Shown: positions 1-64,000 of the stretch, in pieces
Numbering within the stretch: the stretch's first letter is position 1
Layout: each line of letters starts with the position of its first letter
NCBI GenBank assembly: GCA_029261035.1
Contig: JAJDCD010000010.1
Span: 143,496 to 207,495, forward strand
Length of the DNA stretch: 64,000 nt
Direction: 5' to 3'
Origin: Candidatus Omnitrophota bacterium
Lineage (GTDB): Bacteria > Omnitrophota > Omnitrophia > Omnitrophales > JACROU01
Made by a program: the position numbers and the translations under genes
The notes under the pieces: model-generated
Told to the model about the DNA's origin: nothing
The model's input: the letters and a program-made list of their open reading frames with translations, nothing else
Databases searched by the model: none

Positions 1-734
1 TCTTTTGTGATATCTCGATTCATTTCTGCGATAGATTGTGTGAGAGGAATATTTTGAGGGCATACCTGAACACAATTTTGAGCATTACCACAATCTTGAG
101 CTCCTCCAGAAACCATCAAAGATCGGGTTCTCTCTGAAGCATTTCTTTTTCCCGTAGGATGCGCATTAAATAAAACTGCTTGGCTGATAGCTGCAGGACC
201 AATAAATGCAGATTGAGGGTTATATTGAGGGCATGCTTCTAAACAACATCCACAAGTCATACACTTAGATAATTCATAGCGATACTGAGCTTCTTTAGGA
301 GACATACGAGGCCCTGGGCCTAAATCATAAGTCCCATCAACAGGCACCCAAGCTTTTACCTTCTTTAAGCTTTCAAACATAGAAGACCGGTTCACAACCA
401 AATCACGAACCAAAGGAAATTTACTCATTGGCTCAATGCGAAGGGGATGCTCTAACTTATCTACCAACGCGGTACAGCTTTGACGCACTCTTCCATTAAT
501 CACCATCGTACAAGCGCCACACACTTCTTCCAAACAATTCTGCTCCCAACAAACTGGAGTCGTCTTCATTCCTTCTTTCGTTTGAGGTTTTTTCCTAATC
601 TCCATCAAACAGCTAATCACATTCATTCCTGGCCGATATTTCAAGCTAAACGTTTCCCAGCGAGCAGGACTGTTAGGCCCTTCTTGACGTTTTATTTTAA
701 TTTCAATATCTTCACGCTTAATCGTCTGGTTCAC
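1..734 (-). CDS. sdhB: Succinate dehydrogenase/fumarate reductase iron-sulfur subunit, 3' end cut by window edge
   Basis: I translated this by hand. It starts at a GTG (732-734) behind an AAAGGA Shine-Dalgarno and stays open to base 1, about 244 residues, so only the C-terminus is missing. The [2Fe-2S] plant-ferredoxin motif is visible as C-x4-C-x4-C-x2-C (CWEQNCLEEVCGAC) with a distal Cys after GRVRQS. A cluster-binding C-x2-C-x2-C-x3-CP set (CMTCGCCLEACP) follows near residue 165, and a third Cys group (CGNAQNCVQVCP) near residue 220. These bind the three Fe-S clusters that carry electrons from the SdhA flavin to the membrane subunit. It is last in an sdhC-sdhA-sdhB order, as in Bacillus. 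The family call is firm; direction (succinate oxidation or fumarate reduction) cannot be decided from sequence. Confidence 0.95.
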   Translation of the reverse strand, partial: MNQTIKREDIEIKIKRQEGPNSPARWETFSLKYRPGMNVISCLMEIRKKPQTKEGMKTTPVCWEQNCLEEVCGACTMVINGRVRQSCTALVDKLEHPLRIEPMSKFPLVRDLVVNRSSMFESLKKVKAWVPVDGTYDLGPGPRMSPKEAQYRYELSKCMTCGCCLEACPQYNPQSAFIGPAAISQAVLFNAHPTGKRNASERTRSLMVSGGAQDCGNAQNCVQVCPQNIPLTQSIAEMNRDITK

Positions 735-749
735 TTTATTCCTTTGTCT

Positions 750-869
750 ATTAGCGTTTAGCGTAGAGCGTAGAGCGGATAGAATCACCCACTCACCTTA
801 CCTTCTCCCGATCGGGGAGAGAAAAAAACAAAGGCTCACTCTTCACTAAATACGCGTAGCGTATTTAGT
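750..869. repeat. Intergenic TAGCG/GAGAGGG repeat (partial) plus hairpin at the sdhA stop
   Basis: Between sdhA and sdhB lies a degenerate array of TAGCGTTTAGCGTAGAGCG-like units (750-780), followed by a TTCTCCCGATCGGGGAGAGA hairpin core (812-832). It is a partial copy of the element seen complete at 57931-58047. At 845-869 an inverted repeat with 11-bp arms (ACTAAATACGC, spacer GTA, GCGTATTTAGT) overlaps the sdhA stop codon. On the minus strand it is followed by a T-rich stretch, so it may act as a terminator or mRNA stabiliser between sdhA and sdhB. Confidence 0.6.
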
Positions 870-2610
870 ACTTTCTCTCTTTAGGTTTAACCAAAGAGGT
901 GTCTACTTCTTCATAAGTAATCACAGGCCCTTCAGGCGTATAAGAAGCAAGGGTCGTTTTTAAAAAATTCTTATCATCTCTTTTTGGAAACTCGGGTTTA
1001 TAATGAGACCCTCTGCTTTCATTTCTTAACAAAGCTCCTTTGACAATAGCCTGCGCTATCGAGATCATATTTCCCAGTTGACGCGTAAATTGAAGAGGCT
1101 GATTCATCCACTCCGAAACATCGCTGACATTAACTTGTTTATAACGCTCTTGTAGCTCTTTTAATTTTTGTTCTGTTTTTTCTAAATCTTTATTATTCCT
1201 AACAACCGTAACATTCTTAGTCATCCAATCTGCCATTTCTTCCCAAATCACATATGGATTTTCTTTACCTCTTAATGTAAGTAGTCTTTCATTCGCATCC
1301 TGCTCTTTCTTAACTTGTTGTCCTGCCAACTTAGAAACCTCAGCATCCACATCGCCCTCAAGGCCACTCAAGTATTCTCCAGCTGTCTTAGCAGAAACTT
1401 CACCTCCATAAAAACAAGATAAAAGAGAATTCGCTCCCAATCGATTCGCTCCATGATATTGATAATCACATTCCCCAGCAGCTAAAAGCCCTTGCACATT
1501 CGTCATGTGATTCTGGTCAATATAAATCCCCCCCATCGAATAATGAACCGAAGGGAAAATTTTCATCGGAACTTTTGTTGGATCTTCCCCAACAAATTTT
1601 TCATAAATATGCAAGATTCCACCTAAACGCTCCATGAGAAAATCGTGCGGTAAATGAGAGACATCTAAATAAACCTGATCCTCTCCATCAATCCCCAAAT
1701 TCATTTCTCGGCAAACTTTAAAAATAGCTCGTGTCGCAATATCTCGAGGAACCAAATTTCCATAATCGGGATACATCTCTTCTAAAAAGTACCAGCGCTC
1801 TCCATTTTTATAGGTCCAAACACGTCCCCCATCCCCTCTTGCAGATTCGGACATCAACCTATTTTTATCTTTACCAGGAATGGCTGTTGGATGCACCTGA
1901 ATAAACTCTCCGTTAGCATAATGAACACCTTGTTGATATACAGCCCCTGCAGCACTACCCGTACAAGCAACAGAGTTCGTGCTACGACCATAAATAAGTC
2001 CACAACCCCCCGTAGCAAGAATCACTGCCCCTGATTTGAATGCCTGGACTTCCATATTATTCAAGTTCATTGCTACTATGCCGCGACACACTTGTTTGTC
2101 ATCCATGATTGTGGATAAAAATTCCCAACCTTCAAATTTTCGAACCTTTCCTTCAACTTCAAATCGACGAACTTGTTCGTCCAATGCATAAAGTAACTGC
2201 TGTCCTGTTGTCGCTCCAGAAAAAGCGGTTCGATGAAATTTAGTTCCTCCAAAACGACGAAAATCTAAAAGCCCTTCTGGAGTTCTGTTAAATGGAACGC
2301 CCATCCGATCCAGCATATCAATATAATGAGGTGCTTTCTCACACATTCCTTTAACCAAAGCCTGGTTGGCTAAATAATCTCCACCATAAAGTGTTTCTTC
2401 AAAATGAATTTGAGGAGAATCCCCTTCACCCTTTGTATTGACCGCTGCATTCATTCCACCTTGAGCACAAGCAGAATGAGAACGCTTTACCGGTACAATA
2501 GAAAATAAATCTACGTGATAACCGGCCTCCGCCAGCTTGATCACAGCCATTAAACCTGCAAGGCCTCCGCCAACAACAATTACTTTTTTCTTCAAACTAA
2601 CTTCTGCCAT
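865..2610 (-). CDS. sdhA: Succinate dehydrogenase/fumarate reductase flavoprotein subunit
   Basis: This 581-residue FAD-binding catalytic subunit interconverts succinate and fumarate. The N-terminal Rossmann motif VIVVGGGLAGLMA (about residues 10-22) binds FAD. The flavinylation-site region HSACAQGGMNAA is near residue 45, with the His expected to carry covalent FAD. The active-site stretch HPTAIPG, the SESARGDGG motif (about residues 255-262) and the HYSMGGI segment are all intact. Length matches the Bacillus-type enzyme (about 586). The start ATG follows GGAATTAGAG. It lies 17 bp downstream of sdhC and upstream of sdhB, so the three are probably one operon. The mdh and icd genes alongside suggest oxidative TCA-cycle use with the menaquinol-type bc complex at 12-18 kb. 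Confidence 0.97.
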   Translation of the reverse strand: MAEVSLKKKVIVVGGGLAGLMAVIKLAEAGYHVDLFSIVPVKRSHSACAQGGMNAAVNTKGEGDSPQIHFEETLYGGDYLANQALVKGMCEKAPHYIDMLDRMGVPFNRTPEGLLDFRRFGGTKFHRTAFSGATTGQQLLYALDEQVRRFEVEGKVRKFEGWEFLSTIMDDKQVCRGIVAMNLNNMEVQAFKSGAVILATGGCGLIYGRSTNSVACTGSAAGAVYQQGVHYANGEFIQVHPTAIPGKDKNRLMSESARGDGGRVWTYKNGERWYFLEEMYPDYGNLVPRDIATRAIFKVCREMNLGIDGEDQVYLDVSHLPHDFLMERLGGILHIYEKFVGEDPTKVPMKIFPSVHYSMGGIYIDQNHMTNVQGLLAAGECDYQYHGANRLGANSLLSCFYGGEVSAKTAGEYLSGLEGDVDAEVSKLAGQQVKKEQDANERLLTLRGKENPYVIWEEMADWMTKNVTVVRNNKDLEKTEQKLKELQERYKQVNVSDVSEWMNQPLQFTRQLGNMISIAQAIVKGALLRNESRGSHYKPEFPKRDDKNFLKTTLASYTPEGPVITYEEVDTSLVKPKERKY

Positions 2611-2627
2611 TTTCTCTAATTCCTTTT

Positions 2628-3263
2628 TTAACCTCTAACAACAATAATTGATTGTAACGCCATAGCAAACAAAGCAAAACCAATCACACTAAAAATAATT
2701 CCTGAAATTCGCTGTGATTTTTTCCCAATTGTAATTCCCCATGTAATACAGAATAACCAAAGCCCATTCGCAAAATGAAACATGGTTGCAACGAGACCCA
2801 CAACATAAAACGAAAAAATCCATGGAACTCTCATAGACCTTCTCACCGCTTCGTAATTAACTTCAAAATGAAATACTTCACTCGCAATTCGGAAATCCCA
2901 AATATGATATGCGATAAAAGCAAGAGCAATAAGCCCAGAAACACGCTGAAGAAAATAAAACCAGTTTTTAGCATAACCATAGCTCTTCAAATTTAAAGAG
3001 CTGGTATAGCAAATATAAATCCCATAGACTGCGTGCAAAAAGATAGGTAGTCCAATAAAGGTAATCTCGATAGGAATTAAGTAAGGAAGACTGCGAAGCA
3101 GATTAATAACACCATTGTAAGCTTCAGGACCTTTAAGGATAAATGCGTTAGCAATCATATGCTCTACAAGAAAAATAGAGACTGGAAACACCCCTAAAAG
3201 AGAGTGTATGCGTCGTAAGTAAAAATGTTTAACATCTATTTTTTCTGCAACAGATTCAGACAT
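2628..3263 (-). CDS. sdhC: Succinate dehydrogenase cytochrome b subunit (B-type, single polypeptide anchor)
   Basis: This 211-residue, five-helix membrane protein resembles the Bacillus SdhC/Wolinella FrdC anchor, which alone carries two b hemes and the quinone site. Hydrophobic segments lie near residues 20-42, 62-88, 105-128, 150-175 and 185-208. Candidate heme-ligand histidines include LRRIHSLLGV near the N-terminus, LVEHMIA, LHAVYG, AYHIWDF and the FHFANGLW segment. The start is ATG with GGACCTC as ribosome site. It is the first gene of sdhCAB, and a TAGCG-type repeat sits directly upstream of its Shine-Dalgarno. Di-heme anchors of this type usually work with menaquinone, which fits the rest of the respiratory chain here. 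Confidence 0.93.
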   Translation of the reverse strand: MSESVAEKIDVKHFYLRRIHSLLGVFPVSIFLVEHMIANAFILKGPEAYNGVINLLRSLPYLIPIEITFIGLPIFLHAVYGIYICYTSSLNLKSYGYAKNWFYFLQRVSGLIALAFIAYHIWDFRIASEVFHFEVNYEAVRRSMRVPWIFSFYVVGLVATMFHFANGLWLFCITWGITIGKKSQRISGIIFSVIGFALFAMALQSIIVVRG

Positions 3264-3275
3264 GAGGTCCTTTGT

Positions 3276-3310
3276 CTATTAGCGGATAGCGTTTAGCGTA
3301 GAGCGGATAG
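3276..3310. repeat. TAGCG-type intergenic repeat (partial copy)
   Basis: A TTAGCGGATAGCGTTTAGCG-like array followed by GTAGAGCGGATAG lies immediately upstream of the sdhC Shine-Dalgarno (GACAAAGGACC on the minus strand). The same unit occurs at 750-780, 49123-49187 and 57931-58047. Confidence 0.65.
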
Positions 3311-3348
3311 GAAAACACTATTCCTTTGTCATAAAAATACAAGAAAAT

Positions 3349-3453
3349 GTCATTGCGAGGTGTCATTCAAGGAGCCGTGGCAATCTCGGATGATGATTGT
3401 CACCATTACCCCTGAGATTGCCGCAGCTCTTTTGTCACACACTTCGCAATGAC
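3349..3453. repeat. REP-like palindromic intergenic repeat (family A, copy 1)
   Basis: A roughly 105-bp inverted repeat begins GTCATTGCGAGG and ends TCGCAATGAC. Internally GAGCCGTGGCAATCTC is mirrored by GAGATTGCCGCAGCTC, so the whole element can fold into one long interrupted hairpin. Four more copies are in this window (43435, 51402, 55501 partial, 56583). Here it sits between mdh and the sdh operon. Confidence 0.8.
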
Positions 3454-3462
3454 AAGCACTTC

Positions 3463-4416
3463 TTAAGCGAGAACAGCTATGAGTTCTTTTACATGCGATG
3501 CTGAAGTTTGAAGAGCTTCTAATGAGTTCGGCTCCAACTTCAACTCAATCACTTCTTTCACGCCTGAACGATCCAACCGTACAGGAACACCACAATACAA
3601 ATCTTTAATACCATAAGCATCTTTGACCAAAGCACAACAAGGAAGAATTCGACCGGAGTCATTTAAAATAGCTTCGACCATGGCAACAGCAGAAGCGGAA
3701 GGAGCATAATAAGCACTTCCTGTTTTTAAATAATTAACAATCTCAATACCACCGTTACGAGTACGATCATTTATTTCTTCTATTTTTTCTGCTGGTAATA
3801 ATTGAGTAATTGGAATTCCATTCACAGTAGAGTATTCTGGCACAGGCACCATTGAATCCCCATGCCCACCGAGCACCATAGCACAAACATCTTTAGGAGA
3901 TACCCCAAGTTCCATCGCAATAAAAGAAGCATAACGTGAGGAATCCAAAACACCCGCCATTCCCACGACACGAGAAGCCTCAAAACCAGAACGTTGCCAT
4001 GCAATATACGTCATCACATCCAGTGGATTACTAACCACAACAAGAATGCTCTTCGGAGAAGTCTTTACTACTTCAGAAACAACTCCACCCACAATATCCG
4101 CATTCTTCTTTAATAAATCGTCACGACTCATTCCTGGCTTTCTCGCTAAACCTGCTGTAATCACCACAATATCGGAATCTTTAGTAAGCGCATAATCATT
4201 CGACCCTACGATCTTAGCATCAAAACCTTCAATGGGAGCAGACTCCATCATATCCAAAGCTTTTCCTTGAGGAACTCCATCAACAATATCCACTAGAACA
4301 ACATCTGCTAAATCTTTTTCGACAATACGTTGAGCTGCTGTAGCGCCTACAAAGCCAGCGCCCACAACTGTAACTTTAGGTCTTTTACCTGTAATTTCTG
4401 GAAATGTTTTAATCAC
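3463..4416 (-). CDS. mdh: Malate dehydrogenase (NAD-dependent, LDH-like type)
   Basis: This 317-residue enzyme converts malate to oxaloacetate in the TCA cycle. The NAD-binding motif [11 protein letters not shown] is at about residues 15-25, and the Asp of VLVDIVDG confers NAD preference. Malate specificity is indicated by Arg in the substrate loop ([13 protein letters not shown], residues near 90), where lactate dehydrogenases carry Gln. The SNPLDVMTY segment and the catalytic His of GGHGDSMVP (near residue 184) are present. The length and motifs fit the LDH-like MDH group of many bacteria. The start is GTG at 4416 preceded by AAAGGA. It lies between icd and sdhCAB in the same orientation, a TCA-cycle cluster, though repeat-filled gaps mean separate transcripts are possible. 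Confidence 0.96.
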
Positions 4417-4424
4417 AATATATC

Positions 4425-4557
4425 CTTTACCTAATTAAAAGCTAAAAAGTCAAAAGTAAAAAACATAATTCAAAGCTCAAATCCAAATACTTATTTGGTC
4501 TTTAAATTTTTTAATTTTAAACTATAGCTTTTACTTTTTACTTTTAAATCTTTACTT
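4425..4557. repeat. AT-rich inverted repeat region
   Basis: The mdh-icd gap is almost pure A/T, with AAAAGTCAAAAGTAAAAAAC on one side and an imperfect complement (AGCTTTTACTTTTTACTTTT) on the other, around CAAATACTTATTTG. Related AT-rich stretches are at about 5680-5745 and 29920-30040. It could be a palindromic repeat or act as a weak terminator; the boundaries are approximate. Confidence 0.4.
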
Positions 4558-4559
4558 CT

Positions 4560-5657
4560 TCAACCTTCTTGAACTTTTCTGGCAATGGCTTCTGCCATTT
4601 CTTGTGTTCCTACAATTGTTGGGTCATTACGATCCTCTTTAAGATCGTAAGTCACTTCTTTTCCTTCACGAATAATATCTGCAACTGCTTTTTCTAAACG
4701 CGCCGCAGCTTCTGCTTCACCCATATATTCCAACATCAATTTTCCTGAAAGAATCAAAGCCGTTGGATTTACTTTATTTAAACCTTTATATTTTGGAGCA
4801 GAACCATGAGTTGCTTCAAAAATAGCGCCAAACTCTCCAATATTACCTCCAGGAGCAACTCCCAAACCACCCACCAAACCAGCGCAAAGATCCGAAAGGA
4901 TATCTCCATAAAGATTAGGAAGTACAAGAACATCATATTCTTCAGGTTTCTGAACGAGTTGCATACACATGTTGTCTACAATACGTTCTTCAAATTCGAT
5001 ATCGTTATAATCTTTAGCAACTTGCTCTGCAACTTCCAAGAAAAGACCATCTGAAAATTTCATAATGTTTGCTTTATGAACCGCAGTCACCTTCTTACGC
5101 TTCATTTTTCGAGCTGTTTCAAAAGCAAATCGAACAATTCGTTCTGATCCGGAAACTGTAATGGGTTTAATACTAATGCCCGCGTCAGCTCCAATCTTTT
5201 TCCCATCATAGAGTGCTGCTATTTCATCAATCAGCTTAAGAGCTTCTTTGGTTCCCTTTTGGAACTCAATCCCTGCATATAAATCCTCGGTATTTTCACG
5301 CACAATCACTAAATCAATATCATCATACCGACTGCTAACACCCTCATACGTTTTACAAGGACGAAGACAAGCGTATAAATCAAACTCTTTTCTCAACGCA
5401 ACATTCACAGAGCGAAAACCTTTTCCTACAGGAGTTGTAATAGGTGCTTTAATCGCTAGCTTATTTTTCCTAATAGACGCTAATGTTTTCTCAGGAAGTG
5501 GCGTTCCCTCTGTTTCCATCACATCCACACCTGCTTCTTGTATATCCCAATTAATTTTAACGCCTGTTGCATCTAAACACTTTTTAGTGGCTTCTGCCAA
5601 TTCTGGCCCTGTACCATCCCCAGTAATCAATGTAATATCATATGTTTTGTCCGACAT
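4560..5657 (-). CDS. icd: NAD-type isocitrate dehydrogenase (isocitrate/isopropylmalate dehydrogenase family)
   Basis: This 365-residue beta-decarboxylating dehydrogenase of the IDH/IPMDH fold probably oxidises isocitrate to 2-oxoglutarate. The N-terminus [13 protein letters not shown] is the family start. The substrate loop [17 protein letters not shown] carries the Ser and Asn typical of isocitrate rather than isopropylmalate enzymes. [23 protein letters not shown] (catalytic Tyr) and the metal-binding Asp region [16 protein letters not shown] follow. The nucleotide loop [12 protein letters not shown] lacks the Lys/Tyr/Arg set of NADP enzymes, favouring NAD. Its neighbours mdh and sdhCAB support a TCA role. 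Homoisocitrate dehydrogenase is the main alternative, but no lysine-pathway genes are adjacent. Confidence 0.88.
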
Positions 5658-5735
5658 CTTAAGTCTCCTAATTCTATAAATTTAAAAGTTTAAAGTGAAA
5701 ATTCAAAAGCATAATTCAAAATTTAAATACTCTTG

Positions 5736-5764
5736 TTGAAAAACCTATTTCTTTACTCTATAGA
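5736..5764 (+). promoter_or_regulatory. Candidate sigma-70 promoter for the inositol-phosphatase-family gene
   Basis: A TTGAAA box (5736-5741), a 17-bp spacer and TATAGA (5759-5764) lie about 100 bp before the ATG at 5864. The -10 match is only moderate, and the region is AT-rich, so chance is a concern. Confidence 0.35.
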
Positions 5765-5863
5765 TTCATCTAAAATAGTGAATTCAATCTTAAGTAAGCA
5801 GTCTATAAAGCTATTCACACAGATCAAGACCTTTGATCTTATCAAAAGGAGAGTCCCCTTTCA

Positions 5864-6667
5864 ATGGTTTCTTCACAAAAAACCCTTTTAAATCAATGCA
5901 AAAAAACCATGGTGCAAGCCCTAAAATCCTCCGGGAAAATACTAAAGAAGAACCTAACCGTAAAAAAGCACATTAAGGACAAGGGAAACGCTGGAATCGA
6001 TATCGTGACTCAAGTGGATCTTAAGTCAGAGAAGAACATTATCGGACTCATTTCAAAGGCATTTCCTAACCACGCCATTCTAGCAGAGGAATCCAAAGCA
6101 CAAGACGGAGATGATTATAAATGGATCATAGATCCCCTGGACGGCACTCTTAATTATTCCCATGGATTCCCTAACACAACCGTATCTATTGCTCTAGAGC
6201 ATAAAGGAAAGATCCTTATGGGAGGCGTTTACGACCCATTCAGAGACGAGCTATTCTTTGCCCAAAAAGGAAATGGCTCTTTTCTAAATGGCAAAAAAAT
6301 TCACGTATCTTCCACCCCCAAACTCAACCGCTCTCTTCTCTGCACAGGATTTCCCTACGACTTAAGGGTAGGCAACAACGCAAACAAATATCTGAAAATA
6401 TTTAAGAAATTCCTACTCTCATCTCAAGCAGTCCGAAGATGCGGATCCGCAGCAATGGATCTAAGTTACCTCGCCTGCGGACGCTTCGATGGTTTCTGGG
6501 AGCTCAAACTAAAACCGTGGGACACCGCAGCAGCAGTCCTCATCGTCCAAGAAGCCGGCGGAAAAGTCACAACCTACAGCGGCAAACCTTTTTCCATTTA
6601 CCAAAACGAACTCCTAGCCTCAAACGGAAAAATCCACACAGAAATGAAAAAACACGTCCGCCCTTAA
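5864..6667 (+). CDS. Inositol monophosphatase family protein (SuhB-like)
   Basis: This 267-residue protein belongs to the Mg2+-dependent, Li+-sensitive phosphatase superfamily. Metal ligands are visible in order: the Asp of IVTQVDLKSE (about residue 50), AEES (residues 75-78), the signature WIIDPLDGTLNYSHGFP (about residues 86-102) and the C-terminal WDTAAAVLIVQEAGG (about residues 220-234). Likely substrates are inositol phosphates or related sugar phosphates. The family also includes CysQ and fructose bisphosphatases, but the spacing and GTLNYSHG favour the SuhB/IMPase branch. It is the only plus-strand gene in the first 20 kb and appears monocistronic. An AAAGGAG box lies somewhat far (about 12 nt) upstream of the ATG. 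Confidence 0.9.
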   Translation: MVSSQKTLLNQCKKTMVQALKSSGKILKKNLTVKKHIKDKGNAGIDIVTQVDLKSEKNIIGLISKAFPNHAILAEESKAQDGDDYKWIIDPLDGTLNYSHGFPNTTVSIALEHKGKILMGGVYDPFRDELFFAQKGNGSFLNGKKIHVSSTPKLNRSLLCTGFPYDLRVGNNANKYLKIFKKFLLSSQAVRRCGSAAMDLSYLACGRFDGFWELKLKPWDTAAAVLIVQEAGGKVTTYSGKPFSIYQNELLASNGKIHTEMKKHVRP

Positions 6668-6685
6668 CCTCGACGCCCGATGCGA

Positions 6686-6708
6686 ATCCTCCAAACTTTT
6701 TGGAGGAT
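6686..6708 (+). terminator. Hairpin just after the phosphatase gene
   Basis: Perfect 10-bp arms ATCCTCCAAA / TTTGGAGGAT with a 3-nt loop begin 19 bp after the stop codon. No clear T-run follows, so intrinsic termination is uncertain. Confidence 0.45.
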
Positions 6709-6827
6709 CCTAAATCCACTTTCACCCTTCATTTTGCAAATAACGCTTTTATCCCAATCAAACGTAAAATCGCCAACAACAAACAAGCGTTTCGTTATGA
6801 ATAACATAATGAAACACCCTAAACCAA

Positions 6828-6862
6828 GAAAGCCAGAGCTGCTCGATGCAGCTCTGGCTTTC
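6828..6862. terminator. Perfect 15-bp stem hairpin (bidirectional terminator-like)
   Basis: GAAAGCCAGAGCTGC pairs perfectly with its complement around the loop TCGAT. It lies between convergent genes, where a shared terminator is expected, but neither side has a long T-run. Confidence 0.5.
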
Positions 6863-6897
6863 AACCCTCTAACACCCACCACCGTGGTTAACTTAAA

Positions 6898-6983
6898 GGA
6901 AAATGGAAAGGTCCCGCCGCGAGTTCACAAAAATCGCTTCACAATTTTTGTGCTGTCTGAGCGCCGGGACCTTTTCATTTTCC
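6898..6983 (-). terminator. Long interrupted inverted repeat downstream of the RND gene
   Basis: Outer arms GGAAAATGgAAAGGTCCCG and its mirror (ending GGGACCTTTTCATTTTCC) enclose an inner CACAAAAATcgcttcACAATTTTTGTG-like hairpin. It lies 20 bp past the RND stop. The branched form is more elaborate than a plain terminator and could be a repeat element. Confidence 0.5.
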
Positions 6984-7003
6984 AACAACCAAAAAATATA
7001 TTC

Positions 7004-10000
7004 CTACTCCACTTCCACCTTAACCACCTTCCGAAAAACCCCCTCAACCCCCAGCCGAATATCATCCAAAACCGTATAAATACAAGGAATAATAACCAAC
7101 GTCAACCCCGTAGCAAAAAACAATCCCCACCCAATCGCAAGCGCCATAGGCTTAATAAAAGGATCCGACCCCCCAATACCGTAAGCCACAGGAGTCAAAC
7201 CCAACACCGTTGTAACCGAAGTCAAAATCACAGGCCGTATTCTCAAACGCCCTGCCTCAAAAATCGCACTGGCTCGCGACCAATTCGCTTTCCGACGTTT
7301 ATTAATAAAATCCACAAGCACAATCGAATCATTCACCACCACACCACTCAAACCAATCAATCCCAAAAGGGCCATGAAACTTAAAGGCTGTCCATGAAGA
7401 TAAAAAGCAAAAATAACCCCCAAAATCCCAAAAGGAATAGCAACCATAACGACAAGCGGTTGAATAACCGAATTAAACATACATGCCAAAATAATATAAA
7501 TAAGAAATAAAGCCATCAACATCGCTTTAAAAAAGTTACCCAAGGCTTCTGACGTTTCTTCTTGCTCTCCTCCAAAACTAACAGCCACGTCTTGGTGTTG
7601 CAGCTCTATTTCTTTTTCATAAAATCGATCCATAATCGTTTTAATTTGAAGCGGAGTGATAACTTCTTCATCCACATTAGCTGTTACCTGAATCATCCGT
7701 TTACGATCAAAACGTTTAATTGCATGAATCCCAGGAACCTCCTCCATCCTAGCCACTTTCTTCAGTGCAATCAGCTTACCATTTTCATTAGGAACAAAAA
7801 ATCGATCAAAACTATCTTTGGAACGTCGTTGTTTTTCAGGGTAACGCACAATCACATCAATCTCTTCATCTGTTTTTTGAATGGTTGTAGCCACACCTCC
7901 ATCAATTGCATTACGAATAGTAAAAGCAATGTCACGCACAGACAAAAAGTTCTTTTTTGCTTCCTCCGCGTTCACAATCACTCTAATTTCATTTTTCCCA
8001 ACATCAAAGTCATCTCGAATGTCATAAACGCCTTTCATGGTAGAAAGTTGTGCTTTAAATTTTTCAGCAACTTCCTCCAAAACGTCAAACTGGTCTCCTC
8101 TCAAACGAATATTAACAGGCTTGCCCACAGGAGGTCCGGCTCTCACTTTTTCGAAAGTAATTTCTTCAAAAATCCCTTTGGACGCTTCTTCTCGCCCCTC
8201 TTTCTTTATGATGAGCGGCTCAAATTTTTCACGGAACTCCTCAATAATCATATCCGCAGTACGTGTACGATCTTTCTCAGGAGTTAAATAAATCCATATC
8301 TGGCCAATATGAGTTCCTCGGTTGGCATAGGGGTCTGAAGGTTCATCCTGTGTCAATCCAACCTGGGTAATAAAATTGTCTAGCTCTCCCTTAGGTAGCT
8401 GGGATACAATTTTTTCAAGAGAAGCAAAGCGCCTTTCGTTCTCCTCCAAAGAAGTCCCAATAGGTGCTTTAACTCGAATAAAAAATTGTTCAATCAATCC
8501 TTGAGGAAACAAAATAAATCTCATTTGAGTTTGAAATAGAATAATTCCTGCAATAAAAATCATCACAACAAGACTCAGAGCTTTATATCGATGATGCACA
8601 ACCCAACGTAGTAACATTAGATAAAATATTCTAAAATTTTGAAAACCCTTTTCAAACCAACCTTTTGACTTCGCTTTTCGATCATGAGTTTTAGATTTAC
8701 GCGCGAAATCGGCTAAATGGCTGGGTAATACAAATATCGCTTCTAACAAAGAGGAGGATAGAGCGGCTATCACGACTAAGGGGATTTCAAAACAAAATTT
8801 TCCCATCATTCCTGTCATAAAAAAAATCGGCGTAAAAGCAGCAATCGTCGTTAGCACCGTACACAAAACAGGAGTCGCGACCTCACTCGCTCCACGAATA
8901 GCCGCTTCCTTTGGAGAGTAACCTTGCTGAACATACCGATACACATTCTCTGCAATGACAATAGAATCATCCACGATAATCCCCATCACCATAATAAGGG
9001 TAAACATGGTAATCAAATTAATACTCAAACCCAAACCACTCATCGCCAAAAAAGTAAATCCAACAGCAAGAGGAATACCCACTGCCGTAACACCCGCTAC
9101 AGATCTGCTTAAGAAAAATAAAAGAGAAATAAGAACCAATACGATACCAATAGCTCCATTATTCACAAGCACATTCAAACGACGCTTTACGTAATAAGAA
9201 AGATCATCAAAATAAGAAATCTCAATACCTTCAGGCGCAACCTTTTGAAACTCTTCCGATTGTATTTTTACTTTATTCACAACATCGATAATATCAGCTG
9301 ATTCTTTTTTAATCACCGTAAGCGTAATTGTTTTTTTACCTCGGGTCTTTTCTATCAAATTATCATCTTCAAAGGTGTCTCGAATTTCAGCAACATCCTC
9401 CACTCGAATCCAATTACCAACATCATTCGCACGAATAATCACTTTATTAATTTCTTCAGGAGTTTCAAACTCACCCACAGTCCGAACCAGAAACTCTCCT
9501 TCTGTACTTGTGTCTAGATTACCTCCTGGCAAATTTAAATTTCGTGTTTTTAAAGCAGAAATAACCTCCTCTAAAGACAGACGATATTCATCCACAAGCT
9601 GAGGATTCACCTCCACCCAGATCTCACGATCTCTCCATCCAATTCGAGACACCTTTGCAACGTCCGGAATATCGAGTAAGCGTGTTTCAAGCCCCTTCGC
9701 TATTTTTTGTAATTCCTTCTCTTCAAAATCTCCTGAAACAGAAACATTAATCACTGGGAAATTTTTAGATTCCAGTTCTGTGACAATGGGGTCATCCTCT
9801 AAATCATCCGGCAGATCTTTAACACGGTCCACCGCTCTTTGAATATCATTTACTACTTTCCACTTATCTTTTTTGTCTGGATCTAATTTAATAACAAGAA
9901 GAGAAATGTTTTCGGTCGAAACAGAGGTAAGTTCATCAATTCCATCAATCTCTTTAACTTCATCCTCGATTTTAATGGAAATCAATTTTTCAATTTCTTG

Positions 10001-10174
10001 AGCAGGCGCTCCAAAGTAATCCGTACGGACCGTTACTAAATCATAGGATATATTAGGAAATGCTTCACGAGACATATTCGCTAAGGCAAACAAACCGGCC
10101 ACAATCAAAAACACAGACAGCAAGTTCACAAACAAAGAGTTGTTTACTGAGAATGTAATCAGGCGTTTCATCAT
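7004..10174 (-). CDS. RND-family efflux transporter, AcrB/HAE-like inner-membrane subunit
   Basis: This 1056-residue proton-driven transporter has the two-fold RND layout: TM1 near residues 8-30, a large periplasmic loop, TM2-6 (about 330-480), TM7 (about 530), a second loop, then TM8-12. Proton-relay Asp residues sit in TM4 (MGIIVDDSIVIAENV). The second half has GLSGVVVNDSIVLVDF. The substrate class cannot be read from sequence. It follows tolC and marR on the same strand, separated from tolC by 200 bp containing a repeat. RND pumps normally need a periplasmic adaptor (HlyD/MFP family); none is encoded in this operon. The start is ATG (alternative second ATG next to it) behind ACAAAGGA. Confidence 0.93.
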   Translation of the reverse strand: MMKRLITFSVNNSLFVNLLSVFLIVAGLFALANMSREAFPNISYDLVTVRTDYFGAPAQEIEKLISIKIEDEVKEIDGIDELTSVSTENISLLVIKLDPDKKDKWKVVNDIQRAVDRVKDLPDDLEDDPIVTELESKNFPVINVSVSGDFEEKELQKIAKGLETRLLDIPDVAKVSRIGWRDREIWVEVNPQLVDEYRLSLEEVISALKTRNLNLPGGNLDTSTEGEFLVRTVGEFETPEEINKVIIRANDVGNWIRVEDVAEIRDTFEDDNLIEKTRGKKTITLTVIKKESADIIDVVNKVKIQSEEFQKVAPEGIEISYFDDLSYYVKRRLNVLVNNGAIGIVLVLISLLFFLSRSVAGVTAVGIPLAVGFTFLAMSGLGLSINLITMFTLIMVMGIIVDDSIVIAENVYRYVQQGYSPKEAAIRGASEVATPVLCTVLTTIAAFTPIFFMTGMMGKFCFEIPLVVIAALSSSLLEAIFVLPSHLADFARKSKTHDRKAKSKGWFEKGFQNFRIFYLMLLRWVVHHRYKALSLVVMIFIAGIILFQTQMRFILFPQGLIEQFFIRVKAPIGTSLEENERRFASLEKIVSQLPKGELDNFITQVGLTQDEPSDPYANRGTHIGQIWIYLTPEKDRTRTADMIIEEFREKFEPLIIKKEGREEASKGIFEEITFEKVRAGPPVGKPVNIRLRGDQFDVLEEVAEKFKAQLSTMKGVYDIRDDFDVGKNEIRVIVNAEEAKKNFLSVRDIAFTIRNAIDGGVATTIQKTDEEIDVIVRYPEKQRRSKDSFDRFFVPNENGKLIALKKVARMEEVPGIHAIKRFDRKRMIQVTANVDEEVITPLQIKTIMDRFYEKEIELQHQDVAVSFGGEQEETSEALGNFFKAMLMALFLIYIILACMFNSVIQPLVVMVAIPFGILGVIFAFYLHGQPLSFMALLGLIGLSGVVVNDSIVLVDFINKRRKANWSRASAIFEAGRLRIRPVILTSVTTVLGLTPVAYGIGGSDPFIKPMALAIGWGLFFATGLTLVIIPCIYTVLDDIRLGVEGVFRKVVKVEVE

Positions 10175-10216
10175 AACTTTTTCCTTTGTCGGCCAAAATT
10201 TAATAACGGGTCAAAT

Positions 10217-10306
10217 TGTCATCCTTGAGCGTAGCGAAGGATCTATGAGAAAGGAGTTTTCTTTAAAAACCAGAGATTCTTCGTCGTTACACTCCTCAGA
10301 ATGACA
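10217..10306. repeat. GTCATYCTGAG-type intergenic repeat (family B, copy 1)
   Basis: It begins TGTCATCCTTGAGCGTAGCG AAGGATCT and ends with a mirrored AGATTCTTC...CTCAGAATGACA, giving a 90-bp imperfect palindrome between tolC and the RND gene. Copies in the two orientations occur at 56546-56572 and 56701-56728. A TTCCCgacCAAGTAGGGAAT hairpin follows at about 10319-10337. Confidence 0.7.
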
Positions 10307-10374
10307 CCCCAACTGGCTTCCCGACCAAGTAGGGAATGACAAATTATCTGACCTCGGCATTCTGTTCCTTATGA

Positions 10375-11874
10375 CTATATCTCCACTACCAAATCAAGTT
10401 GTTCTAGTAATTTATTTTGTGTCCGAAGCACTTTGTCTTTAGCTTTTTCATATTCAATAAAAGCTTCTATCTTATCTGTTTTAGCATCTAATAAGTCGTC
10501 TTGATAATCAATCATCACTTTACTTGAAGAGCGGCCAACTTTAAATTGTTTCGATTCTTCCTTTAATTTTTCTCTCTGTAATTCTTCAATTTTTATAGCC
10601 TGTTTAAATTTTTGCTGTGATACTTGCAGTTCTTTATAAACATTTTCTATTTCTAATATAATTTCCTGAATCAAACGCTCCAATTCTAACTTAGCCTGCT
10701 TCAGCTCAAACTTCGCTTTTTCAGTACCAGCTCTTGCTTCTCTATTTTCCAACGGATAATCAAGGTCAAAGCCAATGAAATAACGAGGGTGATTAAATCC
10801 AAAAATTTCCCCTTCCGTTGGCTTTAAGTTCTCATCAAATGCATTTGTTTGAACTGTGGCAAAAACATCCAGTTGAGGCAGTTTTCTCATCTTATTTACT
10901 TTTACATTCAAACCCTTGCTTTCAATTTCAATGAGCTTCTGCTTATAATCTCTTCTAGATTCAATGATGTTCTTCATAACTTCCGCCAAAGACACGTTCA
11001 CTTCACGAAACTTAAGATCTTCACTTGGAATCACATCTTCTTCATAGGAAAGTAACAATTTCAAATCATTCATCGAAACTTGAGATGCCAGCTGCGCATC
11101 AAGTATATTCTGAATACGATCTCTTAAATTAGCTTCCGAAGCATAAAAATCCGGAAGTTCTGACAAGCCTGTATCTAATTGTTTTTTGACAATATCATAA
11201 AATTTTTCAGCAATCGTATAAGCTTCTTTCCTAGCAGCCAATAGACGTAATTCCTTAACATAAGTCCAATAAGCTTCTCTAGTTTCAAAAACAATTTGTT
11301 CTATATTGTCTATCACCTCTTCTTTGAATCCTCTCACATCCAAGCGCACTTGCTGAATCTCTGATCGATCGATAATTCCAAAAGCATTTCTAAGAAGAGG
11401 CTGCCTCACTTCAACTCCAGCATGCGCTTCATAATTAGGGTTTAATGCCGCAAAAGCAGAGTCCGTAGAATTTCTCTGACTTTCATGAAACACATCTACC
11501 TCCAAACCGACAGCCGTCTTTTTTGATAAACGCGCACTCACACGACTTGTTATTGTTTTTTCTCCCAAAATAATTGTAGGTTGCTGTTCTTTTTCCCAGT
11601 CATAGGTAGCTTCTGCAGTCAGTTGAGTATCGTAACGAGCCTTCTCTTTCATAATATCCGTTTTTCGCGCAGAATAATCTAGTTTCGTTACTTGAATATC
11701 AAGGCTTTTAAGCAACGCCATTCGAGCCACATCATTAGCTGTAACCTTGTCCGCTTCTAAAGGAGGAAACTGCTCATTAAGCATTGCAGGCTTCTCAATC
11801 CCTTCCGCAAAAAGAAAACATGTCTGACTCGCAAACAATACTAAAAGAAAAATAGTGAAAAATGGATTTCTCAT
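10375..11874 (-). CDS. TolC-family outer-membrane efflux protein
   Basis: This 499-residue secreted protein has a clear signal peptide (hydrophobic core FFTIFLLVLFASQTCFLFAEG, cut near residue 23). It then has long amphipathic helices with the two OEP repeats (about residues 45-270 and 280-495), rich in Glu, Lys and Gln as in the TolC alpha-barrel. It would form the outer-membrane tunnel of a tripartite exporter. It starts 4 bp after the marR stop, so the two are translationally close, and precedes the RND gene. The C-terminal helix (ELQVSQQKFKQAIKIEELQ) is typical of the second OEP repeat. Partner specificity is inferred from position only. Confidence 0.88.
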   Translation of the reverse strand: MRNPFFTIFLLVLFASQTCFLFAEGIEKPAMLNEQFPPLEADKVTANDVARMALLKSLDIQVTKLDYSARKTDIMKEKARYDTQLTAEATYDWEKEQQPTIILGEKTITSRVSARLSKKTAVGLEVDVFHESQRNSTDSAFAALNPNYEAHAGVEVRQPLLRNAFGIIDRSEIQQVRLDVRGFKEEVIDNIEQIVFETREAYWTYVKELRLLAARKEAYTIAEKFYDIVKKQLDTGLSELPDFYASEANLRDRIQNILDAQLASQVSMNDLKLLLSYEEDVIPSEDLKFREVNVSLAEVMKNIIESRRDYKQKLIEIESKGLNVKVNKMRKLPQLDVFATVQTNAFDENLKPTEGEIFGFNHPRYFIGFDLDYPLENREARAGTEKAKFELKQAKLELERLIQEIILEIENVYKELQVSQQKFKQAIKIEELQREKLKEESKQFKVGRSSSKVMIDYQDDLLDAKTDKIEAFIEYEKAKDKVLRTQNKLLEQLDLVVEI

Positions 11875-11878
11875 TGTC

Positions 11879-12331
11879 TTATCCTTTATTACTAAAAAAT
11901 TGATTCAAATAAGTGTCTAAAGATACATTGATAGCTTCATAAAATTTCTTTATGGTTTTAACTTCACCACCAGAAAAGGCTCCCAATTGCTTGGCAATAC
12001 GACCCACGGTCATCTTGCGAATGTAACTGACAACAGACTTCCCCGACTCTGTTACCTGAATAAAGTAAACGCGACGATCTTTAGAGTCTTTAACACGTTT
12101 TATTAATTTTTGCTTTTCTAAACGGTCTACAAGGTTCGTAATTGAGGAGGATGCTAAATAAAGCTTCTCTGCAATCTCATTCATTCTCAGAGAGCCTTCA
12201 TCAACAATAAGAATCAACAGCGAAAACTGAGGAATAGTTAGATTTTTTTCTGTTAAAATTTTTGAGTAGAAACGAGAAAATTTACCCTGAATACTTCTTA
12301 AAATACTTTCCAACTCTTTTCGATCGGCCAT
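11879..12331 (-). CDS. MarR-family transcriptional regulator
   Basis: This winged-helix repressor of about 150 residues has helix-turn-helix residues LRMNEIAEKLYLASSSITNL and wing DRRVYFIQVTESG, the MarR signature. A longer frame opens upstream, but the ATG at 12331 (MADRKELES...) is chosen because it follows AGGGG and lies downstream of a consensus promoter and candidate operator; the extra 34 codons would be encoded in that regulatory DNA. It is first in the marR-tolC-RND operon, so it probably represses the pump and itself until a ligand binds. The ligand is unknown. Confidence 0.92.
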   Translation of the reverse strand: MADRKELESILRSIQGKFSRFYSKILTEKNLTIPQFSLLILIVDEGSLRMNEIAEKLYLASSSITNLVDRLEKQKLIKRVKDSKDRRVYFIQVTESGKSVVSYIRKMTVGRIAKQLGAFSGGEVKTIKKFYEAINVSLDTYLNQFFSNKG

Positions 12332-12351
12332 TGAACAACCCCTATAATTAC

Positions 12352-12382
12352 TTTGAATATCAAATAGTTTGAACTTCGAAGT
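12352..12382. promoter_or_regulatory. Candidate tandem MarR operator
   Basis: TTTGAATATCAAA (12352-12364) and TTTGAACTTCGAA (12368-12380) are related near-palindromes offset by 16 bp. The second overlaps a perfect ACTTCGAAGT (12373-12382). They lie just downstream of the -10 box and before the marR start, where bound repressor would block transcription. Confidence 0.55.
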
Positions 12383-12383
12383 A

Positions 12384-12412
12384 ATTATAATACTTTTCCC
12401 CATTTTTGTCAA
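12384..12412 (-). promoter_or_regulatory. Consensus sigma-70 promoter of the marR-tolC-RND operon
   Basis: On the minus strand, TTGACA (12407-12412), an exact 17-bp spacer and TATAAT (12384-12389) match the full consensus. The start codon is about 50 nt downstream. Such a strong core promoter suggests expression is set by repression. Confidence 0.8.
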
Positions 12413-12431
12413 AATGACAGCGTCTCTGGAC

Positions 12432-12464
12432 AAAAAAAAGGCCCGAATCGAATAGATTCGGGCC
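12432..12464 (-). terminator. Rho-independent terminator of the cytochrome bc operon
   Basis: A perfect GGCCCGAATC/GATTCGGGCC stem with a 5-nt loop is followed on the minus strand by eight T residues. It lies 25 bp after the octaheme cytochrome stop and separates that operon from the marR promoter. Confidence 0.9.
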
Positions 12465-12489
12465 TAAGAATAAATTATTATAAAAAAGT

Positions 12490-15333
12490 TTACTTCTTTT
12501 TCTTCTTATCGTTCTCTTCAGGTAATTGAACCACATAATCACGAAGCGCAATAATTTGCTTCATAGCATCCCCTTCTAAAATATCCGGTAGCGGAGACTG
12601 AAGATCTGGAAAATAACCCGGCATACCTGTTCCTGGCATTAATGCGTCTGGATTCTTCAACCAATCAACAATCCACTCATGTCGGAGTCGATCACGAGAT
12701 AACAATAAGTTTGGTGCTAATTCACTGGCGGATACTTCTCCACTACTTCCTACCATTCCCTCTGTGACTGCGTGACATTGGATACAACGCAATTGATCAA
12801 ACAATAAAGCTCCTGCAGCCAAAGACTCTTCTGTTGGTTGCGCTTTAGTTTCAGAGAATGTCTCTTCAACACCATCTTCAGCTCTAAAATGTTTGATAAT
12901 CACATCAATCTCTTCATCTGTAAATCCAAAGGTAGGCATACGTGTTTTAAGCCATGGACGTATCTCAGAAGGCGCTTTTAAGAACTCATGGAACCAATCC
13001 CCTTGGACACGAGCTCCTTGACCTACAATACTTGGAGGTGCCATTACTGAATCATCTACATATTTTCCAATATCTCCACCAACCCCTGTATCTACTTCAT
13101 GACAGCCCGCACAGTTCATATCGCGAATCAGTCGTTTTCCATCTTCAACGAGCCTCTCTTGTTCATCTAATAATTTTAAACGATTCATTGGCACATGATT
13201 CACTTTAAGCCCTGATAAGTATGTTACAAGCGAATTTCTTTGATCCTCTGTTAAATTAAATTGAGGCATCCTCAGCTTTTCTTTTCTTGTCTTCTCTTTG
13301 CCTTGATCAAAAATACGAGGCTGTTTGATTTTAGTTTGATAAAACGATTGATGCGTATGCGGCACGTCCACAAAACCAAAGTCAAATTGCTCCATAGGCT
13401 TACTCGACTCATGCGTCAACTCAACACCAATTCGAGTCGCATCTTCAAAACCTGAAATATCATGACAAGCATAACAACCATAGAAATTAGTCAGCTTCTC
13501 TCCCAAATAAACCACCTTTTCATCTTGAGACATGGAAGCTAACTTTTCATTCACTTGTTTATCTGTCAAACCTTCTCTTAGGTCTTCTCTAACCATTTCT
13601 TCCAGAGCATCTTGGTTTAGTTCAGGCTCTGCAAGTTCTTCAAAGGGTTCATTTTTAAGTGTTACTAAGAAAGCCGCTACATCCAAAGCCTCTTGATCTG
13701 TGAGTCGGAGGCTAGGCATGCTGGTCTCTGGATTATAATGCTTTGGATTCTTTAACCAATCTACCAACCAAGGAACATTTACCTTACTACCAATCTGAGA
13801 AAGGTTCGGAGCAAAATCACTGACCTTATCTTCACCGACAGAGTGACAACCCAAACAACCTATTTCTTTAACAAGCTTTTGTCCTTGTTCTGCATCTCCC
13901 TCACCTGTAATTTCTTCTGGAACAAACTCTTCAGATTGATCAAACAAATAAGTCACAATAGCATGCACTTGTGTATCTTCAACTTCTTCTGAGGCTGCAT
14001 TCGATAACCCAAAGAAACTTGGCATTTTAGTATCTGGTCTAAAACTTTTTGGATCTTTCAACCATTTCGCAGTCCAACCCGGATCCACCTTTCCTCTAAT
14101 TCTCTTCAAGGAAGGTCCTGCTTTTCGAATTTCTTCTTCAGGTAAACCTTTTACTTCATGACAACCAACACAACCCATCTCTTCAAACAATTGACGTCCT
14201 TCATTCAACTCAACAGCTTCTGGAATCACTAGTTGTTGATCATGGCATTGCAAACAAGAGGATTCTACATACTTTAAAGGCAACATTGGCTCTGCCCAAT
14301 GCTTTAAAGGATGCCAATCGTATTTCTCTTCCCATTCATGAGCTTGCTCATTTGAGTTTGCAGCATGACCCGCGTGATAAAAATCAATCGCTTGCCCATT
14401 TCCACTATGACAAGAGGTGCAACCGAATGTTTCCATTGCATGAGGTGAGCTCGAAGAAACGTAAAGATCTAAGTTTGGATGTGTTGTAAACGGTTGAGGA
14501 GCATCTTCAAAACCTTTAAGATCAATTCCTAAATGACAAGTGGTACAACGATCAATTTTAGGAACCTGAACAAAACTTAAGTCATCATAAAGGTCTTCCA
14601 TCACTAATTGACGGATTCTTAATGTTGGGGCAATAAAGTCAAACATAGGACTATTTCTAAAAGCATTAAAAAGGCTGGGCTTTAAATTCTTAATCTTATC
14701 CTTAACACGCTTCTCTTCACTTCTCATCAAGGCTAGACTTTCCACTAACTCCGATTTATTTTCTAGAATGGAGTTAATTTCATTCTCAAGAGTTGTCCTC
14801 TGAAAAATAAGTTCGCCCTTAATACTCTTATTTTCGCCAACAAGAATTTTCCAGCGATTTAGCTCTTCTTTAAGAAGAGCTAATTTACTTTCTTGAGAGA
14901 CTTCAACCTGAACAAGATGTTCATCAGAATGGGCTCTCTGTTCTTCAAATTGATATTTAATCGCCTCCAGCTCCGCTTGTTGACTCTTAAGGTCCGTATC
15001 TAATAACAAAATCTCTTTATCTAACTGCTTCAGCTGTTTTTCTTTTTCTTTCAAAACTGTTTTTTGTTCTTTCAGAGATTCTTCTTCTTCTTTTAATTTT
15101 TTTTCTATACGAGCCATTTTTTTCTGGCGCGTTTTTTTCGTTAACTCCTCTAACTCCCCTTTTGTTTGCTCAACCTGCATTTTGTTAAAAGAACGCTGAT
15201 ACTTTTTCCACTCACGAGAGTAGTCATCCACAATAACACACAGAACCACTAAGAATAGAATCACACTAGCGATTCCAAAGATCACTGAAAGCTTTGCTGT
15301 ATTGTATAAAAATTCGTTTTTTTTATCGGCCAT
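12490..15333 (-). CDS. Membrane-anchored octaheme cytochrome c of the bc complex
   Basis: This 947-residue protein has an N-terminal membrane helix (about residues 14-34), then a long Glu/Lys-rich coiled coil (about 40-200), then eight CxxCH heme-attachment motifs: CTTCH, CTSCH, CLQCH, CVGCH, CLGCH, CYACH, CAGCH and CIQCH. Several sit in repeated cytochrome c modules with a downstream Met ligand motif (TKMPSF, TSMPSL, TRMPTF, TGMPGY). It probably takes electrons from the Rieske protein and b subunits encoded directly upstream and passes them to a terminal acceptor. It is last in the Rieske-cytb-cytb operon, 17 bp after the previous gene. Canonical cytochrome c1 has one heme, so this is an expanded electron wire. 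I know no gene name for this architecture. Confidence 0.9.
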   Translation of the reverse strand: MADKKNEFLYNTAKLSVIFGIASVILFLVVLCVIVDDYSREWKKYQRSFNKMQVEQTKGELEELTKKTRQKKMARIEKKLKEEEESLKEQKTVLKEKEKQLKQLDKEILLLDTDLKSQQAELEAIKYQFEEQRAHSDEHLVQVEVSQESKLALLKEELNRWKILVGENKSIKGELIFQRTTLENEINSILENKSELVESLALMRSEEKRVKDKIKNLKPSLFNAFRNSPMFDFIAPTLRIRQLVMEDLYDDLSFVQVPKIDRCTTCHLGIDLKGFEDAPQPFTTHPNLDLYVSSSSPHAMETFGCTSCHSGNGQAIDFYHAGHAANSNEQAHEWEEKYDWHPLKHWAEPMLPLKYVESSCLQCHDQQLVIPEAVELNEGRQLFEEMGCVGCHEVKGLPEEEIRKAGPSLKRIRGKVDPGWTAKWLKDPKSFRPDTKMPSFFGLSNAASEEVEDTQVHAIVTYLFDQSEEFVPEEITGEGDAEQGQKLVKEIGCLGCHSVGEDKVSDFAPNLSQIGSKVNVPWLVDWLKNPKHYNPETSMPSLRLTDQEALDVAAFLVTLKNEPFEELAEPELNQDALEEMVREDLREGLTDKQVNEKLASMSQDEKVVYLGEKLTNFYGCYACHDISGFEDATRIGVELTHESSKPMEQFDFGFVDVPHTHQSFYQTKIKQPRIFDQGKEKTRKEKLRMPQFNLTEDQRNSLVTYLSGLKVNHVPMNRLKLLDEQERLVEDGKRLIRDMNCAGCHEVDTGVGGDIGKYVDDSVMAPPSIVGQGARVQGDWFHEFLKAPSEIRPWLKTRMPTFGFTDEEIDVIIKHFRAEDGVEETFSETKAQPTEESLAAGALLFDQLRCIQCHAVTEGMVGSSGEVSASELAPNLLLSRDRLRHEWIVDWLKNPDALMPGTGMPGYFPDLQSPLPDILEGDAMKQIIALRDYVVQLPEENDKKKKK

Positions 15334-15349
15334 TTTAATTCACTAACTA

Positions 15350-16429
15350 TTAGATGTTGAAAAAATATTCTGGAATAGCAACGATGTATTTAATGTTAAA
15401 CAACCATCTTAAATACATTTTGATGGGAAGCGCTACCGTAGTTAACAATAACATCATCAAGAAACCATAACGAATGGCTCCCATTTCCATAAAAAACTTT
15501 TTAAATAACGTTTTGGCTAAAACAATTGGAATCAAACCAAAATAAACAAAAACCAAAATAATTCCAAAAATTTCACGTGTAAACCAAAACCGAGGCATGG
15601 CTGTTTGGAACCATTTAATAAAAATAATTTCAGATAAGTTAATATTCACCGAAGGAACCACTTTATGAACATCCCAAACCTCATAGGGTCCAAAGAAGTT
15701 CCAGTTAGGCCCTCTCAGAAAGGTGCCTATCACAATCAAAAAAATCCAAAGCACCAAAAATCCAAAAAGAAATGAAACAATCGCGAACTTTCTTTCTTTA
15801 AAAGTGTAATATCCATTTCCTTTTTTGTTCTTATCTAAATAAGGAATCGCCATCAAACCCACAATAATTAAAACAGGCAATACAACACCCGCAATCCAAG
15901 GGTCAAAGTAAACAAGCATCTCTTGAAGTCCTAAGAAATACCAAGGGGCCTTTGAAGGATTAGGTGAAATTGTAGGATTCGCAGGTTCTTCTAGAGGAGC
16001 CTGAAGCGCTAAAGCCCAAATCAAAAGAACAATCGTCGCCAAAATCATACATAAAAATTCAGTGTAAACAAGGTTGGGCCAAACAAAAAGTTTTTCGTTG
16101 GCTTCCGACTTTTCGAACGTAGGCTCTCCTTTTTCGGTACGGATATCATTATCCACACCTTTACGCAAAGAAAACCATGTAAAGAAAATAATTAAAAACA
16201 ACATCCCAACAATCGGAACATTATCGGGTAGGGTTACAATTTTTCTGAAATGATCATCTGTAAGACTCACTAGAAAGAATGTCGTAAACAATCCTAGAAA
16301 AGTTAAAAATACAGGGGTCTTAGTAAAAAAACGCACATAGTGCATTACTACAAAAAAACCGATGATCGTAGCTGTAATAAACAGCTGAGGTGAAGAAATT
16401 GTATCTATAAAATTTTTTAATGCGTCCAT
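15350..16429 (-). CDS. Cytochrome b C-terminal subunit (subunit IV-like) of a menaquinol-type bc complex
   Basis: This 359-residue membrane protein corresponds to cytochrome b C-terminal domain/subunit IV. It has extra N-terminal hydrophobic segments (about residues 15-65) before the conserved part. The quinol-oxidation (Qo) PEWY motif appears as KAPWYFLGLQEML (near residue 175), so the usual Glu is Ala; this variant occurs in some delta-proteobacterial and related complexes. About eight membrane segments are predicted by eye. It sits 26 bp after the cytochrome b N-terminal gene and 16 bp before the octaheme cytochrome, clearly co-transcribed. It completes the quinol-oxidising core together with the b6-like subunit. 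Confidence 0.9.
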   Translation of the reverse strand: MDALKNFIDTISSPQLFITATIIGFFVVMHYVRFFTKTPVFLTFLGLFTTFFLVSLTDDHFRKIVTLPDNVPIVGMLFLIIFFTWFSLRKGVDNDIRTEKGEPTFEKSEANEKLFVWPNLVYTEFLCMILATIVLLIWALALQAPLEEPANPTISPNPSKAPWYFLGLQEMLVYFDPWIAGVVLPVLIIVGLMAIPYLDKNKKGNGYYTFKERKFAIVSFLFGFLVLWIFLIVIGTFLRGPNWNFFGPYEVWDVHKVVPSVNINLSEIIFIKWFQTAMPRFWFTREIFGIILVFVYFGLIPIVLAKTLFKKFFMEMGAIRYGFLMMLLLTTVALPIKMYLRWLFNIKYIVAIPEYFFNI

Positions 16430-16455
16430 CTGCTTCCTTTGTCTTTCGCGAAGGT

Positions 16456-17247
16456 TTATACGGGAGTTGAAATCCCACCGTCTTTACGAATTCTCCAAAA
16501 GTGAACAGCCATTAAAACTGCTGCAGCCAATGGAATAGCGACACAATGTAATATATAAAATCGAAGTAAAGTAGCAGCGCCCACAAATCGACCGCCTAAT
16601 AATGCAAAACGCACATCGTCTCCAGAGTGAACCAAGCTCACTCCAGCAATATTTAAGAAAGAGGCTCCAGGTCCTTCATGCCCCAAGAATGGCGTTGCTC
16701 TCGCCATATTAGATCCAACAGTAATAGCCCAAATAGCCAATTGGTCCCAAGGCAATAAGTACCCCGTAAAACTTAAAAGAAGGGTCAGAACTAATAAAAT
16801 AACACCAATATTCCAATTAAACTCGCGTGGCGGTTTATAAGAACCTGTCATAAAAACACGAAACATATGAAGCCAAACAGCAATAACCATCGCATGAGCA
16901 CCCCAACGATGAATTTCTCTCATAATACCTAAAGGAACATGATCCCTTAAAGCCATAATATCGCTAAACGCATACTCTGCTGTTGGACGATAATAAAACA
17001 TCAACAAAACACCTGTAATCACTTCCACAAGAAAAATAAAAAAAGCCAAGCCACCCATACACCAGGTATAGCTGATTCGGATTCCCGACTTACGTGCGGT
17101 AACGGGATGAAGATGGAGGAAAACATTCGACAAAATTACAAGCGAACGATTTCTCTTATCCGTAGGCTTTCCATGACGAAAAATAGATTTCCAAATTTGA
17201 GATTGTCTAAAATTTTCCCACAAAGATTTTTTCGGTGCTGTTGCCAT
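16456..17247 (-). CDS. Cytochrome b N-terminal subunit (b6-like)
   Basis: This 263-residue four-helix diheme subunit carries heme-ligand histidines in HRWGAHAMVIAVWLHMFR (second helix) and in the fourth helix (YILHCVAIPLAAAVLMAVHF). LSFTGYLLPWDQLAIWA is the conserved Qo-site segment. Cys63 in SYTWCMGG aligns with the Cys that covalently holds the extra heme c of b6f and Bacillus menaquinol complexes, so a heme ci is likely. The split of cytochrome b into this and a subunit IV-like protein fits that group. It starts 1 bp after the Rieske stop. Confidence 0.93.
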   Translation of the reverse strand: MATAPKKSLWENFRQSQIWKSIFRHGKPTDKRNRSLVILSNVFLHLHPVTARKSGIRISYTWCMGGLAFFIFLVEVITGVLLMFYYRPTAEYAFSDIMALRDHVPLGIMREIHRWGAHAMVIAVWLHMFRVFMTGSYKPPREFNWNIGVILLVLTLLLSFTGYLLPWDQLAIWAITVGSNMARATPFLGHEGPGASFLNIAGVSLVHSGDDVRFALLGGRFVGAATLLRFYILHCVAIPLAAAVLMAVHFWRIRKDGGISTPV

Positions 17248-17248
17248 A

Positions 17249-17896
17249 TTAAACCTTCAGAATGGATTGAGGATCTTTCCATTCCCCTTTCTCTTGTTGA
17301 TATATTTTTCCTTTATCTACTAGAACTTGTCCATCATCAGCCAAACTAATACGGTACCGTTCTAACGGTCTTGGGGCTGGACCTTCAAAGTTAATACCCG
17401 TTTTATAAAAACCACTCCCATGACAAGGACACTTAAACTTTTCTTCTCCTGGCAACCAAGTAGGAGTACACCCTAAATGAGTGCATACCGTAGACAATGC
17501 ATAAATACCTTCTGGTGAACGAACCATCCACACACCAAATTTATTTTTGAAACGCTCATCAACTTGTCCGATTTGAAACTCAGATGGAATACCTGCTTTA
17601 AAGGTCATTGGCGGTTCAAATAAAACATTGGGAAAGAAAAAACGTAAAACTGAAGTTAAAAAACCGGCCATTGCTGCAGAAAAACCAATCCAACCAATTG
17701 CAAACCATGAAATAAATTTTCTTCTAGATACTCCAGGTTGTTGGGGTGGAGATGTTTTTTGAGCAGCCGAACTCACGGCAGGCTTAGCTGCAGGAGCTGG
17801 AGTTACAGGCTTGGTTTCCTCAGACGGTTTAGGTTGAGATTCGGAAGCAGGTTGTTTTTGCTCCTCTGGTTTTTCTGGTTGTTTTTCGTCAGTCAT
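17249..17896 (-). CDS. Rieske [2Fe-2S] protein with a long Pro/Glu/Ala-rich N-terminus
   Basis: This 215-residue protein has cluster-binding motifs CTHLGC and CPCHGSGF (near residues 140 and 158), which supply two Cys and two His. Ahead of the membrane helix (about residues 68-90) is SRRKFISW, a Tat-like twin-arginine segment. Before that come about 55 residues low in complexity and rich in Pro, Glu, Ala and Ser, absent from most Rieske proteins. It takes electrons from quinol at the cytochrome b subunit and hands them to the cytochrome c. It is first gene of the bc operon, preceded by a candidate promoter at 17962-17989. Confidence 0.94.
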   Translation of the reverse strand: MTDEKQPEKPEEQKQPASESQPKPSEETKPVTPAPAAKPAVSSAAQKTSPPQQPGVSRRKFISWFAIGWIGFSAAMAGFLTSVLRFFFPNVLFEPPMTFKAGIPSEFQIGQVDERFKNKFGVWMVRSPEGIYALSTVCTHLGCTPTWLPGEEKFKCPCHGSGFYKTGINFEGPAPRPLERYRISLADDGQVLVDKGKIYQQEKGEWKDPQSILKV

Positions 17897-17961
17897 AAAC
17901 TCGATCCAAGGTTAAGTACGGAACTCAATATAAGGGTCAAATGCCCATTAAAAAAACGTCT

Positions 17962-17989
17962 ATTTTATTCGAACTGCTTGATTTCTCAA
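17962..17989 (-). promoter_or_regulatory. Candidate promoter of the Rieske-cytochrome b operon
   Basis: On the minus strand, TTGAGA (17984-17989), a 16-bp spacer and TAAAAT (17962-17967) lie 66 bp before the Rieske start, in the gap after the HEAT-repeat gene. Confidence 0.5.
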
Positions 17990-18039
17990 GAGAAAAATTA
18001 CAGTAGGGGCTACAAACCCTATTATATCGTTAAACTTTA

Positions 18040-18906
18040 TTAAAATTCATGGGTTAATACCAGAATTGCGGCCTGCCTTACCTTCAAACTAGGGTCTTTT
18101 TCGGATAAGGTTTCAATCTGAGTTTGAAGCTCTGTCACTCTAAGATTCGCTACTCCCTGAAGAGCACTCAGAATAATAACCTCTTTTTCATTGTCATTTA
18201 ACTTTGGGAAAGTATCTAAATAAGCTCGATCTAACAATCTTTCTAAAATAAAAACACCGCTACCATCCTTTAATTGCGATAATGAAAGAGCTGCATTCCA
18301 AGCAACATCAGGTTCTGTATCTCCCAACAAAGGTTTCAAATCTGAGACAACCGAAGTGTCCCTAAAAGTCCCCATAGCAAATGCCGCAATTTTTCTTACG
18401 GGAGCGCGAGAATCTTTCAACAAGGGAAGAACTGAATCTTTAGCCCGAGGGTCTTCCAAAACAGATAAGGCCCAGACACTATAAATCACCGTATCTTCTT
18501 CAGCATCACTCAAACTCTCAATCAACACGGGCACCGACTCCGACTGCTTTAAATAACCTAATGCCAGCGCTAAATAATTTCTTACTCGAAGATCGTATCG
18601 AGCACGATTTTTAAACATCGGAATAATTTCTCGGGTGAGTTCTTTTTGTAACTGAGGGTCTGCTTTATCTTCAGTTACTAAAAGCCCTGCCATACTATAA
18701 GCCGCTTGCCATTTCTTATTATCACTTCCCGTTTTAATTTCGACTAAATAGTCTTGAACTGTTTTCGTTTTGAATGTAATAAACCCAAAAGCGTAAAACA
18801 TCCCTACAGAAATGGTGACAATTAACAATGGAATTAAAAAAAGACGCATTACCGAGTTATAAGGTGAGTCTTGTTGTTCATCAACTTGATTTTGTTCTTC
18901 GCTCAT
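18040..18906 (-). CDS. Membrane-anchored HEAT-repeat protein
   Basis: This 288-residue protein has a short charged N-terminus, one membrane helix (about residues 20-45), then at least five HEAT-like helical repeats (for example SVPVLIESLSDAEEDTVIYS, DSVLPLLKDSRAPVRKIAAF and SDLKPLLGDTEPDVAWNAAL). Such repeats are protein-binding scaffolds; no catalytic motif is seen. It lies immediately upstream of the bc operon in the same direction, so a role in assembling or anchoring that complex is a reasonable guess, but only from position. It is 11 bp from the next upstream gene, a TauE-like protein. Confidence 0.8.
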   Translation of the reverse strand: MSEEQNQVDEQQDSPYNSVMRLFLIPLLIVTISVGMFYAFGFITFKTKTVQDYLVEIKTGSDNKKWQAAYSMAGLLVTEDKADPQLQKELTREIIPMFKNRARYDLRVRNYLALALGYLKQSESVPVLIESLSDAEEDTVIYSVWALSVLEDPRAKDSVLPLLKDSRAPVRKIAAFAMGTFRDTSVVSDLKPLLGDTEPDVAWNAALSLSQLKDGSGVFILERLLDRAYLDTFPKLNDNEKEVIILSALQGVANLRVTELQTQIETLSEKDPSLKVRQAAILVLTHEF

Positions 18907-18917
18907 ACTTCTTTCCT

Positions 18918-19271
18918 TTATTTAAAAAATAACTGGATTGAAATAACTAATAAAAATACGGAAAATACTTTCTGTAAAACATAAGAGGGCAAAGCGACAT
19001 TCATCCGAACCCCAATAAAACTACCCAAAACACAAAAAACAGCAACAACGGCTGCGATTTTCCAGTTCACCTGTCCTGAATTCGCGTGGTTGAGCGCTCC
19101 AAATAAAGCCGTAGGGATAATCACTGCCAAAGAAGTTCCTGTAGCCACATGAATATCCATCTTCAACAAATATAAAAACAAAGGAACTAAAACAGTTCCT
19201 CCCCCAACTCCAAACAAACCACTTAAAATCCCTGCCAACAAACCTATCCCTAAGATCAAGCCCCAATTCAT
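18918..19271 (-). CDS. Half-size TauE/SafE-family membrane protein
   Basis: This protein of about 117 residues is nearly all hydrophobic, with four membrane segments and the TauE/SafE-type N-terminal signature GLLAGILSGLFGVGGGTVLVPLF. The usual proteins of this sulfite/anion exporter family are about 250 residues with two such halves; this is one half, probably acting as a dimer. Its C-terminus is a normal hydrophobic helix ending in LFFK, so it does not look like a recent truncation. The start is placed at the ATG at 19271 (MNWGLILG) behind GGAGTG; a GTG two codons earlier is possible. It lies between rnhA and the HEAT-repeat gene. Confidence 0.75.
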   Translation of the reverse strand: MNWGLILGIGLLAGILSGLFGVGGGTVLVPLFLYLLKMDIHVATGTSLAVIIPTALFGALNHANSGQVNWKIAAVVAVFCVLGSFIGVRMNVALPSYVLQKVFSVFLLVISIQLFFK

Positions 19272-19288
19272 AAACACTCCATTGGTTT

Positions 19289-19699
19289 TTAAGTTCGTTC
19301 GTCTAACTCCTGATTTACAAGCAGATCAACAATCTGAATTTTAGGATGTGTACGAGGGACATGATTATAGCTTACTTTTTCTAACTGTTGTTCCACCTGC
19401 TTCACTTTTAGATACATTTGCTTCATCTTGGGATCTTTAACTCGATATTGACCTAAAAGTTGTTTGATCACTAATTCACTATCGCAAAAAGCATCCACTT
19501 CTTTCGCTTCTGCCTGCACCGCAAGTTCTAACGCCTTAAGCACGCCATTATACTCAGCAACGTTATTCGTCGTCTCCCCTAAGTATGCACGGTACTCCGT
19601 AAGAATCGCTCCTTTAGCATCGACTAAGATAACACCATAGGCCGCCGGCCCTGGATTACCACGAGCCCCACCATCGGAATAAACAGAAATCGCACTCAT
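19289..19699 (-). CDS. rnhA: Ribonuclease H-like protein (RNase HI family)
   Basis: This 136-residue protein degrades RNA in RNA-DNA hybrids. The start at ATG 19699 (MSAISVYSDGG) is chosen because the domain begins there; a longer frame upstream lacks family similarity. The catalytic carboxylates are visible: Asp in YSDGGARGNPG, Glu in NNVAEYNG, Asp in FCDSELV and Asp in QIVDLLVNQ. HVPRTHPKIQIVD marks the C-terminal His loop. This compact form resembles the single-domain reverse-transcriptase-like proteins of Firmicutes and others. It is the first gene of the run leading into the HEAT and bc genes. Confidence 0.9.
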   Translation of the reverse strand: MSAISVYSDGGARGNPGPAAYGVILVDAKGAILTEYRAYLGETTNNVAEYNGVLKALELAVQAEAKEVDAFCDSELVIKQLLGQYRVKDPKMKQMYLKVKQVEQQLEKVSYNHVPRTHPKIQIVDLLVNQELDERT

Positions 19700-19794
19700 T
19701 CCATACTCTCTTATCGTTTTAAGTCTATTAATTGATCTTGAAGTCAATAATAATAAAGGAAGCCCTTGAAAGGTCAAGGGATAAGTTCATAAAT

Positions 19795-19836
19795 AAAAAA
19801 AGAGGCACACCTTACAACATAAAAGGTATGCCTCTT
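19795..19836 (-). terminator. Rho-independent terminator downstream of the microprotein pair
   Basis: On the minus strand, an AAGAGGCATACCTT / AAGGTGTGCCTCTT stem (14 bp, one G-T or A-C mismatch) is followed by a TTTTTT-type run. It ends the transcript of the two 47-codon genes, upstream of rnhA. Confidence 0.8.
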
Positions 19837-19837
19837 G

Positions 19838-19918
19838 TCTTGATAGGGCTTTTCAGTTAAAAACGATTAAACGCTCCCTCTCGGGTCATTATGCGTTTTT
19901 GCCCTTTTAAATGACTCT
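19838..19918 (-). ncRNA. Structured 3' untranslated region, possible small RNA
   Basis: On the minus strand, between the second microprotein stop and the terminator, GGGC..AAAACGC and its mirrored GCGTTT..GCCC can nest into a branched hairpin (GGGCAAAAACGC at 5' side; GAGAGGGAGCGTTT and AAAAGCCC at 3' side). No family was recognised. It may only be a structured tail, or a 3'-end-derived RNA. Confidence 0.25.
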
Positions 19919-20062
19919 CTATTTTGCATGGATATATCGGATTACGAATACAATAGTTGCCAATACAAACAAAGGCAAATAAACAGAAAGCTTATCCATG
20001 TACCATAATCCAATAGTAATCCCCAAAAAGAGTCCTGTCAGAAGATGATAATCATACTTCAT
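19919..20062 (-). CDS. 47-residue membrane microprotein, paralogue 1
   Basis: This gene was found by direct translation. It starts at ATG 20062 behind GGGGGGTGAG and ends with TAG. The protein has two short hydrophobic stretches (about residues 7-21 and 28-43) around LWYMDKLSVYLPLF, suggesting a two-helix hairpin in the membrane, and ends IRYIHAK. It matches the next gene over its full length: both are 47 residues with shared G-x-FLG, LWY, YLPLF and IRYI-x-AK. Conserved length, strong ribosome sites and side-by-side paralogy make it a real gene. No function or family was recognised. Confidence 0.8.
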   Translation of the reverse strand: MKYDYHLLTGLFLGITIGLWYMDKLSVYLPLFVLATIVFVIRYIHAK

Positions 20063-20112
20063 GTTCTCACCCCCCCATCCAAAATTTAGTAGAGCTGATC
20101 CTTCAGCCCCTC

Positions 20113-20256
20113 TTATTTAGCTGTTATATATCTAATCAATAGGACAACAGCTCCTATAATAAACAAGGGTAAATAAGGTGTTAACTGAGCTCCATACCAC
20201 AGAGCTACCACCACCCCTAGGAACATGCCCATAATTAGGCTGTGGTCTAAATGCAT
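20113..20256 (-). CDS. 47-residue membrane microprotein, paralogue 2
   Basis: This one starts at ATG 20256 behind GGGGGTGAG and ends with TAA; it lies 50 bp upstream of paralogue 1 in the same orientation, so both are probably co-transcribed. The protein has the same plan: a short polar start with D-x-x-L, a hydrophobic stretch with GMFLGVVVALWYG, then YLPLFIIGAVVLLIRYITAK. A duplication that kept length and key residues while other positions diverged implies selection. The candidate promoter at 20299-20327 overlaps a palindrome shared with the divergent XRE regulator. It may be a target of that regulator; its role is unknown. Confidence 0.8.
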   Translation of the reverse strand: MHLDHSLIMGMFLGVVVALWYGAQLTPYLPLFIIGAVVLLIRYITAK

Positions 20257-20298
20257 ATCGCTCACCCCCTATTCTTTACTTTTCTTTCCTACACAAAA

Positions 20299-20327
20299 AG
20301 ATTAGCACTATATTGACACATTGTCAA
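20299..20327 (-). promoter_or_regulatory. Candidate promoter of the microprotein pair
   Basis: On the minus strand, TTGACA (20322-20327), a 17-bp spacer and TAATCT (20299-20304). The -35 box is one arm of the palindrome at 20313-20327. Confidence 0.5.
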
Positions 20328-20377
20328 AATAGCATAACTTTATAGGATTATATTCGTTTAAAATTGACATATAGTCA
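20313..20377. promoter_or_regulatory. Paired TGAC-N5-GTCA operator-like palindromes
   Basis: TTGACAcatTGTCAA (20313-20327) and TGACatataGTCA (20365-20377) share TGAC-N5-GTCA. Their centres are 51 bp apart, close to five helical turns, and each overlaps one of the two divergent -35 boxes. A dimeric XRE-type repressor is the obvious candidate ligand. Confidence 0.6.
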
Positions 20378-20393
20378 TGTTTCTAGTTATACT
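20364..20393 (+). promoter_or_regulatory. Candidate promoter of the XRE regulator
   Basis: TTGACA (20364-20369), an 18-bp spacer and TATACT (20388-20393). The -35 lies inside the second palindrome, so autoregulation is likely. Confidence 0.55.
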
Positions 20394-20477
20394 TAGTTTA
20401 GAAGTGAAAAAACAGTGAAGTATCTGTAAGCCATTTATTTAAAAAGAGTTATATCTTATTTAGAAGAGAGAGAAATA

Positions 20478-20786
20478 ATGAATATTGGAAAACAAATCAG
20501 AGCAATTCGGCAGAAGAAGAGAATGACTCAAAAAAAACTAGCAGAACTCATTGGAAGAGAAGGCAGTTTTGTGAGTCATATTGAAAGAAACTCCCGGAAT
20601 GTCTCTGTCAGACTCCTCAGCCAAATTGCACAAGCTCTAGAAACGGCCCCTATGGAATTTTTCATTACTGGAAAAGATGATTATGAGAAAAGTATAGAAA
20701 AGATGAGCACGCTCAATGAAGAAAGCCTACATAAACTAAATGATTATATCGACTTTCTTCATCTCACTCAAAATAAAGAGAATTAA
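20478..20786 (+). CDS. XRE-family (SinR-like) transcriptional regulator
   Basis: This 102-residue protein has an N-terminal helix-turn-helix (residues 3-60: IGKQIRAIRQKKRMTQKKLA, then SFVSHIERNSRNVSVRLLSQIA) and a short C-terminal helical tail (residues 70-100) like the multimerising tail of SinR-type repressors. It starts at an ATG after AGAGAGAG. It is divergent from the two microprotein genes; the shared 220-bp control region carries two matched palindromes over both promoters. The likely role is repression of the microprotein operon and itself. The inducing signal or antagonist is not evident. Confidence 0.88.
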   Translation: MNIGKQIRAIRQKKRMTQKKLAELIGREGSFVSHIERNSRNVSVRLLSQIAQALETAPMEFFITGKDDYEKSIEKMSTLNEESLHKLNDYIDFLHLTQNKEN

Positions 20787-20798
20787 TTTGAAGCTGAG

Positions 20799-20901
20799 TG
20801 ACAGTCACATTGCTCTGCGTTTCACGCAGGCATTTGACAGTCACTTTAAAGTTGAGTGAAAAAAGGGTGACTGTCACTTTACGTGACTGTCACCCTTTTT
20901 T
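20799..20901. repeat. GTGACTGTCAC element (family D, copy 1), overlapping the cysE 3' end
   Basis: Four GTGACwGTCAC-like blocks surround a TTGCTCTGCG...CGCAGGCA hairpin. The last part is an AAAAAAGGGTGACTGTCAC hairpin with its mirror and a T-run, able to terminate both the XRE and cysE transcripts. A relative is at 52609-52712. Confidence 0.75.
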
Positions 20902-21545
20902 ACCTTCTTCTTAGCCAACGCTTGCTCAATCACGTCAATTTCTTTTTGAAGAAAAACGATGCGTTCTCTCAGCTCTTCAACAGGATCTGGTAAATCACAA
21001 TGATCTAGAGGCTCTACTTTATTTCCATCACGACGCACAACTTCACCAGGCACTCCAACGACGGTGCAACTTTCTGGCACGGGATGAATCACAACAGAAC
21101 CAGCACCTACTTTAGAGTGACTCCCAACAGTAATATTTCCCAAAACTTTAGCCCCAGCACCCACAACAACATTATCTCCTAATGTAGGATGCCGTTTCCC
21201 GCGATCTTTTCCAGTTCCACCTAAAGTAACTCCTTGATACAAGGTCACATCATTTCCAATCTCAGCCGTTTCCCCGATCACAACACCCATTCCATGATCG
21301 ATAAAAAACCCGCTGCCAATCTTTGCTCCAGGATGAATCTCAACACCCGTTAAGAAACGAGCCATCTGAGAAATTAAACGTGGAATCACAGGAATCTTAA
21401 TCACGTGAAGTAAGTGTGCCAATCGGTAATAAAGAATCGCGTGAAAACCCGAATTAGACAAAATTGCTTCAAGCCATCCGAACAGAGTCTTAGCCGCAGG
21501 GTCACGATCAAATATTGCTTTGTAATCTCTAAAAATTGCTTTCAT
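20874..21545 (-). CDS. cysE: Serine O-acetyltransferase
   Basis: This 223-residue enzyme acetylates serine with acetyl-CoA for cysteine synthesis. The N-terminal helical region leads to a left-handed beta-helix: PGAKIGSGFFIDHGMGVVIG and IGNDVTLYQGVTLGGTGKD carry the catalytic His-Asp pair and the acetyl-CoA loop, and HPTLGDNVVVGAGAKVLG continues the coil. The C-terminal tail holds a coiled-coil-like stretch. The final residues (GDSHVK) are encoded inside an intergenic GTGACwGTCAC repeat, meaning the repeat supplied the stop region. Cysteine made here could feed the two desulfurases at 48 and 57 kb. Confidence 0.95.
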   Translation of the reverse strand: MKAIFRDYKAIFDRDPAAKTLFGWLEAILSNSGFHAILYYRLAHLLHVIKIPVIPRLISQMARFLTGVEIHPGAKIGSGFFIDHGMGVVIGETAEIGNDVTLYQGVTLGGTGKDRGKRHPTLGDNVVVGAGAKVLGNITVGSHSKVGAGSVVIHPVPESCTVVGVPGEVVRRDGNKVEPLDHCDLPDPVEELRERIVFLQKEIDVIEQALAKKKVKKGDSHVK

Positions 21546-21631
21546 AAATAAACACCTAAACCTCTATTTAAAATTTAATAAAAAAGGGAATCTATTATGG
21601 CTCTAGCACGAGAAATGTCAAGAAATAGAAA

Positions 21632-21657
21632 AGGCCTGAGCTCTAGAGCTCAGGCCT
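21632..21657 (-). terminator. Perfect 26-bp palindrome downstream of the giant UGDH-fusion gene
   Basis: AGGCCTGAGCTC and its complement meet around TA. It is followed on the minus strand by TTTTCTATTTCTT and lies 28 bp after the stop codon, so it is a probable terminator. Confidence 0.7.
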
Positions 21658-21685
21658 GAAACCATCTAATCTTCCGTACTGTATC

Positions 21686-24600
21686 TTACGCCGAAATAAG
21701 AATGCGAAGCTGTGCATGTATCTCAGTAACCCATCGAGCCACCATATCATTCAAGAAACTATCCCGCATATGGAATATAGAATCAATTTGATCGAGCTTG
21801 TCTGGATGCGGATTCGTAATCGGTGTTGCTAAGAAATCAAGCCCAATATCAATAGCGGCAATTCTAGCAACCAAACGATTCTCATCTCGAACAGAGTCGA
21901 GACTGTTCCCTCGGATTACTTGATCTGAAGAAATCTTTCGAACCCCTTTAACAAAAACACCTTCTAAGTCAACCGATGGCGCAACAACAACAACTTGTCC
22001 TTTAGGAAAACGTGCTGTTTGCATCGTAACAAAAAACTCAAGAGCTTCCGCAACTGTTTTACGACCCACTTTTTGAAAAGTGATAAATTTATTTTTTACT
22101 TCTGGATCCACTTTTAAGTTCTTAAGAACACTAAGAACTCTATCTTTTGTGCTATTATTTGGCACCAAGAAAGCAATATTCTTTTTGTTTGGGCCTCTTA
22201 ATGCGAGCGCAACAGGAATTAAAGTTTCTTCTAACACCTTCTCTGAAACATCTCCCAAAGGAAGTACAAGTTGTCCAGGTAAGCTACTGGTACTTTTATT
22301 AAAAATTCGAAGAGCTGCTGCTTTTGCATCTAATGTAACTGGCGAAATTTCAATACTTGTTGGATCTAACAAAGCAGTTCCTGAAATAGTAACAGACGTT
22401 GTGATCGAATCGCCCAAGCTACTTGCGACAGCTAAATTTGTTTTCTTAGCAAACAAACTAACCAAACCCTGAATTTGTCTTTTAGCACTAGAATCCTCTA
22501 TCTCAACCTCTTGTATGGCATCTAAATGATATTGCGTAAATTTTGTAGGCGCTTTTGCCAACAAACTTCTAAGAGAAGTTAATAGATGTCGTAAATGTCC
22601 CACACTTCTAAAATTTTGCAATTCTGTAACAAGTCCATCTACTTTTGCTACTGTAATCTCTTCCGGAGCTAAAGTCTGCCTTGCAGAAGACCCTCTCTCT
22701 TTTTTATGACGATGATCTCTAAGATGATCATTTCTCCGTCCTAAGCTATCGGCAGTAACCTCTTCTAAAATTTTTGCTACAGCTGATTTAGCTTGAGGAG
22801 TTACAAAAACTTGATTTACACCTAGGCTAGAAGCAGATAAAGGTTTCGCTGAAATAGGTGTAATATCTTCCTCTCCCACAAACATGGTAAAAAATCCGGA
22901 GTTTCTTAAACTTTCTTTTGCACCTGCCAACAACCTGTTTTCTCCACTTTCAATAAGTGGAATTCCTGCCTCTAACATTTGCTTTTTATTACGAGCAAGC
23001 AACATATTTCTTGCATCCATAATCACAGGAACTTCAACTCTACGACCACCAATCACAACACTTTTAATAGGTTCCATTATTTGATGCGCTTCCACTAAAT
23101 CTAAATTTTTTATTTCGTCCCAGTCCGTCATGAGCGCTATCAAGTTGCTTCCCTTAATTGCTTGTTTCATCGTTTTCGCAACTTCCACCTTATCGTCAAA
23201 CTTAACAGTAATTAAACGTTTCCATCCCTTTTTAACAATTCCTTCAATTTCTCTTTGGGTTAAATTTAAACTTACTGTATCAACATCCGCATCATATTTA
23301 TCTTCACCCCTACTACCAGACAAAACTTGATTCCGTACTTGTCGCAACAACCCTGATATATCTTTATCTAAAATACTCATATCTTCTTTTAAAATCTGGT
23401 ACGTAAAATCAAATACAAAGTTTTGTTGTGCTTCTTCTAAAGGATCATGAAAAGAAACCGTTGCTCCCAAATCCAATAACTCTCGGATCACAACCATCGA
23501 ACGCGTTTCACGAACATCGTCTGTATTCGCTTTAAATGCAAGTCCTAAAACACCAATACGAACACCCTCTAATGGGAGATCTGTATTTTCTGCTACATCT
23601 CCTATCGAAGCTAATGTGCTTTTGATTTTACCCACAACAACCATAGGTGCTCGTCCGTTTGTTGAAATCGCTTTCTCAGCAATTTTAAAATCAACTCCAC
23701 TTTCTTTAGCACGATAAAGAGCTTCAGCGGTATCTTTAGGAAAACAAGAGCCTCCATACCCTGCTCCAGCAGCCAAAAATGCTGCATTAGGGTTACGAAC
23801 ATCATTTTTCATGATACGAACTACTTCTTGATAAGAAGCTCCAACTTCTTCACTCAGCCAAGCAAGTGCATTTGCAAAAGAGATACTGATAGCCAACCAA
23901 ACATTGGCCGAATATTTAATCATAGGCGAACTTTTACGGTCTGTCACAACTACAGGATGCTTGTGCCGTGCCTGCAAAGGAGCCCATAACTCTTGTAATT
24001 TTTTTGATGCGAATTCTGATTCCACACCAAATACATTTCTGTCTGGATTTAAAACATCGTGAACCGCACTCCCTTCTCTTAAGAACTCGGGATTACTTGC
24101 GATATCAAAATGGCTCCCTTCTTTAAGATCCATTTCAACTAGAACTTCTTTCATTTTATCGAACGCAATTGGAGGTACTGTTGACTTCACAACAATAACT
24201 TTCCTTCTAGGAGTTCTTCTGTCACTACTCCTTAGATTACTTTTAATACCCCAACCAGCAGTTCTTGTTGCTGAAAGTAAATAAGCTAAATTAGCTTCCC
24301 CTTTATTAGGTCCTTCTTTAATTTCTGGAGTTCCAACTGCAATATAAATAATATTAGCATCATGAATCGCTGCTTCAGCACCACTGCTATAGAACTCCGA
24401 CTCTTCCAATGGAGAATGTTGAAAGTGAAGTCGCCCATCATCACGATTCTTTTTTACCAATTCTTCTAATCCAGGCTCCCAAATAGGCAGCCTTACTTCG
24501 GGTTGATTAAGCCCTTCAATCTTATTTCTATCGATATCCAGAGTCGTAACATCATGACCCAAATCAGACAAAACAGTTCCTGTAATTAATCCCACATAAC

Positions 24601-27600
24601 CCGTTCCGACCATAACCACTTTTTTTCTATCTACAGCTGCAGGATCGTCAAATTTTATAACCTTGTCCATATTGGCTCTATCTTTAACCTTTTTAAAACT
24701 AGGACCAACAGAAGGACGGCCTAAGCTAAGGTAGTTAATCCCTACATCTGCTACTTCCGTAAGAGAAACTTCCTGAGTTCCATCAGATTGGCGACCAAAA
24801 ATATTACGCCCATCAAAAAGAGGCTTTAGTTTCAAAACTCTCTTCATCTTTTGTAACCCAATATTGCGAATCACATCATGATCCGCTGCAATCACCACTG
24901 CATTACTTTTTCGGATAGCCTCTTCTGGAGAGTCTACAAACTCAAAAAAGTTTACGTTTAATCGACTTCTAATAATTTTATCCAACGATGTATCTTCTCT
25001 AGCTTCCGTAACCCATTTCATAAACTCTTCTTGAACGTCAGGGTCATAGATATAAATTTTCTTAATTCCTTTAGCCGCTAACCACAACACTAAATCTTTA
25101 GCAGGGGAAGCTAGCAAACGCGCTCCATTTCCTTTAAAAGCAACTCCTAATAACGCCATCTTAATATCTGAAACTCTTTTTCCACTTATGGTCGACATAT
25201 TTTGATCGATCATAGATTTAAACCAATCAATTTGCGCATTATTAGAATCGCGCACCTCTGTAACACCATGAAATGCGAGTTGAGGTGGTAAAACATCATT
25301 TTCCCCAGCCCTTTCATTTCGCTTAAATAACTCATCAAATTCCGAGGCCGCTCTTTCTAGAAAAGCTCTTAACTTTCCCCCAAAAGCAAAAGAAGGACTA
25401 ATATTATGCAACCCCACACGCCTATCCAAACCAGCACCAAACGCAACCATTCCCATATCTCCTTTTAACTTACGTACAACTTGTGCAATCGTATTAAAAG
25501 AAGCAAGCTTGGTACCCAAATAAGAGAGAATTCCCAAGTAGCCCAACTCCGCACTCGCAGAGTCCGTCACAACAAACATTTTTTCATCTAAGCCTTTCGG
25601 AAAAAGAAGCGCTTTCAAACTTTCCTTTGTGTTTTCTTGAGCTTGTTTCAAATTTCTAAATTTATCTGCATCATCTTCATCTACAATCGATTCCACCTTA
25701 GGAAATCCTAAAATCAACTGCTGACTATTCATATCCTCGATTTGAGATCCTTTACGCAACAACTCTGGAGCGTACACAACCGTAAAATTATCATCCTCTC
25801 CACTAACATCATAAATCGTCTGCATAATATTTTCTGTTCGTCCTGTAGGCATATGGCTTCGAACAATAAATGTTTTATGACTTCGATCTCCCAAAGCTCT
25901 GAGCCTCTTTAACGCTTCACCAAATCCTCTACTACGCTGATTGACAACTTTCTCAAATCGATCCGCATCTTTGTCTAAGAAAAGACCCGCATCAATCATA
26001 ATGACATTATGTTCCTCTAAAACCATAATCTGTGCAATTTGATATTTCAACTCTTTAAGCTTTGCACCCGATCCTTGTAAAACAGATGAATAAAAAAGAT
26101 CCTCTTTTATACTAATTAATGTTGGAGTCACTTCTCCACTATGTCCAAAGAGCACTTTTTCTTGAATAAAATCTTTTATCCAAGTCAAATGCTTCTCAAT
26201 CTGGATCATTCTTTGCGTAAGAACCTCGTCTACAGTCTGTTCTCCTAAGTCCAATTGCTGCAAACCTACTTTGTCATCTAATTTCTGTAGTTCTTTAACT
26301 TTTATTTTTTCTACATTCAATTTCAACCTTAACCAATCCGAAACATCATCAATATTTATTTCTGTAATATCCGCATCTTTCTTTCCTTGTAAAATAACCT
26401 CAGATCTTCCTGGTTCATGGTTCTTTGAATTTGCAGAATCCAAATTTCTCTGCGTATCATACCAATCAATCGAGATCTGACGCCCTGCATCTGTTGCTCT
26501 TTTAAGCAACACAGCACTCGTCGTTACACCCACATCACCAACACCCCAAAAAGCAATTTTTTCTATTGGGGTTATTTCAGTAACCACCTGATCAGCACCC
26601 AAAGATGCCGCCGTAGAAACGGAAACATCCACCCAAAGACTAGACTGATTTGGGCCTAAAAATTGAACACGCAACTTATCGCCCTCTTGAGCCGTAACTT
26701 TTGCTGACGTTAAAGACGATAAAGCTGTGCCATCAAAAGCTCGTCTTCGAAGAAGAGAGTTTGCTCGTCTTTCTAAGCCGCGTTGATAAGCTTTAGAATC
26801 TAATTGATAAGCAGAAGATACAGGTTCTGTAACCAAAGATCGAATTAACATGTGCCCTAAAGTTTCCGGAGCATCCAAAGAGTTCCTTGTTAATCGTGCT
26901 GCGATTGAAATTTTATTTAATTCTGATTTAATAAATGCATCTGAATTAATTTGATCTTTTCCTAAAATTAAATTTAAATATTCATGCGCTTGCTCAGACA
27001 ACTCTGCTTTTGGACGAATAGATAAGAAGGAAACATCTTCTTCTGTAAGTTTTTGCTGAATTCCACCACCATGAAAACCACCAGTAATAAGAACCGCCTT
27101 TGATTTACGTTCTTGCTTCAAGAAAGAAAGAGACTTTTGAATCATCGCACCTTCTCGCTCGCGAGCCACTTCATAAAAACGAAGCGCACGATCGAAAAAC
27201 GAATCCTCCAATTGAGACAAGAGAGAAACTCTATTTTCCATCTCTCTTTGAATCGTTTGGATCTTTTCCGTTAGTAAAGAAGGCTTCCAGTCAGAAGCTA
27301 AAGATTGAATTTTTTGAGCTTCATCACGACTTAATTCGAGCTTAAATAATTTTTCATAAAGATTAATAGTTTCATCTGCTTTGAAAATTTGTTTTTCCAA
27401 CCGTGTTTCAAGAAGAGCTTCAGCAATGCTATTTTCCAAAGCACTTTTCTCCTGAAACAAATCAGACCCTACTAATTCTTTTTGATAAATAAGTTGACGA
27501 ACCAAGGAGGGTAATACCTTACTGCGATCTAATGAAAACTCATATTCTTCTGCAGCACTCCAAAGAAGCTCAAAATAACCTCTTGGATCTTGAAACAAAA

Positions 27601-28561
27601 GTAAATCACTTTGAGAGCTTGCATTCAATGAAGGAACTCCCTGTCTTAAGGAACTCCAATTTTCTGACAAAATCTTTTTAAACGGATTACTTTCTGGGAT
27701 TTTAGTTAAAAGAAGATGTTGAATGTATAACCATTCTTGAGCCCAAACCTTAAGATCAATATCCTTACTTTCTCTTTCAAGGGTAAATAGCTTACGAATA
27801 TTCTTTAAATCAAGAGGCGAGGCTACATATTTCTGTTCCAGTTCATTTAAATGTCTTAAATAATTTAATAAGTGCAGTTTTCCATTTTCAAACTCGCTCT
27901 TTTTCTGATCCCATACCCGTAAATCACCTAAATAAACTTTATCTTTTGCTTTTTGAATCTGGGTTTTCCACTGACCCACTGCCTTGAGCGCCTGTGGAGA
28001 GAATTTGTAAATTTCACGAAAAAGCTTTAAATTTTCTTTGTATAACTCAGGGTTCTCCACCCCTAACACTTTAACTTTTGATTGTTTCTCAATAGCAAAA
28101 ACTTCAGCCGCTGAAAATTGTCCTTTTTTCATCCAACGATGAGCAGCACTTACATTCATTTTCGCATCAGGGAATAAGTTAAAAAGACTAGAATCAATAG
28201 AACTATCGGCCCCTTCAACAAAAACAACGTCAACACCTTCTGTTCGATAAAGGTAATCTAAAATTTGTTTAATTCTATTTTGCGTTCCTAAATGAGCATG
28301 CGCATCTTCCAAATGATAAATTTTCATTCTTTCTTGCTTTGTTTGATAAGCATCAACAACAAAGCCTAATTCATTTGGGAAACCAAAAGAAGAAGACATG
28401 GACTGTTGTGTAACTGAAGGGGTGCTTACAAACACCTCGGCCCAAGCAGGATTAACTCCTGAAAAAATCATAAAAAATGCCAATGCTAAGGAAAGCATTT
28501 TCATAATCATCTTCTTTTTTAAAGTTTTTAATCTTCTTCGCATAAGTTTTTCTTCTTTCAT
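21686..28561 (-). CDS. Giant exported protein: ChaN/TraB-like domain, UDP-glucose dehydrogenase pseudoenzyme and intact UDP-glucose dehydrogenase
   Basis: The protein has about 2291 residues. A signal peptide (hydrophobic core about 22-36, Ala-rich end near 41) is followed by domain 1 (about 45-540) with HLEDAHAH, VFVEGAD and ITGGFHGGG, resembling the ChaN/TraB/EreA-type fold. Domain 2 (about 665-1290) has UDP-glucose dehydrogenase architecture: GVGDVG, APELLRKGS, the dimer helix and LGVAFKGN, but FAFGGKLRAF replaces the catalytic-Cys motif. Domain 3 (about 1312-1875) is a full enzyme with VVMVGTGYVGL, SNPEFLREGS, Lys of SPMIKYSANV, catalytic Cys1607 in GYGGSCFPKD and GLAFKANTDD. The C-terminal 400 residues have SLG motifs and no known family. 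An NAD enzyme behind a signal peptide is odd. The start (ATG 28561 or six codons later) is uncertain. Confidence 0.85.
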   Translation of the reverse strand: MKEEKLMRRRLKTLKKKMIMKMLSLALAFFMIFSGVNPAWAEVFVSTPSVTQQSMSSSFGFPNELGFVVDAYQTKQERMKIYHLEDAHAHLGTQNRIKQILDYLYRTEGVDVVFVEGADSSIDSSLFNLFPDAKMNVSAAHRWMKKGQFSAAEVFAIEKQSKVKVLGVENPELYKENLKLFREIYKFSPQALKAVGQWKTQIQKAKDKVYLGDLRVWDQKKSEFENGKLHLLNYLRHLNELEQKYVASPLDLKNIRKLFTLERESKDIDLKVWAQEWLYIQHLLLTKIPESNPFKKILSENWSSLRQGVPSLNASSQSDLLLFQDPRGYFELLWSAAEEYEFSLDRSKVLPSLVRQLIYQKELVGSDLFQEKSALENSIAEALLETRLEKQIFKADETINLYEKLFKLELSRDEAQKIQSLASDWKPSLLTEKIQTIQREMENRVSLLSQLEDSFFDRALRFYEVAREREGAMIQKSLSFLKQERKSKAVLITGGFHGGGIQQKLTEEDVSFLSIRPKAELSEQAHEYLNLILGKDQINSDAFIKSELNKISIAARLTRNSLDAPETLGHMLIRSLVTEPVSSAYQLDSKAYQRGLERRANSLLRRRAFDGTALSSLTSAKVTAQEGDKLRVQFLGPNQSSLWVDVSVSTAASLGADQVVTEITPIEKIAFWGVGDVGVTTSAVLLKRATDAGRQISIDWYDTQRNLDSANSKNHEPGRSEVILQGKKDADITEINIDDVSDWLRLKLNVEKIKVKELQKLDDKVGLQQLDLGEQTVDEVLTQRMIQIEKHLTWIKDFIQEKVLFGHSGEVTPTLISIKEDLFYSSVLQGSGAKLKELKYQIAQIMVLEEHNVIMIDAGLFLDKDADRFEKVVNQRSRGFGEALKRLRALGDRSHKTFIVRSHMPTGRTENIMQTIYDVSGEDDNFTVVYAPELLRKGSQIEDMNSQQLILGFPKVESIVDEDDADKFRNLKQAQENTKESLKALLFPKGLDEKMFVVTDSASAELGYLGILSYLGTKLASFNTIAQVVRKLKGDMGMVAFGAGLDRRVGLHNISPSFAFGGKLRAFLERAASEFDELFKRNERAGENDVLPPQLAFHGVTEVRDSNNAQIDWFKSMIDQNMSTISGKRVSDIKMALLGVAFKGNGARLLASPAKDLVLWLAAKGIKKIYIYDPDVQEEFMKWVTEAREDTSLDKIIRSRLNVNFFEFVDSPEEAIRKSNAVVIAADHDVIRNIGLQKMKRVLKLKPLFDGRNIFGRQSDGTQEVSLTEVADVGINYLSLGRPSVGPSFKKVKDRANMDKVIKFDDPAAVDRKKVVMVGTGYVGLITGTVLSDLGHDVTTLDIDRNKIEGLNQPEVRLPIWEPGLEELVKKNRDDGRLHFQHSPLEESEFYSSGAEAAIHDANIIYIAVGTPEIKEGPNKGEANLAYLLSATRTAGWGIKSNLRSSDRRTPRRKVIVVKSTVPPIAFDKMKEVLVEMDLKEGSHFDIASNPEFLREGSAVHDVLNPDRNVFGVESEFASKKLQELWAPLQARHKHPVVVTDRKSSPMIKYSANVWLAISISFANALAWLSEEVGASYQEVVRIMKNDVRNPNAAFLAAGAGYGGSCFPKDTAEALYRAKESGVDFKIAEKAISTNGRAPMVVVGKIKSTLASIGDVAENTDLPLEGVRIGVLGLAFKANTDDVRETRSMVVIRELLDLGATVSFHDPLEEAQQNFVFDFTYQILKEDMSILDKDISGLLRQVRNQVLSGSRGEDKYDADVDTVSLNLTQREIEGIVKKGWKRLITVKFDDKVEVAKTMKQAIKGSNLIALMTDWDEIKNLDLVEAHQIMEPIKSVVIGGRRVEVPVIMDARNMLLARNKKQMLEAGIPLIESGENRLLAGAKESLRNSGFFTMFVGEEDITPISAKPLSASSLGVNQVFVTPQAKSAVAKILEEVTADSLGRRNDHLRDHRHKKERGSSARQTLAPEEITVAKVDGLVTELQNFRSVGHLRHLLTSLRSLLAKAPTKFTQYHLDAIQEVEIEDSSAKRQIQGLVSLFAKKTNLAVASSLGDSITTSVTISGTALLDPTSIEISPVTLDAKAAALRIFNKSTSSLPGQLVLPLGDVSEKVLEETLIPVALALRGPNKKNIAFLVPNNSTKDRVLSVLKNLKVDPEVKNKFITFQKVGRKTVAEALEFFVTMQTARFPKGQVVVVAPSVDLEGVFVKGVRKISSDQVIRGNSLDSVRDENRLVARIAAIDIGLDFLATPITNPHPDKLDQIDSIFHMRDSFLNDMVARWVTEIHAQLRILISA

Positions 28562-28686
28562 CAAAATTTTTTGTCCCGTAAATATTCCACAGCATTCTCA
28601 GTTTGTCAAACTAAGGAAGATAAGTTTCTAATATTTCTATCTGAACGATAAAAATAAGGCATAGATTCTTATCAAAAGGAACGAAA

Positions 28687-28715
28687 ATAGTACCATATGT
28701 TTATATAGAGTACAA
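28687..28715 (-). promoter_or_regulatory. Candidate promoter of the giant UGDH-fusion gene
   Basis: On the minus strand, TTGTAC (28710-28715), a 17-bp spacer and TACTAT (28687-28692), about 125 bp before the start codon. Confidence 0.5.
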
Positions 28716-28749
28716 GTAAAGACCCGTAAAACAGAGGCGAAATCAACTT

Positions 28750-28790
28750 AAACCCTTATTTTTAAGGAATTAACGTCAATTTTAAGGGTT
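28750..28790 (-). terminator. Hairpin between ychF copy 1 and the giant gene
   Basis: AACCCTTA and TAAGGGTT form 8-bp arms around about 24 nt of AT-rich sequence, with T-runs on both outer sides. Plausible weak terminator for the ychF gene. Confidence 0.4.
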
Positions 28791-28813
28791 TTTTAACAGA
28801 ATTTAAAAAAACA

Positions 28814-29908
28814 TTAAACACTAAAGCGAAAAAACATGATATCACCATCTTTTACTTGGTATTCTTTGCCTTCCAGACGCATAAGCCCCTTCTCTTTAAT
28901 GCCTTTTTCAGAGCCTAGTTCGTTTAATGCGGTGTAGTCAAATACCTCAGCCCGAATGAAACCTCTCTCGAAGTCCGTGTGAATTTCTCCAGCGGCCTGA
29001 GGCGCTGTCACAAGGTTTTGTACGGTCCAAGCTCGAACCTCTTGCTTTCCTGCAGTAAAAAAGGTGATTAACCCTAAAAGACTGTAACCCGTGCGAATAA
29101 GCTGGTTCAGACCGGACTCTTCAAGGCCCATATCTTTCAAAAACTCCACCTTCTCATCTTCTTCCAACTCAGCAAGCTCAGCTTCCACTTTTCCAGACAC
29201 CACAACCACCTGGGAATTCTCTTTTTCCGCCAACTCTCTTACTTGCTGAACCAAAGGCCCACCTTCCGGTAAATCATTTTCATTAACGTTACAGCAGTAC
29301 AAAACAGGCTTGGATGTTAAGAGCTGAAGGTCTAATAACACTTTTTTTTCATCCTCAGACAAACCTTGTTTTCTAACAGGAGTTCCATCTTCAAGACTTT
29401 CTTTCACTTTAACGCAAACTTCTTGCTGCGCTTTAGCATCCTTGTCTCCAGTCCGTACTAGTTTTTCATTTCTTTCTACACGCTTAGTCACCGTATCTAT
29501 GTCTTTAAGACATAGTTCTGTATCAATAACCTCGATATCCCCGACAGGATCCACCTTGCCTGCAACATGCACAATATCATCATCTTCAAAGCAACGCACC
29601 ACATGAAGAACAGCATCTACCTCTTTAATGTTTCCTAAAAACTGATTTCCTAAACCTTCTCCTCTACTCGCTCCTGCAACTAAGCCTGCAATATCAACAA
29701 ACTGCATCGAAGTAGGCGTTATTTTATCGGGTTGGTATATTTCAACTAAACGATCCAATCGCTTATCCGGGACAGAAACAATTCCTACGTTCGGTTCTAT
29801 GGTACAAAAAGGATAATTCGAAGCGCCTGCTCCTGCTTTAGTCAACGAGTTAAAAACAGTCGATTTTCCTACGTTCGGTAATCCTACAATTCCACATTTA
29901 AATCCCAC
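28814..29908 (-). CDS. ychF: YchF/OLA1-family GTPase, copy 1
   Basis: The start is set to GTG 29908 (VGFKCGIVG), which follows AAGGAGATTTCT; the longer frame upstream runs into AT-rich repeat DNA. The 364-residue protein has the P-loop GLPNVGKST, switch regions, G3 DIAGLV and the YchF-type G4 NVNE (in place of NKxD), which makes these enzymes ATP-preferring. The C-terminal TGS domain (about 280-364: RAWTVQNLVTAPQAAGEIHT, FERGFIRAEV) is intact. It binds ribosomes and affects translation and stress response. A second ychF lies just upstream in tandem; this copy keeps the canonical G4 and is the likely conventional YchF. Confidence 0.95.
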   Translation of the reverse strand: MGFKCGIVGLPNVGKSTVFNSLTKAGAGASNYPFCTIEPNVGIVSVPDKRLDRLVEIYQPDKITPTSMQFVDIAGLVAGASRGEGLGNQFLGNIKEVDAVLHVVRCFEDDDIVHVAGKVDPVGDIEVIDTELCLKDIDTVTKRVERNEKLVRTGDKDAKAQQEVCVKVKESLEDGTPVRKQGLSEDEKKVLLDLQLLTSKPVLYCCNVNENDLPEGGPLVQQVRELAEKENSQVVVVSGKVEAELAELEEDEKVEFLKDMGLEESGLNQLIRTGYSLLGLITFFTAGKQEVRAWTVQNLVTAPQAAGEIHTDFERGFIRAEVFDYTALNELGSEKGIKEKGLMRLEGKEYQVKDGDIMFFRFSV

Positions 29909-29919
29909 AGAAATCTCCT

Positions 29920-30040
29920 TATCAAAATTTAAAAATAAAAAGTATAAAGTAAAAACTATGGACACATCCAAATATTTGGATGTGTTTATTTTTAAATTTT
30001 AAATTATGGTTTTTAATTTTTACTTTAAAATTTTGAATCT
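29920..30040. repeat. AT-rich inverted repeat with central palindrome
   Basis: The gap between the ychF genes consists of AT-rich mirrored stretches around a perfect 24-bp palindrome at 29962-29985 (ACACATCCAAAT and complement). It resembles the AT-rich regions at 4425-4557 and 5680-5745, and may act as terminator for ychF copy 2. Confidence 0.45.
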
Positions 30041-30041
30041 C

Positions 30042-31136
30042 TCACACATTAAATCTAAAGTGAACAACATCCCCATCTTGAATTTCGTAATCTTTTCCTT
30101 CTACTTTAAAACAACCGTTTTCCCTAGCTTTTTGAAGAGATCCCGAATCAATTAAATCCTGACACTTTACAACCTCTACCCGAATGAAGCCTCTTTCCAT
30201 ATCGGAGTGCACATGCCCCGCAGCCTGAGGAGCCTTCGTTTCTTTAGGAACGGTCCAAGCCCGAACTTCACCATGGTCATGGGTAAAGAAAGTAACCTTA
30301 TCCAAAAGTTCATAACCCATATGCACCACTTTAGCAGGCCCTGATTTTTCAAGTAAAAACTCTTCTATAATTTCTTCCTTTTTCTCCGCATCTTCCATTC
30401 GGGACATCTCTTCTTCAAGAATGCCACATAGATATACAATTCGAGACATATCCTCCTCAGAAAAAGCATTTAACTCTTTTTCCCACTTCCCTCCGCCCGG
30501 CAAATCATCTTGGCTTACATTAACGCAATATAAATAAGGTTTGATTGTAAATAACTGAATATCTTTTAAGGAGTGTACTTGTTCATGCGTAAGATCCAAA
30601 TGTCGAATCGGATGACCACTTTCCAAAGCATCTTTTAATCCATGCAACAAATCAAAAAGATCTTCATCAAATTTTCCTGAAGCTTTCTTTGCTTCGAGCT
30701 TGGCAATGCGTCGCCCAACGGTTTCACTGTCTTTATGAATCAGTTCATTATTTACGATCCGAATATCGCGCATGGGATCAATGGAACCTAAAAAGTGAAC
30801 GGCATCTTCACTGTCAAAAATTCGAACTACATGAAGTAATACATCTACATCTCTAAGGTGAGAAAGAAATTGGTTCCCCATTCCCTCTCCTTTAGAAGCT
30901 CCTTCTACCAAACCCGCCACATCCAAAAATTCCAAATGGGCCCGAACTACGTGTTTCGGATCAATAATCTTAACGATTTTTTCCAGCCGCTCATCCGGGA
31001 CAGGAACAACCCCTTTTTTAGGTTGAATCGTAGAAAAAGGAGCAATTGAGATTTCCTCTTTTCCATTAGCTAAAGTATTAAAAATCGTGGTCTTACCTAC
31101 ATTAGGCAACCCCACAATTCCACAACGAAAACCCAT
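30042..31136 (-). CDS. YchF/OLA1-family GTPase, copy 2 (divergent G4 motif)
   Basis: This is a second 364-residue YchF paralogue directly upstream of the first and of the same length. It has the P-loop GLPNVGKTT, G3 DVAGLV and the C-terminal TGS region (RAWTVPKETKAPQAAGHVHS, MERGFIRVEV). The G4 motif reads NVSQ instead of NVNE, removing the Glu that contacts the base in YchF proteins, so nucleotide preference or activity may differ. Conservation of length and the other G motifs argues against a pseudogene. The start ATG follows GAGGAG. Two adjacent ychF genes are unusual; most bacteria have one. Confidence 0.92.
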   Translation of the reverse strand: MGFRCGIVGLPNVGKTTIFNTLANGKEEISIAPFSTIQPKKGVVPVPDERLEKIVKIIDPKHVVRAHLEFLDVAGLVEGASKGEGMGNQFLSHLRDVDVLLHVVRIFDSEDAVHFLGSIDPMRDIRIVNNELIHKDSETVGRRIAKLEAKKASGKFDEDLFDLLHGLKDALESGHPIRHLDLTHEQVHSLKDIQLFTIKPYLYCVNVSQDDLPGGGKWEKELNAFSEEDMSRIVYLCGILEEEMSRMEDAEKKEEIIEEFLLEKSGPAKVVHMGYELLDKVTFFTHDHGEVRAWTVPKETKAPQAAGHVHSDMERGFIRVEVVKCQDLIDSGSLQKARENGCFKVEGKDYEIQDGDVVHFRFNV

Positions 31137-31266
31137 CGAATCTCCTCGTTAAATTCTATATAAATCGAATACGGAACATAAACAGCCACACAGTTTATCA
31201 AGAACGCTGATATTTCTCAATAGGTCATCCTTTGGATATAAAATATTCATTTTATATATATTTTTA

Positions 31267-31318
31267 TTGACATTAATAAAATTTAAATTACACTATCTAA
31301 AAATCACCCTTTAAGGAG
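31267..31318 (+). promoter_or_regulatory. Promoter and ribosome site of the beta-propeller protein gene
   Basis: TTGACA (31267-31272), a 16-bp spacer and TACACT (31289-31294), then AAGGAG (31313-31318) six bases before the ATG. Confidence 0.6.
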
Positions 31319-31324
31319 AAAACA

Positions 31325-32944
31325 ATGAAAACCTGTTCGATTTTATTCTTTATACTTATTTTACTACTTACAATCGTGAGCGCTCCAACAGAAGCTCTTT
31401 CGCAAACACGTTCATGGAAAAGCATTTCGAGCTCTATTCCTGAAAATCAATTCCGTTCCATTTATCTTGTAAATACTCATCCGGAAATCATTTTTCTTAT
31501 TTCCTCACAGCATATTTACAAAACAGAAAGTCATGGAAAAGAATGGAAGCATATTTTTGACTTACCTCTTTCTCCAGATATAAAAATCAACCAACTCCTC
31601 TCTTCTCCCTATGACTCAAATAGGATTTACATTACAACATCAGAAGGACTTTATATTAGCAAAGACTTAGGAACTCGATTTAAACTCAGCTTCACTTCTC
31701 TAAACGAAAAAGAAAAAAATTGTTTCGCAATCGCTTTTGATCCAAACAAAAAAAATACGATTTATCTAGGCACTGAAGCCGGACTCTTTACATCTGAAAA
31801 TCTTGGTGAAGATTGGAAAAAAAATAATCTCTCCTTAACAAATGAATTGATAAAAAAAATAATCCCTTTAAATAATGGGATCGCCTCATTCATAATCATG
31901 ACCGACAAGGGGCTCTATCATTACAATCAACAAAATGAAAGTTTTAAAACTCTATTTAAATCAAATAGCTTTTCAAGAGAAGAAGCCGTTGACGAAGAAA
32001 TTTTTCTCTCTAACCTTATAGAAGATGTCGCACTGATTGATAAGAATATCCTGCTAGCAACACGACAAGGCTTACTGATCAGCAATGATGAAGGATTAAC
32101 ATGGTCGTCCTTTCCTTCTTTTGGACTACAATCTCAAGAAATAAAAGCGATTGTTTCCGTTACCCCGGATCTCATCTTTGCTTCTACCTCATCGGGTGTT
32201 TATCAATACACTAATCAAAAAAAACGTTGGGAGCTTTTAAATTTAGGACTTCACGAAAACGAAACTACAGACCTTGTTTATCACCCGCTAGACAATGGAT
32301 CTTTATTTACAGTGACTCCAACAGGTGCTTTTACCTTGTCTCATATGAACCCTGTTTACAGTCCTGAAATTCGAATCCAATCGCCCTTTAACATGCAGCA
32401 AAATAAACTTAACGAATACTTACAAAAAGAACCCAGCATTCAAAACATTCAAGAAGCTTCTGTCCTCTATAGTGATCTAAGTGATCAAAAAATAAAACGC
32501 TGGCATCAACAGTCCCGTTTGAAACACTTACTTCCAACGCTATCCGGAGGAATTGATCAAAATGCCTCTAAGAATGTAAATCTAGATCGAGGGAGCACAA
32601 ATCAACCAGATGTCTTTATTTTGGGGCCAGATGAAAAATCTTGGGGGTGGGACATTAATGTGAGTTGGGACTTATCTGATTTCATATGGAGCTCGAGCCA
32701 GACCTCGATTGATTCCCGTAGTAAACTTATGGTCGATCTTAGAAATGAAATTTTAACAAACTTAACTCGAATTTATTTTGAGCGCAGAAGATTAATTGCA
32801 GATTTCTTTCTAAAAGAAACACAAAACCCTATTGAATTATCCCTTAAATTAGAAGAACTCACAGCACTTATCGATGCTTACACAGGGGGCTACTTAAGCA
32901 ACCATCTCGCAGAAAAAAAGATTACCCCTCCGTGGAAAGAGTAA
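31325..32944 (+). CDS. Secreted BNR/Ycf48-like beta-propeller protein
   Basis: This 539-residue protein has a signal peptide (core ILFFILILLLTIVSA, cut near residue 25). Residues about 30-350 form six or seven beta-blades with repeats such as YITTSEGLYISKDLGTRF, YLGTEAGLFTSENLGEDW and LATRQGLLISNDEGLTW, the pattern of sortilin/Ycf48/BNR-repeat propellers. The C-terminal 180 residues are helical and charged (LMVDLRNEILTNLTRIYFER). It is probably an exported or periplasmic binding protein; Ycf48 assembles photosystem II, but nothing photosynthetic is nearby, so only the fold is claimed. It is flanked by convergent rlmN and divergent ychF. Confidence 0.8.
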   Translation: MKTCSILFFILILLLTIVSAPTEALSQTRSWKSISSSIPENQFRSIYLVNTHPEIIFLISSQHIYKTESHGKEWKHIFDLPLSPDIKINQLLSSPYDSNRIYITTSEGLYISKDLGTRFKLSFTSLNEKEKNCFAIAFDPNKKNTIYLGTEAGLFTSENLGEDWKKNNLSLTNELIKKIIPLNNGIASFIIMTDKGLYHYNQQNESFKTLFKSNSFSREEAVDEEIFLSNLIEDVALIDKNILLATRQGLLISNDEGLTWSSFPSFGLQSQEIKAIVSVTPDLIFASTSSGVYQYTNQKKRWELLNLGLHENETTDLVYHPLDNGSLFTVTPTGAFTLSHMNPVYSPEIRIQSPFNMQQNKLNEYLQKEPSIQNIQEASVLYSDLSDQKIKRWHQQSRLKHLLPTLSGGIDQNASKNVNLDRGSTNQPDVFILGPDEKSWGWDINVSWDLSDFIWSSSQTSIDSRSKLMVDLRNEILTNLTRIYFERRRLIADFFLKETQNPIELSLKLEELTALIDAYTGGYLSNHLAEKKITPPWKE

Positions 32945-32976
32945 AAAAGGCTCCTAATCGTATTCATCTTGAGGCT

Positions 32977-34041
32977 TTATCCTTTTTGTTCTCTGTGTCT
33001 TTGTAGGCGAAGTTGACCACAGGCGGCATCAATATCAGCTCCGGAACTGATGCGTAATGTATTTCTAATTTTTTTCTTATCTAAAATCTCTCTAAATCTT
33101 CGCATAACTGCTAAGGAAGACCTTTCGAATGAAGCATCTGGAATTGGATTATAAGCAATTAGATTTACTTTTGCGCCTACATCATTAGCCATTTTAGAAA
33201 GCTCGACGGCATCTTCAGGCCGATCATTAATTCCTTTCAATAAAGTGTATTCAAACGTGTATTCTCTTCCATAGCGTCCTTTTTCATTACGAAGCACGTC
33301 CATCAACTCCGTTAAATCATACTTTCTATTAATAGGAACAATTTCCCGTCTCACATCATCAAAAGGAGAATGAACAGAAATAGATAACCGTATTTGGCGT
33401 AATTTTTCTTGAGAAAATTTTTTAATTGCAGGAACCAAGCCAACTGTTGAAACAGTTATCTTTCTAGCTCCAATATGAAAACCCCAATCCGAATTAAAAA
33501 TTTCAATCGACTTCATTACTGCATCAAAGTTTTCCAAAGGCTCACCCATCCCCATATAGACAATGTTATCAACTCTTTCTCCCGTAATTTGTTTCAATAA
33601 AAATAGCTGGCTAACAATCTCAGTAGCTTTTAAGTTACGAATAAACCCCTCTTTCGAACTCGCACAAAAAGAACAGTTCATTTTACAGCCCAACTGAGAC
33701 GAGACACAAATCGTATGTCTTCCGTTTTTTCGAATAAGCACTGTTTCTAAAAAATAACCATCTTTAGATCGGAATAAACATTTGATTGAATCATCCGAAG
33801 AAAACTTCGATTCCACAAATTCGATATTCGATATCGTAGTTCCCTCTTCTAATTTTTGTTTGAATGATTTTGGGAAGTTCTTAACTTCATCCCAAGAAGA
33901 GATGTTTTGATGATAAAGCCAGTTAGCAAGTTGCTTACCTCGATAAGCTGGCTCATCAAAAGATAAGGCTAACTCTTGTAGCTCTTTCTGAGTTAGCCCT
34001 AAAAGACATTTTTTTGTATTTTGAAGATTGGCTTCGATCAT
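32977..34041 (-). CDS. rlmN: Dual-specificity 23S rRNA/tRNA adenine-C2 methyltransferase
   Basis: This 354-residue radical SAM enzyme methylates C2 of A2503 in 23S rRNA and A37 in tRNAs. The cluster motif CKMNCSFC (C-x3-C-x2-C) is near residue 118, and MGMGEPLEN, a SAM-binding motif, follows. The methyl-carrying Cys sits in GADIDAACGQL near the C-terminus, with the other conserved Cys in the N-terminal domain. Length matches E. coli RlmN (384) and Firmicute versions (about 350). It is minus-strand, converging on the propeller gene; the next upstream gene is a small secreted protein 30 bp away. Confidence 0.96.
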   Translation of the reverse strand: MIEANLQNTKKCLLGLTQKELQELALSFDEPAYRGKQLANWLYHQNISSWDEVKNFPKSFKQKLEEGTTISNIEFVESKFSSDDSIKCLFRSKDGYFLETVLIRKNGRHTICVSSQLGCKMNCSFCASSKEGFIRNLKATEIVSQLFLLKQITGERVDNIVYMGMGEPLENFDAVMKSIEIFNSDWGFHIGARKITVSTVGLVPAIKKFSQEKLRQIRLSISVHSPFDDVRREIVPINRKYDLTELMDVLRNEKGRYGREYTFEYTLLKGINDRPEDAVELSKMANDVGAKVNLIAYNPIPDASFERSSLAVMRRFREILDKKKIRNTLRISSGADIDAACGQLRLQRHREQKG

Positions 34042-34071
34042 TTTAAATACTAATTTAAAAAACCTTTCTTA

Positions 34072-34461
34072 CTAAAATTTTCTTTCATGCTCCGTAACAG
34101 GCAGAGGATCTACTTCCCCCTTCAAACTCCCTTTAATGGGTTTGTCTCCGGTCCCCAACTGATCAAACCAACTACCCATACGATCAAAAGTAGAATAAAA
34201 GAACTCTGAAACACTTTTTGTAATTCCAAGAAACTTATTCTCTTCCTTCTGCTCTACTTTGATAGCATCCTTTGCAGCTTCAGGAACCACTTTAAGACCA
34301 GAAACAACTGATTTACTTAAATTACTAGGAACATCTTTAATCATTTTTTCTGTATTGTCTGTTCTCGGCTCATATTGAGTATCCGCAAAACCAATTTGCG
34401 GAACAGCCATTATGATGAGTATCAAAACAAGTTTTGCAATCAACGGTCTATTAAACTTCAT
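34072..34461 (-). CDS. Small secreted protein of unknown function
   Basis: This 129-residue protein has a clear signal peptide (LVLILIIMAVPQIGFA, cut after residue 26). The mature part is polar with Lys/Glu-rich helices and a WFDQLGTGDKPIKG stretch near the end. No Cys and no catalytic motif are seen, and no family is recognised. It lies between rlmN and the YqaA-like membrane gene, 15 bp downstream of the latter, so the two are probably co-transcribed. The ribosome site TTAAGGGGGAG is strong. It is likely periplasmic. Confidence 0.7.
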   Translation of the reverse strand: MKFNRPLIAKLVLILIIMAVPQIGFADTQYEPRTDNTEKMIKDVPSNLSKSVVSGLKVVPEAAKDAIKVEQKEENKFLGITKSVSEFFYSTFDRMGSWFDQLGTGDKPIKGSLKGEVDPLPVTEHERKF

Positions 34462-34476
34462 AACTCCCCCTTAACA

Positions 34477-35064
34477 TTAATGTTTTAAAACAACTTTCAA
34501 TAAAACAAATCCACCAATCAGTAGTAAAACAAACAAGATGGTAAAAAGACCAAAATACTTCTGTATCCATACTTTCACGGTAGGCCCAAACAAACGCAAC
34601 AACAAAGCTACAATAAAAAATCGAGCCCCACGACTTGTAATCGAGGCTAATAAAAAAACTGAAAAATCAACTGTACACACACCCGCAGCTATCGTGAAAA
34701 TTTTATACGGTATCGGAGTAAAGCCAGCTGTAAAAATAGCCCAAAAGTTATACTCTCTAAACAAATCACGAACTCTTTCAAATACATCTTGATGAAAAAC
34801 ATAGGCAAAGAAGAAATCGTCCACCAGCACCCACATTTGCCATCCAATCAAATAACCAAGCATACCCCCTAAAACAGACCCTGCTAAACAAATTAAGGCG
34901 TCCGTCCACCATTGTTTAGGGCAGATTAAAATAAGAGCCATAAGTAAAATGTCCGGAGGGACAGGAAAAACAGAGGCTTCAATAAAAGCCACAAAGAAAA
35001 GTGCCCAGCGAGAGTAAGGAGATTCTGAAAAATGCAGAACCCACCCTTTTAATTGTTGAAACAA
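34477..35064 (-). CDS. YqaA-type SNARE-associated (VTT-domain) membrane protein
   Basis: This 195-residue integral membrane protein has about five hydrophobic segments. It starts with the motif region FVAFIEASVFPVPPDILLMALIL and the re-entrant-loop residues FTPIPYKIFTIAAG near residue 120, which place it in the DedA/VTT superfamily, subgroup YqaA. Family members act in membrane homeostasis and lipid or polyprenyl-phosphate movement, but the role here is not proven. The length is close to the usual 180-200. It is followed by the small secreted protein gene. Confidence 0.85.
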   Translation of the reverse strand: MFQQLKGWVLHFSESPYSRWALFFVAFIEASVFPVPPDILLMALILICPKQWWTDALICLAGSVLGGMLGYLIGWQMWVLVDDFFFAYVFHQDVFERVRDLFREYNFWAIFTAGFTPIPYKIFTIAAGVCTVDFSVFLLASITSRGARFFIVALLLRLFGPTVKVWIQKYFGLFTILFVLLLIGGFVLLKVVLKH

Positions 35065-35121
35065 AAACGCCTCCTTTTTTAAAGATTATATCAGAAACCC
35101 GAGAAGAGAGTTGGTAGAATC

Positions 35122-35505
35122 TTATGAAGATATATTTAAACACTCTCGAATAGAATCAATAAGCTCCGATGTATCGAAAGGCTTATAAAACACTTTTTGA
35201 ACGCCTAACTCTTGGCATTGCTCTGCCACATTCGTTGTATACTTACTTAAAGCCGTAATAATAAAAATAGGCAGCGCTTTGGTTTTATCATTATCCCTTA
35301 GTTTTTTTGTCACTTTATACCCATTTAATCTTGGCATTTTAATATCCATCAACACCAGATCCGGAGTTTCCCGCTCCACTTGCTCCAAAGCTTCTATTCC
35401 ATCTAAAGCTGTAACCACAATAAAATTATTAATCTCCAACCTTAGCTTAAGCAACTCCACAATATCAATTTCGTCATCTACAATTAATATTTTAACATTC
35501 TCCAT
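35122..35505 (-). CDS. Single-domain response regulator
   Basis: This 127-residue CheY-like receiver has no output domain. The acidic pair is in ILIVDDE, the phospho-acceptor is Asp54 (VLMDIKMP), the Thr/Ser switch is IITAL and the conserved Lys is in VFYKPFD. It lies 17 bp downstream of the sensor kinase gene, so they are a probable cognate pair. As a stand-alone receiver it may work through phosphotransfer or protein binding rather than DNA binding. The start is ATG after AAGGTGG. Confidence 0.93.
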   Translation of the reverse strand: MENVKILIVDDEIDIVELLKLRLEINNFIVVTALDGIEALEQVERETPDLVLMDIKMPRLNGYKVTKKLRDNDKTKALPIFIITALSKYTTNVAEQCQELGVQKVFYKPFDTSELIDSIRECLNISS

Positions 35506-35522
35506 GATGCCACCTTCTTCTC

Positions 35523-37586
35523 TTAGGGTTGAAACTGAGACAAAGCTTCTTGCTCAATTCCTAAAAACTGTAATAACTTTTCTTTTGTCTCACCTTGCTT
35601 CAAATAGACTGCCTTAACAATATGATACCTTAAATCAAACTCTTTGTGACCAAGAAAGAAACTAGAGTTTTTAAGGGTTGTGTCCACCTTCTTAACTTCT
35701 TCGTCGATATTTTTCTGATATGCATTCTTTAATATGAGTACAAAACCTTTTTCCGAATCCGCTACAACATGAGAATCTTTTTGAGTAGCCCCTACCACAA
35801 GCTCCATAAATTGGTCAAATAATTCTTTCACCTGTTTATGCTTTGCATCCATTTTCAAAAAGCCAAAACCTAATATTTTATAAAGAATAAAAGAAACATC
35901 CTTGTCCTGAATTTCGGCGTTTTCAACCATTGTCTGAAACACATCTTCAATATATTTTTCTGTCGAAAAAATAGGCAAAGTAAAAGTAAACTTGCTACCT
36001 CTCCCCAATTCACTTTCAGCCCAAACCTTACCTCCATGATGCTGAACAATTTCCTGACAAATAGGCAGACCCAAACCCGTTCCGTGATACCCCGGACCAA
36101 CCTCTCTTCCAATCTGATGAAACTTATTAAAGATATCTCCAATTTCTTCTTTGGCCATACCTTTTCCTGTGTCCACAACAGAAACATGAACACTATCTTC
36201 ATTAGGAACTTGAAAAGCTCCTACAGCAATCATTCCATCTTCCGCAGTAAATTTGATTGCATTCCCAATCAGATTAAACAAAACTTGCGAAACCCGGTAT
36301 TCATCTGCATACACGCGAGGCAAGTTCTTTCCAAAAGATGTTTCAATACGTATTTTTCTTTTTAACGCCATCGTCTGCATCGAATCTACGGTTTCTTTGA
36401 TAATCTGAGACAAATCCACAGCTTTCCTTTGCAACTCAAGCTTCCCCACTTCAAGCTGAGATAAATCTAGAATGTCATGAATCAAACCGCTCAATCTATT
36501 TACATTTTTTTGAACAATCTCCATAAATTTATCTTGTTTTTTGTTAAGAGATCCCAAAGCCTTCTCCTGAACCAAAGAAACCCCTTCGCGAATTGAAGTC
36601 AAAGGGGTTCTGATTTCATGACTCACAGTTGAAATAAATTCTGATTTCATTTGATCCAATTGCTGTAGGTTAATATTTGCTTTTTCAAGCTCCGCAGCTG
36701 TTTTAAGTAACTCTTCTTGTTTTCTTAATAATTTTTTATTCAGAGTCTCTAACTCATCTTTTCTGTGCTCAAGTTCTTTTCCCTGAAGCCTTAAACGTTT
36801 ATTCACTTCTTCTATATTATGCATCAAACGAAACAAAGATTCTTTCGTTTGTTCTAATTCATCATTTTTTGATTGTAGTTCTTTGCGCCTATCTTCAGAT
36901 AGCTCTAATAACCGCCTCATCTCTTTTGATTGTTTTTCCATCATTTGGTTCGAGGATTGTAAGTCTTTCCTCTTTTGATTAAGTCTAAAAATAATCAAAC
37001 TTAAAAACAGAGCCCCAATAGCGTAAAGAGTTAGCATGCTAACCATATGAGCTATAAGGTGAGGAAGTTGATCATTTGGAGTTAGACTACTAAAAAAAGA
37101 TTCTTTCATAGAAAACTTTCCGCTCACCTCCAACAAAACCAACGAGAGAAAAATAAGAACATCCATGATGGCAACAATCACGCCACGAACGGGCGAAAGA
37201 AAGATAATAAGTTCTGATATGGTTAAAAAATAAAGCCAATGAGCAGGACTAACAATACCTCCAGAAAAATAAATCACTAGAGATTCTGCGAGTGTTACAA
37301 AACAAACATAAAACCAGAGCAAGGGTTTAATGGCTTGCTTGTCTTTCCAAAGATAAGCAAGAAACAAAATGGCAAGAGTAATCCCAACAGAGAAACCACC
37401 TAAAGATGAGAACTGGAAAACAGGAAAATAAAATCCAAGCTCCCATAAACCCCATCCCCCTAGCAGACAAACAGGAACCAACGCCAAAGTGGTATAGCAT
37501 AGTATACGGGTTGCATGAAAGTAGTCATACAAACTCACTTTTTCCTTAGCATCCATAATTTTAGTCAACTTAAGCCTTACTTTCAT
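35523..37586 (-). CDS. Membrane sensor histidine kinase with extra C-terminal domain
   Basis: This protein of about 687 residues starts at ATG 37586 (MKVRLKLTK), preceded by GAGGAAG; an ATG five codons earlier overlaps that ribosome site. Six hydrophobic segments (about residues 25-200) form a membrane sensor. A long coiled coil (about 205-315) leads to the H-box FISTVSHEIRTPLTS, then N box (FNLIGNAIKF), G1 (VVDTGKGM) and G2 (GTGLGLPIC). Unusually, about 140 residues follow the ATPase (IEDVFQTMVENAEIQDKDVS onward). They look like a degenerate cyclase-type or small regulatory domain, not a receiver. It is paired with the response regulator downstream. Confidence 0.9.
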   Translation of the reverse strand: MKVRLKLTKIMDAKEKVSLYDYFHATRILCYTTLALVPVCLLGGWGLWELGFYFPVFQFSSLGGFSVGITLAILFLAYLWKDKQAIKPLLWFYVCFVTLAESLVIYFSGGIVSPAHWLYFLTISELIIFLSPVRGVIVAIMDVLIFLSLVLLEVSGKFSMKESFFSSLTPNDQLPHLIAHMVSMLTLYAIGALFLSLIIFRLNQKRKDLQSSNQMMEKQSKEMRRLLELSEDRRKELQSKNDELEQTKESLFRLMHNIEEVNKRLRLQGKELEHRKDELETLNKKLLRKQEELLKTAAELEKANINLQQLDQMKSEFISTVSHEIRTPLTSIREGVSLVQEKALGSLNKKQDKFMEIVQKNVNRLSGLIHDILDLSQLEVGKLELQRKAVDLSQIIKETVDSMQTMALKRKIRIETSFGKNLPRVYADEYRVSQVLFNLIGNAIKFTAEDGMIAVGAFQVPNEDSVHVSVVDTGKGMAKEEIGDIFNKFHQIGREVGPGYHGTGLGLPICQEIVQHHGGKVWAESELGRGSKFTFTLPIFSTEKYIEDVFQTMVENAEIQDKDVSFILYKILGFGFLKMDAKHKQVKELFDQFMELVVGATQKDSHVVADSEKGFVLILKNAYQKNIDEEVKKVDTTLKNSSFFLGHKEFDLRYHIVKAVYLKQGETKEKLLQFLGIEQEALSQFQP

Positions 37587-37835
37587 TGCTCTTCCTCGCA
37601 TTTAATACCCCACTGTATTAAAAACAATTCGAGCTCCCCTTCAAATAACACCTAACTGGTTCTTATTATTAAGTTTACCTCCTAAATGCCAATAGCACAA
37701 ATCGCTGCAAATAAGGATAGATTGATTGTAAGTCTATATTTTGTAGTAAGTTATAACTAGATTTAAAAGAAGAAAATCAGAAAAAAACATTCAAACAAGA
37801 TCCGTTTCTTTGAAAATGCCCAGAGGAAATCTATT

Positions 37836-39638
37836 TTAGATTCGTTTGAAATGTTTCTCAAAATCATGCAGGGTGAGCTTAAGCAACACAGGACGACCAT
37901 GAGGACAAGTAAATGGAGACTGAGTCTTATTTAGAAGTTCAACTAACGATTCCATTTCCTCAATAACCATTCGATCCTTAGCTTTGACGGAGCGGCTTTT
38001 ACAGGCAATCAATGCAGAAACCTCTTCTTGCTTCTCTTTAAGAGGGTCTGAGTGACTTAACATTTGAGAACGCTCAAGGTAACCTCGCAAAACATCCTCA
38101 ACAGCTGCCTCCTTGATAAAAGCAGGTATCGACTGAATCGCATAAGTCCGATCGCCAAAAGGTTCAATAGAAAATCCAACTTGATTTAAAAAAGGTAATA
38201 CATGTTTAAAATGCGCTTCTTCATTAACCTTTAAATTAAACGTAATGGGCATAAGCAAACCTTGAGTTTCAACCTTACTCTTTTCTAATGAAGAAAGAAC
38301 GCTCTCATACTGAACGCGCTCGTGTGCGGCATGCTGATCAATCACAACAAGCCCACCTTCGTATTCGCCCACAATAAAACTAGAATGAATATGCCCCAAC
38401 ACACGAACTCCTCCTAGCTGCAACTGATCTTGATTGCTATTCGCGTCTCTAAAATCTGTTTGTTTTTCAAAGGACTGTTCTTGAAGATCTAGGCCCTGAA
38501 TTGTTTCCTTGCCCAAAAGATTGGTTAGACCTTCTCGCACCTCATAAGAAGAAGCGTTATCCTTCATAAATTCTTGTTCATATTTATTAGTAGAAACAAT
38601 TCTTTTATCTTCTGTTACTCTCATCTGCGGATACAAATCCTCTCCCAACAATTGTTCTCGAATAATCTGTATCATTAAATTTTGAATCGCTTTTTCATTC
38701 GAGAGCTTCACTTCCCGTTTGGTTGGATGGACATTCACATCTACTTGCTTAGGATCAACATCAATAAAAATAATGCCCACAGGAAATTTCCCATCCATTA
38801 CAAGCCCATGAAAAGCACGGCTTAAAGCAAAGCTTAGAGAAACACTTTTTATTGGTCTCTTATTAATAAAGAAGATTTGATCCCGTCTATGCACCTGCGC
38901 CAATTCTGGTTTTCCGACAAGCCCTTCCATCGTAACCCCTGATAGTTCCCCTGAAAAATCAATTAAGCGTTCTTCGTAACCCGCATCATAAAGAGTTTTC
39001 ACTCGATCTCGAAGCGATTGAGATTTTTTAACATCAATAATCGTTTTCTTTTCATCTGAAAATAAAAATTTAATCTCTGGGTATGCCAAAGCTAACAAGG
39101 TTAAAGCCTCTGTAATCCGAGACAGCTCTGTTCGCTCTGTTTTAACAAATTTTCTTCGTGCAGGAGTATTAAAAAATAAATCTTTAACTTCAATAATAGT
39201 TCCTTCTCGAATCCCCTTTTCTGATTCTTGAACAATTTTCCCACCTTCAATCGAAAGTTCAAATCCTACAGACTCTCCTTGCACTCTTGTGGCTAAACGA
39301 AATTTAGAAACAGCAGAAATACTAGGAAGAGCTTCTCCTCTAAACCCAAATGTATCAATACTAAAAATATCTTCAACAGATTCTATCTTGCTCGTCGCAT
39401 GCCGAATCAAACTGAGCTTAGCATCTTCTGGGCTCATTCCACATCCATTGTCTGCGACCCGAATAAAAGTTAAACCTCCATGTTTTACAGAAACCTCAAT
39501 CTCTGTCGCTCCAGCATCAATCGAATTCTCAACCAACTCTTTAACAACGGAGGCAGGCCGTTCAACAACCTCACCCGCCGCAATTTTATTAGCCACATCC
39601 TCTGGAAGCACCCGAATAATTCTCGATAATGTTTTCAA
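37836..39638 (-). CDS. mutL: DNA mismatch repair protein MutL (endonuclease type)
   Basis: The start is set at TTG 39638, which follows AAAGGAGATTTACA; the 16 codons upstream fall in repeat DNA. The 600-residue protein has the GHKL ATPase (IAAGEVVERPASVVKELVENSIDAGA, DNGCGM, ATSKI, GFRGEAL) at about 15-110. The C-terminus has the metal-binding DQHAAHERVQYE motif, ACKSR and CPHGRP, which mark MutL with nicking activity, as in species without MutH. It is followed by mutS upstream on the same strand, 187 bp away with a long hairpin between. Together they correct replication errors. Confidence 0.96.
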   Translation of the reverse strand: MKTLSRIIRVLPEDVANKIAAGEVVERPASVVKELVENSIDAGATEIEVSVKHGGLTFIRVADNGCGMSPEDAKLSLIRHATSKIESVEDIFSIDTFGFRGEALPSISAVSKFRLATRVQGESVGFELSIEGGKIVQESEKGIREGTIIEVKDLFFNTPARRKFVKTERTELSRITEALTLLALAYPEIKFLFSDEKKTIIDVKKSQSLRDRVKTLYDAGYEERLIDFSGELSGVTMEGLVGKPELAQVHRRDQIFFINKRPIKSVSLSFALSRAFHGLVMDGKFPVGIIFIDVDPKQVDVNVHPTKREVKLSNEKAIQNLMIQIIREQLLGEDLYPQMRVTEDKRIVSTNKYEQEFMKDNASSYEVREGLTNLLGKETIQGLDLQEQSFEKQTDFRDANSNQDQLQLGGVRVLGHIHSSFIVGEYEGGLVVIDQHAAHERVQYESVLSSLEKSKVETQGLLMPITFNLKVNEEAHFKHVLPFLNQVGFSIEPFGDRTYAIQSIPAFIKEAAVEDVLRGYLERSQMLSHSDPLKEKQEEVSALIACKSRSVKAKDRMVIEEMESLVELLNKTQSPFTCPHGRPVLLKLTLHDFEKHFKRI

Positions 39639-39678
39639 TGTAAATCTCCTTTGTAAAATTAAAATAGAAGTAGAAGAT

Positions 39679-39735
39679 GGGGACATAGACTTTTGTAACC
39701 ATTGCGCAGCAATTGTGACAAAAGTGTGTGTCCCC
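39679..39735. repeat. Hairpin element upstream of mutL
   Basis: GGGGACATAGACTTTTGT and its mirror ACAAAAGTGTGTGTCCCC enclose an AATTGCTGCGCAAT-like core. The 57-bp palindrome lies between mutS and mutL and resembles a mobile-repeat hairpin more than a terminator. Confidence 0.55.
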
Positions 39736-39812
39736 TAGGCAAAAGGTAGGCTGTACCCATTAAAACACTCTACCTAAAGTAATATACTTGCAAAACTTCC
39801 TTATATAGCATG

Positions 39813-39823
39813 ATAGTGACAGT
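39813..39823. repeat. Single GTGACAGTCAC unit (family D, copy 2)
   Basis: One 11-bp unit immediately 3' of mutS; larger relatives are at 20799 and 52609. Confidence 0.5.
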
Positions 39824-39825
39824 CA

Positions 39826-42339
39826 CTACTCAGCAAAAAGAGGCAACTCTTCCCCTTGCTCTTTCTTCATCTTTCGAACCTTGGGTCTCTGTTTCGCACC
39901 CTTTGATGAATCATCGTCCTTTTCTAACTCTTCTAATATTTCATGCGCTCTAGAAATCACTTCTTCCGGCAAGCCGGCAAGTTTTGCTACATGAATCCCA
40001 TAACTCTTATCGGTTCCGCCCCGTACAATTTTTCTCAAGAAAGAAATTCCATTTTCTCCTTCATGAACAGTTACATTATAATTTTTAACTCCAGGAAACA
40101 AATCCTCGAGTTGAGTTAATTCATGATAATGCGTAGCAAATAAAGCTCTAGGTCGTGGCCCACCTTCCTTAGCTAGGTATTCACAAACACTCCAAGCGAT
40201 ACTAACACCATCATAGGTTGAGGTGCCTCTCCCAATTTCATCCATCACAATAAGACTTCGAGAAGTTGCGTTATTCAATATGTTTGCCGTCTCAATCATC
40301 TCAACCATAAACGTACTTTCTCCTCGAGTCAAAAAGTCGGAAGCTCCAATTCGTGTAAAAATACGATCGCAAATTCCAAGCTGTGCTTTTTTAGCTGGAA
40401 CAAAACAGCCTACCTGTGCCAATAGTGAAATAAGAGCTACTTGACGAATATAAGTCGACTTACCCGCCATATTAGGCCCGGTAATTAAAATCAGTTGAAA
40501 ATCTTCTCCGTTAAGTAAAATGTCATTTTCCACAAACTCTCCACTGGGAAGAACCATTTCCACCACAGGATGACGCCCCGCATCTACTTGAATCGATGTT
40601 TCTTCTGACATCTCAGGGCGAACATAATCTCTTCTGACAGCAACTTCCGAAAAAGCACTGACCACATCTACAAAAGCAATAGCTTCAGCCGATTGCTGCA
40701 ATGCATCAATTTGCTCTCGGACCTGATTGCGAAAAGTTTCAAAAATTTCATATTCTTTCGCATTCGCCTTATCGGTTGCATTAAGAACTTTTTCTTCATA
40801 CTCTTTCAATTCAGGAACGATAAAACGCTCTGCATTAACTAATGTTTGCTTACGGATATACTCTGGCGGCACAGCATCTAAATTAGTTTTTCTTATTTCT
40901 ATATAATAACCAAACACCCTGTTGTACCTGATTTTTAACGATTTAATCCCCGTTCTCTCAATCTCTCTTTTTTGAAGTTCTGCAATATAGTCTTTTCCAT
41001 GTTCTGAAATATTTCTTAGTTCATCCAGCTCGGAGTTATATCCAACCTGAATCAAGCCGCCTTCTTTAATCGTAATTGGAGGTTGTTCTACAAATGCTTT
41101 TTCTAGAGAATCTACTAAGCTTAGAAAATCATTTAACGAGCCGTTCACTTTTTGAAAAACAGAAAATTCCGTTTTCTTCAGCATCTCCTTCAAAGCAGGA
41201 ATTTTAGATAACGATACTTTTAACGCAACCAAATCTCTCGCATTGCCTAGATCACAGTTCAAACGTGCCACAATACGCTCGATGTCTCTAATTTCAGACA
41301 AACCTTCTCTCAATTGGTCTCGAACAGCCGTTGAATCAACCAATTCTTGAACACAACCCAAACGTTGATTAATTTTTTCTAAATTCAATAGAGGCCGTTT
41401 CAACCATAAACGAAGCATACGTCCTCCCATAGGAGTTAAAGTCTCATCCACGGAGCTCAATAGCGTAGGCGCCTTTTTATCCCCTGTCATCGACTTGACG
41501 ATCTCTAAGTTTCTTTGAGTCATTGAATCTAGAACCATATACTCTTCAGAAGAATATGCAGAAGGTTTCTTAACATGTTCTAAACTTTTATGAAGGTGGT
41601 CTTGTAAGTAATAAAGAATTCCCCCAACAGCAATCGTTGCTAAAGAAAAGTCTTTAAGCCCCATCCCTTCAATCGAAGCCACTTGAAATACGCTCTGAAT
41701 TCGATCTTTAGAGCGATCTAAATCAAAAATTCGATCTTCATAATGATTGTTCGAACAATTAAATTCTGTTTGTAAAAATTGAAATAATTCAGACTCAAAC
41801 GAAATGCTTTCTGGCAAAATACTTTCGACGGGCTGTATACGCATCAATTCGCTTTTTAAATTAGATAAGCTATCTACCTCGGTAACTTTAAACTCCCCTG
41901 TCCCTAAATCTAAAAAAGCAACTCCATAAGAACCCTCTTTGTCGGGGAAACATGAAACTAAATATTTGTTAGAGACAACTTCTCCTTCAGACTCTTCAAC
42001 GTAAGTCCCTTGACTAATAATTCGAGTCACTTCTCGCTTAACCAACCCCTTCGACGCTCGAGGGTCTCCGACTTGCTCACAAATAGCCACCTTCAGTCCT
42101 GCTTCAATTAATTTGGCGATATAGCCTTTTCCAGCATGAAAAGGAACTCCGCACATAGGAATTCTTCCTTGCTCCCCTCCCTCACGCCCTGTTAAGGTAA
42201 TATTTAAAATTCGAGAAGCAAGCGCTGCATCTTCAAAAAACATTTCATAGAAATCCCCTAGTCGAAAAAATAGAATCGTATTGGAAGGTAAAGCCTTTTT
42301 AATATCCAAATACTGCTGCATCATGGGGGTGAGTTTCAC
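39826..42339 (-). CDS. mutS: DNA mismatch recognition protein MutS
   Basis: This 837-residue protein starts at GTG 42339 after AAGGAGATTATTC. It has the mismatch-binding loop GDFYEMFFED (Phe-x-Glu) near residue 28, the clamp and lever helices, then the ABC ATPase: Walker A GPNMAGKST, the STFMVEM signature and Walker B LIVMDEIGRGTSTYDG, and the conserved ATHYHEL. The C-terminal 35 residues are Lys-rich and end LPLFAE. Its stop codon sits right against a GTGACAGTCAC repeat. It recognises mismatches and recruits MutL encoded next. Confidence 0.97.
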   Translation of the reverse strand: MKLTPMMQQYLDIKKALPSNTILFFRLGDFYEMFFEDAALASRILNITLTGREGGEQGRIPMCGVPFHAGKGYIAKLIEAGLKVAICEQVGDPRASKGLVKREVTRIISQGTYVEESEGEVVSNKYLVSCFPDKEGSYGVAFLDLGTGEFKVTEVDSLSNLKSELMRIQPVESILPESISFESELFQFLQTEFNCSNNHYEDRIFDLDRSKDRIQSVFQVASIEGMGLKDFSLATIAVGGILYYLQDHLHKSLEHVKKPSAYSSEEYMVLDSMTQRNLEIVKSMTGDKKAPTLLSSVDETLTPMGGRMLRLWLKRPLLNLEKINQRLGCVQELVDSTAVRDQLREGLSEIRDIERIVARLNCDLGNARDLVALKVSLSKIPALKEMLKKTEFSVFQKVNGSLNDFLSLVDSLEKAFVEQPPITIKEGGLIQVGYNSELDELRNISEHGKDYIAELQKREIERTGIKSLKIRYNRVFGYYIEIRKTNLDAVPPEYIRKQTLVNAERFIVPELKEYEEKVLNATDKANAKEYEIFETFRNQVREQIDALQQSAEAIAFVDVVSAFSEVAVRRDYVRPEMSEETSIQVDAGRHPVVEMVLPSGEFVENDILLNGEDFQLILITGPNMAGKSTYIRQVALISLLAQVGCFVPAKKAQLGICDRIFTRIGASDFLTRGESTFMVEMIETANILNNATSRSLIVMDEIGRGTSTYDGVSIAWSVCEYLAKEGGPRPRALFATHYHELTQLEDLFPGVKNYNVTVHEGENGISFLRKIVRGGTDKSYGIHVAKLAGLPEEVISRAHEILEELEKDDDSSKGAKQRPKVRKMKKEQGEELPLFAE

Positions 42340-42426
42340 GAATAATCTCCTTCTTTGGTAGGTACAGACCGGTTATTATGCTGACACCCTAAAAGAGTGT
42401 CAAGGGTTAATGCGTATAGAGAGATA

Positions 42427-42463
42427 ACCCTCACCCCAACCCTCACCCTATCAGGGAGAGGGA
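42427..42463. repeat. CCCTCACCC/GAGAGGG element (partial)
   Basis: CCCTCACCCCAACCCTCACC followed by CTATCAGGGAGAGGGA, the core part of the family C repeat, between the mutS start and lpxA. Confidence 0.55.
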
Positions 42464-42498
42464 GCTCCGCTGCCTTCTGGCTTCTGACTTCCGTTATA

Positions 42499-42507
42499 TG
42501 CTATAAT
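42499..42507 (+). promoter_or_regulatory. Extended -10 promoter of lpxA
   Basis: TGcTATAAT (42499-42507) is a perfect extended -10 element 36 bp before the ATG. No good -35 is seen, which is normal for this type. Confidence 0.55.
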
Positions 42508-42543
42508 TCTGCTCATTACTGAGTAAACACAAGGGAAAAGCTC

Positions 42544-43362
42544 ATGTCTGATAATAAAATTCATTCTTCAGCAATCGTCAATTCAAAGGCTATTTTGGGG
42601 AAAAACAATGAAATTGGCCCCAATGTAACGATAGAAGAAGGCGTTAAAATGGGTGATAATAATAAGGTTCTACAAGGAGCCTTTATTGCTCAAGGGACAA
42701 CTCTTGGGGATGAAAATCAAATTCATATGAATGCCGTAGTTGGACATGAACCTCAAGATCTAGCTTTTTCTGGAACTCCAAGTTTTACCCAAATCGGAAA
42801 CCATAATGTTATTCGTGAATTTGTAACCATTCACAGAGGGACCAAAGAAGGTTCTGCTACGGTTATCGGAAATCACAACTTTTTTATGGCCTATTCCCAC
42901 ATCGCTCACAACTGCCGCGTTCATAATCACGTCGTTCTTGTAAACAATGCTTCCTTAACAGGCCATTGTGAAATAGAAGATTATGCTTTCCTTTCAGGCT
43001 TTGTAGGCCTTCATCAGTTTACTAAAATAGGCGCTTATGTCATTGTCTCAGCTCTTTCAGCTGTAAACAAAGATGTTCCTCCATTTATGTTGTCCGGAGG
43101 AAGACCTGCTGTCATCCAAGGAATTAATGTCATTGGACTTAGACGTGGAGGATTTGATGCTACAGTCCGAAGTGAAATTAAAAAAGCATACAAAGTTCTC
43201 TACCGTTCAGAAAACAATGTTTCACAAGCCTTAGAAATTTTGGAAAAAGATTTTGAAACTGAGGAAGTAAAACGAATTGTAGAATTTATAAAGTCTTCAG
43301 ACCGAGGAATCTGTTCGGGGCAAGGAGACGAAAAAGAAACTCTCCTAAGCAAAAAGGGCTAG
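42544..43362 (+). CDS. lpxA: Acyl-ACP-UDP-N-acetylglucosamine O-acyltransferase
   Basis: This 272-residue left-handed beta-helix enzyme does the first step of lipid A synthesis. Hexapeptide coils run from residue about 8 to 190 (IHSSAIVNSKAILGKNNEIG onward). The catalytic His lies in AYSHIAHNC, and GLHQFTKIGAY and SALSAVNKDVPPF are LpxA signatures. The C-terminal helical part ends with about 20 extra polar residues. It appears as a single plus-strand gene; lpxC, lpxD and fabZ, often adjacent elsewhere, are not here. It shows the organism has lipopolysaccharide and an outer membrane. The ribosome site is AAGGGA. Confidence 0.95.
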   Translation: MSDNKIHSSAIVNSKAILGKNNEIGPNVTIEEGVKMGDNNKVLQGAFIAQGTTLGDENQIHMNAVVGHEPQDLAFSGTPSFTQIGNHNVIREFVTIHRGTKEGSATVIGNHNFFMAYSHIAHNCRVHNHVVLVNNASLTGHCEIEDYAFLSGFVGLHQFTKIGAYVIVSALSAVNKDVPPFMLSGGRPAVIQGINVIGLRRGGFDATVRSEIKKAYKVLYRSENNVSQALEILEKDFETEEVKRIVEFIKSSDRGICSGQGDEKETLLSKKG

Positions 43363-43434
43363 GTCTTTTTGCTCGTGAGGCATGAAGCGTATTTCGTGGA
43401 AATTCTACCCGAAAAAAACATCCTTCAAACACCT

Positions 43435-43537
43435 GTCATTGCGAGGTGTAAACAAAAAGAGCCGTGGCAATCTCAGGTTTAAAGAATTATCTCTGTCTGA
43501 GATTGCCACGGCTCTTTTGCTCTTGCCTCGCAATGAC
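43435..43537. repeat. REP-like palindromic repeat (family A, copy 2)
   Basis: GTCATTGCGAGG...GAGCCGTGGCAATCTC is mirrored by GAGATTGCCACGGCTC...CCTCGCAATGAC over 103 bp. It sits between convergent lpxA and fabF and may serve as their terminator. Confidence 0.85.
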
Positions 43538-43541
43538 AATT

Positions 43542-44783
43542 TTATCTCTTTCCTACAATCAAAATAGAATTTTTTCCGCCGAAACCAAAAGAATTTTTCA
43601 TAATCGTTTTAATCTCTGCAGGACGAGATTTATTAGGCACGTAATCCAGATCACAGTCAGGGTCCGGAACTTCATAATTAATCGTTGGCGGCAAAATTTG
43701 TTTTTCCATCGCTAGCAACGTTGCTGCCAATTCCACACTTCCAGCTGCTCCAATCAAATGACCCACCATAGATTTCGTAGAACTCACTGGGGTGTGATAA
43801 GCTTCTTCTCCAAACACTTTTCGAATGACAGCTGTTTCTGTTTTATCATTCAAAGGGGTCGATGTTCCATGCGCATTAATATAGTCAATATCCTTTGGAG
43901 TCACTTCCGCTTCTTCTAACGCCATCTCCATCGCACGAGCCGCTTGCTCTAATGAAGGGTCTGGCGCTGTCATATGATGCGCGTCACAAGTCATCCCATG
44001 ACCTAACACTTCCGCATAAATATGTGCCCCTCTAGCTTTTGCATGTTCATATTCTTCTAAGACAAACATAGCGGATCCTTCTCCTAAAACAAATCCATCT
44101 CGGTCCATATTAAAAGGACGCGATGCTTTAGTCGGATCATCATTGCGGGTGGACATAGCGCGAGCAACACAAAAAGAAGCAAAAATAGGCGAGTACATTG
44201 TTGCCTCACTTCCCCCTGTCAAAATAACATCTTGGTGATTCAACTCAATAGCCTCAACCGCAGCGCCTAAAGCATCCGAAGCAGAAGAACAAGCTGTAGA
44301 CAAAGCGTAACTCGGACCTTTGAGCCCCAAGAACATAGAAACTTGGCTTGCACAAGCATCTGGAAAAGAAGCTAAAGCAGTAAAAGGACTAATTCTCATA
44401 GGACCTGAATCGATAAAAACATCATGTTGTTCTAGTATATAACCAATGCCACACATCGAAGTCCCAATAACAACTCCAGCCCTCTCAGGGGGCACTTGGG
44501 ATAAATCAATTTTAGAATCTTCAACGGCCATAGAGGAAGTCGCAATAGCAAAATGAGCAGTTCGATCCATACGTCGAACCAAACGCTTATGAAGATATTT
44601 CTCGGGGTCAAAATCTCTTACTTGTCCTGCCATCTGTGTTGGAAAGGGAGTTCTGTCAAAACGATCAATCGTTGTAACGCCCGATTTTCCACTTTCTATA
44701 GCATCCCAAAATACATCTTTCCCAATTCCATTAGCTGCAATAACACCTAATCCTGTAATAACAACCCGTCGTTTTTTTGACAT
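43542..44783 (-). CDS. fabF: 3-oxoacyl-ACP synthase II (FabF-type)
   Basis: The start is ATG 44783 (MSKKRRVVITG), eight bases after AAAGGA; seven upstream codons in the open frame are not needed. The 413-residue condensing enzyme has catalytic Cys in LSTACSSASD, first His in NAHGTSTPLND and second His in VGHLIGAAG, and a glycine-rich end FGFGGKN. It elongates acyl-ACP in fatty acid synthesis. The sequence is more like stand-alone KAS-family proteins than a fab-cluster gene, and no fab genes are nearby. Its 3' end abuts the REP-like repeat. Confidence 0.93.
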   Translation of the reverse strand: MSKKRRVVITGLGVIAANGIGKDVFWDAIESGKSGVTTIDRFDRTPFPTQMAGQVRDFDPEKYLHKRLVRRMDRTAHFAIATSSMAVEDSKIDLSQVPPERAGVVIGTSMCGIGYILEQHDVFIDSGPMRISPFTALASFPDACASQVSMFLGLKGPSYALSTACSSASDALGAAVEAIELNHQDVILTGGSEATMYSPIFASFCVARAMSTRNDDPTKASRPFNMDRDGFVLGEGSAMFVLEEYEHAKARGAHIYAEVLGHGMTCDAHHMTAPDPSLEQAARAMEMALEEAEVTPKDIDYINAHGTSTPLNDKTETAVIRKVFGEEAYHTPVSSTKSMVGHLIGAAGSVELAATLLAMEKQILPPTINYEVPDPDCDLDYVPNKSRPAEIKTIMKNSFGFGGKNSILIVGKR

Positions 44784-44868
44784 AGTTTCCTTTGCCCACT
44801 GCAATCTCAGTTAATTTAGTTAGATTCAAATCGAATCACTTCATTTGGAACCACTGCGTTAAGGACCT

Positions 44869-44899
44869 AGTGTGTCGGGTCTTTAGACCTGGCACACAT
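44869..44899. repeat. GTGTGTC...GGCACAC hairpin
   Basis: GTGTGtCGGGTCTttAGACCtGgCACAC forms an imperfect hairpin in the gap between the MoeB-rhodanese gene and fabF. It may be a terminator or a repeat unit. Confidence 0.4.
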
Positions 44900-44951
44900 T
44901 ACAAGCTTTACTTCCATACCTTTTTTGGCGGGCTTAATTGAATTACCTTAA

Positions 44952-46118
44952 CTAATATCGAGGGACTGTTGAATCCACCTGAAGAGACCATTCATCAATG
45001 CCACCTTCAAGGTTTTTAAGATGTTCAAAACCCTGTTCACTCAAAAATTGCACAGCTCTCATACTTCTACCACCATGATGACAATGAACAACAATCTCTT
45101 TATTTTTATATTGTTCTAATTCTGAAAAACGGGTGGATACTTCCCCTAGAGGAATTAAAATAGACCCCGGAATTTTTGCTATTTCATATTCATGAGTTTC
45201 ACGAACATCCACCAAAACAAAATCTTCTTTTTCTTCAATTTTTTTCTTTAATTGAGCTACATCAAGTACACCATAATTTATATTTTCTTCTTCGTTCACA
45301 GAAGCATCTCCTTGTTGTGGAATACCACAAAACTCTTGGTAATCAATCAATTCAGTAATTGTAGGTTTGTCGCCACATATGGGGCACTCAGGATCTTTTT
45401 TTAGTTTTAGTTCTCGAAACTTCATCGCAAGCGCATCATAAACAAGCAATCGACCCACAAGAGAGGTCCCTTGTCCCACAATCAACTTAACCGCTTCGGT
45501 TGCTTGAATCAACCCAATCGTTCCAGGGAGAATTCCCAACACACCACCTTCAGCGCAACTAGGAACCATGCCTGGCGGTGGAGGTTCTGGATATAAGCAA
45601 CGATAACAAGGGCCTTCATCTGCTTTAAAAACGGTCGCCTGTCCATCAAAACGAAAAATAGAACCATAAATATTTGTTTTGTTTAACAACACGCAAGTAT
45701 CATTAACCAAATAACGGGTTGGGAAATTATCCGTGCCATCAATCACAATATCAAAATCTTTGATGATTTCCATCGCATTTTCAGAAGTGATTTGAGTTTT
45801 AAATTTTATAATATTTGTATCTGGATTCATGGCTTTAATTCTTTTCTCAGCAGAATCCAATTTCAAATTGCCAATCTCATCATTCGTATGAAGTATTTGT
45901 CTTTGTAAGTTACTTAAATCAACCACATCAAAATCAACAATACCTAATGTTCCAACCCCTGCTGCTGCTAAATAAATTCCCAAGGGTGAGCCCAACCCTC
46001 CAGCCCCAATTAAAAGCACTTTTGCTTTTAATAATTTTTTCTGGCCTTCCAATCCAACCTCAGGAAGAATTAAGTGGCGACTATAACGTTGATATTGTTC
46101 TTGTGTCAATTCACTCAT
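44952..46118 (-). CDS. MoeB/ThiF-like adenylyltransferase fused to a rhodanese domain
   Basis: This protein of about 388 residues starts at ATG 46118 (MSELTQEQYQRYSRH) behind GAGAT. The E1-like domain (about 1-245) has the ATP loop LIGAGGLGSP, the DxxxxxNLQRQ motif (VDLSNLQRQ), two Cys-x2-Cys zinc pairs (CYRC... and CPIC), and the SCAEGGVLG segment. The C-terminal rhodanese (about 275-388) has the active-site loop HCHHGGRS. Such proteins adenylate and thiolate the C-terminus of small sulfur carriers (MoaD, ThiS) for molybdopterin, thiamine or thiolation. The carrier protein is not encoded in this window. Confidence 0.93.
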   Translation of the reverse strand: MSELTQEQYQRYSRHLILPEVGLEGQKKLLKAKVLLIGAGGLGSPLGIYLAAAGVGTLGIVDFDVVDLSNLQRQILHTNDEIGNLKLDSAEKRIKAMNPDTNIIKFKTQITSENAMEIIKDFDIVIDGTDNFPTRYLVNDTCVLLNKTNIYGSIFRFDGQATVFKADEGPCYRCLYPEPPPPGMVPSCAEGGVLGILPGTIGLIQATEAVKLIVGQGTSLVGRLLVYDALAMKFRELKLKKDPECPICGDKPTITELIDYQEFCGIPQQGDASVNEEENINYGVLDVAQLKKKIEEKEDFVLVDVRETHEYEIAKIPGSILIPLGEVSTRFSELEQYKNKEIVVHCHHGGRSMRAVQFLSEQGFEHLKNLEGGIDEWSLQVDSTVPRY

Positions 46119-46160
46119 TTCATCTCTATCTTTCTGAATATAAATTTGTCTTATAAACAC

Positions 46161-46187
46161 AAAAAACCCGTCGGAAACGGGTTTTTT
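46161..46187 (-). terminator. Strong bidirectional-type terminator after the ferredoxin gene
   Basis: AAAAAACCCGT and ACGGGTTTTTT surround a 5-nt loop, giving T-runs on both strands, 38 bp after the ferredoxin stop codon and 43 bp before the moeB-rhodanese start. Confidence 0.85.
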
Positions 46188-46225
46188 GCACATTTAAATC
46201 AATCTTTATCTGATAAAACTAAAAA

Positions 46226-46456
46226 CTACGCGCCATCATTACCAATGGCTTCAACAGGACACTCAGAAAGTGCTTGTTCGCATTGTTCTTCTTCTTCAGG
46301 AGATTCTGCTTGTTTCTTAACAAAAGAATAACCATTATCACTTCGATCAAAATTCTCTGGAGCAGTTTGACGACACAAGTCACAGTCAATACACTGAGCA
46401 TCGACATAAAACTTACCCGCTACCGTCTCTTCTACTTTATTTTCTTTATCTGCCAT
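46226..46456 (-). CDS. Small [4Fe-4S]/[3Fe-4S] ferredoxin
   Basis: This 76-residue ferredoxin is of the single-cluster type. Cys22, Cys25 and Cys28 (CIDCDLC) plus the distal Cys in SECPVEAIG form the cluster site; an additional Cys (EEQCEQA) lies between. The C-terminus is short (IGNDGA). It is acidic and Glu-rich near residues 50-58. It would carry electrons at low potential; its partner may be one of the radical SAM or Fe-S enzymes in the neighbourhood. It is followed by a strong terminator, so it is probably a single-gene transcript. Confidence 0.93.
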   Translation of the reverse strand: MADKENKVEETVAGKFYVDAQCIDCDLCRQTAPENFDRSDNGYSFVKKQAESPEEEEQCEQALSECPVEAIGNDGA

Positions 46457-46570
46457 TTTTATTAACTCCTTAATACTGTGTTGAACTTAATTTACTCATT
46501 TATTATCCTTGATTATACGGCTTTTGACAAGAGTTCTTTAGCACTAAAAGCCAAGTTATACCCTCCCCTC

Positions 46571-46918
46571 CTATTGATCATAGGTAATCCACTTATCTAC
46601 TTTCCCATCATAATCAACGTCCTTCTCAGCGCTCACTATTTTTTCTCCGCTGACCTTCGCCCACTCATCCACAGAACCATCATAATTAGTATCTGCTTCA
46701 ATACGCACCAAAGTCCCCCGATCAAAGTATTCCCAGCGATCCGGTTTTCCATCCTTGTTTTTATCACTAGCCACATTGCTAACTGTCGGAGCTGCTATCG
46801 TATCTCCAATTGTAGCCTGAATTTGATTTTTCTTACTTTCTCTTTTTTTCGCAAATGCATCAGAGGTAACTCCAATAGAAAAACAAAGAATTAGGATATA
46901 TATATAGTATCTCATCAT
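46571..46918 (-). CDS. Secreted protein with DxDxDG calcium-binding-type repeats
   Basis: This 115-residue protein has a signal peptide (YIYILILCFSIGVTSDAFA). The mature half has three repeats of about 22 residues with D-x-N/D-x-D-G-x-x-D-x-W: DKNKDGKPDRWEYF, DTNYDGSVDEWAKV and DVDYDGKVDKWITY. This matches the calcium-binding loop of EF-hand-like and thrombospondin type-3-like repeats. It is probably an exported Ca2+-binding protein; the partner is unknown. It stands alone between ferredoxin and the aldo/keto reductase. No other family features were recognised. Confidence 0.8.
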   Translation of the reverse strand: MMRYYIYILILCFSIGVTSDAFAKKRESKKNQIQATIGDTIAAPTVSNVASDKNKDGKPDRWEYFDRGTLVRIEADTNYDGSVDEWAKVSGEKIVSAEKDVDYDGKVDKWITYDQ

Positions 46919-46950
46919 ACTTTTCTCCTTTAAATTGTTAGGCTTACTTT

Positions 46951-47919
46951 TTATTTCTTTTTCTCAAAAAAGCCTTGTTTAAAGATATCGTTTGTTTCGT
47001 ACAATTCCTGAAGCTCCTTAAATATTTCTATTGAGACCGGGTTGTTCTCAGAAGCTAAAAGATTCATCGCTACCTGTTCGGACGTTTTTGCTCCTGGAAT
47101 AACTACAGAAACTGGTTTCTGTCTTAGAACAAACCCTAAACTAAAAGGGATTGGCTCCGTTTTTAATTTTTCATATCTAGTCTTTAAAACTTCTACCTTT
47201 TTAAGAATTAACTCGATTTTTTCTTTAGACCAACGCCTCCGATGATCATTTTTTGGAAACTCCACTTCTTTCGTATATTTACCTGTCAGCATTCCACACT
47301 CTAAAGGCTCTCTGGCAATAACCCCTATTTTCTTTTCTTCTGCAAAAGATAAAAAATTCTCTCCAACTCTCTGATCAACTAAGTTGTATATACATTGGAC
47401 GGTATCCATCACACCCGTATTCACCCAAGCTTCCCCTTGCCATGGAACAAAAATAGAGACACCAATAAAACGGATTTTTCCCTCTTTCTGAGCTAATAGT
47501 AATTGGGATAATAGGGCTTCAAAATTCTCCAACAAAGAATCAGGTGGGTTATGAAGTTGATAAACATCGATATAGTCAGTATTCAAACGCTTCAAACTAG
47601 AATGGATTGCTTCCTTAATATAACTAGGGTCATAATTCGAGCGAACGGCTCCTTGAGTAAAGTCCCAACCTCCCTTAGTCGCAAGAACAACTTGGCCTCG
47701 CTTCCCTTTAAGCGCTGTCCCAACAAGCTCTTCGCTTTTACCAAAACCATAAATGTCTGCTGTATCAATAAAATTGACGCCCTGATCCAGAGCAAAGGAA
47801 AGTGCTTTCAAAGACTCGGAATCTGAAGTGGCACCGTAGCTATTCCCACTAATGCCCCATGATCCGAAACCAATTTCCGAAACGTTAAGCTGAGTTCTTC
47901 CTAAAATTCTATATTTCAT
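46951..47919 (-). CDS. Aldo/keto reductase
   Basis: This 322-residue (beta/alpha)8 NADPH-dependent oxidoreductase has GFGSWGISGNSYG at the start, catalytic Asp and Tyr in NFIDTADIYGFGKSEELVG, Lys in VLATKGG and His in YQLHNP. IPGAKTSEQV binds the cofactor phosphate. It is of the general AKR type that also includes perakine/auxin-induced-protein-like enzymes. The substrate is not known. It lies 31 bp downstream of the SufS-like desulfurase in the same direction, so perhaps it is part of the csd-thiF-cofH transcript. Confidence 0.92.
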   Translation of the reverse strand: MKYRILGRTQLNVSEIGFGSWGISGNSYGATSDSESLKALSFALDQGVNFIDTADIYGFGKSEELVGTALKGKRGQVVLATKGGWDFTQGAVRSNYDPSYIKEAIHSSLKRLNTDYIDVYQLHNPPDSLLENFEALLSQLLLAQKEGKIRFIGVSIFVPWQGEAWVNTGVMDTVQCIYNLVDQRVGENFLSFAEEKKIGVIAREPLECGMLTGKYTKEVEFPKNDHRRRWSKEKIELILKKVEVLKTRYEKLKTEPIPFSLGFVLRQKPVSVVIPGAKTSEQVAMNLLASENNPVSIEIFKELQELYETNDIFKQGFFEKKK

Positions 47920-47950
47920 GAGTAGAGGTGCGAAACAACCTTAGACTTGT

Positions 47951-49105
47951 TTATTCTTGTTTCGTTAACTGTCGTAGAGCATTGAGCAAAGATTCAATAT
48001 CTTTTTCAGAATTAAAAAAACCTGGGCTAACACGAATGGTTCCTGTAGGAAACGTTCCCAAAAACTCATGGCACAAAGGGGCGCAATGAATTCCAGAACG
48101 AAGTGCTAAATTAAAAGATTGATCCAAAATAATTCCAACATCTGCAGGATCTAAACCTTCAAGAACAAAAGAAAGAGTTGCTGTGCTCTGCTTTACAGAA
48201 TCTAGCCCAAACGTTTTAACCCCTTTAATGGACTTAAGACCTTCCCTCAGTTGTTTCATTAATTTAAATTCATGATCTCGAATAACATCAATTCCCGTGT
48301 CATAAACAAACTTCAAACCTTCCGCTAAGCCAACAATACCAACGGTATTAGGCGTTCCTCCTTCTAAAACAAAGGGAAAGTCTTCAGGGTGAGTCGGGTT
48401 TTCGGAGCCCATCCCCGTTCCCCCTTCACGCCATGGAGTAATCTCTTCAACTCGCTTACCCACATAAAGGCCTCCTGTGCCCGTAGGCCCCAACAAAGAT
48501 TTATGTCCTGGAAAAGCGAGTAAATCGATAAAATCTGTTTCAACATCAATAGGAAAAACACCAATTGTTTGAGCTCCATCAACTAGAAAAAGAGCTCCTC
48601 GTTCACGAACAATTTTTCCGATTTCACAAATAGGCTGTAAGGTTCCGGTAACATTAGAAGCATGGGTTAAAGCAACCAGTCGAGTTTTATGTGTAAAAGC
48701 CTTTCCAATATCCTCTGGATTAATCACACAGTCCTTATTAGGTTTTACTTTTGTCAATGTAATCACACCATCTTCTTCAAGGCTATGAAGCGGTCTCAAA
48801 ACAGAATTATGCTCCAATACAGACGTGATAACATGGTCTCCTTTTTTTAGAATTCCCTTCATACCCATATTCAATGCATCCGTACAATTTAAAGCAAAAG
48901 CAATACGTGAGGCATCTTGAGCTCCGATAAATTTCGCAATTAACGCACGCGCGCTTTCCACAGAAGCTTCTGCCTCAACAGACATACGATGTCCCGATCT
49001 TCCAGGATTAGCTGCTTCTTCTCTTAAAAACTTTTCCATACGCTCATACACGCGCGCAGGTTTTGGAAATGATGTTGCTGCATTATCTAAATAGGTAACA
49101 CTCAT
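47951..49105 (-). CDS. Cysteine desulfurase-like class V aminotransferase (SufS/CsdA type)
   Basis: The start is ATG 49105 (MSVTYLDNAATSFPKP), preceded by AAAGGAA; the 30 codons upstream fall in a repeat. The 384-residue PLP protein has YLDNAATSFPKP, the PLP-lysine region in LLAFPGHKSLLGPTGTGGLYVG and the active-site Cys region SGIHCAPLCHE. This is the group often annotated as cysteine desulfurase family protein, distinct from IscS at 56.8 kb. It lies downstream of thiF and cofH on the same strand and could supply sulfur in that pathway. Substrate is not proven. Confidence 0.88.
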   Translation of the reverse strand: MSVTYLDNAATSFPKPARVYERMEKFLREEAANPGRSGHRMSVEAEASVESARALIAKFIGAQDASRIAFALNCTDALNMGMKGILKKGDHVITSVLEHNSVLRPLHSLEEDGVITLTKVKPNKDCVINPEDIGKAFTHKTRLVALTHASNVTGTLQPICEIGKIVRERGALFLVDGAQTIGVFPIDVETDFIDLLAFPGHKSLLGPTGTGGLYVGKRVEEITPWREGGTGMGSENPTHPEDFPFVLEGGTPNTVGIVGLAEGLKFVYDTGIDVIRDHEFKLMKQLREGLKSIKGVKTFGLDSVKQSTATLSFVLEGLDPADVGIILDQSFNLALRSGIHCAPLCHEFLGTFPTGTIRVSPGFFNSEKDIESLLNALRQLTKQE

Positions 49106-49122
49106 GATTCTTCCTTTTTTAA

Positions 49123-49187
49123 TAGTGTTTAGCGTAGAGCGTTTAACCCTCACCCCAGCCCTCTCCCTGTTAGGTAGAGGAAAACCC
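49123..49187. repeat. TAGCG/GAGAGGG-type repeat (family C, partial)
   Basis: AGTGTTTAGCGTAGAGCGTT followed by a CCCTCACCCCAGCC / CTCTCCCTGTTAGG core. It occupies the gap between thiF and the desulfurase gene, ending at the latter's ribosome site. Confidence 0.65.
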
Positions 49188-49194
49188 TTGGTCA

Positions 49195-50238
49195 TTAAAC
49201 ACTGATATATTTTGAGTAGATCGATTTAGCTCGGGAAATATCATTTGTTCCCTTAATAATCGCTCTTCCATCTAAAAATAAAGTTAATTCGTAATCTTTT
49301 CCCGATTCATTAAAGTCACACTTTAACAAAAAAGCATTCGATGTAACTTTTCCAATGTGCTCTAATTTTTCTGCAATAATTTTAAAATCAATTTTCAATT
49401 GATCATCCCGACTGATTTGAACCGCATTACGGCCACACAATGTGCTGGTCCGCATTCCTTTGTCACCAGACAAGTATTCAAATTTCTCTTTTTGACATAC
49501 GGGGCATTCCGGATCAATTTCTTGTTTCGTTCCAAAAACCTGAGAGCGTTTTTCCCACACATTATAGCTATAAAGCCCTTCCGTGGTCTGCTCTATTTGC
49601 CCAGATAAAATTTTAATCGCTTCCATCGATTGTAACGAAGAAACAATATTTACAATAGGCGACAAAATTCCTGCCGTATCACAAGTAGGCGTTAATTCAG
49701 GTGGTGGGGCTGACTGAAAATAACAAGAAAGACACGGGGTCTTCTTAGGGATCACAACCATAGTTAAACCTTGATCCCCCACACAACCTCCATAAATCCA
49801 TGGGATATTATGTTTTACACAAGCTTCATTAATCGTATACCGAACATCAAAATTATCTGTTCCGTCTAAAACCAAGTCGCGGCCTTTAACCAAATTTTCA
49901 ATGTTAGAATAATTAGCATCTGCAACAATGGCTTCTATATTTGCTTGGCTATTTATTTTCTCCAGCTTCTGCTTTGCAGCAATAGCTTTGGGTAAATTAT
50001 TTTCAACATCTTCCTCATTAAAAAGTACCTGGCGTTGAAGATTATTTAATTCCACAAAATCACGATCAACAATCGTTAAGTTTTCTACACCACAACGAAC
50101 CAAAGTATTAGCAATCACAGTTCCCAGAGCTCCGCAACCAATCAAAGTAACTTTACTCGACGAAATCTTTCGCTGCCTCTCTTCTCCAATTTTAGGAAAA
50201 AGATACTGACGTTGGTATCGGGAAATATCTTTACTCAA
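49195..50238 (-). CDS. ThiF/MoeB/HesA-family adenylyltransferase with C-terminal extension
   Basis: This 347-residue protein starts at TTG 50238, overlapping the cofH stop by 8 bp, with AGAGGACAAG as ribosome site. The E1-like part (about 1-240) has the ATP motif LIGCGALGTV, NNLQRQVLF, a CxxC zinc pair (CLSC, CPVC) and the PTCDTAGIL segment. The last 100 residues (about 250-347) are an extension ending ...DGRAIIKGTND...YSKYI, found in some ThiF-type proteins that serve thiamine or other sulfur-carrier pathways. There is no rhodanese domain. Overlap with cofH shows co-translation; what sulfur carrier it activates is unknown. Confidence 0.9.
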   Translation of the reverse strand: MSKDISRYQRQYLFPKIGEERQRKISSSKVTLIGCGALGTVIANTLVRCGVENLTIVDRDFVELNNLQRQVLFNEEDVENNLPKAIAAKQKLEKINSQANIEAIVADANYSNIENLVKGRDLVLDGTDNFDVRYTINEACVKHNIPWIYGGCVGDQGLTMVVIPKKTPCLSCYFQSAPPPELTPTCDTAGILSPIVNIVSSLQSMEAIKILSGQIEQTTEGLYSYNVWEKRSQVFGTKQEIDPECPVCQKEKFEYLSGDKGMRTSTLCGRNAVQISRDDQLKIDFKIIAEKLEHIGKVTSNAFLLKCDFNESGKDYELTLFLDGRAIIKGTNDISRAKSIYSKYISV

Positions 50239-51370
50239 TTTCTTGTCCTCTTACAGCAGAGGTCAAAAGATGCGACTCTTCTGACTTCTGAAAAGAATAT
50301 ACGGTATCCCTTTGAATGGGCACTTTTCCAATTTTCTCTATTCGTTGTTCAAACGCATCCACGCTCACATATTCCCCATGAGTTCCACCCGCATTACGCG
50401 TAATAGTTTCAGAATAAAGCGTTCCTCCCACATCATTCGCACCACATTGTAAAGACTGAATTGCAAAGTCCAGTCCCATCTTCACCCAACTAGTCTGAAT
50501 GTTTCGAATTGTATTCTGAAAATAAATTCTAGAAACAGCAAGCATTCTCAGCTGTAAACTCGATCGATCTTGCTCGATGCCTTTACGTTCTAAAACACGT
50601 CCTAAAGGCGCATTGTCTGGCATAAAAAGAAGCGGGATAAACTCTGTAATCATTCCGGTCTCTTTCTGCAAGTCTCTTATCCTATTTAAATGCCTCACCC
50701 AATGCTTGGGTTCCTCAATATGGCCAAATAAAATGGTGCTTGTCGAATGAAGCCCTAATTCATGGCCACATTTAATAATCTCGATCCAAGTATCACTATT
50801 AATTTTCGTAGGGCACACTTTTGCTCTGATTTCATCATCTAAAATTTCCGCCGCCGTTCCACACATGGAATCCATTCCAGATTGAATAGAGTCTGCTATA
50901 ACCTCTCGATAACTTTTTCCTGTCTTCTCAGAATAATAAGCAATTTCTTCTGGAGAAAAAGCATGACAATGAATTTCACGGTCATAATCTTTAACTGCCC
51001 TCAGCAAGGATAATGCTTTTTCCAAAGGAACCCGATCTGTAAGTCCGCCTTGATAGGTAATCTCAGTAATACCTTTACCCCGTACCTTCTCTACAATTCC
51101 TTCTTCCGATAAAACAAAAGCGTCTTCCTCATTCCCGTTTCGTCTAAAAGCACAAAAAGTACAATGCAACTCACACACATTAGTAAAATTGATATTCATA
51201 TTATGAACAAAGCTAACCACATTCCCATTTTGCTCTTCATTAATATAGTTCGCTAAATCAAAAACATCCTGAAGCAGTTCCTTATCTTCAATTTCAAAAA
51301 GATAAAGAGCTTCCTCATTTGTGATGTCTTGATGATTTAAAACTTTACGTTTAATTTCCGGGAACATCAT
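50231..51370 (-). CDS. cofH: CofH-like radical SAM enzyme (FO synthase subunit 2 family)
   Basis: This 379-residue enzyme has the cluster motif CELHCTFCAF (C-x3-C-x2-C) near residue 68. The rest matches CofH rather than MqnE or MqnC: TAAEILDDEIRAKVCP, the FGHIEEPKHWVRHL stretch, NIQTSWVKMG, CGANDVGGTLYSE and GGTHGEYVS with a C-terminal VPIQRDTVY. CofH joins tyrosine to the ribityl-uracil precursor to make FO, the chromophore of coenzyme F420. Its usual partner cofG is not here. The start ATG follows AAGGAA, with the second ATG at residue 2. Downstream, thiF overlaps it. Function may be in F420 or another tyrosine-derived cofactor. Confidence 0.88.
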   Translation of the reverse strand: MMFPEIKRKVLNHQDITNEEALYLFEIEDKELLQDVFDLANYINEEQNGNVVSFVHNMNINFTNVCELHCTFCAFRRNGNEEDAFVLSEEGIVEKVRGKGITEITYQGGLTDRVPLEKALSLLRAVKDYDREIHCHAFSPEEIAYYSEKTGKSYREVIADSIQSGMDSMCGTAAEILDDEIRAKVCPTKINSDTWIEIIKCGHELGLHSTSTILFGHIEEPKHWVRHLNRIRDLQKETGMITEFIPLLFMPDNAPLGRVLERKGIEQDRSSLQLRMLAVSRIYFQNTIRNIQTSWVKMGLDFAIQSLQCGANDVGGTLYSETITRNAGGTHGEYVSVDAFEQRIEKIGKVPIQRDTVYSFQKSEESHLLTSAVRGQEIE

Positions 51371-51401
51371 TTTTCCTTATTTAACAAAATAACATTTTTT
51401 C

Positions 51402-51511
51402 GTCATTGCGAGGCGTTCAACAAAAAGAGTCGCGGCAATCTCAGGAAGAAGAGAAAATCTTATTTAGTCCGAGATTGCTTCGGCTCGTTCTACTTAAGGC
51501 CTCGCAATGAC
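51402..51511. repeat. REP-like palindromic repeat (family A, copy 3)
   Basis: CGTCATTGCGAGGCG...GAGTCGCGGCAATCTC is mirrored by GAGATTGCTTCGGCTC...CCTCGCAATGACG. It separates nadA from cofH. Confidence 0.85.
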
Positions 51512-51516
51512 GAACT

Positions 51517-52587
51517 CTAACAAATGGAGAACATTTTTTCTAACGCGGCAATGGAATCTTTTTTAACTTCATCTTTAACAAATACTTCATTCACATTACC
51601 CAAATGATCTAAAGTGAAAAGTAAATTCTTTAGATTAATCTTAAACATATTAGGGCACAAAGAACGATCTAGTTCGATAATCTTCTTATCTGGATTTCGA
51701 ATAGCGGTATTTCTTACATGGTTAATTTCCGTGCCAATAATAATGGTGGCTCCCGGCTCGGCCTGAGCTACAAAATCATTAATAAACTTGGTGCTTCCTG
51801 CATAATCCGCTTCACGAACTACAGGCTCTGGACACTCAGGATGAACAACGATCGAAGCCTCTGGATAACGTTGTCTCATATCTTGAACCATTTTTGGAGT
51901 AAAGTGCGTATGCACATGGCAAAAACCTTTCCATAACAAAACAGTGGAATCTTTAATTTTCTCTACAGACAGACCTCCGTTTTCTTGGTATGGATCAAAA
52001 ATATTTAATTTCTCTCGAGGCACACCTAACTTCAAAGCAGTGTTATGAGCTAAATGTTGATCGGGCATAAAAAAGATTTTCTTACCTTGATTGAAATAAT
52101 GAGTAAAGACCTTGTCACAGTTAGAAGAAGTAACCGTGGTCCCCCCATATTTTCCGCAGAGTGCTTTAATTAAAACGGTAGAATTAATATAAGCAACCGG
52201 AACAATATTTTCTTCACCCACAATCTTAGACACTTCTTCCCATGCTGTTTCCGCTTGATCAATTTCCGCAAAATCAGACAACGGGCATCCTGCTAAATGA
52301 TTGGGTAAATATACTTTTTGATTCTCACTTGCCAACACTCGACTTGTTTGAGCCATAAAATGAACACCGCAAAATACAATATGTTTCGCATCCTTATTCT
52401 CTTTACCCTTTTGGGCCATAGCAAGAGAATCTCCTGTAAAATCAGCCAACTCCGTAATCTCATAACGCTGATAGTTATGAGCTAGAATGAGCAGATCTTT
52501 TCCAAGCTCTTTTTTATGCGCTTTAATTCGCTCAATAGCTTCTTCATCGGTTAAGTTTTGAATATCTTCATTTACAAGAGTAACCAC
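51517..52587 (-). CDS. nadA: Quinolinate synthase A
   Basis: This 356-residue [4Fe-4S] enzyme condenses iminoaspartate with dihydroxyacetone phosphate for NAD synthesis. The start is GTG 52587 after AGGAGG. LILAHNYQR near residue 35 is the family signature; cluster Cys residues are in FCGVHFMAQ, ECPEPV and LCPNM. Residues VHTHFT and GTEINHV bind substrate. The usual partners nadB and nadC are not in the window. It lies downstream of thiC on the same strand, 128 bp away with a repeat between, in a run of cofactor genes. Confidence 0.95.
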   Translation of the reverse strand: MVTLVNEDIQNLTDEEAIERIKAHKKELGKDLLILAHNYQRYEITELADFTGDSLAMAQKGKENKDAKHIVFCGVHFMAQTSRVLASENQKVYLPNHLAGCPLSDFAEIDQAETAWEEVSKIVGEENIVPVAYINSTVLIKALCGKYGGTTVTSSNCDKVFTHYFNQGKKIFFMPDQHLAHNTALKLGVPREKLNIFDPYQENGGLSVEKIKDSTVLLWKGFCHVHTHFTPKMVQDMRQRYPEASIVVHPECPEPVVREADYAGSTKFINDFVAQAEPGATIIIGTEINHVRNTAIRNPDKKIIELDRSLCPNMFKINLKNLLFTLDHLGNVNEVFVKDEVKKDSIAALEKMFSIC

Positions 52588-52608
52588 AATTTCCTCCTAC
52601 ACGGGAAT

Positions 52609-52712
52609 GAAGGTGACTGTCACTTAAAGTGACTGTCACCGAGCTAAACTTCATCACAACTTCACAAGTGACAGTCACTTTGCTCTGCTTCTGCAGGCAA
52701 GTGACAGTCACT
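52609..52712. repeat. GTGACTGTCAC element (family D, copy 3)
   Basis: Paired GTGACTGTCAC units, a GAGCTAAACTTCATCACAAC spacer, then GTGACAGTCACTTTGCTCTG with a CTGC...GCAG mini-hairpin and a last GTGACAGTCAC. The core TTGCTCTGC...GCAGGCA is shared with 20799-20901. Confidence 0.75.
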
Positions 52713-52715
52713 AAT

Positions 52716-54092
<1,377 letters not shown>

Positions 54093-54234
54093 TCATCTAA
54101 ATAGATATAGATACACTTTTCGTGTGAATAGAACCAAGTATTTTATCATAAGCCCCTCTAAGGGTCCAATGAAAGCCTGTTAACGTCTTATAATGTTCTT
54201 TTTTAATGCCTCTCACTCAAGAAAGCTAAGAATG

Positions 54235-55443
54235 TTAGGTGTTTTTGATTATTTCTCGGAGAACAGAGGTTGCATAGCAACCTTTGGGGAGCTCAAAAGA
54301 TAACTGAACCCCTTTCAAGATAGGCTCCACTTCTATTTCTTTAATAGGAAACCGGTAAGCACGGCGGGTACCAGACAACTCAATTTTAGGAAAAGGAGAT
54401 TTAAATATTTCTGGAGATATTTCTTCTTCATCTAAAACCTGTTTTTCTAAATCCAATTCAAAACCTTTTGCCATTTTCATTTTTGGGCCAAACACAGGTC
54501 CGGACGGAGATATTTCAAAAGCATGACACCGTTCTTTTTCAACTTCAACTTCTTCGACATCAAACAACGCACGATTCGCAACTTTTTCGGCCACATCGCC
54601 TTCAAATAATTGACTTATCGTTTCAAGCCGTTTCTCCAAACAGCGATTAAAAATATAGGATTGATAAGACGACATATAAAAATATTTCATTTTTCGTGGC
54701 AAATTAACAATAACTTTTTCAGCATTTTGATCTGTTTTAATCCAATCGTACAATAATCTTCTTTCCATCTTAAAAAAATGCGGCCATTGGCTTAAAGAGG
54801 GCTCCCACTTACCTTCATCAAAAAGTTTTCTTGCCTCAAAACTGACATCCTCTGGAGCGTTATTTTCTGAAGCTCCTAAAATAATCCGAATCGCTTCTTC
54901 GTATTTTTCTTGAAGTAATGCTTTCCCGATTAAATGGTTATCCCCATAACGCCCGAAACGCTGCTCCCCAAAATAATTGGGAACACCTTGCTTTTCTAAA
55001 ACCTTTAAAATATTTTGAATCGGCTCCACACTAGATGCCGCAATGTCTCTTAAAACAATCTGAAAACGATTTCCTCGAAGATGGCCTATTCTTAATTTGT
55101 TTTTATGCAACGAAACCTGAAGAAACTTCAATTTGGGATGCTCACATTGTTTAAACTGTTCTTCAGTAACGAGCCTCAAAGAAAACCACTGTCGGGAAAT
55201 CGCTTTTGCATCCTTTAAACCCGCATACCCAATCTCTCGTTCTTTAATTTTTAAACTCTCACAAAAAAAACGAACAACCTCATAAGTTGTGATATTTTGC
55301 TTCTCCACCAAAACATAAAGATGCTCACCTTCTCCTTCTGGCAAATAAGAAGGGATTTCTTCCACAATAAAATCTGAGGCTTCTGATTTAAATGTTGCTG
55401 GAATACCCGGAATAGAAGATGTCAAATAAGGAAGGTTGTTCAT
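54235..55443 (-). CDS. truD: tRNA pseudouridine synthase D
   Basis: This 402-residue enzyme makes pseudouridine-13 in tRNAs. FIVEEIPSYLPEGEGEHLYVLVEKQN is the N-terminal motif and catalytic Asp lies in GYAGLKDAKAISRQWFSL. PNYFGEQRFGRYGDNHLIGK and the YMSSYQSYIFN stretch identify TruD. The insertion domain (about 150-300) is somewhat longer than in E. coli (349 residues). It lies upstream of thiC but has its own spacing; the ribosome site is weak. The C-terminal YATSVLREI motif is intact. Confidence 0.95.
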   Translation of the reverse strand: MNNLPYLTSSIPGIPATFKSEASDFIVEEIPSYLPEGEGEHLYVLVEKQNITTYEVVRFFCESLKIKEREIGYAGLKDAKAISRQWFSLRLVTEEQFKQCEHPKLKFLQVSLHKNKLRIGHLRGNRFQIVLRDIAASSVEPIQNILKVLEKQGVPNYFGEQRFGRYGDNHLIGKALLQEKYEEAIRIILGASENNAPEDVSFEARKLFDEGKWEPSLSQWPHFFKMERRLLYDWIKTDQNAEKVIVNLPRKMKYFYMSSYQSYIFNRCLEKRLETISQLFEGDVAEKVANRALFDVEEVEVEKERCHAFEISPSGPVFGPKMKMAKGFELDLEKQVLDEEEISPEIFKSPFPKIELSGTRRAYRFPIKEIEVEPILKGVQLSFELPKGCYATSVLREIIKNT

Positions 55444-55500
55444 AGGGTCACTGGATCATGGCTTTCAGTCTATAGCTGTTAGCAAAATCCTTTTCTCTCC

Positions 55501-55540
55501 GTCATTGCGAGACAATTGAAAATTAAGTCGTGGCAATGAC
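55501..55540. repeat. REP-like repeat (family A, truncated copy 4)
   Basis: GTCATTGCGAGACAATTG plus AAAATTAAGTCGTGGCAATG AC: the outer end of the family A element joined to an inner part, about 40 bp. Confidence 0.6.
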
Positions 55541-55548
55541 AAAACCAT

Positions 55549-56097
55549 CTAACTTTCGGAAATTTCTAAAAAGAGGGTTGTTGCTAATATTAGATTAACG
55601 CCTCGATTCACATTGTTGGGTGTCTTTTTCATTAATACCTGAATATCTCTACACAACTTTTTGTTTAATTCTTGAATTTTTTTATCGTTCTCTTCACACA
55701 AAATCGTATTCACATCTACCTGATTAATAAAGGCCTCTGATTTAAGTTTAAAATTTTCCAAAATTAGATTAGAAAACACAGGCAAATCTTCATACGCCTT
55801 CAATTGAGGCTCTTCGTTAATATTAAAACTGAGCTGAGCTAATTGTTTCAACTTTCGATTAACAAGAAAATACTTCTGAAGCTCTTCAACACCTTCAAGG
55901 TAAGGCTCCGATATCACTTTAAATTCTTGTTTCAGATTGAGAACCGTTACCTCACTGTGTTCGATCAGCTTAATTGCTTCATCCGCATAAGGAAAATGTC
56001 TCTGAAAGAGTGCCTCTTCGACTTTCTGAAAAGCCTGAACAGTTAGATTGTATAAGGATAAAAATTCGCTCTTAAATTGTGTTTGATTTTGAGACAT
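55549..56097 (-). CDS. Uncharacterised helical protein
   Basis: This 182-residue protein has no signal peptide or membrane segment and is predicted all-helical: Glu/Lys/Leu-rich heptads run from residues about 5 to 120, ending with FLEISES. No catalytic motif or family is recognised. It lies 18 bp downstream of the IscA-type gene and upstream of truD, in the same orientation, so it may be translated with iscA. Its codon usage resembles neighbours. A role in Fe-S assembly is only a neighbourhood guess. Confidence 0.65.
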   Translation of the reverse strand: MSQNQTQFKSEFLSLYNLTVQAFQKVEEALFQRHFPYADEAIKLIEHSEVTVLNLKQEFKVISEPYLEGVEELQKYFLVNRKLKQLAQLSFNINEEPQLKAYEDLPVFSNLILENFKLKSEAFINQVDVNTILCEENDKKIQELNKKLCRDIQVLMKKTPNNVNRGVNLILATTLFLEISES

Positions 56098-56115
56098 AAT
56101 AAACTCGGAAATAAA

Positions 56116-56436
56116 TTAAACGGAGAAGGACTCTCCGCAGCCACAGGTTCCGGAAGCATTTGGATTGATAAATCTAAACCCGCGATTATTCAGTCCGTCC
56201 ATAAAATCCAAAGTAATTCCTTTTAAATAAAGATAACTTTTTGGGTCACAAAAAACCTTAACGCCATTAACTTCAAATTCATTATCATTCTCTTTTTTTG
56301 CGTCAAAGTCCATATCATAGGAAAGACCCGAGCAACCGCCCCCCTTAACCAAAAGACGGAGTCCTAGCTCATCTTTTCCTTCTTTTTCCAACAATCTTTT
56401 TACTTCTTCCGCAGCTTGCGGTGTTACTTGAATCAT
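56116..56436 (-). CDS. A-type iron-sulfur carrier (IscA/ErpA/HesB family)
   Basis: This 106-residue protein has the three conserved Cys: one in GGCSGLSYDM (near residue 35) and the C-x-C pair in GTCGCGESF near the C-terminus. It starts at an ATG after GGGGGAAG. Length is typical (107). It carries Fe-S clusters or iron from the scaffold to apo-enzymes such as the quinolinate synthase, ThiC and radical SAM enzymes here. iscS lies upstream, separated by a composite repeat. Which subgroup (ErpA, IscA or SufA) cannot be told. Confidence 0.93.
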   Translation of the reverse strand: MIQVTPQAAEEVKRLLEKEGKDELGLRLLVKGGGCSGLSYDMDFDAKKENDNEFEVNGVKVFCDPKSYLYLKGITLDFMDGLNNRGFRFINPNASGTCGCGESFSV

Positions 56437-56752
56437 TTTAATCTTCCCCCTATATTCAATACTAACCCCATCATACAGACCCAGTCAAGCCTATAGGCTA
56501 GATCTCTTCAAATTCCTCTGTCAGAATTTCATCCTAAAGAAAAACAGATCCTTCGCTTCGCTCAGAATGACAACCTTCTAGAGTCATTGCAAGGTAAAAG
56601 CAAAAGGAGCCGTGGCAATCTCAGATGCTTGAAATCACTCCTTTTTCCCGAGATTGCCGCGGCTCACTTTTTAGACACCTCGCAATGACATTATTTTGCT
56701 TGTCATCCTGAGTGAAGCGAAGGATCTCTGAAAAAAGATTGTTTTAGCCTTT
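56437..56752. other. 316-bp gene-free gap filled by nested repeats
   Basis: The iscS-iscA gap holds no ORF. Most of it (56546-56728) is a nested composite of repeat families A and B; the remaining sequence is short and AT-rich. Confidence 0.65.
56546..56728. repeat. Composite repeat: inverted family B units flanking a family A palindrome
   Basis: AGATCCTTCGCTTCGCTCAG AATGACA (56546-56572), then family A GTCATTGCAAGG...CTCGCAATGAC (56583-56689), then TGTCATCCTGAGTGAAGCGA AGGATCT (56701-56727) in opposite orientation to the first. The B units are mirror images, so the whole can fold into one long structure. Confidence 0.85.
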
Positions 56753-57916
56753 TCAGCTTTTCGTCATCAATCGTAGTTTATGAACAACCTCTATCACTTT
56801 ATTTGAGGCATATTCTATTTCTTCACGCGTATTGCTTCTCCCAATCCCAAAACGAATAGCGGCATTCGCAACATCCGTGCTTAACCCAATCTCTTTAAGC
56901 ACATAGGAAGGCTCTAACTTTTCAGAATCACAAGCGGAGCCGGACGACGCCCCTACTTCTTGGTTCAAACCTAGAAGCACAGCATCGCTCTCTGTATGTT
57001 CAAAACTCATATTTAAATTACCGGGCAACCGATGTTCTAAAGATCCATTCACTCTAATTTCGTCTAAATTTTTCTCAAATTTCTCTAGCAGATCATTTCT
57101 AAGCTCCGTTATTCGTTTTATATCCTCTTCCAAATTTTCTTTTGCAATCTCACACGCTTTTCCGAAACCCACAATCCCAGGGACATTCATCGTACCTGAG
57201 CGAACACCCTCTTCTTGTCCTCCTCCATGCATTTGAGCGACCAAATGAACTTTTGGATCGTAGGACCGAACCCATAAAGCTCCCACTCCTTTAGGGCCAT
57301 ACATTTTATGTGCAGAAAAAGACATAAGATCCACATTTAATTTTTGTACATCAACGGAAATTTTACCCAAGGCTTGTGCCGCATCCGAATGCAACAGAAC
57401 CCCTCGTTTTTTTGCGATCTTCCCCACCTCTTCCAATGGCTGAACCACGCCAATTTCATTATTCGCCAGCATCACAGAAATTAAAATGGTTTTATCCATA
57501 ATTAAAGAATTTAATTCTTCAACATCAATCAAGCCCTCGGAATTAACTCCAAGATAAGAAACTTCAAAACCTTTTTTCTCCAAATGTTTAAGAGGATCCA
57601 AAACAGACTTATGCTCTGTCGTTACAGAAATAATATGATTTCCTTTAGAAGCATATTGCTCGCACACCCCTTTCAAAGCCAAATTATTCGCCTCGGTAGC
57701 ACCGCTTGTAAACACAACTTCCCCCGGCTTTCCTCCAATAAGCTTTGCCAACTGCTCGCGTGCTTGCCAGACCAATTCACCCGCTTTAATCCCCCAAGGG
57801 TGCATAGAGCTCGCCGCATTTCCAAAGCTCTCCCCAAAACAAGGTAGCATCGCCTCAACCACTCGAGGATCTACCGGAGTCGTCGCATGATGATCTAAAT
57901 AGATAGGTAATTTCAT
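56753..57916 (-). CDS. iscS: Cysteine desulfurase IscS/NifS
   Basis: This 387-residue PLP enzyme takes sulfur from cysteine. YLDHHATTPVDPRV near the start, EANNLALKG, PLP-Lys in SAHKMYGPKGVGALWV and the active-site Cys loop SSGSACDSEKL (near 325) are all present. It starts after AAAGGAATGCC. It supplies sulfur for Fe-S clusters with the IscA-type carrier downstream. A short active loop (SGSACDS) fits the group I IscS. It is the second desulfurase in the window besides the SufS-like gene at 48 kb. Confidence 0.95.
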   Translation of the reverse strand: MKLPIYLDHHATTPVDPRVVEAMLPCFGESFGNAASSMHPWGIKAGELVWQAREQLAKLIGGKPGEVVFTSGATEANNLALKGVCEQYASKGNHIISVTTEHKSVLDPLKHLEKKGFEVSYLGVNSEGLIDVEELNSLIMDKTILISVMLANNEIGVVQPLEEVGKIAKKRGVLLHSDAAQALGKISVDVQKLNVDLMSFSAHKMYGPKGVGALWVRSYDPKVHLVAQMHGGGQEEGVRSGTMNVPGIVGFGKACEIAKENLEEDIKRITELRNDLLEKFEKNLDEIRVNGSLEHRLPGNLNMSFEHTESDAVLLGLNQEVGASSGSACDSEKLEPSYVLKEIGLSTDVANAAIRFGIGRSNTREEIEYASNKVIEVVHKLRLMTKS

Positions 57917-57930
57917 GGCATTCCTTTATC

Positions 57931-58047
57931 TATTAGCGAATAGCGTAGAGCGTTTAGCGTATAGGAGTAAAACCCTCTCCTTATCAGGGAGAGGGGAAAT
58001 TGAATTTGAATTACTATACGCTCCACGCTAAATGCTCTACGCTATTA
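57931..58047. repeat. Full-length TAGCG/GAGAGGG element (family C)
   Basis: Terminal TATTAGCGAATAGCGTAGAG is mirrored by CTACGCTATTA with CTCCACGCTAAATGCT inside, around a CCCTCTCCTTATCAGGGAGAGGG hairpin. The roughly 117-bp palindrome fills the gap between the giant gene stop and iscS; other copies are parts of it. Confidence 0.75.
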
Positions 58048-61000
58048 TTACGCCATACTCGCAATCAAGTTCACAACTTTTTGTTTCAACAAAGCATTCT
58101 TCAAGAAACGTTCAATGAAACGCTCTGTCACTCGATAACGATCATTTTCAAAAACAACATAGCCTTGTTTCAATAAGGCTTCAGGATCCTGCAACAGCTT
58201 CATCGCTAAAGCAAGACTCACAAAATCCGTATAGAGCTGTTCTTCTTCAGACGCAGCTCTCTCGCCTATCGTCATCGGCCTGTTTCGATGGATCTCCAGC
58301 TCCCTTAAAACAGAATCAATCACTCCATCGTCATCCATCCAAACCACTTCATCCCTAGATTCTAAACCACTATCCTTTTTTATCCAATTCAAACTTCTTC
58401 TTCCCTGCTCATCAAACTCTACGGTTTTACCCGAAAGCAACGAATCTAAAAATTCATCGGGTTGCATCTTAACGTTTGGTAACGAAACAAAATAACCATG
58501 TTTTCTCATTTGAGCTTCTGTAAGAGAACCTTTTCGAATCATCTCCATCGCTAAACGGCTCATCGTTTCCTTATAAGCCTTATTATCATAATAGATCACA
58601 ACCGTCTTTCCCTGAGCAATTTGCTGCAACACTGCATCAGGACTCATTTCTCCAGAAATCACAACCGCAAAGTTCGCGACTCCAAGGACATCAAACAACT
58701 CCTTCAAAGCAGGCTCATCCTGAATTAATGTATTCATACGTTGTTGCATGGATTCCCATTCAGAAAATAAAATATCATAAATTTGCTGATAAATCGTTGG
58801 GAAATAAACACGCAAATCCAAACTAATCATTCGACCTGCAGCATCCGTCATAATCAATATAGACTCAACTGAATTCTGATATTCCACATCTAAGACAGCA
58901 CCCAAACTCTCCGCTTCGGCCTTATCCAACCATTCTTCTTCTAGTTCACCTTTAAGCAATGTGTCTGACAATCGATCTTTTCTTAACGCTTCAGCATACT
59001 GAACCAGCTGACCTTGTACTGTATCTAATTTTAAAACCTCTATTTTTTCTATAATTTCCAGAATCTCAGGTGTTTTTTCCAAGCGAATAAAATCCAGTTC
59101 TCTTTTTTCGTTGTGACCTAAATTAATTAAATTAAAGGTAACTGTCTGCCTAAAACGCATTCTGTATTCTTGAGAAATAGAATGAATGGCCTTTTCCGCT
59201 CTATCCATATAACCCCTTTTACCCTCTCGACTCAAACTCTGCGGTAAAGCCAAGTACAGAGCAATCAAAATAAAAGCACTCTGGGATTCTTCACTTTCTT
59301 CTGAGAGGCTTAAAACATCTTCCACAAATGCTTCATCAATCGATTTATCTGAAGCAGCATAAGCCTCTAACGTATTTAAAAAAGACATTAAAACTCCCGA
59401 GGCATTTTTGGACTGAGCTATATCTATAAGAAATTGAAGGTTTAAAAACTCCTGATAAATGGGATTCTTAAAAGCCAATTCAACAAACATCTTCCAAGAT
59501 CCAAAAGTAACATGCTCGGGAGGAACATTTTTAAGAGCCAGAAGTTTTTTTATTTTCTCTATATCTTCTTCAGAAAGGGCTCCAAAATATTCATCAACCC
59601 TTTTCAAGTTAAGAAAACTTTTATATGCATTTTGAGAACGAGAATAAAATTGAAATAACAAATCAAGCCATTTTGCACAATCTGCCTTTTTGATGGAGTC
59701 CGTACGTTTCACTGATTCAAGAATTTGATACACTTTTTCAGAATTATCTTGGGATAATATTGTTTTCCAGCTTGGATCAAGCTCTTCCCAAGGGCCCAAT
59801 GCATGCTCTAAGTTCTTTTCATATTGTCCCAAGCTCTGAGCCTTAACTCGATCGAGCCATTCTCCTTCGAGCTTTTCTTCTCCCTTTGGTTGCTGGGTCT
59901 TTTCTTCCTTTTTCCAAATCTGATCCAGATTATATAATTGTTCTTGAACAGATTTTGGGTCCGAGATAGATAACCTTTCTAATACTTCTAAAAGTTCATC
60001 TCCTTTCTGATGTTTGATTACAAAAGCCTCATGAACCATAGCTTCTCTCTCAGGCCCTATATGGATGATTTCACTTAACACTGAGGATAAATCTTTCTTT
60101 TGGTCGAGTTCTATATCGCTTATAGTCATAAATATTTTTTTAAGCCTTTCGAACACTTGACCCCTCTCAAACACTGTTAAATCATTGGGGAAACTTAACA
60201 GAAGGATAAAAAATATATTTCTTTCTACAGATATCATTTTCTGCAATTCATGTAATTGACTTAATAACAAGGTATCAATAATACCTCCCCCATCAGCATA
60301 AGTCTCTAATTGATCAAAATATATTCCCGCATCCGTATCTGTATTATTTCTCTGAGAAATCATATAAGTAATTAAATCCCAATCTAATAATTCTTGATAC
60401 TCTCTGTGTTTTTTTGTAAGTATTAAAAATGCTGTCCATGCGTTGATATAATAAATAAACCCATCTCCCTGAAGACTAAACTGATTAAAAAGTTGCTGCA
60501 TTAACTGTAAAATATTTGTATTTAAAGAGTTCGTTGGGTCTGTATATACATGGAATGCAAATCTTTTCCATACCCCAGGAACTTCTTCCAAATCCAGACG
60601 CTGAGCCCTTGCCGTCAAAGACTGAAAAAAATCAAGCCAATCAACCAAATCTTCTGTCGTCTTAATGACTTGCTTGTCAACAAACAGGCTAAACACATCA
60701 ATTAAATCAGCATAAGAAGAAATTACTTCCTGAGACTGGTCCGACAATAACTCAAAAGGAATCAGCTGAGAGAGATTAGACTCTTCATACTGCTCCTGTG
60801 CATTTCCCAAACTCTGCGCCACAGAAAGATCTAACCATTCCGTTTCTGTATTATTAGGCTCTATTATTTGCTCAGAGCTCATGTACTCATCAATCCATTC
60901 GTCTATTATTCTGTTAACAGTTTTTGTTATTTCCTCTATAGGCAACACGTCAAGTCGTTCTAAAATTTCCAGAAGCTCTAAACCTTGCCGCTTGTCAATA

Positions 61001-64000
61001 AACAAACGTGCATATCTTTTAGATAGTCTGTTAAGAGCTCTATACAGTTCCTGATTTAGTCCCGTAAGATCACTGATAGAGTTAAAAATAGTTTCTATTC
61101 TATTAATATGATTTTGGTCTGTATTTGGAATGGCTAATGCTATTAGTATTGCTAGAGATTGAGAGCGCTGATCCCCATAGAAAATATAGTTTTGGCCGAA
61201 TTTTTGAACGATACGTATAAAACGGTTTAAGATATCAGGAAAAATCACCGGATTTATTAAATAAAATTCTCTAAGACGCTTTTTCCACTTATGGTAATCT
61301 AGACTAGAATTAACAAACCCTTTATCTGTTAAAATTTGAATGAATTTTATAATGTCTGGGTGTTGATTCAACATTTCACGGTCTGAACTCTTAAAGTTAT
61401 TGAACGGCATTCTACCTTCAAAAAATTCAACCGCAGAGCCTGGATAAAGGTCCTCTGCAGACTTTTCTCCTAAACTCTTTGCTTCTACTTGTTGTTGTCT
61501 TGCTCTATACCCCTTTCGCCTTAACTCACGCACTCTCCGTTGAAATCTTTTAAATGCGTGCTCTCCATGATAATCAACAAATTCTTTCTCATATTTGTAT
61601 AGTCTTGAGAGGAAGTCGGATTGAGCTTCTCCAAGCAAAATTTGGGTTTCATAATCATCATTCTCATTTGCCGCCCTCATAATTTTTTTTGAGACATTTA
61701 TCATAGAATGAGGCCATCTTCGATCCATATTTTCTATCATCACTCGTGCTGGAATATTTTTAAGGTAATAAATAAAAAGAGGGGCTAACTCACGGTAGCC
61801 TAACCCTCTAGAAATACCATACAATTCATCAAAATCTAAACTGAAGGCGCTTGTTTGAGCTACTTTTTCGTAGAACTCTTCTATGTCGCCTCTTTTTTCA
61901 ATTTGCCGAAGAACTATGATAAATTTTCTTGCGTTGTAGGCAATCAACTTCTTTTCTCTCTCCCATAAATTAAAAAAGGGCATTTTATATTTATCGTAGT
62001 CTAATTGAATCAAGGTTGAGAGAACATTGAATTGAATCATATCCACTTTATACAGTGTCTTTTTAAAAGGGTTCTGATACATATACTCTAAAGCTACTTT
62101 ATTTTTTTCATTAATGGCTCTTCTGTACAAAGTATCAAAAAGCTCCTGAATTGGAACTCCCTCTTCCATCGCCTGCATTACAAGAGGTAAAAGCTTCTCT
62201 GTTTGCTTTCCTTTTTCAGCCACATCCGTCCACTCCAAAATAACATCATGTATTTCATTGTATCTCTCGATAGCTTTCGGAGTTCCTGTGTAAACGACTG
62301 GATTAACAGCGAAACGTTTTGGAAATAACTTCAAATCCATAACTGCTTCGTAAGCATATTTTTCAGGATTAAGTTTAGACAAATATTTTAAGGTTTTAGC
62401 TCTCTTTCGATACCAGTAAACATGATTCGCAGGACCCGCCATCATCATAGCGTACCAATTATTCACCGTTTTGTTATAAGCCACTTCAGGAGAGGCAAAG
62501 CCAAAGAAAAGATAATAAAGAAGAGGGGCTATTAGTACCAATGCTAAGAAGCTCTTTTTCCACCAAGACATTTTCTGAGGAGGCGCTCTTTCAGCATTGA
62601 TTAAACCGTCATCCCCTTCAGCATATTCATCTCCAGCATCTACATCCCCCAAACTAAACCCTTCTGCTTCCGGATCAAATTGATACACTTCCTGTTCTGT
62701 GTCTTTCGTGTAGGGTTCGTAAACGTTTGTGTTGGGGTTCCATTGAATGCGTGCAGGCTCCGATCTAAATTCCTCTTCTCCTTCTTTTTGGTATTTAAAC
62801 TCTAATACCCATTTTCCGGTTTCATTGTGAAGGGTCAGTTCTACCTTTTTTAGATTAGTCACAGCTCCAAAAGCGAGCACCTTCTTCATTCGCTCTCCAT
62901 TCGGTTGGGGGAAACTTTTCCGTAATTGTCCTTTAGACATCTGAACCAACTCTTCAACCCCTCCGACTTTTCGACTCTCTCCTTCTCTTAACTCATCAAA
63001 GGCTTCTTCTATTTTTCTTTCTAGCCTTTGCTTTTCGGTCTCATACTTCTTTCCATTCCAATAGACTCTTGCGATTCCTTCTTCTTTGCTCTCAGACTCA
63101 TACATAAACTCTAATTCCCATTCTCCTTCCCCCATCCTTCTAATCTCTAACTCTACCTTTTTTAGATTAGTCACAGCTCCAAAAGCGAGCATCTTCCTAA
63201 TCCGTTCTCCATTCGGTTGGGGGAAGCTTTGCAGTAATTGTCCTTGAGACATCTTAACCAACTCTTCAACCCCTCCGACTTTTCGACTCTCTCCTTCTCT
63301 TAACTCGCCAAATGCTTTTTCTATTTTTCTTTGTAACCTTTGCTTTTCCGTCTCATATTTTCTGCCATCCCAATACAGTCTTGCAATTCCTTCTTCTTTG
63401 CTCTCAGACTCATACGTAAACTCTAACTCCCATTCTTCTTCTCCTATCCTTCCAATCTCTAAATTTACCTTTTTTAGATTATACCCAGCTCCAAATGCGA
63501 GCAACTTCTTCATTTGCTCTCCATTCGGTTGAGGAAAACTTTTCTGTAATTGGCCTAGAAACATCTGAACCAAGACTTCAACCCCTCCCATCTTTCGACT
63601 CTCTCCTTCTCTTAACTCATCAAAGGCTTCTTCTAATTTTCTTTGTAGCCTTTGCTTTTCTGTCTCATATTTTCTGCCATCCCAATACAGTCTTGCAATT
63701 CCTTCTTCTTTGCTCTCAGACTCATACGTAAACTCTAACTCCCATTCTCCTTCCCCTATCCTTCCAATCTCTAACTCTACCTTTTTTAGATTCATCCCAG
63801 CTCCAAAAGAGAATGCCTTCTTCATTCGCTCTCCATTCGGTTGAGGAAAACTTTTCTGTAATTGGCCGCTAGACATCTTAACCAACTCTTCAACCCCTCC
63901 GACTTTTCGACTCTCTCCTTCTCTTAACTCGCCAAATGCTTTTTCTATTTTTCTTTGTAACCTTTGCTTTTCCGTCTCATATTTTCTGCCATCCCAATAC
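58048..64000 (-). CDS. Giant repetitive membrane protein, 5' end beyond window
   Basis: The frame stays open through base 64000, so the true start lies outside; about 1984 residues are visible. Part 1 (to about 62745) has at least four 104-residue repeats with GQLQKSFPQPNGE, LKKVELEI, WELEFTYES and YWDGRKYETEKQRL. Part 2 is an acidic linker (SLGDVDAGDEYAEG) and one membrane helix (FLALVLIAPLLYYLFFGFA). Part 3 is about 1400 residues of helices with three large repeats, each with an FILIAL-PN-type helix and E-LLE-LERL, ended by EWLDxxxAxSLG. The C-terminal 300 residues include VVIYYDNKAYKETMSRLA. No family is recognised. Topology suggests repeats on one side and the helical solenoid on the other side of a membrane. 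Confidence 0.85.
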   Translation of the reverse strand, partial: YWDGRKYETEKQRLQRKIEKAFGELREGESRKVGGVEELVKMSSGQLQKSFPQPNGERMKKAFSFGAGMNLKKVELEIGRIGEGEWELEFTYESESKEEGIARLYWDGRKYETEKQRLQRKLEEAFDELREGESRKMGGVEVLVQMFLGQLQKSFPQPNGEQMKKLLAFGAGYNLKKVNLEIGRIGEEEWELEFTYESESKEEGIARLYWDGRKYETEKQRLQRKIEKAFGELREGESRKVGGVEELVKMSQGQLLQSFPQPNGERIRKMLAFGAVTNLKKVELEIRRMGEGEWELEFMYESESKEEGIARVYWNGKKYETEKQRLERKIEEAFDELREGESRKVGGVEELVQMSKGQLRKSFPQPNGERMKKVLAFGAVTNLKKVELTLHNETGKWVLEFKYQKEGEEEFRSEPARIQWNPNTNVYEPYTKDTEQEVYQFDPEAEGFSLGDVDAGDEYAEGDDGLINAERAPPQKMSWWKKSFLALVLIAPLLYYLFFGFASPEVAYNKTVNNWYAMMMAGPANHVYWYRKRAKTLKYLSKLNPEKYAYEAVMDLKLFPKRFAVNPVVYTGTPKAIERYNEIHDVILEWTDVAEKGKQTEKLLPLVMQAMEEGVPIQELFDTLYRRAINEKNKVALEYMYQNPFKKTLYKVDMIQFNVLSTLIQLDYDKYKMPFFNLWEREKKLIAYNARKFIIVLRQIEKRGDIEEFYEKVAQTSAFSLDFDELYGISRGLGYRELAPLFIYYLKNIPARVMIENMDRRWPHSMINVSKKIMRAANENDDYETQILLGEAQSDFLSRLYKYEKEFVDYHGEHAFKRFQRRVRELRRKGYRARQQQVEAKSLGEKSAEDLYPGSAVEFFEGRMPFNNFKSSDREMLNQHPDIIKFIQILTDKGFVNSSLDYHKWKKRLREFYLINPVIFPDILNRFIRIVQKFGQNYIFYGDQRSQSLAILIALAIPNTDQNHINRIETIFNSISDLTGLNQELYRALNRLSKRYARLFIDKRQGLELLEILERLDVLPIEEITKTVNRIIDEWIDEYMSSEQIIEPNNTETEWLDLSVAQSLGNAQEQYEESNLSQLIPFELLSDQSQEVISSYADLIDVFSLFVDKQVIKTTEDLVDWLDFFQSLTARAQRLDLEEVPGVWKRFAFHVYTDPTNSLNTNILQLMQQLFNQFSLQGDGFIYYINAWTAFLILTKKHREYQELLDWDLITYMISQRNNTDTDAGIYFDQLETYADGGGIIDTLLLSQLHELQKMISVERNIFFILLLSFPNDLTVFERGQVFERLKKIFMTISDIELDQKKDLSSVLSEIIHIGPEREAMVHEAFVIKHQKGDELLEVLERLSISDPKSVQEQLYNLDQIWKKEEKTQQPKGEEKLEGEWLDRVKAQSLGQYEKNLEHALGPWEELDPSWKTILSQDNSEKVYQILESVKRTDSIKKADCAKWLDLLFQFYSRSQNAYKSFLNLKRVDEYFGALSEEDIEKIKKLLALKNVPPEHVTFGSWKMFVELAFKNPIYQEFLNLQFLIDIAQSKNASGVLMSFLNTLEAYAASDKSIDEAFVEDVLSLSEESEESQSAFILIALYLALPQSLSREGKRGYMDRAEKAIHSISQEYRMRFRQTVTFNLINLGHNEKRELDFIRLEKTPEILEIIEKIEVLKLDTVQGQLVQYAEALRKDRLSDTLLKGELEEEWLDKAEAESLGAVLDVEYQNSVESILIMTDAAGRMISLDLRVYFPTIYQQIYDILFSEWESMQQRMNTLIQDEPALKELFDVLGVANFAVVISGEMSPDAVLQQIAQGKTVVIYYDNKAYKETMSRLAMEMIRKGSLTEAQMRKHGYFVSLPNVKMQPDEFLDSLLSGKTVEFDEQGRRSLNWIKKDSGLESRDEVVWMDDDGVIDSVLRELEIHRNRPMTIGERAASEEEQLYTDFVSLALAMKLLQDPEALLKQGYVVFENDRYRVTERFIERFLKNALLKQKVVNLIASMA
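62745..64000 (-). repeat. 312-bp tandem coding repeats in the giant gene
   Basis: Units begin about every 312 bp: the motif TCCGACTTTTCGACTCTCTC or a variant starts at about 63899, 63587, 63275 and 62963. Each unit encodes 104 residues with about 80-90% identity, falling off in the last. The array continues past the right edge. Confidence 0.93.

What the first reader, a model, noticed from the sequence alone, without database searches (positions are those of the whole stretch)
21686..28561. Exported protein fusing a UDP-glucose dehydrogenase pseudoenzyme with an intact one
Two full-length UGDH-like modules follow each other. The second has all catalytic residues (Cys1607, Lys in SPMIKYSANV, GxGxxG). 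The first keeps fold markers but has FAFGGKLRAF where the Cys motif should be. A signal-peptide-like N-terminus and a ChaN/TraB-like domain precede them. Cytosolic UDP-glucose and NAD make an exported active enzyme puzzling, so the signal may be an internal anchor, or the protein acts within a compartment or a recipient cell. The pseudoenzyme may be an allosteric or structural partner, like built-in heterodimerisation.
Basis: partly seen in the sequence, partly recalled or inferred. Interest (0 to 1): 0.8.

Follow-up and report, generated by a model that had tools for sequence, protein, structure and literature searches.

The report
Exported enzyme polyprotein with pseudo-UGDH partner
This uncultured Omnitrophota bacterium devotes about 15% of its genome to some 45 giant, almost cysteine-free proteins that look exported and share one leader module, and this one carries a working-looking sugar-nucleotide enzyme fused to a dead twin that seems kept as its dimer partner, which suggests enzymes sent out to act where cell cofactors are available.

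Summary
One 2292-residue frame carries a signal-peptide-like start, a Tiki/Ere/ChaN-fold module, a degenerate UGDH (U1) and an intact UGDH (U2). U1 and U2 are a conserved unit. Nine Omnitrophota genomes have the tandem inside a large ORF, the two trees agree, U1 lost the catalytic Cys in 9/9, and U2 keeps all key residues. U1 keeps the Arg that in human UGDH reaches across the dimer into the partner's site, so a built-in heterodimer is the best reading.

The larger finding is the context. The leader module begins 45 ORFs of this genome (about 140,000 aa). Their cargo is punctuated by [A/G]xSLG (208 seen, 7 expected), replaced by RSE[LVMIA]R in other families. Most end in [A/S]A. Cysteine is 0.025%, against 1.19% in ordinary ORFs, and the only Cys in this protein is catalytic C1607. 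Other cargo includes intact-looking PGM, GAPDH, a PPDK-like enzyme, kinases and Nudix. I read these as exported polyproteins whose enzymes act where NAD, ATP and UDP-sugars exist, possibly a host or prey cell. Cleavage at the separators, delivery and catalysis are inferred, not shown.

The parts
28436..28564 (-). Signal-peptide-like N-terminus (residues 1-43): basic stretch, hydrophobic core LSLALAFFMIFSGV, AWA|E cleavage-like site
   Evidence: Read from the sequence. A crude hydropathy test passes in 42 of 45 family ORFs but also in 14 of 32 ordinary ORFs, so it is weak alone. No SignalP available.
26885..28435 (-). Leader module (residues 44-560): Tiki/Ere/ChaN fold, H89, E117, R470, H498 invariant
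   Evidence: AF2 pLDDT 88.6; top structural neighbours EreC Z 9.2, HopBA1 9.0, ChaN 9.0; invariant in 45/45 paralogues
26597..26611 (-). Separator AASLG, residues 652-656, just before the UGDH pair
   Evidence: Motif statistics and positions
24695..26575 (-). U1: degenerate UGDH module (residues 664-1290), no catalytic Cys
   Evidence: first half of the Rossmann domain not supported
25418..25420 (-). R1049 of U1, equivalent of human UGDH Arg260, which contacts the substrate in the partner subunit
   Evidence: Invariant in the U1 alignments; role in human UGDH from PMC3184952
25370..25390 (-). FAFGGKL (residues 1059-1065) in place of the catalytic Cys motif GGSCFPKD
22925..24634 (-). U2: intact UGDH module (residues 1311-1880)
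   Evidence: TIGR03026 410 bits; structural match Z 32.5, rmsd 1.8 over 421 residues to 3gg2; all 12 key residues kept
23744..23746 (-). C1607, catalytic Cys and the only cysteine of the mature protein
22820..22834 (-). Separator ASSLG, residues 1911-1915, just after the UGDH pair
22739..22753 (-). Separator ADSLG, residues 1938-1942
22412..22426 (-). Separator ASSLG, residues 2047-2051, before the C-terminal domain
21689..22411 (-). C-terminal domain (residues 2052-2292) ending in ...LISA; found only in the same family (43% and 34% identity)
58048..63885 (-). Second member of the same kind in the window (5' end cut by the contig end): five separators, one Cys in 1945 aa, C-terminus ...IASMA

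Best explanation
The gene encodes a Sec-exported polyprotein. Behind the signal peptide stands a Tiki/Ere-type hydrolase module that leads about 45 proteins of this genome. The AxSLG pentapeptides mark module borders and are probably where the chain is cut, giving a U1-U2 unit of about 1250 residues. Within that unit U1 is a catalytically dead UGDH that folds onto U2 as the second half of the obligate UGDH dimer and supplies the trans-arginine, so U2 is active within a single-chain, built-in heterodimer. U2 probably oxidises UDP-glucose to UDP-glucuronate after export, so it must work where NAD and UDP-glucose are available, most simply another cell's cytosol. Shown by computation: the architecture, its conservation, the loss of cysteine, the intact U2 site and the lost U1 site. 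Inferred: export route, cleavage, the dimer, catalysis and site of action.
For: Tandem U1-U2 in eight further genomes, from the window's own family and two others of the order (in G031 U1 and U2 lie at the ends of separate contigs). U1 is one clade (100/100) and both trees split the rows the same way. Key residues: U2 complete wherever readable; U1 Cys lost 9/9, Asn lost 9/9. U1 keeps D-x-R invariantly, and human Arg260 acts across the dimer (PMC3184952). Model pTM 0.82 with about 170 disordered residues: if U1 and U2 were placed independently, about 0.5 would be expected (my estimate). Cysteine: 35 in 137,494 mature residues against 1.19% in ordinary window ORFs; free-standing UGDHs of relatives have 3-9 each, while relatives' polyproteins up to 6273 aa keep little beyond the active-site Cys. 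Separators 208 against 7.1 expected, 1 in 22,945 aa of leader modules, 0 of 35 inside recognised domains, P 6e-6, none between U1 and U2. A second dialect RSExR in other families: 18 against 0.5 (f8), 13 against 0.1 (f3), 10-14 copies per protein in several f5 members. Other cargo enzymes look intact.
Against: No biochemical data exist. Signal peptides were judged by eye; the hydropathy test is not specific. One ORF with separators and the C-terminal AA has no leader module (C21:39928-43287), so the leader cannot be the sole processing enzyme in cis. Serine in the separator prefers AGT (93 against 40 expected), a DNA-level bias that cleavage does not explain. UDP-glucose and NAD are not known outside cells at useful levels. 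No secretion route across the outer membrane was identified.
Confidence: 0.5

Rival explanations
1. The separators are plain flexible linkers. The protein stays one long exported or surface-bound chain, a beads-on-a-string enzyme array that is never cut.
For: Separators sit in inter-domain stretches with polar flanks, as linkers would. No protease was identified, and the leader is absent from one separator-bearing ORF.
Against: Linkers rarely need an exact pentapeptide 30-fold over expectation, nor a second exact motif in sister families.
Confidence: 0.3
2. The N-terminal hydrophobic stretch is an anchor and the body stays in the cytoplasm, where NAD and UDP-glucose are plentiful.
For: It removes the cofactor puzzle. 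Cargo enzymes are cytosolic types with intact sites.
Against: A positive N-terminus before the hydrophobic core predicts N-in, C-out (established positive-inside rule). Cysteine is almost absent from these proteins yet normal in ordinary ORFs and in free-standing UGDHs. Two signal-peptide-bearing ordinary window ORFs also have almost no mature Cys (0 and 1), and no DsbB was found.
Confidence: 0.12
3. U1 is a decaying duplicate without function.
For: It lost Cys, Asn and often Lys, and its NAD-binding N-terminal half is eroded.
Against: It has been kept in frame next to U2 through the divergence of at least three families, with congruent trees and conserved GAGLDxR and LGFGG[KR]L-type motifs. 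A second arrangement, intact first and degenerate second, occurs in sister polyproteins.
Confidence: 0.1
4. The enzymes work in the bacterium's own periplasm or envelope compartment, fed by nucleotides taken from a host, rather than inside a target cell.
For: The genome encodes an ATP/ADP translocase (PF03219, 64 bits; 0 of 14 control genomes), a trait linked to host dependence in Omnitrophota (PMC10066038).
Against: No evidence for UDP-glucose or NAD in that compartment; the translocase imports into the cytosol.
Confidence: 0.25
5. The separators are scars of a DNA-level recombination system that shuffles modules.
For: Ser codon AGT is over-used at separators (93 against 40), and modules differ greatly between paralogues.
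Against: Gly codons follow normal usage and Ala codons nearly so, both AGY and TCN serines occur, and bases outside the motif are not conserved.
Confidence: 0.08

Closest known systems
UDP-glucose 6-dehydrogenase (nucleotide sugar dehydrogenase family, TIGR03026)
   Same: U2 has the three domains and all catalytic residues; structural match Z 32.5
   Different: Known UGDHs are cytosolic homodimers or hexamers; this one is fused to a dead copy, stripped of all non-catalytic Cys and part of an apparently exported chain
Tiki / erythromycin esterase (Ere) / ChaN superfamily, including the endopeptidase RRSP
   Same: Fold, and His-28-Glu and Arg-28-His spacing identical to EreC H50-E78 and R261-H289 (PMC7979712). 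RRSP shows the fold can cut peptide bonds sequence-specifically (PMC6254334)
   Different: No curated family covers it. It carries a large helical insert, heads giant multi-enzyme ORFs, and has Gln rather than Glu at the EreC E47 position in most paralogues
Omnitrophota giant ORFs (Seymour et al. 2023, PMC10066038)
   Same: Same phylum; two members here exceed 20 kb (8086 and 16,199 aa)
   Different: The paper reports few annotated domains and suggests adhesion. Here one leader, separators, C-terminal residues and intact-looking metabolic enzymes define a family that also includes many shorter ORFs
MARTX-type autoprocessing multi-effector proteins and gingipain-type polyproteins
   Same: One exported chain carrying several modules to be cut apart (functional analogy)
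   Different: No homologous cysteine protease or repeats seen in the window protein. Separators are a fixed pentapeptide of two lineage dialects, and the cargo is metabolic

Membership tests
UDP-glucose dehydrogenase (U2) | Three UGDH domains in order | tested here: met
UDP-glucose dehydrogenase (U2) | Catalytic Cys, Lys, Asn, Asp, Thr, Glu and GxGxxG | tested here: met
   residues 1320-1611
UDP-glucose dehydrogenase (U2) | NAD-dependent oxidation of UDP-glucose | not testable with these tools
   Needs an assay
UDP-glucose dehydrogenase (U1) | Sequence homology to UGDH | tested here: met
   (E 8.5e-40)
UDP-glucose dehydrogenase (U1) | Catalytic Cys and Asn | tested here: not met
   Lost in 9/9; so U1 is a UGDH homologue, not an active UGDH
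Tiki/Ere/ChaN superfamily (leader) | Common fold | tested here: met
   Six of the seven best structural neighbours are EreC (two), HopBA1, ChaN and BcR135 (two), Z 8.0-9.2 over 154-180 residues; moderate Z, so supported rather than proven
Tiki/Ere/ChaN superfamily (leader) | Catalytic His-Glu pair and second His | tested here: met
   H89, E117, H498 in 45/45, plus R470
Tiki/Ere/ChaN superfamily (leader) | First Glu of the 2His/2Glu set (EreC E47) | tested here: inconclusive
   E86 here, but Gln in most paralogues
Tiki/Ere/ChaN superfamily (leader) | Match to a curated profile above cut-off | tested here: inconclusive
   PF04187 is the family most members match, 6 of 45, but weakly (best E 0.0059); TIGR00261 in two members, best E 1.3e-6
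Omnitrophota giant ORFs (over 20 kb) | Length above 20 kb | tested here: not met
   Window ORF 6.9 kb; two paralogues of 24 and 49 kb meet it
MARTX toxins | Inositol-phosphate-activated cysteine protease domain | tested here: not met
   No such Pfam match in the window protein

The most novel reading that the evidence does not exclude
Omnitrophota export an entire second metabolism as cysteine-free polyproteins. Each is cut at a lineage-specific pentapeptide by a matching protease, and the released ATP-, NAD- and UDP-dependent enzymes (PGM, UDP-glucose pyrophosphorylase-like, UGDH, GAPDH, PPDK-like, kinases) act in the cytosol of a host or prey cell. UGDH is kept active there by a fused dead twin.
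Probability: 0.3. Interest if true: 0.95.

Novelty: categorically new. Interest (0 to 1): 0.85.

Why it matters
Giant Omnitrophota ORFs have been described as large, with few annotated domains and unclear roles. This gives them a grammar: one leader module, exact separators with two dialects, a C-terminal [A/S]A, and enzyme cargo with conserved active sites and almost no other cysteine. That makes their role directly testable by proteomics and by simple expression of single modules. The UGDH pair is also a natural experiment in dimer evolution: one half apparently kept for what it lends to the other.

Tried and rejected
Frameshift or pseudogene artefact: rejected, since the frame is open and eight other genomes carry the tandem. 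Chance motif: rejected. A genome-contig scan with the window pair found nothing; a U1 alignment found five named Omnitrophota loci. The leader alignment was too diverged for that scan. Foldseek alone gave no significant PDB match for the leader; the coherent Ere/ChaN/HopBA1 signal came from the re-alignment. Leader profile against PDB sequences: nothing. Leader acting strictly in cis as the processing protease: weakened by an ORF with separators but no leader. Signal peptidase I as the cutter fits AxS but not the RSExR dialect (inference). Literature: no paper in the held library combines Omnitrophota with polyprotein, or pseudoenzyme with nucleotide sugar dehydrogenase. A whole-phylum draw found the leader in 145 of 285 genomes, including all 49 of the window's class; other phyla were not searched. 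In the few polyproteins sampled outside the class no separator stood out and Cys depletion was weaker (0.2-1.1%).

Full report
The object. The frame at 21689-28564 (-) encodes 2292 residues without interruption. It lies in a 2.7-Mb genome.

The two UGDH modules. U2 is a canonical UGDH by profile, sequence and model (Z 32.5, rmsd 1.8 over 421 residues). U1 is UGDH by profile-profile comparison (E 8.5e-40), but its NAD-binding N-terminal half is eroded and poorly modelled. I aligned U1 and U2 from nine genomes with free-standing UGDHs. U2 keeps every key residue; U1 has lost Cys and Asn in all nine. The U1 rows form one clade (100/100), and U1 and U2 trees split the genomes the same way, so the pair most likely arose once and has been passed on as a unit. 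A sister set of polyproteins has an intact UGDH followed by a degenerate UGDH-like stretch, so pairing a live and a dead copy recurs. That second set rests on weaker matches.

Why a dead copy would be kept. In human UGDH, Arg260 of one subunit reaches across the dimer to the glucose of the partner's substrate (PMC3184952). The matching D-x-R of U1 is invariant although the cis-acting Cys and Asn are gone. The two-module model has pTM 0.82 although some 170 residues are disordered, which I take as confident mutual placement. The interface was not inspected.

The leader module. Residues 44-560 model well (pLDDT 88.6). Six of the seven best structural neighbours are EreC, HopBA1, ChaN and BcR135 entries at Z 8.0-9.2, all of the Tiki/Ere/ChaN group. 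H89, E117, R470 and H498 are invariant in 45 paralogues, most only 17-30% identical to this one, and the spacings H-28-E and R-28-H equal those of EreC H50/E78 and R261/H289 (PMC7979712). It is therefore probably an active hydrolase. RRSP shows that this fold can be a sequence-specific endopeptidase (PMC6254334).

The family. The leader heads 45 ORFs of 503 to 16,199 aa in this genome, 139,722 aa in all, about 15% of the genome. It occurs in 145 of 285 Omnitrophota genomes searched, including all 49 of the class. In some other lineages the frame is only about 520-560 aa, so the leader can stand alone.

Separators. In the cargo [A/G]xSLG occurs 208 times against 7.1 expected, but once in the leader modules, usually first within about 150 aa after the leader, and never inside recognised domains (0 of 35, P 6e-6). 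In the window protein the sites at 652 and 1911 bracket the U1-U2 pair and none lies between them. Ordinary window ORFs have none. In other families of the class an unbiased search returned a different motif, RSExR, and copies of it also flank the tandem there. Nearly all complete family members, and most of those of relatives in the class, end in [A/S]A or similar.

Cysteine. Across 137,494 mature residues there are 35 cysteines (0.025%), against 1.19% in ordinary ORFs. The window protein has exactly one, the catalytic nucleophile. Relatives' polyproteins of up to 6273 residues show the same: the GGSC cysteine is kept while almost all others are gone. Cysteine exclusion from exported proteins is a known trait of bacteria with little disulfide chemistry (Daniels et al. 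2010, known to me; listed in the references of PMC12453122). No DsbB was found in this genome. I regard this as the strongest sign both of export and of selection for catalysis.

Other cargo. Pfam and inspection give phosphoglucomutase with a UDP-glucose pyrophosphorylase-like domain, a permuted PPDK-like protein, GAPDH, carbamate-kinase-like and Ser/Thr kinases, a histidine kinase, Nudix and an exonuclease, with recognisable active-site motifs. PGM, pyrophosphorylase and UGDH are consecutive steps to UDP-glucuronate. Many modules have no family match.

Mechanism and limits. Taken together, export of a polyprotein whose enzyme modules act outside the cell where cofactors exist is the simplest account. 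A host or prey cytosol would meet the need, and the genome has an ATP/ADP translocase typical of host-dependent bacteria (PMC10066038). Cleavage, the enzyme that does it, the outer-membrane route and the target are not shown. One separator-bearing ORF lacks the leader, and serine codons at separators are biased to AGT; both are unexplained.

Rating. The UGDH pair alone would be a new variant of a known enzyme. The export grammar around it resembles no system known to me, so I rate the whole as categorically new, with the functional reading held at moderate confidence.

Noticed in passing
58048-63885 (-): Second polyprotein in the window, truncated by the contig end: repeats with FPQPNGE, five [A/G]xSLG separators, ends IASMA, one Cys in 1945 aa.
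   Followed up: partly
L112 (G000:C21:39928-43287, +): 1120-aa ORF with signal-like N-terminus, two separators and C-terminal QAA but no leader module; argues against strictly cis processing.
   Followed up: partly
45 family ORFs in L079-L119: Diverged C-terminal domain, mostly 120-400 aa after the last separator, nearly all ending in [A/S]A; could be a sorting signal.
   Followed up: partly
separators in own genome (L079-L119): Serine of the separator is coded AGT 93 times against 40 expected, Leu prefers TTR; cause unknown.
   Followed up: partly
L083:271-5568 (-): Apparently permuted PPDK-like protein: PEP-utilisers domain precedes the ATP-binding domain, swivel His motif GGLMSH kept.
   Followed up: no
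L090:558-7628 (-): Two complete-looking eukaryote-type Ser/Thr kinases (HRDLKP, DFG) in one polyprotein, separated by an AxSLG.
   Followed up: no
L143 (around G000:C24:46342-47313, -): TLC-type ATP/ADP translocase match in a 912-aa frame.
   Followed up: no
28814-29971 and 30042-31136 (-): Two adjacent GTPase genes sharing the start CGIVGLPNVGK, directly upstream of the polyprotein; both resemble the YchF/OLA1 type by eye.
   Followed up: no
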